NCBI RefSeq assembly: GCF_025024155.1
Contig: NW_026251780.1
Coordinates: 1-64,000, forward strand
Length of the DNA: 64,000 bases
Direction: 5' to 3'
Source: Gamsiella multidivaricata
Taxonomy: Eukaryota > Mortierellomycota > Mortierellomycetes > Mortierellales > Mortierellaceae
The notes beneath the pieces were generated by a model. It was given only the letters and a program-made list of their open reading frames with translations. It searched no databases and was not told the origin of the DNA. Every line of letters begins with the position of its first letter. Within the stretch, counting starts at the first letter, position 1. Positions 1 through 64,000 of the stretch are shown here, one piece after another. Made by a program: the position numbers and the translations under genes.

Positions 1-1
1 G

Positions 2-211
2 GATCTGGAATACCGGGGCACAAGTCCTGAGGACAAACTCCGGGTCGAGATCATGTCGATGGAAACCGAGGGATTCGACTGGCGCGTTGAGAAGGAACGC
101 GAGCTCATAGGGACGGGCGAGATTGGTGTCATGCGCAAGTTGATTAAAGCTACGCCAGACTTTGTTGCCCTGACGCACTTTAGCACCGTCGCAAGTACCT
201 TTGAGCTATAG
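2..211 (+). CDS. 3' end of an unidentified gene
   Basis: An open frame runs in from the left edge and stops at TAG 209-211, giving the last 69 residues of a protein. The tail is mixed and charged, then ends in a serine/threonine-containing stretch (HFSTVASTFEL). I do not recognise the family and the start lies outside the window. It is convergent with SEN1, whose stop codon is about 160 bp away. It could be a terminal exon; no splice acceptor is visible before the window edge. Codon use looks like that of the neighbouring genes, which supports it being coding. Confidence 0.5.
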   Translation, partial: DLEYRGTSPEDKLRVEIMSMETEGFDWRVEKERELIGTGEIGVMRKLIKATPDFVALTHFSTVASTFEL

Positions 212-370
212 GATCCATTAGGTTGTATTCACTATAGACTATTTAACGTTGTATACGGTGCAGCTTGCCTATAGGCGCGTTTATTGTACATGTACGAATG
301 TGTGTAGGAAATGCAAATGAATACCAGCGAAAATGAAAGAAAGGAGATGCAGCAAATATAGTCTGAGAAA

Positions 371-3300
371 CTAAGTTCCACGAGGCTTCTTGTTCATAGT
401 GTTCAAAATATCATCAAGCGACGGCGCCGAGGGACGCTTGCTGTAATGTGGTGGAGGCTGGGCTGGTCGAGAAGACCCAGATGAATAGTTTGGTCTAGCG
501 GGATAGCTCTTCCTGATCGGAATCACCTGAGCAGCAAGCCTTTCGCGCGGGTCAGACTGCCGCGATGAACCTGGTGCTGTCCTCATATCCCTGGGCTTGC
601 TCTTCAGGAATAGGCTCGGGGTCGCCTTCGATCGCTTAGGCGAGGGAGGTCTATTTAAGTGGCCAGATTGGCCACCATAACCGCTCTCAGAATCGCTCGG
701 ATATGGCGGAAGTCCGTCGCTGGAGTGGTGTTGACGTCTGGGTGAGGGATTGTGCGAGTGATCCTTATTCCCGTCCATGCGACGATGATCATCAAATTCG
801 CGTCGATAATCCTGAGGGGGGTGGGGCTGATAGGAGTCCATTCGACCTGAAGGTCTAGGCGCTCGCCCTCCCTTGTACTCGTCCTCGGGAGGTCCTTGGC
901 CTGTCCAGTATCTGTTATCAGAAGGTCCCATACCTCTCTTGTGATCATTCTCCCTATTCTGCGATTCTCCCTCATCCCCTCTTGAGACGCTATTTTGCAA
1001 AAGAGATCGGTCTTGCTGTTCTAGGTTCTTGCCAGGTTCCGGTAGAGTTGGATAAACGGAGACCTCCATGATGTCGTCGATAGTAGCCATCGGCCGTTCA
1101 ATAGCGGTCGCAAGCCTGGTGTCGGCAACTCGACCATACATCTCGTTCCTGCGATCGGCCGTGATATTGGGCTTTAAGATATTCTGAGGTGATGTGGCTC
1201 CTCTTCGTCCAAAGATACCCGGTACAACCTAATAATAAAGTATAATAGCGCCACACAGGTTCGTTGCGTGTGTCAGCAAAAGTGAAGATACGAATGTGGG
1301 GCTCTTGCTCAACTAACAGCACATACCCTGGTGAACAACCCGCGGTCTTCGGCATCCCTCACAAGATCACCCCAAATCTCTTCACGCCGTAGAGTATTAG
1401 CATGTCCCAGGATGAACAGGGACTGACGCGCACGCGTTAATGCGACGTTCATGCGCCTGATATCAGCCAAAAACCCTACTGACCCCCTTGCAGAAGCACG
1501 GACACATGAGAAGATGATGATGTCCTTTTCTTGACCCTGGAAACCGTCAACTGTGTTGAAATCAACTGCTTCAAGAATGCCCTTGTCGAACACCCTCTGG
1601 AAATACTCTTTCAATGTCCGAACTTGCTGCTTGTATGGCGAAATAACACCGACTCGTCTAAAAAACTGCAAAATCGCACAGATACAAGAGACCTAGAGCG
1701 TTAGGAATGATAGAAACCTAAATACATCGAAGCTGTACAAGTGCTACTTACGTTCAGCGTTGGATTGCCGTTGCAGAGCCCCTCCAAAAGCGCGACGGCG
1801 GCTTCAGCCTCGATAGGGTTGTGCTGAGAATGAGACAATCCGATCTCTTCTCGACCTGCATATACGTCAAAGAAGCGGTATGGGGGGGTAATTGGGTTGC
1901 GATGCCACTCTGCCTTGGTTTTGATTTCCATGTCAGGACCGTCCTTCAGAAGTGCCTTGTAAAATTCTCGTGAGGGGAATATACTGATGTCGGGATGCAT
2001 ACGATACTGGATACTGAGCAAGTGAACCGAAGTCGGTGCGAGTCTCTGGATGCGGACGAAAAGACTTTGATTATACGCGTACTGAGCTGCCAATTGGGAT
2101 ATCACTGTGGGCGGAAGCTGGTTAGGGTCTATTCCAGAAAGAAAGAGGTAAAAATAAAGCCATTCGTTAATGTTATGGATCTTCAACTGCAATAGTAAAG
2201 CAATAACAGCAGCTCAGCACACTAGAAGCCTACCTCCGACCAAGATACACCGCTTGCAGCCATATTTCAACGGGATCAATGAGCTGATTTCGACTGATTG
2301 GGCTGCCTCATCGATAATAACACTCTCAAAGGTGAAAACCGACGTCGTGAGCAGATCGTGGCCACTGGCACTCAGGGTCGAGCAAATGACATCCGCTTCG
2401 CCCAGAATCTTGTTTCGTGCGTCCTTCCTTGCCTGATCCTTCTTTTGTGAAGCCTCTTGTTGGTTGGAGCGGGCACTATCTAGTTCCTGACCTAGCTGCC
2501 ATTTCGACTTGTTGATCGCCTTGACCTTGGACTGTGCATTGGTGATCGACATAGGGTCACTGGCATCTTTGGCCTGCACTAGCTCCAATCGCGCCTTTTC
2601 GAGGTCCTGTTGCAGCTGCCGCATCTTCTCGCGCATCGAAACCAATGACTGGGAAACAGATTGAAACTCTTCCTTCGAAGAACTGCTTGATTCTAGTTCT
2701 TTTGCAATGAGCGTATCCAGCGCCACATCCCTCACTTCGGCATTGACGGTCTCGAGTGTTCCAACGCGCACGACTTTAGGTATGTAAATCTGCCCAACGG
2801 TATTCCGAATACCACCCTTCAGTCGCTTTACAATTTCGTCAATGGCTGCATTCGAAGGAGCACAGACGAGAATGCGGCTAACGGTGCCGGTCTGTAAAGG
2901 ACGCTCCGATACTCGCGACGATTGAACAACAGGTGCTGCACGCTGGCGAGAGCCGTCGGCTAGAAGCGCTCCAACTAATCCGAGAATCGTCTTCGTCTTT
3001 CCTGTACCAGGGGGACTGAAGGGAGAGTGAAAACATATAAATTGTTAAAAATGCATTCTCTTCATGTGGTACCGTCTACCTCCATAAATGGGAAGCCTAC
3101 CCTTGAATCAACGTAAATCCTATTGGTTTTTCAATTGCTGCGACAATTGCCTGGGCTTGTGGAGTGTTGACCTGGTAAATGTCCATAACCTTCTGGGTGT
3201 TCTCGAGTGAGGGCTTCTTGACTGGTGTGTTGGGTGGATTAAGAATGTCGTTGCAGAGCTCATAGTATCGCATGGCGGCCAGAGCGGCGTACTCGCGGTG

Positions 3301-6300
3301 CGTCGTAGTTAAGCTGAAGGAAAGCAATACCAATAAGGCGAGGGTAAGTGCCAGGTTTACACAGACTAATATATAGGCGAAACTTGAAGAGAAAACAAAG
3401 GGGACTTACTTCAGCATCTTGAGCACGGACCAAGTCGTCTTTGGGCGCATAAACATGAGTGGGCTCGATTCTTCGATTTTCAAATACGTTCGGAAGATCA
3501 CCTCGCATTCGCCCTTGGCCTTTGTGATGGACTGAACTTTGGCGAAAAATGGCTTGGCTCTTGCAGCATTCCCTGTCGCACTAAACACATCCTTGATAAC
3601 GGGGTCCGAAACCACGACAACATCCTCGACCATTAAGCTACTTGCTCTATCCAGCGGGATCTTCATGTGTATGTCCTGAAAGTTGTCGATGGAGACACGG
3701 TTGATAAACTGGGCCAGGACTGAATCGGACGACTGGTTGGCCTCCTCTCGCGCACCCATGAGCTGCTGCCAACACTCGAGTACCAGCAGAGGTTCGAACG
3801 CCTTGATGTAGTCGTTGACAGAGTTGAATCTTGATGGAATGGTCGTATACTCCCTGTCACCAGGTGGTCGATCGCCAGCAGAAGAGACATCCCACTTCAA
3901 GATTTGAGCGTGCAGCGCGGCAAGGTTGGGCGCCAGCCTATTTTGTCTCTGAGCGTCCTCGATGACCTTCTGGCGACGAATGGCGACTGTGTCCACAAAT
4001 TTGGCGGGGCCAATTACTTCTTTCAAATCCAAGAGTTTAGTCTTCCTTGGCTCCTGAGCCTTGTTGTTCCTGTTGTTCCACTTCTCCTCCGCATCGACCA
4101 AGCTGCTTAGTCCACTATCCATATCATCAGATTCGCTGCCGCTCTCGCTCTCGCTCTCAGATACAGATGGCTTAGATACGATGGCAGCTGCTACAGCAGG
4201 GTTAGGGATCGGTGGTCGCTTCGCTATCTCGCGGGCTATTTTAGTGGCGGCTGCCATATCCATGCGCTCCCTTCTGTGATCCGCTCTCATCTGGCTCAGC
4301 TTGCTTCCCTTTTTGACCTCCAGTGCCTTCGGGGTAGGTTTGAAGGTAAGTTTCTGAGCGAGGTTGCCGAAGCGGTTCAAAGACGCAGGAAGTCGACGCG
4401 CCGTCGTCGAACCTCCTGCAGGAATCCCGCCGCTTGATCCAATGGAGGTGAAGTTCAACTTTGTTTGGTAAGGGTTGTTCTCAGACGTAAGTTGATAAAA
4501 GAAATTCGGCCGTGTAGAAGAGGCAGGAGCAACAGAGGGAGTAGTCACCGTCAGTGTCTTGTTCTGATCCTTAGATACCGAAGCCGAGGATTGATTCTCC
4601 ATATCGTCTTTGTCATCCTCGTCAAAGTCCAGTTCAACCAGATCGACCTCGTTAATATCGTCAAAATCATCATCCGAAATCTCGATAGGTTCATTTTTGG
4701 CCGCTGACACGCTTGTTTCCTGCATAAGGGGTGTCTTTTGGAGCGAGGATGGAGCTGCTCCATTTGCGTAGGCGACGTGCCGACTAAGTGTGATCCAGAG
4801 AGTCTCGCGCTGTTCCGGCGTAAGCAGGCTCTTAATCTTGGGGTTCCCTTCTGCAATTCCTGTCAAATATGCGTTCGTCTTGTCGCCGATAAAGCTGCTA
4901 TGGTCGGCTAGCAGATTTAAGACAGCGCAAACCAGCTCGATAGCCGAAGTGCAAAGAGTCGTGTCTTGAGCATAGGTCCAGTCTGCAATGCGCGGTAGTC
5001 CGTCTTTCATGGCTTCCAGCGGCATGGTCTCTATTCTAGTAGATGGCTTCTGCTCGTCGAATTCGTCCACCATGTCCTGATCCAGACCATTAGCATCCAA
5101 CCCCTGCTTTTCAAACTCCAAAAGGCGCTCAAAGTAACGGATCTTTCCGATGATCAAAAGTCCAACATTCGCCACGACCTTCATTGTCCTGATAGTCTCT
5201 TGTCGATCCTGTAAATCAGCCCATGTTGTCCTGCCAGCGACAAAAGCGGCCTTGAGCGATAGCCATATCGAATTCCAGAGCGTTTTTATCAAGGATACAT
5301 GCTGTGCCACGTCCTGTGATGATGTGAGGTCTAAGAAAATTTGAAGATAGAGCCCTCCTTCGCCGTCAATTGAGTTGTTAAGAAAGAGGGTTGTCACAGA
5401 GTCCAACAGAAGCTCAAACAGTGCCGGTGGGGTAGCTCCTCCGGGACTGCCTCGGTCGCGAAAATCCGCCAAGATGCTATCCAGCTCCTCCATGCTTCTT
5501 TCGCCTCCGAGCTGGTACGCAAGTCTAAGACAGGATGGTCGCGTCACTTCTTGCCAGGCGAACCGCATGATGAACAGAGCCTGTGTTTTCGTCTCAGGGT
5601 CAGGGCTACACCACAATTTCAGCAGCTTGACCAAGAATCGCTTGTTATCATGATTGGTGAGTCTCTTAAGCCATTCCTCTCCCTGTGTGGCAAATCCCTG
5701 GAGCAGAATCGAGTTGGCCCGAAATACAACGTCCAAGTCGTCGTTGAATAACCCAGACATGCGGAGAGTGTCCTCACTAAAGCGAGGCTTGATCTCCAGC
5801 TTGGGTAACAGCGTCAGCTTTGCAAAATGCTCCAGCATGCAGGTTTGCCACTCCATGAGCTGCTCATGATATTCTGGATCCAGTCGGTCCCGATGATCCG
5901 GACGTCCGATGGATGATGTCGTTTGTGCCAGACGCAGCCAGAGCACCGGGTTTGCCTTATCTATTCTACCGACCACCTCAGCCTTAGCGGTAATGGTGGC
6001 AGTTCCGTAATTTCGCCACATAATCCCCGACTCACGCTCTAGTAATGCGAACGTGAACCTCCTGCCAGCAGCCGACGTGCGCGCTGCTAACCCAGCGATA
6101 CGTTGTGCGGTATGAGGAGCCAGCCCCGACATATTGAGCGCGCCTGATCCCAGGGCACAAATCGGTCCGAGCCACGTCAAATGCTCCGATAGTGTTTCCA
6201 CAATTGCTCCCAAGAGACCGTCATCCTGCCGCCCGCTGAGTAGCTGAAAGACAATGCTGATCATCTCGAGGTCGAATTCCAGGTATTCGTTGTTTGGAAT

Positions 6301-7802
6301 GTGGTCCATCTCGGGGGCTGGTGCTGCGTCTGCTGTTCTAATGGCGATGCGTCGGCTAATAACACTCAGAAGATCGCTTGCTGTGGATATCAGAATCTCT
6401 GATAGATGAAAGATTCCAGAGAGAGAGTTGATGAAGTGCGATATCCAGGTTGTGTACTCCGCGTATACTCGAGAAAGAGCTTGGGTGGTCAGCGCATCCT
6501 TGGTAGCTTGCTCCTTTGTGACAAGTGCTGTGATGTACTCCAGTGTTCCGCGATGCTTAAATGCAGACCGGAGAATTTCCTCCGGCCCCTCTAGACCTTC
6601 GGGCATTTGTCCTGCATCATTTCTCCAGAAGTCCTGTTTCAAATTCCCGACTAGATGAAATGCAATGCGACATGTCTCAAGAAATATCGCTGATGGCGTT
6701 TCTGAATCTTTGATCGATTTCAAGAGCTGAGTACGAAGTGTCATCCACGAGGCCTTGTCATTTTTGATCGCCAAATGAATCACGTCGCGCCCCATGTTAG
6801 ATAGCATTGTTCGAATCGCCCTCCAGATGCGAGCCGAATCGGTCGAAAGAGGCATGCTTGTCCTATCGACTCCAATTAGCGATCCACTCGACATGTCCAG
6901 GGCTATTTTCCAAACCACCGGAAATTGCTCCCAACCGTTCCACCTCTCAGGAAGTAAGGAATCACCGGCTGCAGCAAGGTTACTCGTATAGATTGCCCAG
7001 GATTGGATGGCGACATCACTGTGCAGCATAAGCAGCCAAAGCCCTGGAAGTACAGAAAGGATCTTGATCTTCTTGTGGGCCAACAACTGGCTAATCAAGG
7101 CTGCCAATGGCTCCGAGATCCGTTCCGAGTAGTTTGGGAGGAACAATAACGATGGATCGAGCAAGACCTCGCAGACGCATATCTTTTTCCGTTTTTGAGT
7201 CTCTGGTGAAGACAAGGCTCCCATCAGGCTTTCCATCCTTTTCTCCAGACGGGTACAATCCCACTCGAGCAGCGTATGAAAGAAGACATTGACCACATCC
7301 TCATCATACTGCTTGAGTAACCTAGAAGTTATGAAACTGCAATTAGATACAGAAAAAGTACCACAAAATCGTCTTTTCTGAGAAATGCATGTTACCTAGC
7401 CAGATACACCCTCCTATCCTGCTGATACGATTCTGTACAGTCCAAACAGCCGCTGAGAATCCCCTCCATGATTTGTTTGAATTGCTCCAACGAGCTGTTT
7501 GTGTCGAGGGAGAAGATGTGTAGCAGCTCAATTGATATCGGCCGTAAGTCGGGATGGCACCACCAATGGAGGGTCGATTGTTGGAGGACTTGCGCCAAGG
7601 ATTCAGATAGGAGTTCATGCAATGCTTCTGGAGGTGCATTGGGCTGGTTATGCCGCTCCAGAAGGGCATTTAGCTCTCGGACAAGTTCAGAAGAGGGGCC
7701 GTCATTACAGGTGGTGAGGAGATGGTTTGACGACGTGGAATTGGCAGTGAATTGCTTGATGTTCCTGTTGTTCACGGTCAATGCATGGTCGTCGTGTTCC
7801 AT
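371..7802 (-). CDS. SEN1: Sen1-type superfamily 1 RNA/DNA helicase
   Basis: Nuclear helicase of the Sen1/senataxin family, which acts in termination of RNA polymerase II transcription and R-loop removal. Exons in transcript order: 7802-7396, 7321-3410, 3313-3101, 3015-2234, 2128-1752, 1665-1327, 1228-371. Phases agree throughout and predict 2295 residues, close to yeast Sen1 (2231). Residues 1 to about 1300 form the long helical SEN1 N-terminal region, ending in an acidic and serine-rich linker. The helicase core follows: Walker A GPPGTGKT near residue 1511 (split by an intron just before it), IIDEAAQ near 1746, GDPNQLPP, QYRMHPDIS, VDGFQGQEKD and NVALTRAR. A coiled prong-like insert (about residues 1600-1700) sits between motifs Ia and II. 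The C-terminal 280 residues are basic, proline/serine-rich and probably disordered. The start ATG at 7802 has no better upstream alternative. Divergent from TOR. Confidence 0.95.
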
Positions 7803-8258
7803 ATTTGGCTAGGTGAAGATGAGCAGAATCACCAGAATGGTGAACAGGAAAGACAAAGGAGCAGGGGATGTTAAGGAAAGAGTCGGTGTGGTATTCAACC
7901 TCGACGCTTCATTTGCGCCACCATTTTTTGCATTTTTCATTTGCCCAGGGCAGAGGGGTCGAGTGTACGATTACTCACGTACACGTACGTGTTGTGCCCG
8001 TCCCCTTTTTCACTACCACGGTCGCGACGACGCTCCCACTTCCCACCCCAAAACGATCATCTCAACCGGAGCATAACTTACCCACAAACAGGACCTTGAA
8101 GGGAAACAGAAGCAGCAGTAGCAGCAGCAGCAGCAACCGGGACTCATTCTCACCTACGGGGAAACAGAGCTGCGCAACCACCACGCCATTGCCGACAGAC
8201 ACATAAGACAGAGCAGCCTTTGCCATCCGAAGGTCACATACTGACCTTGTTACATACC
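7803..8258. promoter_or_regulatory. Shared divergent SEN1-TOR promoter region
   Basis: The 456 bp between the two start codons must hold both promoters and both 5' UTRs. I see no clear TATA box. It contains a palindromic TACGTGTACGT-type patch around 7976-7992 (tcacgtacacgtacgtg) and an AGC-trinucleotide run at 8109-8136 close to the TOR start. Assignment as a bidirectional promoter follows from the gene arrangement only. Confidence 0.6.
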
Positions 8259-11200
8259 ATGGCGACGGCACCGCCCCCAGATACCCTATCGAAGCTGACG
8301 AACGACCTCAAGTCAAAGTAAGACGTGAGGAGGACTATAGGGATCCATGAATATTGCGTTTTTATTATTATTATTATTATTATTTTTCGCTTCTGTACAA
8401 AGGCTGACTTATGTATTGTCCCGTATTACTTGCTCATTCAACTGCTTTCGCTAGAAATGAGGAGGTCAGGTCACTGTCGGCACAGGCCTTGAAGGAATAT
8501 GTAAGGCTTTTGACAAGCAAAACTGTGGGAATTTTCGTTGCGGTTGAATCTTTACTGGACCTGGTTTACTCATTTATTGAAACAACTGAAATCCTGTGTA
8601 GGTCGCTGTCATGTCGAGGGAGCTATCGGGGCAGGACCTGACTAGATTTTACGGCGAGGTCAATAGTATCATCTGGACACTTGTACAGAGCGTTGACAAT
8701 AATGACAAACTATGCGGTGTCATGATTATTGGTAATTGCATCAATAACCTCCTACAGATCGCACTCATTCTTCAGACATTTGATATGTACGCCTAGATTC
8801 ACCAAGGCTCTTTACTTTATTTTATTTGTCTTTATTCGATCTAGACAAGTTGATTGGGATTGAAGGCGAGGAAAACACGACGCAGGAAACCCGGTTCGCA
8901 AATTACTTGCGACAGCTGTTCCCTGCAGACGTAAAGACTATGACAGTCGCTGCAAGAGCATTAGGTATGTGCATGAATATTTGTTGCCAATGTAGGGCTG
9001 ATCAAGTTTGTAAGAATGGCACCTGACAACCTTCTATCTGCTCTGGGTCCATAATTAGGAAAATTGGCGCAACAGGGAGGAACATTCACCACAGAGTTTG
9101 TCGAGTTTGAGCTGAAAAGGGCAATCGAATGGCTCACAGGTAGAGGCGCAGGGACAAGATAAACTTATAATTTGCTTGAGCTTTGCCGGTTTTCTCTCGT
9201 CTAAGTTCTCCGTATTCGCATCACATAGGAGATCGGCAGGAAGCACGACGCCATGCTAGTGTGTTAGTTCTTGCTGAGCTCGTCCGCCATGCAGATGTCA
9301 TTGTTTATCAATATGTTCCTTCCATATTGGATCATATCTGGGTCGCATTCAGGGATCCAAATGTACGTGTTCGTCATGAGCCTAATAATACGCGGGCAAC
9401 GCGTCAAAATGCCGCCATATTGAATCTTTCTCGTCTATTATCTATTAGCAAAACATCCGGATTGCAGCCGCAGATGCTCTAAGCGCTGTCCTGCTTATCG
9501 TCTCAGACCGCAACAGTACAAAAAAAACCGATTGGTACAACAGGATTAACGAGGAAGCACAGCGTGGCCTACGGATTGCCTCGACCGAAAGTATTCATGG
9601 TTCACTCTTGATTTACCGTGAGCTACTGCTCCATGCTGGAATGGTGAGTGGAGAAGCAAACATTTGAGATGTTTAACTCGGCTCATAGATAAAAAAGATT
9701 GCTGAACTCCTTCCTTTGAATTGTTCGCGGAACAGTTTATGCATGAGCGATACAAAAGCACCTGTGAGACTGTATTCCAGTACAGGGATCACCGAGATGG
9801 TCTTGTTCGCCGAGCGGTAATCTCGCTAATCCCCGATCTGGCATCGTATAACCCTACAGAATTCGCGAGCGTCTATCTGCATCGGTCCATGATTCATATC
9901 CTCAGCCAGCTTCGCAAGGACAAGGAGCGCTCAATAATGAAGGAAAAGGATCGGTCGAATGCTTTCATCGCCATCGGAAAGGTTGCGCTCGTAGCTGGAG
10001 CGGACATGGGGGAGTTTCTTGACGATATCCTCATCTGCATAAAGGATGGACTCAGGCTAAAGAGGTATGTGCAAGAATATCAGGGTTCCGAGGATAGTAG
10101 GTTAAATTCTACAGATGTTACAGCTATAAACTTGACACGCTCGCTCGATCTGCGTTCTTCATTAGCAAAAACCGCATCCAAACAGATACGCCAATATTCA
10201 GTTGCATTAGTATGCTGGCTAACGCGGTTGGGTTAGCGCTCACAAAACACGTCCAGGCGCACGAACTGCTGGAGCTGATGTTTGCTACGGGGCTGAGTGA
10301 ACCACTGCGTCAGTCGCTGGCCGACCTTTCGAACTGTATACCCCCATTGCTACCCGTCATCCAAGGTACGATGGCTACATCATAGCTGGTATTAATGTCC
10401 GCAATGCTTCCCTTTGGATCTATGTTCGTAAGGCTGACTCGGCATTTTTATGTCATCAAATTTATAGACCGCCTTCTCAACATGCTCTCTGTGATTCTTG
10501 GCGGACAACCGTATAAGCCTCTCGGAGCTCCAAGCTCGGCACGGACAGGGCTGTCGAACTCACCTGTCCGGCGCGATATTCAATCCGCAGAACCGAAGGA
10601 TGTGGAACTGATCATCCTTGCGCTCACGACACTGGGATCCTTTAACTTCTCTGGACATCCCCTGAACGAGTTTGTGCGTGATTGTTGCATCCCATATCTG
10701 GAGGATGACAACCCGGACATCAGAAGATCGGCTGCTCAAACTTGCTGCCAGTTATTTGTTCGGGACCCTATTTGTTTTCAAATCAGTACTCACGCTGTCC
10801 AGGTTGTGGGCGAAGTTCTGGAAAAGCTGCTCACTGTGGGCATTGCAGATCCAGATCCTGTTATCCGGCAGACTGTCATGGCGTCCCTGGATGAGAGATT
10901 CGATCGCCATCTTGCTCAAGCAGAGAACGTCCGCTCGCTGTTTATTGCCTTGAACGACGAGGTCTTTACGATCCGTGAGTACGCTATCACGACAATCGGT
11001 CGACTCTCAGCGCACAACCCCGCCTATGTCATGCCATCGCTGCGAAAGACGCTAATTCAACTCCTGACGGAAATTGAGTACTCGGGTGTGAGTCGTAATA
11101 AGGAGGAGAGTGCGCGACTGTTGGCATTGCTGGTGATTGCGTCGCAGCGTCTTGTAAAACCGTATGTCGAGTCCATCATCAAAGTTTTGCTGCCCAAGGC

Positions 11201-14200
11201 CAAGGACCAAAGCGCAGGAGTTGTCTCAAGCATCTTGGCGGCACTCGGAGAGCTCGCTCGAGTTGGTGGTGAAGACCTTCTTCCTTTCATGGATCAGCTC
11301 ATGCCATTGATCATTGATACACTCCAAGACCAGAGCTCCTTAACAAAGAGAAGTGCTGCACTGAAGACACTCGGGCAGTTGGCAAGTAACACGGGATATG
11401 TGATCGACCCGTATATCAAGTATCCGGGACTTTTGGACACCCTGATGACAATTTTGAAGACAGAACAGTCTGCCAACATTCGGAAGGAGACCATCAAGCT
11501 GCTGGGTATCCTCGGAGCCCTCGACCCTTACCGTCACAAGGTATTCATTGATTACAGGCACTTGATTCGGGTCTGCTGCAGTGATGGAATCCGTATCTGA
11601 CATACTTCCTTTTTTATTTCTCGCTAAACTAGCAAATGATCATCGAATCTGTGGACGATAACCAAGCAGATAAATCGCAGAGCTCAGATGTATCGCTTCT
11701 AATGGCGGGACTTGGACCTTCGTCAGAGGACTACTACCCCACAGTTGTGATCAATGCGCTACTGAAGATTTTGAAGGATCCATCTCTGAGCCAGCAGTAC
11801 CAACCTGCCACTCAAGCCATTTTAAACATCTTCCAGGCGTTACAGCTGAAGATGGTTCCCTTCTTGCCGCAGGTACGGGGTCGACTACTCAAGAGTGTTT
11901 TAGCAGGGCGTTGATCATTACACGGAACGCTAACAGCTCAAATAATCTATTGTTTCTATAGATTATGCCAGTGTACCTAAGCATTATGCAGTCCGGCACT
12001 CTTCTCAACCTCGACTTTTACTTTGAGAAGATGGGGTTCCTTGTCTTGATTGTCAAGCTTCACATCCGCCCGTACCTTCCGGATTTGCTGCAGCTCGTTA
12101 GAGACAACTGGAGCCACACAAGATTGCAGGAGCGCATTATTGGACTGGTGGAGAGCATTGCCGTTGCCCTCGATGGAGAATTCAAGGCATACCTGCCGAA
12201 CCTTCTGCAATCCTTCCTCGCCGTGTTTGACAACGACATGACAGAAAGACATGATGCATCCCTTCGTGTGCTGCAGGCGTTTGTCAAGTTCGGGTCCAAT
12301 ATTGAGGAGTACATGCATCTTGTCATCCCCGTCCTTGTCAAGACGTTTGAAAAGCCAGATTCGCCCATGCATCTGCGTAGAGCTGCCATCAACACGATCG
12401 GCACATTGGCAAAGAGAGTCAACTTTTCTGATTATGCGTCCAGGATCATACATCCATTCGCTCGTATCCTTGCCTTGCCCGGACCTGAACTGAGGATGCC
12501 TACTATGGATGCGCTGTGCTCCTTAGTTCTGCAACTTGGACAAGACTACGTGAACTTTATTCCAATGATCAAGAAGGTTAGTCGCTGCTCCATGTTAACA
12601 CATTCCTTTTGATCCTTGACGCGAAATTAACATTTTGATACATCATAATAGGTTTTGATCCGCGCGAGAATTAGCCATGCAACGTACGATAACTTGGTGT
12701 CGAAGCTTTTGAAACGCGAACCGCTGCCCTCGGACTTACCTGGATTGGGTGACGATCGATATGTGGTCATGGCAGATGTGCCTCAGGCTGAATCCGGAAT
12801 CCGCAAGCTCCCTGTCAACCAGGCCTCACTGCGCAGAGCATGGGACACCCAACCCCGTTCAACCAAGGACGACTGGGCAGACTGGATCCGACGACTTTGC
12901 TTGGAGATGCTCAAGGAAACACCTTCACATGCACTCAGAGCGTGCGCGGACATGGCAATTTCGTACCACCCCTTGGCCAGAGAGCTTTTTAATGCTGCGT
13001 TCGTTTCGTGCTGGAGTGAGCTATTGGACCAATATCAGGTATATATCGCTCTTTCATTGAGGTGATTCGCGAGCAATGCCAATTGCAATAAGACTGATAT
13101 ATGTTTTATCCTTTATATGTCCCTGAATAACCTATAGGAGGAATTGGCGAGAGCTTTGGTAACAGCATTGACTGCGTCCAACATTTCGCCTGAAATTATT
13201 CAGATTCTTCTCAACCTCGCCGAGTTCATGGAACATGACGACAAACCACTTCCGATCGACATTCGGACTTTGGGCGAATATGCTGCCAAGAGCCATGCGT
13301 TCGCTAAAGCGTTGCACTACAAGGAGCTCGAATTCTTGACTGAACCCTCAACGAATGCGATTGAGGATCTGATTGGAATCAACAATAATCTTCAGCAACC
13401 TGACGCCGCTGCGGGCATTCTCACACATGCTCAGCTGCACCATGACTTTGAGCTCAAGGAGGCGTGGTATGAACGACTCCAGCGGTGGGAGGATGCGCTT
13501 GCAGCGTATGAGCGGAAACAGCAGGAGAATCCAGATGATCTTACACTGACGGTCCAGCGCATGCGATGCCTGCATGCACTCGGAGAATGGGATGCTCTTT
13601 CGTCTCTAGCTCAGACCAAGTGGGGTAGCTCGCCAACTAAGGTGCGTCAAAGGATGGCGTCCTTTGCTGCTGCGGCTGCATGGGGATTGGGCCAGTGGGA
13701 ACTCTTGGACGAATACATCTCCGCGATGCAGGATAACTCGGATAGGGCCTTTTTCAAGGCCATTTTGGCGCTTCACCGCAACCAATTTCCAGAGGCGGAG
13801 AAATACATCGACAAGACCCGCAACATGTTGGATACAGAGCTGACCGCGCTTGTGGGCGAGAGCTACAACCGAGCGTACGCAACCGTGGTTCGTGTTCAAA
13901 TGATGGCTGAACTGGAGGAGATTATCACCTACAAGCAGTACCACGACCAGCCCGATCGACAGGCGACTATCCGCCGCACATGGATGAAGCGACTGAAAGG
14001 ATGCCAGAGAAACGTAGAGGTTTGGCAGAAGTTGATCAAAGTCCATGCAATTGTGATTTCGCCAGCTCAGGACATGGAAATGCGAATCAAGTTTATGAAC
14101 CTGTGCCGCAAGAACGGTCGACTCAAGTTGGCGGAGAACACGATGAGCACTCTTATGGGACCAGAGACTGCGGACATGAGCTTCACAGCAATGACGCAGG

Positions 14201-17095
14201 TTACTCCACCACAGATTGTGTACGCCAAATTGAAGTACATGTGGGCAACTGGCGTTCGGGAGCAGACGCTGGATTGTCTGCGCCAGTTCACGGATCGTTT
14301 AGCGTCGGATCTCGGTCTTGGAACTGCGGAGGATGTAGGCATCGCAATGACGGGCGCCAACCAGTCAAACGGAAATGTTGCTGATTACTCTAGGTTACTT
14401 GCCCGCTGCTATCTCAAGCAGGGAGAATGGCAGTTTGCTCTTCAAGACGGATGGACACATGTAAGCCTAAGAGAATTGCAGAAACATTGCATGTAGGTCA
14501 TATTGGTAGATCATGTACTGATCTCCCATTTTTATGGTATCAAAATTTAGGATTCCATCGAGAGTATTCTGACACCATATCTCTATGCTACCCACTTGGA
14601 TAAGGATTGGTACAAAGCATGGCATACCTGGGCCTTAGCGAATTTTGAAGTGATCACTTTCTACGAAAAGAACTCACCGCCCAATCATGTTGGACGCGAT
14701 CCATGGCTTCAATATGTTATTCCATCGGTCAAGGGCTTCTTTAAGTCGATTGCACTCTCGCGTGGAAACTCGCTACAGGACACATTGCGTCTGCTTACGC
14801 TGTGGTTTAAGTTTGGTCATCGCGCTGAGATCAGTGCATCCCTAAGCGACGGGTTTTCGACAGTCAGCATTGATACATGGCTGCAAGTCATTCCACAATT
14901 AATCGCGCGTATCCATGCACCCAGCCCGAATGTCCATCGACTCATTCACCAGCTCCTGGCCGATGTCGGAAAGGAGCACCCTCAGGCGCTTGTGTATTCT
15001 TTGACAGTTGCATCAAAATCGCCCAGTGTCCTGCGAAAGAATGCAGCGTTGGCAATCATGGAGAAGATGAGACTTCACAGTCCTTTGTTGGTCGAGCAGG
15101 CGCTATTAGTCAGTCAGGAGCTGATCCGTGTAGCCATTCTGTGGCACGAGATGTGGCACGAAGGTCTGGAGGAGGCATCTAGGCTTTACTTCGGAGACCG
15201 CAACATCAACGGAATGTTGGCACAGCTGGAGCCGCTTCATATGATGTTGCAGAGAGTAAGTTCTGAGTTAACTTGATGGCCAGTATTGCTTCATTCATTC
15301 AAACATGGCAAGGACTGAGTTTTAATATTCCGCTATATGATGATCTAGGGCCCTGAGACGCTGCGCGAGATCTCGTTCAATCAGGCATTCGGTCGAGACT
15401 TGAAGGAGGCCCAGGAGTGCTGCATTCGTTACGGTCAGACCCAGGATATCAATGACCTTAACCAAGCCTGGGATATTTACTACCAAGTCTTCCGTCGCAT
15501 CGCCAAACAGCTTCCACAGCTCAGTACTCTGGACTTACCCTACGTCTCACCACAGCTGCAGGGTGCTCGAGATCTGGAGCTCGCTATTCCGGGCACTTAC
15601 AAGAGTGGCGAGCCCATTGTCAAGATTTCGTCGTTTGTGCCCACACTCACGGTCATGACGTCGAAGCAACGTCCTCGTCGCCTGACTGTCAAGGGAAGTG
15701 ACGGACGCGATTACCAATATCTGCTGAAGGGCCACGAGGATCTGCGTCAGGATGAGCGCGTGATGCAGCTTTTCGGACTCGTCAATACCTTGCTCTCGAT
15801 CGACCCCGAAACCTTCAAGCGGTATCTTGGTATTCAGCGCTATCCTGTCATCCCTCTTTCGCCTAACTCAGGTCTAATTGGATGGTTGCCCGACACGGAT
15901 ACGCTCCATACCTTGATCCGCGATTACCGCGAGAGCCGAAGGATCCTTTTGAATATTGAGCACCGCATCATGTTGCAGATGGCGCCTGATTATGACAACT
16001 TGACGCTTATGCAGAAGGTTGAGGTGTTTGAGTATGCGCTGAACAACACAGGAGGACAGGATCTATACAAGGTGTTGTGGTTGAAGAGCAGAAATTCGGA
16101 GGCATGGTTGGACCGAAGGACGAACTACACGAGGTCCTTGGCGGTGATGTCTATGGTTGGATACATTCTTGGACTGGGTGACAGACATCCATCGAATTTA
16201 ATGCTAGACAGGAACTCTGGCAAAATTGTGCATATTGATTTCGGCGACTGCTTCGAGGTATATTGACAACGATTGCTTCTGAGTACGTTGGTATATCATG
16301 TATTTGAGATTAACCACGCTTCTCTGCTCCTGTTCATAGGTTGCTATGCATCGTGAGAAATTCCCTGAGCAAATTCCCTTCCGATTGACGCGCATGCTCA
16401 CGAACGCTATGGAGGTCAGTGGTATCGAGGGTAATTTCAGAAACACCTGCGAGAACGTCATGCGCGTTCTTCGCGAGAACAAAGAGAGTTTGATGGCTGT
16501 GCTGGAGGCCTTTGTGTATGACCCCCTGATCAACTGGAGAATCTTGACAACTAGTCCCCGACAACGTAAGTAGAGCCTGCTGCGAGCGATGAGTCTTGCC
16601 ACCTAATGCTTGTGATGTCAGTAAATTCATATTGATACGATGCCTTTTCTTTTCTATCACAGCTATGGAGAATGGGCAAGGAGGCAACCAAGCGAACGGA
16701 GCGAATGAGTCTGTGATGGATGAACAGGCCCGTAACATGAGAAGGGTGTTGCCAAGTGAGCGTGAGCTCGTCCGTGATAATATGAAGAGTAAGTTGCTTC
16801 TCCAACACGGAGAATGGTGATGGTGATAACTGTGCACGATGATTACTCAGTACCAGCCTAACGCGCCTGATCCGCTTCTCAATGTGTGTGCTACACTTTA
16901 GTGGAGAACCAGCCCGAGCAGTTGAACGAGCGTGCAGTGTCGATCATCAACCGTGTCACCAACAAGTTGACAGGAAGGGATTTCAAGCCAGATCGACCGC
17001 TCGATGTGCCATCTCAGGTTGAGAAATTGATCCAGCAGGCGTCTTCGTACGAGAACCTGTGTCAATGCTGGATTGGATGGTGCGCTTTCTGGTAG
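8259..17095 (+). CDS. TOR: TOR serine/threonine kinase (PIKK family)
   Basis: Catalytic subunit of TOR complexes, controlling growth in response to nutrients. Nineteen exons: 8259-8317, 8455-8500, 8602-8731, 8845-8964, 9059-9139, 9229-9362, 9449-9643, 9736-10064, 10166-10365, 10468-11540, 11633-11872, 11962-12576, 12652-13038, 13138-14460, 14551-15255, 15349-16257, 16340-16565, 16663-16788, 16902-17095. All phases agree and give 2363 residues, slightly shorter than most TORs. HEAT repeats fill residues 1 to about 1200 and FAT about 1260-1760. FRB begins near 1838 ([20 protein letters not shown]). The kinase domain has catalytic loop GDRHPSNL and metal motif HIDFGDC near 2153. The FATC tail ends [14 protein letters not shown], diagnostic of TOR rather than ATM, ATR or DNA-PK. 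Introns cluster in the first 2.2 kb. The start ATG lies in a good context (taccATGG). The first exon codes only 19 residues. Confidence 0.97.
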
Positions 17096-17133
17096 TTTTT
17101 TTAGTGCTGGTTTATGGGTGTCTGTTTGTACAT

Positions 17134-17139
17134 AATAAA
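17134..17139 (+). terminator. TOR polyadenylation signal
   Basis: AATAAA lies 39 bp after the TOR stop codon. The 268 bp between the TOR stop and the stop of the convergent kinase gene hold both 3' UTRs and nothing else that I can see. Confidence 0.55.
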
Positions 17140-17363
17140 TGATATCTCACTACCGGTGATTTACAAGGGTATATATGGTTTATATTAACCATGCGAATTG
17201 TCTATCATTACAATGGTGGGCATGTCATTCTTCAAAAAAGATTGGCGAATGAAGATCCCAGTGCGTGAGGCCGATATTGGCCTCGGTACTGTACAAGTTG
17301 CTATGAAGAATCCTTCATGCAGGCATCGATGTCTTGTCTGAAATCACTCAGAAAAGTACGAGC

Positions 17364-17532
17364 TTAACCATCGTTCCAAAATGGTGATGTAGGTGAGATG
17401 ATAGGAAGGTCGAATTCCGGGTCCAAGGTTCCGACCTGTTGCGGCTGCAGCAGTAGAAACCGCTGGTGCTCCTCAACCTCCCGTTGCTGCTGCGAGTGCT
17501 GTTGTTGCTGTATATGTTGCTGTAGATGTTGC

Positions 17533-17569
<37 letters not shown>

Positions 17570-20367
17570 GCTGCTGCTGTAGTTGTTGTTGTTGCTGCTG
17601 CTGTAGTTGTTGTTGTTGCCGGTGCTGCAATACTGCATCGGATACTGTCTCATTCCGACTCTCTGGCATGTGTAGCGATTCCGGTCGTAGAACCATGGCT
17701 GCTATGGTCGGTTTGTCGATATTGCTCGGCAGCGACAACCCTCGCTTCCTGTCCTTGCTTTGTTTGCTCTCCTTCTTGAATGCCGCAGGTCGCAGGGCCG
17801 CAAACATACTCCTCCGCTTGTCCGGTGATTGCTGAATGATATCCGTCAAGAACTTCAGGTCTTCTGCCTCGGGTAAATCCTTGTACCAGTTGGCATGAAG
17901 TGCTTGATAGGCAGTGAGACGACCCTTGGGTTCGTATTGTAGCAATCCTGTGATTAATTCGAGCGCTTCCTCGGGTGCGTTAGGCATAATATCCCGTAAT
18001 GAGCGCACCGGCGCCTAATTATGAGACGAATAGTGAAAGTCTTTTCAGTTAGTGGTCTTGTCCTTGCGTGAGGCTGAGATAATCATGGTGCGCCGATATT
18101 TTCTCTCGACTTACAACAGGAAATGTGAAGCCCATACGGACAGCGAGCTGAACACCGTCTTTCCATTCACCACCAATCTTCCCCGTCTGACCGCAGAGCG
18201 TCTCGTTGGTCATATCCACTGGAGAACGAGGAGTAGGGTTGCCAAGGATGTTGCCTATCCGACTCACTTGATCCACATCACTGTTGCCCGGGAAAAGTGG
18301 TTTCAAGGTAATCAACTCTGCAGCGATGGTTCCAGCTGCCCACAGATCGACCGCACAAGTATAAGCCGATGATCTCAATAACACCTCTGGAGCTCGATAC
18401 CTGTAATCGACCGATTGGGATGTGAGCAAAGAGATACAAAAGAAAAATGTTGCAATATGGGGTTTATAAATCGATGTCAGTTGAAGTTGCTTACCACCGC
18501 GTGCTGACATAAGTTGTATAGGGTGGCCGACTCTTGAGCTCTCTTGCGAGGCCCAAGTCTGCGACCTTGACCATATCCCCTGAAACCAAGATATTCTCCG
18601 GCTTCATATCGCGATGCATAATTCCTTTGGAGTGCATGTGCTGTAGCCCGCGGAGGACTTGGAAACTAAGATCGGAGGGTGAACAGAAATGAATCAAGCC
18701 GTTTTGCATTGATGATAGAAAGAAATTGAGCATGGGTCATTATTAAAGCCAAACCATGCGTGCATTTGCATGGGGATAGAAGTTGCATGACAGAACAAAC
18801 AACAGCAATTGATAGACAAGGATCGACATACACCATGCTCTTGACCCGAGACTCCTCTAACTTGACCCCGTTCCGATCCTTGATCAATTGGTAGAGGTTT
18901 CCCTCCATGAGCTCAAAGACCATGTGAAGCTCCTTTTTCTCTAAAAAGAAGTGATGCAGTTTAACGATATTGGGTCCAGAGCGAAGCGCTTCAAGGGCCT
19001 AAGAAACAAGAAGAGAAGAGAAACAAGAGAAGAGAAACAAAAAGAGAAGAGAAACAAGAGCGTTAGTCGACTGGGAGCAAGCAAACACAGCGCTCCTCCA
19101 TCGAATGCCATTATAATGTTTTTAACAGCAATCCCCTTCTCCCCTCCCCCCTCGGTTCAGACGCAATTTCGGGGTTTTTTTTGTTAACTTGCCTTAACCT
19201 CCAGTAAAGAGCGACATTCGCTTTGGGACGTGAACCTTTTCTTCATCTTCTTGATGGCAACCTAAGAGAGGAGGATGTTTTGGCATCCATCAGTAACGGA
19301 CCTATACTACAGTGATGCGTTGTAACCACCGCGAAAACAACAGACAACAATAAATGGCACAGAGCATGCGCATGCACATGCACAAATGCATAGACAACGG
19401 CAAGGACAGCAACAAACAAGTGTAGTAACGACGATATAAAGATGTATACGAGTGTGATATGTGAGCATGTCGCGTGGGCAATGCGAGGTGAGGGTTGGGC
19501 ATTTGTTGTTGTTGTTGTTGTTGTTGTTATTACTATTATTATTATTGTTGTCGAATTATGGCAAACAGGCACGATAATAGGAAACGGAGGTTGTGGGGGG
19601 GACATGGGGCCCCTGTTTGTCTGTAATAAGATAACTTTGTCCGACCATACACTGACATGCGGTTTCACACGTACCAGCTCGCCCGACACCTTGTGCCGCG
19701 CCTTGAAGACCGACCCAAACGAGCCGTTGCCCAGCTCCTCCAGTACTACAAATTGATCCATCGATCGTGCGACCGGCAGATTGCTGCTCTGATATATTGT
19801 GCTTTGTTGACTACTGCTACTATTGTTGATACTGTTGGTGCTTTCGTTTAAAGGGATTGCAGATGCTGCCAGGGCGTAGCCGGGGTTGTCCTGTTGAGGT
19901 GTTGGTGGGAGACAGACCTCATGCTTCGGACTACTACCACTACTACTGCTGTTGATGTAGCTGCTGTGTGCACCTGTTATAGGAGACGAAGGGACGAGCG
20001 TTGTTGTGGAGGCACAGGAGAGGGATCGTACGTGGGTATGTAGATATGTCTTCGAAGATGAGTTTGAATGAGAGGTGGCAGTAGGGGAGCGTGATGAGAG
20101 GTACTGGACAGCGACAGTGGCCTTTGGCCAGGCGTGCTGAACTAAAGACGCGCCCGGGAAGGAGGAGGAGATATTTTTGGTGGTAGTCATGGGCGTTAGC
20201 GGTTTGGTGAGGGTGGGCGAAGGAGGCGACGTTGGTGTTGGCGGTGCGGTTGTGCGGGCATGAGGCATGAAGAAGAAAGAGGTCTTTTTGTGGAGGGCCT
20301 TGTGCGGTCGCGGTTGCGGTTGCTGTTGCCCCTGAGGTTGTCCCTGTCCTTGAGATACATCGGCCAT
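17364..20367 (-). CDS. MAK/ICK/Ime2-type (RCK) protein kinase
   Basis: Serine/threonine kinase of the RCK group (MAK, ICK, MOK, yeast Ime2, smut Crk1), which regulates meiosis, morphogenesis or ciliary length in other organisms. Exons: 20367-19675, 19261-19193, 18998-18832, 18665-18495, 18400-18115, 18014-17364; 678 residues. Residues 1-202 are a serine/threonine/proline-rich extension. The kinase domain starts at about 203 with GNGSFGSV. It has VAIKKMKK (Lys about 235), HRDMKPEN, a DLG variant of DFG (VADLGLARE) and activation segment [14 protein letters not shown], i.e. a T-x-Y dual phosphorylation site. A glutamine run follows near 620-650. Intron 2 (19192-18999) has a GC donor, AAG|GCAAGT; using it keeps the conserved EVKALEAL. 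The start at 20367 sits in accATGG; an upstream frame reaching 20511 has weaker context. The exact target is unknown. Confidence 0.9.
17515..17632 (-). repeat. Glutamine-codon microsatellite in the kinase C-terminus
   Basis: A CAA/CAG-type run (read as TTG/CTG on the plus strand) encodes two long glutamine blocks broken by leucines in the last exon of the RCK kinase. It is likely length-polymorphic. The antisense frame reads as an artificial cysteine run. Confidence 0.9.
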
Positions 20368-21319
20368 GGTGGGGATGAAAATGTATATTGATGACTCGCG
20401 AAGGGGTTGCGACAACCACGTTTGAATAAAGGTGTAAGGTGCGGAGATGTGAAGTGGAGTAAGAAAAATAAAAAATGTGTGGTGTGCAAGAAAAACCTTT
20501 CTTTTTTTCAAGTGTGGTAGAAAGTATCTATTGGCCCATTAGGATGGAATAGCAAAGTAATGTGGATGAGAGTGGAATGAAAGAATGGCGCAATGAGCGT
20601 GATGGTCAAAGAGAAGGAAAGGAGGGATGAGCAAGAACAGAAAAAAGAACAGCAATAGTATGAACGATCATCGTGTTTATCTCCTACACTTACACTGGGC
20701 ACAAAGGCCCCGATGAAAATATATAAACTTGAGCAGCTCTCATTTCGAAGTAGGCACTCTTTGCACACACATTCTATGCACTTACAACAACACTAGGAAA
20801 ATGATAGACTAGACACCAATGGCTCAATGGCAGGCCACGGCGCACTCTTCCTCGGCTAAAAACAGACACTGGAAACCCAGCTCCACCTCCTACATATCCG
20901 ATCCTAATCCCCTATCCATCCACATTGCGACTCAGAGGCATGTCCCCGTTGTCACTCTCGGAGCGAGCAACTGTCCGCAGGACGAAACCATTTGTACCCT
21001 TAGCCTGCAACGCATGTTGTTGCAGTACTCCAGTCCCATATACCTATTTAGAGCAGCACTGGTGGCGAATCTTATATTCCACGTATATATAATGCGAATG
21101 TACGGTAAAATGGGACTGTAACAATAAAAAAAAAAAAAGTGACGTATCCCTGTTTACATTTTTTTTAGCATCATTCTTTATTTCTTTCTTCATCCACCTT
21201 CCTTCCTCTTCCCCTCCCCTCTCTGCCCCCTTTTTTTCCCTACTTCCCTCTCCCCCTTTGCTCACTGCTGTCCTCTTATTTCACTTCCACTTCGTCTATT
21301 ACATCTATTCCTTTAAACA
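20368..21319. promoter_or_regulatory. Divergent region between the kinase and DBP2
   Basis: About 950 bp between the start codons of the RCK kinase (minus) and DBP2 (plus). An A13 tract lies near 21125. A long pyrimidine-rich stretch at about 21170-21300 precedes the DBP2 ATG, as is common in highly expressed fungal genes. No gene is supported; the short frames here are low-complexity. Confidence 0.5.
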
Positions 21320-24243
<2,924 letters not shown>

Positions 24244-24346
24244 GTGCCAAGGAAGAATCCTTGTGAGGGTGTGAGCTTGTATTGGTGGCAGCACCTTGGC
24301 GAATTTTTACTTCTAAGTTTCACAATAGACAGACATCCCGCTCCTC

Positions 24347-24352
24347 AATAAA
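24347..24352 (+). terminator. DBP2 polyadenylation signal
   Basis: AATAAA lies 103 bp after the DBP2 stop codon, with further A-rich elements (aataagtaatgaataaac) just downstream. The convergent sterol-transfer gene ends at 24510, so the two 3' UTRs share about 270 bp. Confidence 0.5.
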
Positions 24353-24509
24353 ATAAGTAATGAATAAACAATTGTACAAAAACATCTTTTAGTTGATTAT
24401 TTGGTTGACGGAGCCATTACGGTCTCCAGTTTTATATCATACAGTCTTTATAATTACACGCGGAGATTAAGAATGGTAGATAATAAGAAGGGTAGTAGTA
24501 GTAAAGTGA

Positions 24510-27500
24510 TTAGTTGTGAGAGGATGATGTCTGGCTAAGTTCCCGGCGGGCATGCTCCAACAACGCAAAGAGCTCGACAATCTCGGCCATCAGCAGCTCC
24601 TTCTGTGTATTCAATGGGTCCAGTGTCTGCTGGTGCCGGTTCTGCTTCTGCCTTAATTCCTCGACATGAGATCCCATTCGAGACTCAGACTCGTACTGCT
24701 CCTGCTCCTGCTCCTCCTCTTGCGGTTGCTCATCTACAGCCGGGCGCTTTGGCGCAGGGAAAGACGAAGGCGAAGGCGAGGACGAGGACGAGGGCGGTGG
24801 GCGATCGACAGTATACTTCTGTGCCTCAGGCTCCATATCCATATCTAAGTTCGGTTCGGTATCCAAAAACTCGTACTCAGACGTAGATCTCTGGTTCTGC
24901 TCCCAAGTAGCAAGGTCATCGTGTCTCTTCCAGGAATCATCCTCCCGTCGTTGCTGTTGCTGTTGCAAGTAATAATATCGGTTATAGGACTCATAAGGGC
25001 CTCGGCGGTCGACGTATCGGTCTCCACATTGAGGAGCGTACCCATGGCGATGGGTCATTTGCAGACGCGAGTGCAGCCGATGTGGATACTGCTGATGGTG
25101 ATGCTGCGGTAGCTGATGCACGATTAGATCATGCCGTTGCTGCACCACCTCAACCATCGACTCCACGATCGAAAACAAATGCCACGCGTTCAACGTCGTC
25201 ACCATCATGCCCAGCACCACGAACGCAAAAATCGCTCTCGACAGTAGACGCGACAGAGGGTCGCGCTGCTGCTGCTGCTGCTGCTGCTGGGCCATGTCTT
25301 TCGTAAGCGACAACGCAGTAGGCTGCGCCAACGACGATGACTGATACTGCCACTGTTGTTGTTGTGGTTGTTGTCCCTGTAGGCCACGCTGTCCATGTTC
25401 CCTGAACGACGAGGCCAACGACGGTACAGATGCGAACGACCTTACTGACGACGAGGTCGACAACCGACTACTTCCATCATCTGTCGACCGCGCAAATGAC
25501 CGCCTGGACGCCGCTGGAAGAGCAAACTTCACGCGCACAGAATCATTCTGCTTCGACTCCTGGAAGGTTACGGACGACGAGGTTATCGTGGAGAGTGGGC
25601 CCGAATCCGTAGCGGCGCGGTCAATAGATGTAGTCGGCGTTGACGGCTCCGAAGCGGCCGTAACGGTCGTCGATCGACCAAAGAACGTCCAGCCGCGGCG
25701 CACGAAGCCTCCCCAAAGCGGGCTGCTCGGCGCGCTCGTTGCTATCGCTGTTGCTGTAACCGTTTCTGCGTTTGAAACAGCCATCCTGTTGTCCTTAACT
25801 TGCGTCGGCAGCAACGCAGCCTTATTCTCGTGCTGCCAGACTACGTCCGCTGCCGCTGCAACCGTGATGATCGGGGACCCTGGCGGGGCGAACGATTCGA
25901 GGAGTACAGACAGAGCTGATTTCTTCTCCGAGGGCAGGAGTGGTGCCAATTGGTCCTTGACCTCCAAGATCGTCGACGGTTCGGACTGCGGGCGTGCAAA
26001 GCTCAGAGAGGGGCGAACTGGCGGTTCGGCGGGGGTGGGTTCGCTTATAGGCGGTGAGGTGCTGCGGAAGAACTGTCGTGTAAGAAGAGTGTGTGCTTGA
26101 ATCATTTCCGAGGCCTGTAAGGAGGACGTTGTCGTCGTTGCTCCTGCTGATGCTCGTGATGGTCCGGGCAACGAGGATGCTGGCAGGGCTGGCGAGGCGG
26201 CAGCGGTATGACTGGTAATGGCATTCAGGCTTTTGTCTATAGCGGTTTGCCCACTCTGCTTTGTCAGCCCAAGCGTCGGTACATCCAAAGCGCTGTTCGC
26301 TTCTGGCGACACCTCTGGTGCCGAAGCAGCAGCAGCCTCAGCGAGAAGCTGCGTGCCCTGGGTCTCTGCCAGATCCTGCAGCTGTCGAATGAACTCCTTG
26401 TAAAACCCGCCCGATCCCTCCAAAGATCCAGCTTCGACCTTGCTACTCCACATGATCGATTTCTTGAACTTGACCTCGGTGAAGCACTTGATTTTGGTCT
26501 GACCGGGTGCTTCCCACGTCATACAAATTTGGTTCACGGTCGAGAAGTGCTCGCCGTAGGGGACGTTGGGTGTCCGTGATTCGGAGTGGACGAGGATCAT
26601 AAAATCGCTGTAGTGAGTGACCTGTTGTATCTCGAAGCATGGTGTCGATGTCTTCGCCACTATTTGAAGCAGATCAGTCATTATGTTAATGGTTGCATTT
26701 GAAGATGACAAATCCAGGGAAATAAATAAATAAATAAAAGAGAGAGAGCACTTACGCATAGGAACTTTGAACGAGACTGAGTACTCCAGGTTACGTTTCT
26801 GAGATTCCCATAATGCCGATATCGTCTTCTTGCTTCCTGATTTCAGTTCCTTAGCCTCACACTCCTGCCAGGGCATGATCTTGATCTCCGTTGACCCATC
26901 CTTGATCCGATGCGTCTCACAGCCCAATTTATCGCCCTGCCCTGCGCCCTTCCCTGAAAACAAGATCTCAAAGCACAGTTCCAGCGGCAAGGGAATCACA
27001 GCCGACACAACCGCATTCTTGTAGTGTCGCTGACACCCGCATGACACTGGAGCCGTGGGAAGGAGTGCTGCTGGTTTCTTTTTAGCTGCAGCCGCAACCT
27101 CTGCATCGCCTAATGATGGGTCCAGTGATGCGCCCGCACCCTCCTTACGAATATGAACACTCGCGTTTCTGACACTGCTCGGCAGCGCAACACTCTGAAC
27201 TGCGGACGATGAGTACAACATCTTTGTTGTCATCAAAGATGGCGAAATCAGTACCGGCGGAGGCGTACACGATAGCTTCATATCGTTGTCTCGACTCAAT
27301 TCTGAGGACAAAGATGCCTGCACCATGATAGGAGAGCTACTCGGTGGAGAAGGATATGCGGCGGTGGCGACAGCATTCAGAGCAATACCTCCCTGTTGCT
27401 GTTGCTGCTGGTCAGCTGTGCTGCCGCTGTCGGATTTATTGCGCTTGTTGCCCTGGTTGGACCGCATCTGCAGGAAACCGATCAATCCTGTATTTAACTG

Positions 27501-29750
27501 CTGCTTTTCTGAAGAAGACCCGGCACTGCTTGCAACAGAGTTCCTCCGACTGTCCGTACGGACGGACGAATCCTCGCTCTTCTGAAGAACCTCTTCCGTA
27601 GTAGCGCTGTTCCAGAACTCTGATGAACCCTCGTATCCAGTCCCTTGTATTTGCGTCGGTGTGGATGGACGTGACAGCGCGGACGAGAATCGATTATGCA
27701 ATGTCGGTCGATCCACATTCTCCGTGCTCGAAAACGTCTCGTCCGTGACCACAGAGTACGTCCTGGGCGCGCCCTTGCGCTGAGCCCTCAGACTGCTCAA
27801 CTTGCCGCGCGGCTTCAGCGTCAAATTAAAAGCATCCATCGTTTGATTTTCAGCCTCAAGGCCTTCCACTGGCGGGGACTCGAGCCCTGTGTGGACGAGG
27901 GTTTGCATGACCTGTCGATGCACCGTCCAGTTTCGTTCCATGATTGAATATGCCTGCTCACGGCTCATCAGACTGGTGAAGACGTAATCCTTAATGGGCT
28001 GTTTCCCATCCTTGACGGGTTCCTCTTTCGTGTTGCTGTCATCGCCCGCCGCAGCCGTCGTTGGCGGAACCCTGACGCGGATCCTAATCGAACTCGGGAA
28101 CACGCCCATCTTCTTCTCCTTCTCGATCGCGACCACATCCATATAATCAACCATGATTCTCACCGTCTTTCCGAAATGCCGTCCATAAAAACACACATGC
28201 GTCGCTGTCAGATATAACGTCCCTTGCCACAAGATCTCGCGCTCGAGTGCACACGCAAAGTCATCAAAGTGTCCCGGGCAGCCATTCATGTTGTTATTGT
28301 TGGCCAATGTCCAGCTCGACGAGAAATCTGACGACGCCGTCGAAACCGTATTCGCCGTATGCGAAGTCGTCATCGAAGCCGATGGTGAGATGGTCGATAC
28401 ACTTGGTGGTGTCGGCGGAGGAGTCGCCAAACAAGGGGCACAATACGAAGATGGCACCATGACCAAATTTGCCAGTTCCGGAAACGCGCGGATGAAGCGA
28501 CGCTGGGGTTTTGTGAGACTCGAGCTGAGACCTGAGGAGGAGGTGTTGCTGAAATATTCGGATTGAGGGCGCCAGGGGAGAGTGAGCGAGAAGTTTGAGC
28601 GACGAGTCGGGGTAGTGGGAATAGGGGCATGAATAGATGTGGTAGAAGCACGGACTACGGTAGGCTGGGGGGATGAGGGGCGTGTGAATTCGACGTTACT
28701 GACGCCTCGATCGTGCATGGCGAACTTCGGTCGCGGGTGCGGCTGAAGGATCTCTTGCTCCAGACTTGTTCTGCTGTCGTCGTCTAAAGAGAAAAAGAGG
28801 AAGAAAGAGGGTAGAAGGAGGCTTTTAGCTCGCCGTTGCTCAGCACAGCGCAGCGTGCGAAGAATCCGTTCAGGAACAACTGTGTTCCCCCCTGTCGACT
28901 TTTCTGATCGCCGATTTTCCAATCAATCCTTACTGCAGCTATTTGTGTTACCACGCTTGACCCCTGCGCCTGTGCGGTCACCCTCCAGGAGCCGCCCTAG
29001 CTCAGCACTCCTGCGCCGAATAATATCCTTAATCGTGTTCCCGCTTCCTCCAGTCAAAGTACGTGGCGATCCAGGCCTCGATACGACCGACGCCCCTGCA
29101 GAATTCGATGCCGACGAAGAACTAGACGTCGGACTAGGCAGGGCCGATGCGGATTCGCGTTCGGATTCAGATTTCAAGGGGATGTGCATCGGCTTGGCAC
29201 GGTCTCTTCCCGAGACCAAAGAAGGAAGAGATGCCGTACCTGATTTCTTCCGCAGGAAGCCAAAGACACGCTGTGTCGGCTTCAGATTTTGGTTATTATC
29301 ATTGCCGTTGGTTGTGCCATTAGTATCGAAGGTTGGACTCGGACTCGGACTCGCTGCAAGAAGCTGAGATATTCAAAAAAAAAAGGGGGGGGGGGAGGGG
29401 GGAGGAAACGGTAAAGAATCAAAGGGTCAGCCACGGTTTATGTAGATGCTTTGCAGTAGGAGGGATAGACATACTTGAGCCAAGAAAAGAGAAAAGGGTC
29501 AACATAGAGGGATGCGGTATAATGATGTAAAAGCAGCAGAAGATAAAAATGTCATAAACAAGCGGAAGGAACGGGCCATGGAAGAATGCTTCCTTCATCC
29601 GTTGGGGCTGTTGTTGTTGCGGTGCACTGTTTGCTTGTGTTAATTTCGGCGAGAGAGGGGGTAGCCAGGGCGGAAAGTAATGCTTCAAACTGCAATGAGT
29701 ATGAATGTTTTTTGTTGTTTTGTCCTTACCGCATCCATGCGTGGGTCCAT
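24510..29750 (-). CDS. GRAM-VASt domain sterol-transfer protein (Lam/Ysp2/GRAMD1 family)
   Basis: Probable ER-anchored protein that moves sterol at membrane contact sites, like yeast Ysp2/Lam4 and animal GRAMD1/Aster. Exons: 29750-29730, 29363-28952, 28783-26756, 26659-24510; 1536 residues. The start ATG has an ideal context (gccgccaccATGG) and begins a 7-codon exon ending at GTAAGG. Residues 1-310 are serine-rich and disordered. The GRAM domain is about 312-390 (ILWQGTLYLTATHVCFYGRH). The VASt sterol-binding domain is about 744-930, interrupted by the last intron. One hydrophobic segment near 1296-1320 (FAFVVLGMMVTTLNAWHLF) fits the C-terminal ER anchor. After it come Gln/His-rich sequence and a short coiled coil. 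The last intron, 26660-26755, is 96 nt with no in-frame stop, so an unspliced reading stays open but would put 32 extra residues into the VASt fold. Confidence 0.9.
29375..29404. repeat. A10-G11 homopolymer block
   Basis: A10 runs straight into G11, then a short G-rich run. It lies in the first intron of the GRAM-VASt gene, just upstream of its acceptor on the minus strand, where it reads as a C-tract followed by a T-tract. The plus strand is a possible G-quadruplex. Confidence 0.8.
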
Positions 29751-32700
29751 GGTGGCGGCTCTTGGCTACAGCTTTGGGTGAAGAGGGCCCCACTGACTTG
29801 GTTACGGTCCTTTCAGGGCAAAATTATAGAGATCCTCTCTAGTGCCCAGTGAGTGGATTTGATTGGAAGGGGAAGAAGGATTCGCCCAATTGGTATGCGT
29901 GTGGGCTGTAGTCCAATCAGACGGTTAAGTTGTTTAAGCTGTGGAATAAAGTGTGGATATGAGGTGGAAAAGAGAGAGAGAGAAGTGTGCGGTGGGCTGG
30001 AGATAGGTTCTCTGCTTGTGCTACAAAAAGAAAAGACAGGGATCAGGAAGAGGAATGACTGAAGGTGATGGAGCCGTTGCTGTGCTTTGTTATTGTCGTC
30101 TGAGGGGAAGCTGAAGGGCGGGAGCTAAAGCGTAATTAAAGTGATGCTAATTCAGAAAAGGAATGAGTAAAGGTGTGCAATGAGGAAGGTATGCAATGAA
30201 GAAAGTGTGCAGTGGAGAAGAAAAGTGGGGTGCGTAATGTGTTCTCAATGAAGCAACCCAAGGGGTGCATACCATGGAAAAGAGAGTCGAAAAAAGGGGA
30301 TCGGTGGCCTGATATTTCAGAGGTGTTTGTGAAGAGAAAGGTGCATTATACAGGAATAGAGGTACAACAGTGAATGAAAGGTTACAGTCGTCATTCCGAA
30401 AGGCGAAGAAAGTAGAGAGGAAAAGTGGAGCGAGTAAAACAACAGCGCCCGTCAATGGCAGCAACTCGTGTGCGGATGTGTTTATGTCGGCAAAGCACAC
30501 AAGCACTCACTCCACCTTTGGTAGATCCCTCACTACATGCGCGATATTCGTGTGCTCACTTTTTTTCCACTGTCCATGCTCTCCGCTCCATGTGGAATAA
30601 ACAGGTTTCCCTTTTGCGGGCAAGGGTAGACCATGGCATGATTAATTGTAGTCTGATTCCACAGTGCCAATCCGCCCATCTTGCAACTCTACTTGAAATA
30701 AGGTGTTCTTAGATGAGAGCACACGACCAGCTCACTGGAGTGCAATAAAGTATCGTATCCTTGTGTCCATTGGCTTGAACAGGACATCTGCTGTTAACAC
30801 CATAAAGCAATGCCAAACAGGCCACCATCATATGGCGGCTATTGGCTATCGGTACCAGGTCGGCTATCATTTCACACATCTGATAGAACAAAGGCACGCG
30901 TGCTGCCTAATAGAACGGACCGTCTAACCCGGGTGTATCTATTTTTATTTGGTGACAGGGATTCCAGGGCGTGGTCGGTAGTATATCTAATGTATCGTAA
31001 ACTAAAGGCGTACTCCTCTGACTTGAGCAGCGTCCCTAAAAAGAACTTTTGATACATGTACGCCCCGTTCACTGATGTAAACTAGGTCGTCCAATATCTC
31101 AAGATCCAGTTGTCAGAGACTTATCTTTTTAAACCATCCCAATTGACTCCCTCCAATCCCAGATTGTACTCAAAAAGCCCTTCAAAAAAAGGAATGCACC
31201 ATCCTTTGTCAGAACCTCTTGCATGCTAAAGACGGAAGGAAGATGGACTCCCTTGCATAGATAGCAAGCAAGGTAGGATGGACGGGGGTTATATGCAGCA
31301 GAATCCTCTCCTGAAGTTCCTTTTATTCCTTCTGGCGAAGATGTATGCAGAGCAAATAGAAGCAGCAAAGAAACAGGGATGCTCTAAATCTCAATTGCTT
31401 GAAGGCATGTCAACTAAGCTACGTCGTTGTCCAGGCCACATAGGCCACGCGAGCCATGGATCCAGGTATCCCCTACTACAACATAAAAATGCGTAGAAAA
31501 ATAGGAGTCGAATCCTGCCATTTGATTGGCTGACGCGTGGTGGCCTGAGAAATTTCCTAGACCAAGCTGCGAGTGTAACCACACGTCCATCAGGAAAACA
31601 AGTGGAGGGGGAAACAAGAGGAGTGTAAGTATTCCCGTAAACACATAAACATGAATCGAGCACGGACAACACAAACCAGTTTTCGTCATCGTAGTTACCA
31701 AGGAGGGTCAAGTCTCCTGAGAGGAAGCTCGTTGCCGAGGTCTCTGCTGCCAGGAAACAGCAGAGATTAGGGGCATTCTTTTGGCCATGTGATAAAAGAG
31801 GTCATATTTGACCTGCAGTTGTCGTGTACGGAATGGTCTACGTGTGCGCAGTGTGTGGGTTTGGGTATGTCTGCCTGGTAGACTGGGCTCTGCTCAACTG
31901 CCTGCGGAGACATGAAACAAGAGTAACCGGAGTTTACCCCTGAATTTCATATTGCAGTGATTGATTGATATTAAACCTTCTTTTCTCGTTGCTGGTGGTC
32001 ATTTTCACCATGGAACAATACTGTCCTCGCGTGCGAAGGACCTCGGAAGAAATCAACTTCTGTCCCTGTTGGTTCATTTCATTCGAGAGAGTCCAAGCTG
32101 TCCCGGTATCCATCAACCAGTCTATGCCGATTATGATGACCATAGTAACATGATTGAGCCAATCATCTTCAGGCGTTCAGTACTTCATGACTATTAGTAT
32201 ATTCCTCTAGGGTTTCTTTGTGCTTTTGTAAGCATCTGGCGCTAGCGTACATGAGCGCACGGTTTTTTTCTTGCGATTGAACTAGCTATCGCGTCCCCTA
32301 TCTAGTGGCTCTTGACTATTCGATCTCGGTACAATTATACTCGTTTTACTCCAAGCGAAAGGAGTGGCTCTTTTCCCACCTACCTTAATTTTCGTTAAAT
32401 CATTATCCGAAGCTAACACAATATTTCTTCCTGCTGACGCGCTTTGGTCCAGACGGGCCGAGATACATCTGAGGATCCCATACGATCACCCGTGGAATGC
32501 ACGTCTAAACCTTCTGCATGCGGACTTCGCCAGTTATCGATTTGTCGAGTAGTTATGGTCCTTTCGCAGGACTAATCGCCAGCCGATTGGTGAGTTCGAA
32601 GATCTTTGACAGTCCAAAGATGGTTCTACACAGTACATTATCCGGTAATCAGGAGCCACCAAACAACAGGAATTTCTTGCACTTATTGGCGAGTGGTGAG

Positions 32701-33988
32701 TTAAAGAAGGGTGGGTTGGTGAACTTATATTTACATCGGGCTCAGCAAAGGACTCCACCAATGTCGCACAGGCTAAACCATTCGTCTACAGCTAGAGACA
32801 AAAGAGAAGTGATTAGAGCTGGATGTGGTTATTTCATCAGGCTAATACGTACTTCTTCCCCTCACTCCGAGTTGGGCGTCAAGGAGCAGTAATGATAGAC
32901 ATGGCGTTCAACAAGAGCAGGAGCAAAAGCGATCCTCGGGTTGCGAAAATAGCATAGATGTCTATATGCAGGAACAGGGCGCTGACCAAGCAAGGTTGAG
33001 GAACGCCTGGACGAAGAAAATAAAATAAAAAATAGAAATGAATACAAAAGAGGTTATGCGAACGAGCTCAGAACAGCCAGGGGAATGAACAACGAACAAC
33101 ACGACTACGAACAAAAAAAGTGAAAATATGCTGACGAATAGATAGTTTGTGTAAAAGAGCCCTTTCAGTGTTGGCAGGCAGATTACTTTTGCTGTTGATG
33201 TCGTTGTTGTTGTGTTTTTGAATTACTTTTGTTTTGGCATCTTTGGTCCCAATTGTTGCAAAGCTGCCTGCAATTGCCCTGATGAGGATGGGTATGGAGA
33301 AAGAAGGACCTGAATGCCACCCTCGGTAGCAGGCAGCCCTGTCTTAAGTGGTTGTGCATTTCGCGATCTTTTACAAATTGCATCACAAGCATCTTTGTGC
33401 GAGGTACAAAATCCATGCGAGCAAGTAGTCCATGCATGCGACCATTGTCACCATGCCAGAGGAAGAGGATGGTGGGAGATGGTGCGGGTATTTTCCTACA
33501 AGTCCTTAGAACTCGTCGTAGAGCGTTGTTGGTAGAACACGCGCTCAGGTCGCACCTCATCTTCGTTAGGGTTTATTCGTCTTCTGCTCTCATTTTTTTT
33601 TTGTTGCTCCTTTTCCTCTCTCCTTTCAGCGGAGCAATCTCTTTCCTCATCCGTCTCATCTTGCCCATCCCTTCCTTCCTTCATCATCCCTTTATCCACT
33701 TGTCCTCATCCTCACCTTCATATTTCACTTGTACCTGCGTAACACTAGCCCTTTCTCTTGTCGCCAGTGACGAAACCACAAAGACTTGACTGACCCATTC
33801 AATCTCTACCACCCCTTCTAGCGCACTCTCCTTCTCACTCGCTCGCTCACTCCTTCTCGACCAAACTGCATGAACACTCCCCATTCGTTTCTCGAGCTCT
33901 TATTTCCTCTCGATTACCAATTTTTTAATACTCCGTCTCACCTTGTCATCAGTACATTGCGCACTTTCTCATTCGAACCCATCATCCA
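29751..33988. other. 4.2-kb region without a supportable gene
   Basis: This holds the 5' flanks of the GRAM-VASt gene (left) and the LIM-RhoGAP gene (right). Short open frames exist on both strands but none shows a conserved motif, a plausible chain of splice sites or a local codon pattern like the neighbours. The right-hand 400 bp (33580-33960) are pyrimidine-rich, typical of a fungal 5' UTR. I found no tRNA, rRNA or transposase sequence. One clean hairpin is listed separately. Lineage-specific or non-coding transcripts cannot be excluded. Confidence 0.5.
31741..31766. other. Perfect 9-bp stem-loop in the gene-poor region
   Basis: tctctgctg and cagcagaga are exact inverted repeats separated by the 8-nt loop ccaggaaa. 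It is an isolated structure with no adjacent open frame and no flanking direct repeats that I can see. Function unknown; chance is possible in 4 kb of sequence. Confidence 0.35.
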
Positions 33989-36900
33989 ATGGAAGATCAG
34001 GATCCCGTCTGTCTGGGCTGTCACAGCTCTATTGAAGAGGGCAGCGTAGTCGCCTTTGGAGAGGGACTATGGCATGTTCAATGGCAAGTAAAATGAAAGC
34101 TACAACATCAAGAACACAGGCTATTTGGCCCGAGGAGAATATGCGAAGGGTCCATTTCACTTCTGCCTTCAATTGCTGCTTGTGCATGTGTGCAGCCAGG
34201 AACACGCATTTACATACGTTTATTTTATAAGCAAATCCGACCACCCTCCTCTCTCCTCATCTCATCAGCGGCAAGTGCGCTTACAGTTGCGGGCTTTCCT
34301 CCAATTGCTTCGCGGTCTTTCTTTGTGATCGACAGAAGGAATTATTTTTTCAGCAAAAAAAGGTGTTACCAGGATGGTACCTGAATTATAAAAAAAAAAA
34401 AAAAAAATGAAACAAATTGCCAACACTAACCAAGGACGTGCTGCTCAATTTTTTTCTTTAATGCACCCCTCGTGGTACCTCTCTCCTGCACTCTTTAATG
34501 CATTCAAATCTATTCACGATGGCCTCCTCCACATCCAACTATGGTCCTGCGGATTATAAACCATCCACAACAGCTTCCGGTGCGCAAAATGCAAGCTCAG
34601 GGTCGAGTGCGACAGCAACCTGCTCTTGCTCTCAGATGGCAGCCCCATCTGTGAGCAGTGCTCGTACAGCTGCAGCTTCTGTCGGAGGCCTATCCTCGAC
34701 GAGGCTATCATGACTGGTAAGAGCTTTCTCCGCGGCATTGTACTAGGCTAACGAGAAGAATTTCGCTCTTCACGTATTTATTCCACTTTTATGTTCATCC
34801 ATATCATACAGGCGACGAGGCATACCATGCTGACTGTTTCCGATGCACACAATGCGACTCCAAGATCGAAGACCTGGTGTTTGCAAAGACATCACAGGGT
34901 ATATACTGTATGAAATGTCATCAGGAACGCAAGGAAGCTAAACGCCAGCGAGAGCGAGAAGAGCGCGAACGCATGGAGCGCGCCGAGAGGGCAATGGAGA
35001 AATCACTGCCAACAATCCCTGAATCAGAGGTATGTGCCAACGGCGAAGGAATGTTATCTGAAACAGCATTTTTGATGACGATTGATACATCCGCCCTGGG
35101 CTTTGCTTCTCCGCGGATAAGCATCCATTCTACCTTCTGTTGCCTGTAACAGATAATATGATTCTTACCCGCTACATCCGGCCCTTTGTATCCTCTTCAG
35201 CACAAGCAGCCTCATGAATCCCAATCCCCAAGGCCAAACAGTAATCCGGCCAGCCGGTATCACCAACCAGAACCGGTCCCCGACAGACGCGCTCAACCCG
35301 ACATGACACGACCTCAACAGCCCATACAGTCCAATCGCTATGGCACTAATGGCTACAATAATGCACAATCTGGGCCTACGCCTCGCTCAGATAGTCGTCC
35401 AAAGCCAAACGGTACTGGCCTTCCCTCTCTCGATGTTGGACCACCATTCCTTCCACCGCTTCTTTTCGGATTGGATGAAGCTGTAACCAGTGGATTTGAT
35501 TTGGGAGACATGCTGAGCGAATCTGAAAAGGATAGCAAGGGCTCATCCCCTTCAACACCCTCGTCCAAGGATGTGGAGCTGGTCAATGGACAGGACCGCG
35601 GCTCGTACAGGTTGAGCATCGCCCGCGCAGATGCGCGTTTGAGTACATCAACTTTGACCTTAACCGAGAAGCCTAGCTTTGGAGACGGACTCAAGCCTCT
35701 CTCCTCTTCGTCTTCTTCCATGTCTGAGGTCTCGGGATCTACATCTATCACTGCTCCCAAACGCATATCTGATCGCTTCCTTAACCCGATGCCCCATTCA
35801 CCAGCGACCTCCGAGCCATCAGAGGTAAGTTGAATGTTTCATGCCTTTGCACACTGACAAATATTCTGCACATCCATGTTCGGAATGGTGTATCTAATTC
35901 TTTGCATTCGTTTTATGGGATCATCGATCAGGAGAATATGAACCCAGCAGAAGCTGCTGTACTAATCCGAGAGCTGCGCGTTGAGCTGGCCAAGTATAAC
36001 CCTATGAGCCCTCTGATCCATGGAACGCCCCAGCAAGAATATGGACTTTTGCACGAAAAGATTGAGAAACTGACGCAGAAACATACACAGCTTGAGAAAG
36101 CTGTACGAGACCTGTACATCGAAAAGGATTTGCTGGGAATGGATCTTGAGGCAATGAATGAGGAGCTCAGGTAAGTCGCCAGTGCCATTGGTCGCATCAT
36201 CGACAGAGCGGAAATCACTGGCGGATTGGCTGACAAATCAACTTGTTTTTATCTACAGAACGAAAGAGGAGGCCATTGCAAGTAACGACCTAGACAAATT
36301 GCAGCCCTCAATGCCCCTAACTTCCAACCCTCGCATGAGCACCAGCCATGATTTCATGAAGCAAGCCTATCAGTCAGAGGTGAAGGCGCTTCAGGAGCAG
36401 AAGGAGCGTCTGCAGCGTGAGATTCAGACGTACGTCGAGCAGCGCGATGGTGTTCTTGATGAAATGCAGATCCTCAGTGTTCGCAACGCCGAGCTATCGA
36501 CCATGAACAATGACATGATGAGGGAAATGTATGAGCGCAAAGACAACAAGCCAACACCTCCGGCAGCACCATCCTCAACTGCCAACGCCGGCGGGGGCTG
36601 GTTCTCCTCAGGCAAAAGGAGGCAGCGGCAGGTGAGCGGAGGCAGCCAACAGGAACTCAAGGCGCCTCAGCTGGCAGTTGCACGCAGCAGCGATTCGACC
36701 TATTCGTTCAACTCGACCAATTCGGACGATCCATTGCGTAGCATCAGGAATAAAAGGGAAGAGATCCAAGAGGACATCTTTGGCGAAGAGATCATCTCAC
36801 CCAAAAAGTTCAACTGGAAGAAAGGCGCAATGAACACTCTCGGCGCGGGTGCCAGCACGGTGAAGTCGGTTGGCGCCATGTTCGGAAAGCTGATGGTCGA

Positions 36901-38373
36901 GGGCCCAGGCTACGGTGCCGAGGCAACTAACGGTAGGAACGGCCAGATGATGTCAGACACAGGAAGTAGCAACGGACAGATCCTCCCCCCTACAAGGTCT
37001 TTTTCCGTCAACAGCGAGACCGGCTCTATCAACGGACGCTCCACAGAGCAGCACTACTTTATCCAGTACAACTACCTCAAGCCAGTGCGGTGCGATTGCT
37101 GCGACGACAAGTTGTGGGGCCGAGAATACAGGTGTCGCGGTAAGTTATCCTGGATCTGTCTGGTGTCCATATTCGTGTGTTTCAGTACAATTTGTGGCAA
37201 ATCTGACCTTTAATTTGTGATTATATAGGATGCGGGTTCCAGATTCACAGCCGGTGTACTAACGAGATCGTGCCAGCCTGCTCTGGCAAGTTGAAGGATT
37301 CAGATTCTTCGAGCCTTCGCAACTTCCCTGCCAGCGGTAGCGGCGGCAGCAGCTACGGAGCTCCACCCTCCCCGCCCGCTAAGCAGATCATGTTTGGTAA
37401 CAATCTGCTGGATCAACTCGAGCTCGAGCAACGAGACATCCCTCTTGTGGTCGAGAAATGTATCGAGGCCGTAGATCAGAGAGGTCTAGATGTTGAGGGT
37501 ATCTACCGTCGCTCGGGTATGGCTGCCGAAGCACGACAGCTCGTTCAGGCGTATGATGTTGGACTTTACCCTGACTTGATGGACTCCTCACTATATCAGG
37601 ATATTTGCTCCATCACCTCCGTGTTGAAGCAGTACCTCCGTAGCTTGCCTGAGCCCCTTGTGCCTTACGACCTGTACACCGAATTCTTGGACGCCGTAGG
37701 CTTGCCACACAATGAGGCAAAGTTCCAAGTCTTCCACGATCTCCTGGACCGCATGCCCTATGCTCACTACCTGACGCTCAAGGTGCTGCTCGAGCATCTA
37801 AACAGAGTCACTGAGCTGGAGAGCGTAAACTTGATGCATGCCAAGAACTTGTCTGTAGTCTTTGGTCCAACACTGATGAGGAACCCAGATCCGAGCAGAG
37901 AGATCATGGACATGTCCTACAAGAACATGACTGTCGAGTTCTTGATTGTCAATACCTCGGAGTTGTTTATCAGGAGCGAGAGGCCTTCGTTCAGTAGTGC
38001 GACTAACGAAATCAACAATGGTGCAGGACAGAACGGTCAGACTGGTATTGACACAGCGTCGCCAGCATCGCCATCATCCGCTGCCGCGCCAGCAGCTGCA
38101 CCTGCATCTTCGACCGCAGCACCCGCAGTCGTGCCAGTGGCAGCGGCAGCATCACCAGCGATGAATGGATCGCCGAACGGATTTACAGGTCAACGTCAAG
38201 GATCGGTCGGAAGTCTTAGCCAGAACCCAGCACCTCCTCCACGTCGTATGCCTGGCCATGTACCGTCCCCAGTGATGTCACAGGAGAATGGTATATTTAC
38301 ACCAGTATTACCACCCCGATCGAGCTCTGGTGACGCTATACCGACCATGGGCCATCTTCAACAACAACAACAA

Positions 38374-38404
<31 letters not shown>

Positions 38405-38838
38405 AGCAACAACAGCAACAACAACAACAACAACAACAGCAGCAACAACATTTCCATCAGCAGCAACACCAGTACCAATACCAGCAGCAATTCTATCGTC
38501 CACAGCAGTTCCAGCCGCCTCAGCATCAAACACTGCAACAGTTGAAGCAACGCGACCAGCAGCAACGTGAGCAGCAGCAGCGCGAGCGTGAACACCAGCA
38601 ACGTGAACAACAACAGCGCGAGCAGCAGCAGCGCGAACAACAACAACAACAACGAGATAACGACGTTGATTTCGAGCATCAGCAGCAGCAGCAGACGTCT
38701 ATCTCTGGAACCCCTCAGCAGTCTGCATCCACCAGCCCTGCACAGTCCCAGCCTCCAGCATCGACGCTGACTGCCATTGTGCAGGAACAACAGCACCAGC
38801 ATGCCAACCCTGAGATCGATATGAGCAACTTCCCGTAG
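33989..38838 (+). CDS. LIM-LIM-coiled coil-C1-RhoGAP protein (Rga family)
   Basis: GTPase-activating protein for Rho/Cdc42-type GTPases, expected at sites of polarised growth. Exons: 33989-34083, 34574-34716, 34812-35029, 35201-35824, 35932-36170, 36259-37139, 37229-38838; 1269 residues. Two LIM zinc domains lie at about 8-61 (CLGC...HVQC FRCAKC) and 64-120. Then come a serine-rich linker, coiled coil at about 370-510, and a C1-type zinc domain at about 705-752 (CDCCDDKLWG...CGFQIHSRC). The RhoGAP domain is about 795-980 with the arginine finger in GIYRRSG. The C-terminus is Ala/Pro-rich, then Gln-rich. The first intron (34084-34573) uses a GC donor, ATG|GCAAGT; this supplies the zinc-ligand Cys of LIM1 and keeps frame, whereas the nearby GT donor would not. 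The order resembles fission yeast Rga proteins. The specific GTPase cannot be told from sequence. Confidence 0.93.
38359..38448 (+). repeat. Glutamine-codon microsatellite in the RhoGAP protein
   Basis: A CAA/CAG run encodes about 30 consecutive glutamines near residues 1108-1138. A second Gln/Arg/Glu-rich block follows at about 38545-38660, with units of the type QQREQQ. Confidence 0.92.
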
Positions 38839-39436
38839 GGCATTCATGATATATAGATATTTGTCTTTTTTTTTTTTTTTTTTTGTTCTACCACGAAAAC
38901 ACCGGTCTGTACACTGTAATAATCCTTCTTGAACGTGGCGAGTGGAAAGAGAATAAAATGCGGAGTTTGGAGTGTTTACACAATACGGTTCTCAAAGGGT
39001 CCGAGCCGCGTGTAGCACGCGTCGCGTCTGTAGGCTACTACACGCTGGCAGAATGTAGGCGCGACTGGTGGCTTGTCCTGGCCAAGTGACGGTTCTCGAC
39101 CAGAAGCGATGAGTCTGCAAGGAGGGAAAGTGAGTGGTGAGGAGGGAAGGGGAAAAGGGAAAAGGGAAAAGGGCGGATCTGCAGAGTGGAAAACGGCTCT
39201 CCTCAATCGCTCCTTCATCCCTCTGTTTTCTTTCCTACACGCATCAGCTCTCGTTCAATCGCCCCAGTTCCTTTTCCTACTCCACCGAGCCATCCTCATC
39301 GATAAGTCTTTACTCTTGCCTCGCTCTCCTTCAAGGAAGGATCCATAAAATAAAATTCAACTACATACATAGTCCAGAATACAAGTACTCCCTCAAGCAC
39401 ACTCCACTCAATTCGCTCAGCAGACCTCCAAGCACC
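38839..39436 (+). other. Intergenic region before the unknown gene at 39437
   Basis: Contains a T18 tract (about 38867-38884) just after the RhoGAP stop, purine repeats of the type aaaaggg (39150-39172) and pyrimidine-rich sequence before the next ATG. No coding sequence is supported. Confidence 0.5.
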
Positions 39437-41442
39437 ATGGCATCCTTTATGTCGATGCAGTATGACTCGGACTCAGATTCTGCTGATGATCTTGACTTTG
39501 AACCCGCCAGCGGAGCCAGCTCAGGTTCAGGTATGAACAGCCACCCACATATCCACATATTTTAATTAGCCTTCCCGCCTTCCCTCCTTATTTTTTTTGT
39601 TCCGTTATCAAGTAATGAGGTACAGGGATGGATCCTTGAACAACAACTACAACAACAAGTTTCCCTTTTTTCCCGCTTCAACTGCTCTACTGTAGAGCGT
39701 TTTCATCCCAGGCTCCAATTTCTTGGGTTCTATGAATATCTGAGTTGAATTTTTTATATGCCCGAGCATTTTTTATTGCAGGGGCCATACATCGTCCACT
39801 CGACTTGAGGAACGTTTATTTTTTTCGAAAGAACACGTTTGCCATCGATCAAGTGCGTAACAAAAAAAAAATGCTCTTTTTGTTATTACTTCTTGCGATA
39901 CCACTTTGCAGATAGCGACAGCGGACCAGATATGGATGAGACAATGGGCGATGAAATTGTCGAGGATGAAGTTATGAACGGCGATACCGTCGTAGAAGAC
40001 TTGTTTGCGAAACCGGCAAAAAAGACGCGAAAGAAGGGTACTCCAGCTTCAGCAGTAACTAAAGCGGTTACACCGGATGCATCTGCTATATCTGTACCAG
40101 CAACTGCAACACCTGCAACATCTGCAACATCAACAGCAGCACCAATGCAGGACGTAGTCCCGTCAGCAGGAGTAGCAGTAAATGCAACGGCCGAGGCAGC
40201 AGCGCCAGCACCGGGGGCGCCTCTTAGCGCTAACGATGTAAGCAAAGCAAAAACACTTGCATAAAATCAAAACCGCGCAAGTTCCTTCCTCCCCTCCTTT
40301 TGTGCTACATGTAGTGTTATGCATCTGCACCTCTCTCTTTTGACGCCAAACAATTTTTCTTCTTTCACTCCACGTTTGTTTGCTGTGCTCACCACATATT
40401 ACCTTCGATAAGCGTCGTGACAAAATTGATTTTTTTTTACACTCCTTTAGTCTAATGCTCCTGCTCCGGGCGAGGTCGCAAAAAAGAAGAAGGGACCGAA
40501 GAAAGGGACGAAATATAAAAAGAGGACACCGGCTGTAGCAGCGGATGGATCCAAACCAGCAGGAAAGACACCAAAGGCATCGAAGATGACGAAGAAGGCG
40601 GCGGCGGCAGCAGCAGCGGCGGCGGCAGAGGCAGAGACGGAGGCAGTTCGACAGAAGCAGGCGGAAGCTTCAGTATCAGGACGGTTTGGATTTTTGAATA
40701 CCCAGGTCGATATAGGTGAGTTTTCGCCCGATTTGTGCGTTTGCTATGCGAAAATTCATGGCATTCCATTGTGCTCATGGCTAATGTGTTTTCCATCCAT
40801 TTATTCATTATGAAAAAAGACCACCCATTAGAGACGTTCAAGTGGCCGTACTCACCCTTCACGCCCGAGTTCAAGTCGCAACATCAGGCGCGGAATAAGA
40901 TGGCGAACGATTTGCATCAGGCCGTTCAGGAGATGACGGACAACAACAACCGAGCAACGTGGCATTTGCAAGAGCTCGATAATCAGCTACAGATAAGCCG
41001 GCAGGGCCTGAGGACGAGTTTGGATGAGATTCAGTTCCGGAAGAGCCAGCTGAGAGATATGAGTCTGCTGGCGGTCGATATTGTGAGGAAACTATCATCA
41101 CCACGGCAGCGGCCACCACCGCCGCCGAGGACATTGTCATCGTCGTCATCTTCGGGTACCGCATCTGGAACGGAGTCTGCTGGAGGAGATGGAGGAGAGA
41201 CAGGAGGGTATGGCTCATCGTATAAGACGACGGTGAGTCATTTGGATGGCGATCGCATGGAGGTGGATGATGTGGAGAGTGGAGAGGAGCAGTATGGGCA
41301 GATGCATGGTCAGGGTCGGGAACAACAACAATCCCAGCAGCAGCAGCAACAGAGTTTGAAGGGGCTGAATGAAGGAAATGTGAGGTCGTTTCTGGAGAAG
41401 ATTCGGGAGTTGGAGCTCGCGCAGCGACATGTCGTGGTGTAA
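39437..41442 (+). CDS. Unrecognised protein: acidic N-terminus, Lys/Ala-rich middle, helical C-terminus
   Basis: Four exons, 39437-39530, 39912-40237, 40451-40715 and 40820-41442, agree in phase and give 435 residues. I do not recognise the family. Residues 1-65 are acidic and serine-rich. About 70-150 is low-complexity Ala/Thr/Pro. About 145-200 is strongly basic (KKKKGPKKGTKYKKR) with an alanine run, looking like a nuclear localisation and nucleic-acid-contacting segment. The best candidate for a folded unit is about 210-305: it opens FGFLNTQVDIDHPLETFKWPY and continues as amphipathic helices with regular leucines, probably a coiled coil. The tail is Pro/Ser- and Gln-rich. All introns have GT-AG ends; the last acceptor is an unusual A-rich aaaaaag. 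A nuclear or chromatin-associated role is only an inference from composition. Confidence 0.75.
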
Positions 41443-41827
41443 AGAGGATCCCCATAGCGCCCTTTATCTCTTTAGGTCGCTTTTATGGTCCTTTCGCGCT
41501 GATCATTTTAATCCGTTTTCATTTCTTTTATGGCGCTCCGTTTTTGCTCCTTCAAGTTGTCCTCTTCGCCTTTTCGATCTATCCCTTTTGCTTTTTTCAA
41601 CTTGTTCTCAAGTTTTCTTCTTTGCTTCTCCAGCTTATCCCTTTTTGCTTCTCAAGGTTGTCCCATTCCTCAGTCCTCTTCTCCCCCTACGATTGCCACC
41701 TGCTTCTGTAAACACTGTAAAATAAAATATATATCCCCCCTCACACACGACGCATTGGCCTTCGGATGCAGTTTAACCGCAGGAGTTATGTCTTATTACT
41801 GAGAGGAAAGGGAATACGAATTCGTGA
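41443..41827. terminator. 3' region between convergent genes, with poly(A) signal
   Basis: A pyrimidine-rich 3' UTR follows the unknown gene. AATAAA lies at 41721-41726, ending the plus-strand transcript about 280 bp after its stop. The minus-strand dynein light chain gene ends at 41828. Nothing else is visible here. Confidence 0.45.
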
Positions 41828-42594
41828 CTAGACTGACAGTCCGAATGCATAGACAAAGGCAATCATGGTCTTGTTCTCGAAGCGGAAGACGGCAGAGCCT
41901 ATAACATAGTATAAGATCGACCGGTTGTTGTTAAATTAAGGCCAGTTTTGATGGTATAAAGGGCATTAAAACAAAGCAGAAACATACCATCAGATTCTGC
42001 GTCCCATAAACTTGTGGAGGATATGTGCACGCCAGCTCCTACGGACTCCAAGATTGTGCTCGTAACTAGTTCGATTGAGAAAGAGAGGTACCGAGTTTAG
42101 GTTGATAGGTGGGCAGTTGTGTTCTTCAGGGGTAGATTATGCTATGTTCCTGAGTATGCATCGAAAGGCGCCTTTACCGATATACTTGAAGGTCCCTTTG
42201 AGCTGGATGAGACGCGCAATAGCTTCTTTGTAGATGGCAGCCTGCCACTCTGGGACGAGATCAGCGCGATATTCGGCATCCTTGAGGACCTTTTTCACAA
42301 CCTAGAATGTCATCATAGTATAAGTAATCCATCGAGTGTTCAAAAAAGGGTTGGGTTTCCATTTATCCAATTGCTAAAGGAGGATAAGTATCCAGGAGCT
42401 GTACATACCTCCTCGAGGATGACTGTTGCTGCCTTGATGTCGAACTTTTGTTTCTATTGCCACCAAAAAAAGAATGAAGGCAAGGTATTCCAGTTGCTGC
42501 AGGTTAATACGGTTTCCCACGGACGCCATTTTTCATGCTCAGTTCTTGCTGCGATGTTGGGTGGTGTTCATACTTCATCGGGTGCCATGGCCAT
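41828..42594 (-). CDS. Tctex-1-type dynein light chain (DYNLT)
   Basis: Light chain of cytoplasmic dynein that binds the intermediate chain and cargo. Five exons, 42594-42574, 42453-42409, 42301-42178, 42065-41988 and 41898-41828, encode 112 residues, the normal length for Tctex-1 (113). The N-terminal helices (FDIKAATVILEE, then KKVLKDAEYRADLVPEW) are followed by the beta-sheet core. Visible core segments are FKYIVTSTILESVGAGVH, SSTSLWDAESDGS and the C-terminal FRFENKTMIAFVYAFGLSV. None of the exons would be noticed alone because each is under 130 nt; the first codes 7 residues. Two ATGs, codons 1 and 3, are possible starts. It is divergent from the CHD gene. Presence of a dynein subunit fits a filamentous fungus with long-range hyphal transport. 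Confidence 0.92.
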
Positions 42595-43638
42595 TGCTGT
42601 TGATGCAGCGTTGTGAAGAGAATCTGGCGTGGGAAGTTGAAGGAGGAGCGGAATCGAGATGGCGGAGGGGGAGGAAGGAAGCGGCTTCCTTTTGGCGGCC
42701 TTGGTCTTGCATAAACTGTCACGAGCAAACAAGCACTTGTTTCAATGGGCAGCCCACTCTCTCGCTCATTCTACACTCCACACCACACCACACCCGAGAG
42801 CTCAGGCACAGCCAGCTGTTACTTTTTTTCTTTTTTTGTTTTTGGTCCTTCTTTTCCCCGCAATACGCGCAAGTTCCTTGCGCAGACCCTGGGGGTCGCA
42901 CGTACTCCACTCAGGAAGGAAACTTATACGCCTCCACCGAGCCATGGACCATTCCTCAGATTTCACATCGTCATATACCTCACTAGTGATCAACATCCAT
43001 GTTCATCCCCATCCGCATGAATAAAAGAAATTTTTATTATCGTACAAGCTGCGCGTTTCGCCTCTCTGGCCAATTTTTTTTTAGGAATCTCTTTTTGGGG
43101 GCTGCCGATGATGATGCACAAAGGCCCAACACACATCTCTCCCTACCCACCTCCCCTCAACAGCAACAGCACACTGCAGGAACTAAGGACGGACCATAGG
43201 TATGTGTTTTTCTTGTTGTAGGGGAGCGTGCTGGAAGCGAAGAACAAGGTGGCAAGTGCGAGGGAATGTTCGAGGTTGCGTGGATGAAGACCGGGAGTAA
43301 GAGGAGGACAGAGGAATGAAAGAGAAGGACGTGGACACAAGGGGCAAGAGAAAAAGAAGAAGAAAAATGGAGAGAGAAGAGAAGAGGATGCAGCAGTGCG
43401 GGTACTTGGGAGGGATGACAGCCCAGTTCAGGCCAGCCAAGGAGGAGCAAGAGAGCGGTCCCTGCCTGCGAGGCATTGGTTGCACTCGAAAAATGAAGTA
43501 AGGAGGCACTCGCCCAAATCACTCACTGACATTGCCCCAAAACTCATCTCGGACCCGTTTGTTCATCTCGACCTCAAGTCTTCTTTGCAGCCCTGCTGGT
43601 TCCACCCTCTCTATTCCAAGACAAATACCCGTGGAGCC
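42595..43638. promoter_or_regulatory. Divergent region between the dynein light chain and CHD genes
   Basis: About 1.04 kb between start codons, carrying both promoters and 5' UTRs. It includes CA/AC-rich sequence (42775-42795), a T-rich block at 42828-42860 and a purine-rich block at 43300-43400. The minus-strand frames in 43143-43522 are serine/leucine low-complexity reading opposite that purine block. No gene is supported. Confidence 0.5.
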
Positions 43639-51597
<7,959 letters not shown>

Positions 51598-52802
51598 ACT
51601 TCGTGTTTGCTTTTTGACCGTTGTGCTGTACTTGCTCTCATTAAAAAAGGATCCTTTTATCCTACTGATTTGATTGTACGCGTTTGTACCAGCATTCATT
51701 GTTACTATGATATATGCTCTTTTGGAAGCGATGAAAGAAATAAGGAGTTGTAGTTGCCGTCGGAGTCTTTGCCCATCGACATCGTTTGTAAAGGCAACGT
51801 GAAATAGGGACCCCTGTCAATACAGCAGAAATGAATGTCAATTTGAAAGTCTTCGAGATGGCATAGATCGATCGAAAGATATACTACAAGCGTCGTCGCA
51901 GTTGATCCAGAGGCATACCAGATCCTAACGCTGTAGGATTTCCAGACTGGACGACCCGGCGCGCAAGGGGATCGCCCAGAACGTGATGGAACTCTACGCA
52001 ACATTGACTTGCTCAAGGGCCCAGGGTCACCGCCGCAGTGGACAGTACATCACTATCAAGGTATCATACGGAGTAACAACTGGTTTTTTTTATAACAATC
52101 TGTCTCTCGAGTCAATTGACTCTGTGAATCTATCATCGCCAGTTGTTACAGATCTGCCCCGTAATAGTTAACGACTTCGCCTCCGACGCAAGAAGTGAGC
52201 GCTATATAACCTGAAAAGACGAAACTGTATGCCAGGATGCGTTAGCCAATCACACCTTCAGTTCATTCAGAACATTCTTCTTCGCCAAACTGGCAGAAGC
52301 AGCAATCGACCCGAGGGGTTCGAAACCACCCCTCCGCACCCGTTATTTTTTTCTTTTCTGCTTTGCCTCCTTCTCATGTGTGATTGTCAAAAGTGCTTCG
52401 CCTTCAAAAATCTTATTTTTGGTTGATTCGCGACAGTGGTACAGAATAAGGTTCTAGAAAAGTGTGGATGAATTTTTTCCTTTTGGGCAATCCCCTCCTG
52501 TCACCACAACACGTCAGACACTATGACTAGTGGAGGATAACATAGGCTGGCCTCCTCTCTTGTTATCCCACATAGGTCGAGATATGGCTTCTCTATATTT
52601 CTATCTCATAAAGACATACCAAGGGAGCCAGTGCCAAAGGACAATTCGATGATTTCCGGTCGTAGTATAAAGTACCCCTTGGATAATTGACCACTTCAGC
52701 CACATGTATCGCCCACAGTGCACAGACTTATCTCAAGCAGTGCGCTCATATCTCACTTTACTTATCAGCCTGACTTGGTCGTCCACCCCTCATCCATGTT
52801 CC
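51598..52802. other. Intergenic region after CHD
   Basis: About 1.2 kb with the CHD 3' UTR at its left end and no supportable gene. Short open frames are unconserved. A gttcgaaac string at about 52318 resembles a tRNA T-loop, but the surrounding bases cannot form tRNA arms. Confidence 0.45.
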
Positions 52803-53630
52803 CTAAAAACTATCCCCCTCCTTTCTCAATCGCACCCTTTGTCTTTTCTCTTCCAGCTCCAATTTTCTCTCCAGGTTCCTCAGTCTTAACTCCTCAAGCT
52901 CATACTCCTCTCTCCGGATTCTCAGCTGGAGCAGCTCCACCTCCTGATCAGGCTTCTCTCGCTCCAAGTTAAGTCTGGCCTCGTCCACCAAGCATTCCCG
53001 TTCCATCCGTATGCGCAGAATTTCATTTATATCAGCGGACTGTTGACGCATAAGATCCACAAGCAGCCCCACATCACCAAAGGCGTCGTCAATCTCACGC
53101 GGGGCGGTGGCTTTAGGAGCAGATTTAGGGGCGGATATAGCGTTGGTCCTTGGACTTCATGGCGGAGAGGCTTTCGTTGGAATGACGAGTTGATTTTCTC
53201 TGTGTTTAGCTTGCCGGCATTGAACAGGGTGAGAAAGTAGCGACAATGGCTGATGGTCTCCTCACCCAATGTTGGGCCGTCAAGTGTGTTTGTCGTTGCC
53301 AGTCGTGCCGTAGCGTTTCGCGTAGTCGTTAAAGATCCTGTACATATTCTCGATTTTTGTTTTTCAATTGGTTTTCTACCAGTGACACCGCGAAACGCTT
53401 GCTGTAATCCTCGGCGATATCTGTGTAAAGATCACCTCTGTTTTGTAAGTTCGCCTCTAGCTGTTAAGATACGCCAATTATCGGGAAGTGCCATCTATTC
53501 AGCAATGAATGCCTCGTGTTCTGCAGTGAAGACGAATGGTTGCGCCCTTCCCGTGCGGTTAGTTTGTTGGGAGCTTGGTGCTGGCGAAGGCGACTGTCAT
53601 TTACGGGGGCGCTGAAGACGAGGACGGATC
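52803..53630 (-). pseudogene. Decayed Myb/SANT-like DNA-binding protein with coiled-coil tail
   Basis: Reading the minus strand from about 53630 gives pieces of one protein spread over three frames. First is an N-terminal Ser/Pro linker and PFVFTAEHEAFIAE. An in-frame TAG (53495-53497) stands where a Myb/SANT-like domain would have its first Trp. Then come DLYTDIAEDYSKRF and LVENQLKNKNRE, RIFNDYAKRYGTTGNDKH, and LGEETISHCRYFLTLFNAGK. The end is an Arg/Glu/Leu-rich coiled coil from DDAFGDVGLLVDLMRQQ to the TAG at 52803. Frame changes fall near 53345, 53283 and 53140. Fragment order matches Myb/SANT-like proteins, which are often multicopy and sometimes transposon-associated. No transposase or terminal repeats are visible here. 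Confidence 0.7.
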
Positions 53631-54385
53631 GGAGAAGGCCGCTTTTCGGGAGTTCAAGGGCGTAGAGGAGGATGATATATCGAGAAACCTTTAAGCCTTA
53701 TTTTGCGTTCACTGATGCGTAGAGCTGCTCAGTCCAGCTCAGCTCAAGTCTCAGTATAAGATCTGATATGAGAGGATGAGGATTCCACAGCTGGCATCTC
53801 TTTCTGGTCGACTATTTATATCGTGGACTACTCACTCGTCGTACTTTTCTCTAATGGGAATGAATACAGGAGGAAGCATTATCGAATCCACATCTATTGC
53901 AATTCAATTTTTCGCGACATCCGCATAGTTCGCTCCACACAAGTAGATGCATGCTGCTTTGTTCTATTCCAACGACCTGATGGCACGCGACCCTGTTAAT
54001 GAAGCTGAAGGTATAGTGTATAGCGCGGACACGAGTGTCTGGTTGACCAACGCGCGTTATGGCTCGAAAGACAAGCACGTCGTGCTCTAATGCAATTGAT
54101 ATAACCCATTCCGGGAGAAAAGTTGCTTTGAAATAAGTAAGGTAGGTTGATTCCCGGCTGAACTTGGTTTTTTTGTGGAAGTGGAGATGAGTTGCTTCAT
54201 AGTGCTCATGGGGAGGCTGCGATCATGGAGGGGCGGCGGCATCAGTCAATTTTTATTGTCCTTTTGGTGGCAACCTGTAAGCACTCCTTATTTTTCATTC
54301 CTCCTTGTCATCTCATCGTCGAATCACCCTCCATCTCTCACTTTTCCATCGCTCGCTTCCAAGCACTCAGTACTTCAGCCACGCT
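53631..54385. other. Intergenic region upstream of the dehydrogenase gene
   Basis: About 750 bp. The right part (54280-54380) is pyrimidine-rich and is the likely 5' UTR of the SDR gene. A short tandem (cagctcag) occurs near 53730-53742. No gene is supported. Confidence 0.45.
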
Positions 54386-55865
54386 ATGCTCGAATGTGTA
54401 TATGACATCGACTTTTGGAAGACCCTCGTCCTACCAGGCAACTTTACACAGGACCAGATCCCAGACCTCTCCTCAAAAGTAGCCATTGTCACTGGTGCGA
54501 ATACTGGACTCGGATACGAAACCGCCCTTGCCCTGGCATCCCATGGCGCACACGTCTTCCTCGCCTGTCGCAACAAAGCCAAAGTCCTTGAGGCAATTGA
54601 GCGCTTAGAGCGGGAGCTGGCCGAGACCGCGCCGCATATTTGGCCAAAACTCGATTTTTTATACTTGGATCTGTCCGACCTGCGGTCTGTGGTCCGATCA
54701 GCCAGAGAATTTTTATCCAAGGGTCTCCAGCTCCATATCCTAGTGAACAATGCCGGCTTGGGACTATCGCCACCAAAGCTAAGCAAGGACGGGATCGAAC
54801 TGGTCTTTGCAGTCAATCATATGGGGTAAAGCTATCCGAACTTGTCCCCCTTTTCGCCCCAGCAATATTTATCCTCGCAATCATGGGACGGACCAAACAA
54901 ACAAACAGGCCTTTGTAATTATGATCGGCAATCGTTATCATGCATCCCGCATTTGCACGCTTGCATTTATTGGAGGGTCACACAGTGACGCCGTTTACAG
55001 TTTGTTCTCGCGTGGATCATTGCGTAACTAACGCCATGTCTTTGTTTCTCTCCCATACGGAACCCTAGTCACTTTCTTCTTACTCAATTGCTTCTCCCCA
55101 AGCTCATCGAGTCGCAACCATCCAGGATTGTATCCGTCAGGTAAAGGAAAAATGCACATGATTATAATACGGAGCAGTGAAATTTTAAGATAGTCATGAT
55201 GAGGCCATGCTCAGAAGACTTAGCAGTGTTTATTTCAATGTCACTCGCATTATGTAGTTCGGCAGCGCACGAGTTGAATTTACCGCTAGGAGGCATACAA
55301 TTTGGAAAGCTTAGCCAACCCGACGCGGAGTCGCCTCTTGTCAACTACAACCGGTCCAAACTCGCCAACATTCTCTATGTAAAGGCACTTGCACGTCGAC
55401 TGGCTAGCGCAGGTCATGACAGAGTCTTTGTAAATGCAGTCAATCCAGGATACTGTGTCACAGGGATCGACGGCGAAGCAGAATCGACCGTGGGAGAAGT
55501 GGTCTCGAAGGTCCTGTCTACAACAAGGGAATGGTTTGGACGGAAACCTGAAGACGGGGCTCTGACACAACTGTATTGTGCAGCAAGTCCGGAAATCGAG
55601 GAAAAAATGTTATCAGGACGCTATTTCGTTCCAGACGGACATGAGCTTCGCCCAGGTACTTATTCCGCATTCACTATATCTGTCTTTCTTAGCATTACAG
55701 TGTGTGTGTTGCTACAATCGCCAATGATCATTGGCCACTGACCATCAGGAGGGTCTTCTTTTGTGTGTTTGAATAGGGCCATACGCGATGAACAAGGAGC
55801 TACAGGAAAGGCTGTATAGATATTCAGAAGACTACATGGTCAAGCGTGGGCTACTGAGCGTATAG
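54386..55865 (+). CDS. Short-chain dehydrogenase/reductase (retinol dehydrogenase-like)
   Basis: NAD(P)-dependent oxidoreductase of the classical SDR family. Exons 54386-54825, 55069-55140, 55258-55655 and 55777-55865 encode 332 residues. The cofactor site TGANTGLG is near residue 40, NNAG near 120, the catalytic Ser in SVSSAAHE, and the Tyr-x-x-x-Lys pair in YNRSK. The family resembles retinol dehydrogenase/WWOX-type SDRs, with an N-terminal lead of about 30 residues and a C-terminal helical extension ending GLLSV. Introns 1 (243 bp) and 2 (117 bp) flank a 72-nt exon that carries HFLLTQLLLPKL and the strand before the catalytic Ser. The substrate cannot be inferred. It lies in the accessory-like part of the window next to other stress-type genes. 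Confidence 0.92.
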
Positions 55866-56571
55866 CGGCGTGATCTCGTCTTGTTGCTGCATAGAAATAT
55901 CTTATAGACAAAGCCCTCAATATAGACCGGGTTCTTGATATAGTACGCGCCTTGTGGCCCATCGAGATAAGGGCCTGCACATCGTTAGCCCATGTCCAGA
56001 ATGTGCTAAATATACGGGCTGGGTCCCGGGAAAACCACAGCAGCCACAGGTTGGAGGACGTAATGGATATATATACCCGCAAATAAGGAAGGCAAGGAAA
56101 GCAAGGAAGGCGGTCCATTTGGAGTTTTGGGCAGACAGAGAGAAGCACTGGTGCGAGCAGTGGCACTGGCCCGGGTCTTGTGGCCCGTCCTCTCCTTATT
56201 TGTGCTAAGCGCGAACTTTAATCCTGCGATCGTAGATAGACAGTCCAGAATAGGAGTGATTTGCCCCAGTTCGCGTTTTGGGCTCGACGGATTTTTGTTT
56301 TTCAACTAATACGACCTATTCATGCGGCCAATGACGAAAGCGTGGATGGAACCAGAAGCGATTAGGCCCCTCGAATGGGCCCATCATCCGAGCGGGAGTG
56401 AGGCAATTATTTCCGTTCACTCCCTCGCCACTGTCCTTGCCTACGTATAAAAGCCCTCAACCCTGCCCTCCTCAGCTTCATCATTCCATTCTCCAACTCG
56501 CTCTTCACTTCCCACCCCTCCCCTGCCTCTCTCACTCTCTCCCACACCACACCCAAGAAAGCACATCCACC
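55866..56571. other. Intergenic region with the CipC promoter
   Basis: About 700 bp. The left part holds the SDR 3' UTR. The right part contains the CipC core promoter (TATA box listed separately) and a stress-element-like CCCCT at about 56367. A pyrimidine-rich 5' UTR ends at the CipC ATG. Short frames on both strands show nothing conserved. Confidence 0.5.
56446..56452 (+). promoter_or_regulatory. TATA box of the CipC-like gene
   Basis: tataaaa lies 120 bp upstream of the start codon and is followed by a C/T-rich leader. It is one of the few clear TATA boxes in the window and fits a strongly inducible gene. Confidence 0.6.
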
Positions 56572-56859
56572 ATGTTCGGATTCGAAAGCCACCACGATGA
56601 GGTCTACAACGAGACATCCAACAAGTCCTCCTGGTCCCACGAACTCATTGCAGGCGCCGCTGCCTTCGAAGCCATGAAGTCTGTTGAAAATGGCTCGACC
56701 GACAAGCACCAGTTGACCAAGGAGGCCTTTGCTGCCATTGCCGGCGCTGAAGCCGACAGGCTGATTGAGACCAAGGGCCTTGACTATATGGACAAAGAGA
56801 AAGCCAAGCGACAAGCCCGGGCGAACGCCGAGCGCATCTACGACGAGAAGTACGCTTAG
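56572..56859 (+). CDS. CipC-like protein (DUF3759 family)
   Basis: A 95-residue, single-exon protein. It matches the CipC family, first described as a concanamycin-induced protein in Aspergillus. Family hallmarks are SWSHELIAGAAAFEAMK near residue 24 and LIETKGLDYMDKEKAKRQA near 64, with Tyr/Asp-rich ends. It is small, soluble and helical, with no signal peptide. The molecular function is unknown; relatives are abundant under stress or during host interaction. The upstream TATA box and pyrimidine leader suggest strong regulated expression. It is the only multi-dozen-residue cytosolic gene here without an intron. A 28-A tract begins about 100 bp after its stop codon, which leaves open a retrocopy origin. 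Confidence 0.9.
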   Translation: MFGFESHHDEVYNETSNKSSWSHELIAGAAAFEAMKSVENGSTDKHQLTKEAFAAIAGAEADRLIETKGLDYMDKEKAKRQARANAERIYDEKYA

Positions 56860-56953
56860 TCGACCAGGCAGCAACAGCGGCGGCGATAGCAGTAGCAGTA
56901 GCTATCAAAATCAATATCGCCTCTGTCATGGACAATCCACCTGCGATATACTT

Positions 56954-56984
<31 letters not shown>

Positions 56985-57369
56985 AAACAGCAGCATCGAG
57001 GCAACTGTGCTTCTAGGTCCTTTTCAGCCGCATCGTTCTGAAGTGTACTGAACAATCGTTCATCCTCTACCTTGTCAGATTCGTTGGACTATGAAAGAAA
57101 GAGACGCCTGCAAATTGGCGAAAATCTCTGGTCTTGTTCCCTCTACGCGACAGTGCCTCTTACGTAGCTGTTCACTGGGGCTCTATTGCTCATGGGAAAA
57201 CAGCACTGAACCTAAACTGGTTATGGGTCCAGCAAAGTTGTTTCGCAGTCATGGAATCGCGGTGCTCTGTCACGGATTCGTGGCTGATAGTCTCCTCACG
57301 CACCCCCACCACCTTTCCTTCTCCCTTCCCTTCATTCTTCGCTTATTTCACTCTACACAGACAGCAGCC
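56860..57369. other. Intergenic region between CipC and GST
   Basis: The CipC 3' UTR comes first, with AATAAA at about 56957 merging into the A28 tract, followed by the GST promoter. A pyrimidine-rich leader (about 57300-57355) ends at acagcagccATGG. No extra gene is supported. Confidence 0.5.
56960..56987 (+). repeat. A28 homopolymer after CipC
   Basis: A run of 28 adenines starts inside the AATAAA-like motif downstream of the CipC stop codon. It may be a genomic tract or a relic of reverse transcription. Confidence 0.85.
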
Positions 57370-58177
57370 ATGGCGCCCCCAAAGCTCACTCTTTACAAAT
57401 GCAGATACTGCCCCTACGCAGCCCGTGCGGTCCTCGCCATGGCCGAGACGCAACAGGAGCACGAGGCTGTCGAAATTGACATCACAGTTCCCCGTCCTGA
57501 CTGGTACCTCAAGGACATCAACCCGTACGGCCAAGTCCCCTCGCTCAAGATCGACGACAACCACATTATTCTCGAGTCCCTCATTGTCGCAGAGTACATT
57601 GCTGACCTCCATCCCGAGGTTGGGTAAGTGCTACCCCATGTACCCAGAAAAAAATGAAATAGTTTCGATCTATTTGTTCAAGTGCTAACACGAGCTTCTT
57701 TTATTGGTTCAGACTGCTCCCTGCGGACCCATTGCAGCGTGCCCAGGCCCGCTACCTGATCCATCACTGGGGTGCACGTACCCAGGCCGCGATCCACAGG
57801 GCGACCATCACCCTCGACCCTGTTGAGGCCGCAAAGCTCCGTCAGGAGGTCATTGTCGAGCTCGAGAAGGTCGATGTGCTCCTCCAGAACGCAGTTCGCA
57901 GCCCTTCTCGGGAGCATGGGCCTTTCTTCTTGGGATCGAAATTTACCTTCGCGGACCTCGCTATCGCACCCCTGCTGGCCCGCTTCTTCTTGGTCACGGC
58001 CTACCAAAACGATATCACCTATGACGAATTCGAGGAGACCCTGCAAGAGAACCCCAAGTTGAAGAGGTTCCTGGAATGGCGCGATGCTGCTGTGAGCAGA
58101 CCTAGCGTTCAAGCGGCTACGCCTGAAAGGAATTCATCAAGGGCTTTTACCGCAAGTTCCTTCCCAAGGCTGAATAA
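57370..58177 (+). CDS. Omega-like glutathione S-transferase, frameshifted near the C-terminus
   Basis: Glutathione-dependent transferase/reductase. Exon 1 is 57370-57623; exon 2 starts at 57713 and phases agree. The thioredoxin-like domain (residues 1-85) has YKCRYCPYAARAV, with a cysteine at the active site as in omega-class GSTs. It also has cis-Pro GQVPSLKID and the glutathione-contact ES in ILESLIVAEY. The helical domain follows (FFLGSKFTFADLAIAPLLARF). At 58124-58130 (tgaaagg) the frame slips. The literal frame runs on to a stop at 58323-58325 with unrelated sequence. One base more in the A run would give the usual short tail (KEFIKGFYRKF) and a stop at 58175-58177. This is either a one-base assembly error or a real indel. 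The core enzyme is complete in either case. Confidence 0.85.
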
Positions 58178-58210
58178 AGGGTATGGTGTCAATTGTATAT
58201 GTAACTACAA

Positions 58211-58216
58211 AATAAA
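58211..58216 (+). terminator. GST polyadenylation signal
   Basis: AATAAA lies 34 bp after the stop that the family-like frame would use (58177), which supports that stop as the original gene end. The literal longer frame would read through it. Confidence 0.5.
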
Positions 58217-58266
58217 TGCTGGGATTCAAAAACACTTTTCTATTCGTTTTATGTCTTTATGTCTGT

Positions 58267-60299
58267 TTAATAAATGCCCAAAGCTGCCATCTGGGCGTGT
58301 CCTCTATTGTCGCCCCTCTCGATAATAATGTGCCGTGGACTCTGCTGCAGCCAGTCTCGCGCCACGGGCCTACACGGGAACGTGGAGCAGTTATATAGAA
58401 TCCGTTCCAGAGCCGGGAATGCATGGTATAGGTATTTCACTTGATCGAGCCCCAGGACCCCCCATTTGCTGATGAGGTAGATACGGCGTATCATACCCTG
58501 TTTGGAGCCACAACACCCTGACAGATCCAAAAAGCCCAAGTTCAAGCGGTTCTTGCTCCTCCGACGTCCGATCACCCTCTACGCCGTGCGCAGTGCTATC
58601 TCCGTTTTCGTCCGCCTCACCAAAGGGAGTCTGCGGTTCAGGGTACCGCAGTGGTTTGAGTTTCATAAGCCACGAAACATGAATGCTGTTGATCCGAAGG
58701 AGCTGGAGTTGGTGCAGTCTTGGCACCAGATCCAAAAAGATGTGGTCGAACGACCACAGGTCACCGACAGGTCTAATCACATCTAGAGTCTGGATCTGAT
58801 TACATTCCCACCGGATCGCGTCCGGCAGAGTGTTGATAGTAGAGCCTGCAGGGGCGATGATGGAGTGTCGATCGCGGCGCGGTAGTACTTGAGGAAGCTG
58901 TACGAGTATCAATAGCTCACCGACATAAGCCGTCTCGAGTGACCAGCACTGTCCCAGGAACCTTGCCAGACCAAGTGCTGTGATGCGCACAGTCGGTAAC
59001 CATAAGGTGCTTGAGTCGGTATCGTTTGAACTCGTCCGAAATACTCTCTAGCATCTGATCGTCGACCTGACAATGGACCAGTCTGAGCGTTGTCAATCTC
59101 GACCATAGCGCGTCCTCGCTACTACTGCCCACGATCTTGCTGCTGTCGTTGAGAGATTCGCTGATCTGAAGCTGCGGATAGGACGAAAAGAATAAAGTAA
59201 AACATTTTTCAAAGGAGACCGCCTCCAATTCCGGACACAGTGTCGCCAGGAACTCGATGTTGGTCGGCGTTGAATTGACGGTCAGATGCGTGAGATTTGG
59301 GGCCCGTTTGAACAGTTTGTGGGTAAAGGTGTATCCTGTGTGGGCCCTTGGTGAAAATTTTGATTAGTTTTATGGTTGTGAGGTATTTGGCCTTGTAGTC
59401 TTCATCGAGTTCCGAAGTCTCTTGAAGGGGGTCGGAGGGCAGGAAAGCCTCGGATCGAGACGAGATATCAGACGGGCGAGGTTGTGTGATAGCGTTGACA
59501 TTTGCAACATCTGCGACCTGTGCATCAGACGCATTTGGAGTTGGCCTGCTTCTCCTCCACGGTATCCGAGACAAGAGATCCTGGAAAACTTTGAACGGAG
59601 GGGGGCTTTTGGGGCTGCTGAATGGAAGCTTGATTGCGTTGCTCCATTCTTCGGCCGTGTCCACCAATCGAATAGCATTCAGTTCCAGTAGCTGTAGGAG
59701 CGGACAGCCCTGGAGACACCTTAGAAGCGTTCTTGTCATGTAAGTTGACGCCTTCATCCGATCATTGACTCCGGTCAGACAGATAACCGTCAGTTTGTCA
59801 AGCCTGCCTCGAGCGATGGGTTCCAGAAGTCCGCATTGAATCGTGTCCAGACGAACTGGGTCCAATAGTTTGAAGGCCAGATTTTGAAGCCGACTGTTAC
59901 TGCGGACGAATGCGTACAGTGAGCTCGCGTCTTGAACTTGGCTGATCCAGAGTGTAACGGTCGTCAAATTGCAGCAATGAGCCGCAATGTCCCTGAGGCT
60001 CTGATCCTTGAGAAAAGGGGCATGCAGATGCTGGACGAAATGCCCGTTTTGACGTTTTGACGAAGTAAAGAGCCGTCCTTTGAGTGGAGGCGGAAGTAAT
60101 AAGAGGTTTTTCAAAGGAAAGATTTGAACTTCTCGGCCCAGACGGAGGAGACGAGGATGCATTTTTTAACATCATTGTAGGATAGGTGGGATTCGATATT
60201 ACAAATAATCTCGGGGAGGTCCAGGGGAGCTGGGCGCAGCTGGTAGAAGTACCGCGGTCTAGTACTTGGTGTGTTCTGAGTTTTGAAGGATGATTCCAT
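58267..60299 (-). pseudogene. Decayed F-box/leucine-rich-repeat protein
   Basis: An ATG at 60299 opens an F-box (LDLPEIICNIESHLSYNDVKK, then VSSVWAEKFKSFL). A TGA (60111-60113) follows where F-box proteins of this type have Trp. The rest continues in other frames: about 60100-59345 (CCNLTTVTLWISQ, GCPLLQLLELNAIRLVD); 59340-58985 (LFKRAPNLTHLTVN, LCPELEAVSFEKC); 58985-58540 (RITALGLARFLGQCWSLE); and 58540-58267 (LGFLDLSGCCGSKQG, HAFPALERILYNC). Together these cover a full-length substrate-adaptor-like protein of about 650 residues. At least four frameshifts and one nonsense codon make function unlikely unless the assembly is poor here. Its 3' end faces the GST gene. Confidence 0.8.
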
Positions 60300-60675
60300 G
60301 CTGATGAAGATGAAGATGAGGATAAAGATGAGGATGAGAATGAGGATGACAATGAAGTTGAGGAGCCCTAAGGTGGTGTGCGCTATTTCAGAGGGTGATG
60401 ATAGCGGGCGCATCGCCCATCCTGCCATCCTCAAGTAAACATGTTCAGTTACTGTGGCCAAAACCCCAATGGAAAGAAAGTCGATTGTTGGCGTTATCAC
60501 CAACCTTAAACATTTCAGTTGAACGCTCGAAGCACTGAAGATTTTATTCCACTGATGAGTTATTACTACATAATCCCATATGAATTCGTTAGCCTGTACG
60601 TTCGTATCCGCCAGGGAACGCCTGATTTACGAGTGAGATCGATGGCCTAGGTTGCCCTTCCGATGCTGGGGACAA
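60300..60675. other. Flank between the F-box pseudogene and the peptide gene
   Basis: Begins with an imperfect gatgaagat/gaggat repeat (60300-60352), which reads as an Ile/Leu/Phe run on the minus strand. The rest is the F-box gene's former promoter and the 3' UTR of the repeat-peptide gene. Nothing else is visible. Confidence 0.5.
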
Positions 60676-61050
60676 TTACATCCTGGGTTTGGCTCCAATA
60701 CCGTTGATAACCTGGACTGGATCCTCTTGCTCAAGGGCGCGACGCATCCTGGGTTTGGCTCCAATACCGTTGATAACCTGGACTGGATCCTCTTGCTCAA
60801 GGGCGCGACGCATCCTGGGTTTGGCTCCAATACCGTTGATGATCATGGTAGACTTCTCAATTTCATCTTTGGTCAGAGAGACAGTATCGTGGGTCCTCGA
60901 AATGCCGCCGATATCCGCGATGGCCGAGGCAAGGGCGGGAGTAGGGGTAGACTGGACGACGCCGGAACTGCACGAGAGGAGGACGGCGACAGAGACCACA
61001 ACGAGGGCCGACAGAGCGCGGAGGGCTGAGTGGATGGAGACTGAAGTCAT
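60676..61050 (-). CDS. Secreted repeat-peptide precursor (candidate Kex2-processed protein)
   Basis: A single-exon, 124-residue protein, ATG 61050, stop TAA 60676. Residues 1 to about 31 are a clear signal peptide (Arg-11, then ALSALVVVSVAVLLSC). A linker follows (about 32-70). The C-terminal half is a 22-residue unit repeated: VINGIGAKPRM, then Arg-Arg (81-82), then ALEQEDPVQ, VINGIGAKPRM, Arg-Arg (103-104), ALEQEDPVQ, VINGIGAKPRM, stop. Identical peptides bounded by dibasic sites after a signal peptide is the layout of Kex2-processed repeat proteins. Cleavage after each Arg-Arg would release two identical 20-mers and leave the longer N-terminal part. No homologue is recognised. DNA repeats are exact, so expansion is recent or homogenised. 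Transmembrane segments, cysteines in the repeats and GPI signals are absent. Confidence 0.75.
   Translation of the reverse strand: MTSVSIHSALRALSALVVVSVAVLLSCSSGVVQSTPTPALASAIADIGGISRTHDTVSLTKDEIEKSTMIINGIGAKPRMRRALEQEDPVQVINGIGAKPRMRRALEQEDPVQVINGIGAKPRM
60679..60840. repeat. 66-bp perfect tandem repeat (two full copies plus a partial)
   Basis: Copies at 60679-60744 and 60745-60810 are identical base for base; a third, 60811-60840, matches the first 30 bp of the unit. The period is 22 codons, so copy number can change without breaking the frame of the peptide precursor. Confidence 0.95.
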
Positions 61051-62008
61051 TTTGAAGGTGTAAAGTTAAGGTAGGCTGGATAGAGTAGAACAGAGTGGCT
61101 GAGAATTGTTGGCTGAGTGATTTGATGAATGAGCAGAAAACGAGGGGTTCTTTTGCTTTTTGGAGAGAATGTTTTTATACCAGAAAAGTGATCCGACGAT
61201 GGACACGAGGAGATAGAACCCCAGCCTAGTTTTGTTCTTTTCATCTAGAGCAAAGAGTAACGATCGCCTCTGCCCGCCTGCCTGTTTGCATAGTCGCAAT
61301 CCTCTAGGAACACAGAGGATATTTTTCAGGAACAATTCGTTGTACCTGAAAACAACGTGCTCAGAGAGCTTAATTGCTCGTCACCTTCTGTGGGCTCCCA
61401 TTTTCCTTCCTTCCCCTCCTTCCTTCTCGGATGTTTGTTAGCCCCGCAGCCGCAGGCAACACAATTGTGAGAAATTTGCGGCACAGGGTATGAAATGCTC
61501 AGATGCAGCCACACGCCTCCTCCGGGAGGCTGTGCACAGTCTTTCCGCTCAACGCCCTCTTTTCTAGGGATTTGATCTGTCCGCTTCCTTTGGAGCGTTC
61601 GGACAACGCGAGGCTGGGTCGCGTCTGATGTTGAGGCTTTACAGCGCGTCGCATGCGCATTTTGCCCTCCAGTTCAAGAAGCCCCTCTCTAGCGTCAATT
61701 ATTTAATTATAACAAAGCGGCAAGTTGTCAGACCTTGGTCACTTGCATACACGACAAGCCTGCCAACTCGTCACACGACGCCTTGGAGCCGCAATGCCCC
61801 TCCCTGATTTATTCCCCTGTGTGAATGTGTGTGTAGGGGGGGGGGGGGGGGGGGCTAGGCCAGCGTACAGCAATAGGTGCTCTTGCCTCATACAAGCATG
61901 AAGTAGAATACAAACGCGCCTCTGTTCACCGTGAACACGGACCTTGCGGAGAGTACCTTTGGAAAAACGCAAGAGGTGCTCGTTCTCTATGATTCACTTT
62001 ATTTACGA
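61051..62008. other. Intergenic region between the peptide gene and GatA
   Basis: About 960 bp. The left part is the promoter of the minus-strand peptide gene. A G19 tract lies at 61836-61854, next to gtgtgtgt. The right end is the GatA 3' UTR. Short frames show no motif. Confidence 0.5.
61836..61854 (+). repeat. G19 homopolymer
   Basis: A run of about 19 guanines preceded by a short GT repeat. It is capable of G-quadruplex formation and prone to length error. Confidence 0.85.
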
Positions 62009-63956
62009 TTATAGTGTCTCACGTCCCTTCTTTTCTATGATCCGCGCGACCTTGAACACCATCTCCTCGTCGCCATACTGGCTCATCACCTGGAGCCCCA
62101 CAGGGAAGCCATCATCCCCATAAGTAGCAAACGGTACACTCATGGCCGGCAATCCTGCAAGACTCGCTGGAATAGTCAGGATATCGTCCATATACGCATT
62201 GATTGGGTCAATATGGTCTCCGACCACGTCCTCCAGTTTCGGCGCCGCTGTCACCGCGACCGGTGTCAGGAGTGCATGGACCCTTGAGGCGTCGCCTTCT
62301 CCGTCAAGTGAGCCTGTAATCATATTCGGGCGCGCAAAGATAGAATCAAAGTCCCTACGAATCATCTGCCGGATCTTTTGTGCACGCAAGAAGAAGTTGT
62401 CGAATGACCTGTATCCCATTGAGAAAGGCAAGATTTAGTACACATAGCATTCAATGGCGCTCGGAATCGACATTCAACCCGCAAGAGCGAGAATCGGCTT
62501 ACCCTGATGTGAGTACATAAGTCCCCAAAAGAATTCGCCGCCTGACCTCCTTGCCAAAGCCCTCACTTCGCGTATGAGAATATAGCGCATTTTTTTCATC
62601 CCGCTCTTCACTTTGATGACCTGAATACACAAAGAAATAAAATTTTTGTCAACTGCCTCTGTTCATCGACTCCTGTTCACCACACTGCCAAGACATTTCG
62701 TCCGCAAAAGAAACTCACCATATCGGATTCCATCATATCGCTGCAAATTACTTGACGCTTCTGCAGTCGCCAATGTGAAGTACGCTCCTACTGCCAGCTT
62801 TGTGTTCGGTAATGAAACAGGAACGACCGTGGCACCTTCATCCTTCAAAGTTTGGATACCTCGTCTCCACAATGCCTTCGTAGCAGGTGAGAGTTCTGTA
62901 ACGTTGAACTCTTGTGGGATGCCGACTCTGATACCTGACAGTGGTTTGGATCCCTGCTTTGTGTCTCTGATAGGCTTTTTTGCTTTTTCAATCGAGTCGC
63001 GTTGCCGCTGTGTCAAGCATGTTGAATCCTTTAAGTCCTCTTTAGAAATGATGTCTACGATTTGGCAATAAAAGGCATCGTGTTAATAACATGCATTGTT
63101 TGGCCCATCATTGCGCACCCAATGTACGCGTCAATGTCTTGCCGTACCATATATCGTCTTGGCGTCATCAACAGTCTTGGTAAGAGTGCCGACGGTATCC
63201 AGGGAGCTGGCATATGCAACAAGACCCCATCTGGATATCCGGCCGTATGAAGGCTTGAATCCAACAATGCCGCAGTACGATGCGGGCAATCTGACAGATC
63301 CTCCAGTATCTGATCCCAATGCCCTGTTCACAACGCGATAGCGATCAGGTTAATGTCCATCCTTGAATCTGGCATTTGGGCTTCCATAACCCAGCTTACT
63401 TACGCAAAACACATGTTGCTGGCTACAGCGGCAGCACTTCCTCCTGAACTTCCTCCAGGGGAGCGGCCCTCTACCTCGTCTAGGGTTTCGATCGCACGAC
63501 CCATGATGCCGTGCGGGTTCCTAGTTGGACCCGCATTACTGAAGACGTTGTGCGATCTATCCCGATCCCGATTTTTGATGAACGCTTTCAAAATTAGTTG
63601 TCTTCTGGTTGAGCAAAATTTCGTCGCAGTACATGATTCCCACTCGAATATCTGTGCCTTCATACCCCATTCCGAACTCGTCCATGTTGGCTTTCCCGCC
63701 AGTGATTGCACCCGCTTCCTGAAGCAGTTCAATAGCGGTAGCGGTATAGGGTGCTTGGAAATCTAGGCTCAAGGCGAAATTTTGTGTATTAGATCGACCT
63801 GGAGTTGCTGACTTGGCGATCCCGTCTTTGAGCGCAAACGATTCTGTAGATACGTACTTTCCAGCATAGCTGACGCACACGTCGTTCGCAACTCCTTTGT
63901 ACAAAGATTCATTTTGTATCCCATGATAGTCCCATCCAGAGCACTTTTGGCCTGAC
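62009..63956 (-). CDS. HER2: Glutamyl-tRNA(Gln) amidotransferase subunit A, mitochondrial (partial at the right edge)
   Basis: The amidase subunit that converts Glu-tRNA(Gln) to Gln-tRNA(Gln) in mitochondria (GatA; Her2 in yeast). Seven exons are visible: 63956-63858, 63762-63666, 63556-63404, 63323-63148, 63054-62719, 62620-62503 and 62408-62009. Phases agree. The first visible exon follows an acceptor and an intron that continues past 64000, so the start is outside the window. Amidase signature: Lys in [17 protein letters not shown], the Gly/Ser-rich [17 protein letters not shown] and [17 protein letters not shown] with the catalytic Ser. The C-terminus has [17 protein letters not shown] and [11 protein letters not shown], as in bacterial GatA. 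The residue after the catalytic Lys region (KMNLCTKEL) departs from the usual KDN. About 460 residues are present of roughly 480-500. Confidence 0.93.
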
Positions 63957-64000
63957 CTAGTGTACAAGAAGAGTTGGTTTGTGAGTCGTCTATAATCGCT

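What the first reader, a model, noticed from the sequence alone, without database searches (positions are those of the whole stretch)
60676..61050. Candidate Kex2-processed secreted peptide precursor with identical repeat peptides
A signal peptide, a spacer and 22-residue repeats separated by Arg-Arg occur in one 124-residue single-exon gene. Two released 20-mers would be identical, each ending in GIGAKPRM before the dibasic pair. This is the architecture of fungal mating pheromones and of the broader Kex2-processed repeat proteins described from fungal secretomes. Mortierella-type fungi are not known to use peptide pheromones. I recognise no homologue. This could be a new signalling or interaction peptide.
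Basis: partly seen in the sequence, partly recalled or inferred. Interest (0 to 1): 0.78.

Follow-up and report, generated by a model that had tools for sequence, protein, structure and literature searches.

The report
Small fungal Kex2-type peptide precursor gene
A fungus carries a small gene that looks built to release two identical short peptides outside the cell, a type of gene already known to be common in fungi, so it is a plausible new example and not a new kind of system.

Summary
Window 61050-60676 (-) is a 124-codon single-exon ORF with an N-terminal hydrophobic signal, a spacer, and three exact copies of INGIGAKPRM. The two internal copies are followed by Arg-Arg and the last by the stop codon. 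This gives two identical 20-mers, ALEQEDPVQVINGIGAKPRM. The host is almost certainly Gamsiella multidivaricata (Mortierellaceae): a protein named from it lies on a contig of the window's length.

A second database entry, apparently from another assembly, has one 66-bp unit fewer (102 aa), so the identical 20-mers look like a recent or unstable tandem expansion, not conservation. The named public model (423 aa) splices this ORF into the neighbouring F-box-like gene through a 780-nt intron, dropping the stop. I think that model is wrong, but without transcript data it is the main rival.

The genome has kexin-like and Kex1-family domain matches. Protein searches found no homologue in other species, though the database holds many Mortierellaceae. 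It works like a KEP (Kex2-processed repeat protein), a class reported in 38 of 39 Mucoromycota strains, but it falls below both published repeat-number thresholds. Nothing supports a mating pheromone: no STE13 signature and no STE2/STE3 match (a weak negative). Modest interest.

The parts
60676..61050 (-). Whole ORF, 124 aa plus TAA stop
   Evidence: no Pfam match at E<=1
60949..61050 (-). Predicted signal peptide, residues 1-34 (alternative cut after residue 30)
   Evidence: hydropathy and von Heijne-type score with a recalled matrix
60841..60948 (-). Spacer / pro-region, residues 35-70
   Evidence: sequence
60811..60840 (-). Core copy 1 INGIGAKPRM, residues 71-80, no dibasic site before it
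60805..60810 (-). Arg-Arg, residues 81-82, predicted Kex2 site (context KPRMRR|A)
   Evidence: sequence
60745..60804 (-). 20-mer peptide A, residues 83-102, Arg-Arg on both sides
60739..60744 (-). Arg-Arg, residues 103-104, predicted Kex2 site
   Evidence: sequence
60679..60738 (-). 20-mer peptide B, residues 105-124, identical to A, ends at the stop codon
61174..61179 (-). TATAAA 129 nt upstream of the ATG
   Evidence: 0.024 expected in 121 nt by window frequency; chosen after the fact
60543..60548 (-). AATAAA 128 nt downstream of the stop, possible poly(A) signal
   Evidence: 0.10 expected in 200 nt; chosen after the fact
59900..60679 (-). 780-nt intron implied by the public fused model P0122 (donor GTAATT overlapping the stop codon); judged doubtful

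Best explanation
It is a small secreted peptide precursor that works like a Kex2-processed repeat protein. Signal peptidase removes about residues 1-34. A kexin cuts after Arg82 and Arg104. A Kex1-type carboxypeptidase trims the Arg-Arg. This releases two copies of the linear 20-mer ALEQEDPVQVINGIGAKPRM and a pro-region with the same C-terminus. All products then end in INGIGAKPRM, the only part shared by every copy, so that decapeptide is the likeliest active end. The most probable role is a lineage-restricted secreted signalling or interaction peptide. The ORF, its repeats and the presence of the enzyme families are shown; secretion, cleavage and role are inferred.
For: Architecture exact at the stated place. 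The stop codon falls exactly where the next Arg-Arg would be, so all copies share one C-terminus. Pattern seen in 1 of 626 sampled ORFs (this one) and in none of five simulations. TATAAA and AATAAA at sensible distances. P-domain matches at two neighbouring places on one contig, each with a subtilase match beside it, and serine carboxypeptidase family matches on three contigs. A second database entry, P0001 (102 aa, one 29,014-base contig), is the same protein with one repeat fewer and ends at the position of the stop. Frame score of the ORF, 0.09, is the highest of its six frames and above the 95th percentile (0.025) of 205 wrong-frame chunks. Comparable proteins are frequent in Mucoromycota, and across fungi most types are found in a single genus (PMC7329392 passages).
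Against: The public model (P0122) splices the ORF into the next gene and removes the stop. The coding score is modest: just below the 25th percentile (0.095) of 41 chunks of the genes used for training (not held out), with the repeat counted twice. One antisense frame (0.033) also passes the wrong-frame 95th percentile, and for the non-repeat codons 1-80 an antisense frame scores as well (0.069 against 0.062). No homologue outside these entries, so no purifying selection can be shown. The 66-bp identity includes silent sites and is explained by recent duplication. Only two dibasic sites. No transcript, secretion or peptide data.
Confidence: 0.66

Rival explanations
1. The ORF is the 5' exon of the neighbouring F-box/LRR-like gene, as in the public model BC939DRAFT_506425 (423 aa). 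The repeats would then be an odd N-terminus of a larger protein, and no peptide with a C-terminal stop exists.
For: P0122 contains residues 1-123 of the ORF joined to residues encoded from about 59899 downward; the donor GTAATT and acceptor CGCAG are usable splice sites by sequence. Whether the model rests on transcript reads is unknown to me.
Against: The implied intron is 780 nt, swallows the stop and the AATAAA, and skips a reading frame that starts MESSF at 60299 with weak F-box matches (E 0.022 and 0.066, both below Pfam's cut-offs). The neighbour therefore seems to have its own start. The other entry, P0001, ends at the position of the stop.
Confidence: 0.14
2. A secreted or cell-surface protein with a small tandem repeat that is not cut, or whose cutting does not matter (structural or wall-associated).
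For: Only two dibasic sites and a Thr/Pro-containing spacer; repeat number differs between two database entries.
Against: Dibasic sites coincide exactly with repeat boundaries and the stop with the last one; kexin-type domain matches are present in the genome.
Confidence: 0.1
3. A chance or dying ORF: a 66-bp tandem slippage product inside non-functional sequence, with the dibasic spacing a by-product of duplication.
For: No homologue elsewhere; perfect DNA identity of units; weak coding score over codons 1-80; other frames of the repeat are open too.
Against: Signal-like N-terminus, TATAAA and AATAAA; listed as a protein or as an exon in two database entries.
Confidence: 0.08
4. A mating pheromone precursor equivalent to the ascomycete alpha-factor.
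For: Same general layout; MF(ALPHA)2 also has only two repeats (PMC6339444 passage). A STE3 orthologue is reported in Rhizophagus, another early-diverging fungus (PMC3834313 passage).
Against: No XA/XP dipeptide after Arg-Arg; no STE2 or STE3 match in the genome (no positive control for those families, though a multi-pass membrane family was found); trisporic acid is assumed for Mortierella relatives (PMC3834313).
Confidence: 0.02

Closest known systems
KEPs, Kex2-processed repeat proteins (Le Marquer 2019, PMC6339444; Umemura 2020, PMC7329392)
   Same: Signal-like N-terminus, short pro-region, near-identical repeats separated by Arg-Arg, kexin-type domains in the genome, no relative found outside the species.
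   Different: Only two dibasic sites, so fewer repeats than both surveys require; the fused public gene model could hide it from protein-based surveys.
Ascomycete alpha-type pheromone precursors (MF(ALPHA)1, MF(ALPHA)2)
   Same: Secreted precursor with dibasic-separated copies; a last copy in the C-terminal fragment (PMC6339444, for MF(ALPHA)1; that it ends at the stop is recalled).
   Different: No STE13 dipeptides, no sequence likeness established, no STE2/STE3 match found in this genome.
Ustiloxin-type (dikaritin) RiPP precursors
   Same: Signal peptide plus Kex2-separated repeats.
   Different: No Tyr in the 20-mer, and no UstYa (PF11807) match in the genome (no positive control). None of 357 Mucoromycota KEPs was accompanied by a DUF3328 gene (PMC7329392 Table 1).

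Membership tests
KEP | N-terminal ER signal peptide | tested here: inconclusive
   Strong by hydropathy and a von Heijne-type score with a recalled matrix; SignalP not available
KEP | Repeats separated by KR/RR/KK | tested here: met
   RR at 81-82 and 103-104 exactly at repeat boundaries
KEP | At least four fragments after in-silico cutting and at least three repeats (Le Marquer 2019) | tested here: not met
   Two RR sites give three fragments; rule read in PMC6339444 section 24
KEP | At least three tandem repeats of >=8 aa between Kex2 sites (Umemura 2020) | tested here: not met
   One unit lies between two RR sites; counting the terminal copy there are two full and one partial; rule read in a passage
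KEP | Kexin encoded in the genome | tested here: met
   P_proprotein and Peptidase_S8 matches at two neighbouring places on C113; whole genes were not modelled
KEP | Peptide actually released by Kex2 | not testable with these tools
   Needs peptidomics or a kexin mutant
Alpha-type pheromone precursor | STE13 signature (XA/XP after the dibasic site) | tested here: not met
   RR is followed by AL EQ ED; definition from passages
Alpha-type pheromone precursor | Cognate STE2-type receptor | tested here: inconclusive
   No PF02116 match at E<=0.1; nothing matched in the control genomes either, so absence is not shown
Alpha-type pheromone precursor | Role in mating | not testable with these tools
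   No expression or genetic data
Ustiloxin-type RiPP | UstYa/DUF3328 genes | tested here: inconclusive
   No PF11807 match in the whole genome at E<=0.1, no positive control

The most novel reading that the evidence does not exclude
A previously unknown, possibly Gamsiella-specific peptide hormone or mate/partner signal in Mortierellomycota, with a C-terminal INGIGAKPRM active end and its own unknown receptor, whose dose changes by repeat-number variation between strains.
Probability: 0.08. Interest if true: 0.65.

Novelty: new member of a known kind. Interest (0 to 1): 0.3.

Why it matters
If real, it adds a concrete, testable secreted peptide in a phylum where I found little in print about peptide signalling (one paper each), and shows how an automatic gene model can hide such a small precursor by splicing it into a neighbour. 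KEPs are already reported as common in Mucoromycota and as poorly conserved across fungi, so it does not change the general picture.

Tried and rejected
Paralogues: protein search of the own genome gave only itself and one 22%-identity match at E 0.0885 on C123, not followed beyond reading the first 60 bases of its locus. A degenerate-codon pattern for GIGAKPRM with up to 2 mismatches gave only the three known places, on the ORF's strand; the reversed-pattern control gave two matches. Viral contigs: 10 pattern stretches, none confirmed as a relative. Pfam: no family at E<=1. Papers: no paper in the held library holds BC939DRAFT, GIGAKPRM or INGIGAKPRM. The two searches pairing Mortierell with pheromone and either Kex2 or secreted peptide returned one paper each, seen as listings only. 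The search for Gamsiella multidivaricata with genome gave two listings, not read. Of 8 listings for Mortierell, trisporic acid and mating I saw passages of one. Of 14 KEP listings I saw passages of two, and of one of these the abstract and one methods section. Antimicrobial-type peptide: not favoured, the 20-mer has net charge -1. Cyclic RiPP: not favoured (no Tyr or Cys in the 20-mer). Structure prediction was not run, because a 20-mer without relatives would give an uninformative model.

Full report
What is there. The minus-strand ORF 61050-60676 encodes 124 residues. Residues 1-34 look like a signal peptide (recalled matrix, no SignalP). A spacer follows, then INGIGAKPRM-RR-ALEQEDPVQVINGIGAKPRM-RR-ALEQEDPVQVINGIGAKPRM-stop. 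The first copy has no dibasic site before it and shares with the others only the 30-nt core: 30/30 nt there, 13/36 nt in the stretch before. The two complete 66-bp units are identical at every base.

Is it more than chance? In 264 kb of this genome (the window plus 20 stretches of 10 kb), 626 ORFs of at least 70 codons with an ATG were tested. One had two or more near-identical 8-mers directly before a dibasic site or the end, and it was this one; 54 of 626 had a signal-like N-terminus by a crude rule. Five simulated sequences gave 0 each. The rule was shaped on the case, so this shows rarity and not a formal probability. Frame scoring favours the ORF's frame overall (0.09 against at most 0.033 in its five other frames). 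The 95th percentile of 205 wrong-frame chunks is 0.025, which that one other frame also passes. The score is modest next to 41 chunks of the training genes themselves (25th percentile 0.095), the repeat counts twice in it, and over codons 1-80 one antisense frame is as good, 0.069 against 0.062. A TATAAA at -129 and an AATAAA at +128 fit a stand-alone transcription unit; these were picked after the fact.

Whose genome. A probe made of twelve copies of the repeat found one protein, P0122, on a contig of 181,922 bases, the length of the window's own contig. It is named BC939DRAFT_506425 of Gamsiella multidivaricata, which is Mortierellaceae. In that public model residues 1-123 of the ORF are spliced to exons of the neighbouring F-box/LRR-like gene. 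The implied intron is 780 nt, 60679-59900; its donor GTAATT overlaps the stop codon. I doubt this model. It skips a frame starting MESSF at 60299 that has weak F-box matches (E 0.022 and 0.066, below cut-off), it removes the stop and the AATAAA, and another database entry ends at the position of the stop. It remains the main rival, because I have no transcript data and do not know what the model rests on.

A second allele or assembly. P0001 (102 aa, one contig of 29,014 bases) is the same protein with exactly one 66-bp unit's worth of residues fewer, otherwise identical. Its source is not shown: its letters equal the first 102 residues of the window's ORF, and the tool hides sources for what the window encodes. 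I infer a second assembly of the same or a very near strain, because the neighbour CipC-like protein (P0002) is likewise held on two contigs. Recombination or slippage between the 30-nt cores of a two-copy gene would produce exactly the three-copy gene seen here. A collapsed repeat in a short-read assembly, or a contig end at the array, would also explain the shorter entry. Either way the identity of the two 20-mers is a mark of recent duplication, not of conservation.

Relatives. The whole-protein search scored 187 candidates and found one match at E<=1, P0001. The repeat probe scored 7,998 candidates (capped) and found one, P0122. Both searches need shared exact 5-residue words and candidates of limited length. 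As a control for species coverage, the small neighbour at 56572-56859 (95 aa) matched 250 of 251 candidates. The 120 listed include many Mortierellaceae (Entomortierella, Linnemannia, Podila, Dissophora, Mortierella and others; family recalled), the nearest apart from itself at 78% identity. So the database covers the family, and the precursor has no recognisable annotated relative there. The control protein is a conserved one, so it tests coverage and not sensitivity for a fast-changing peptide; small unannotated genes would also be missed.

How it would work. Kexin-type proteases appear to be encoded: P-domain matches at two neighbouring places on C113, with subtilase matches beside each; whole genes were not modelled. 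Peptidase S10 matches, the family of Kex1, lie on three contigs. DPP-IV-type matches, the family of STE13, lie on two contigs; which families Kex1 and STE13 belong to is recalled. The context KPRMRR|AL fits a kexin/furin site (recalled consensus). After trimming, every product would end in INGIGAKPRM. The following AL-EQ-ED is not an STE13 signature (definition in PMC6339444 passages). No STE2, STE3 or UstYa family match was found. Those three families matched nothing in the control genomes, so absence is not proven; a multi-pass membrane family (HlyIII) gave 7 matches, so such proteins are visible to the search.

Against what is known. Umemura's survey reports KEPs in 38 of 39 Mucoromycota strains, 9.15 per strain on average, none of the 357 accompanied by a DUF3328 gene; across fungi most types were found in a single genus (PMC7329392, passages). 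Its Mucoromycota were mainly Glomeromycotina and Mucoromycotina, and neither survey's main text contains 'Mortierell' (for PMC6339444 'Mortierella'), so I cannot say that a Mortierellaceae genome was among them. Le Marquer et al. require at least four fragments and three repeats (PMC6339444 section 24 read); Umemura requires three repeats of eight residues (passage). This protein meets neither count, so by those rules it would not be listed as a KEP, although it works like one and a two-repeat alpha-factor gene (MF(ALPHA)2) is known. Le Marquer et al. state that the role of such proteins in early-diverging fungi is open. A passage on Mortierella relatives points to trisporic acid as pheromone; the same paper reports a STE3 orthologue in Rhizophagus (PMC3834313, passages).

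Verdict. Real feature, correctly seen; a probable small Kex2-type secreted peptide precursor, species- or genus-restricted as far as annotated proteins show. It is a new member of a known kind in working and layout, below the published counting rules. The bolder reading, a new peptide signal of Mortierellomycota, is open but unsupported.

Noticed in passing
58391-60299 (-), frames read by eye: Neighbouring F-box/LRR-like gene whose N-terminus (MESSF frame) is missing from the public model P0122, which instead carries the repeat ORF as its first exon.
   Followed up: partly
L011 470-6999 (-) (G000:C113:185500-192500): Two kexin-like stretches (subtilase plus P-domain matches) lie next to each other in this genome.
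   Followed up: partly
62009-64000 (-): Frames read by eye as a glutamyl-tRNA amidotransferase subunit A (GatA)-like gene upstream of the repeat gene; no family search was run on it.
   Followed up: no
56572-56859 (+): Single-exon CipC-like (PF12585) protein of 95 aa with many Mortierellaceae relatives; used as the database control.
   Followed up: yes
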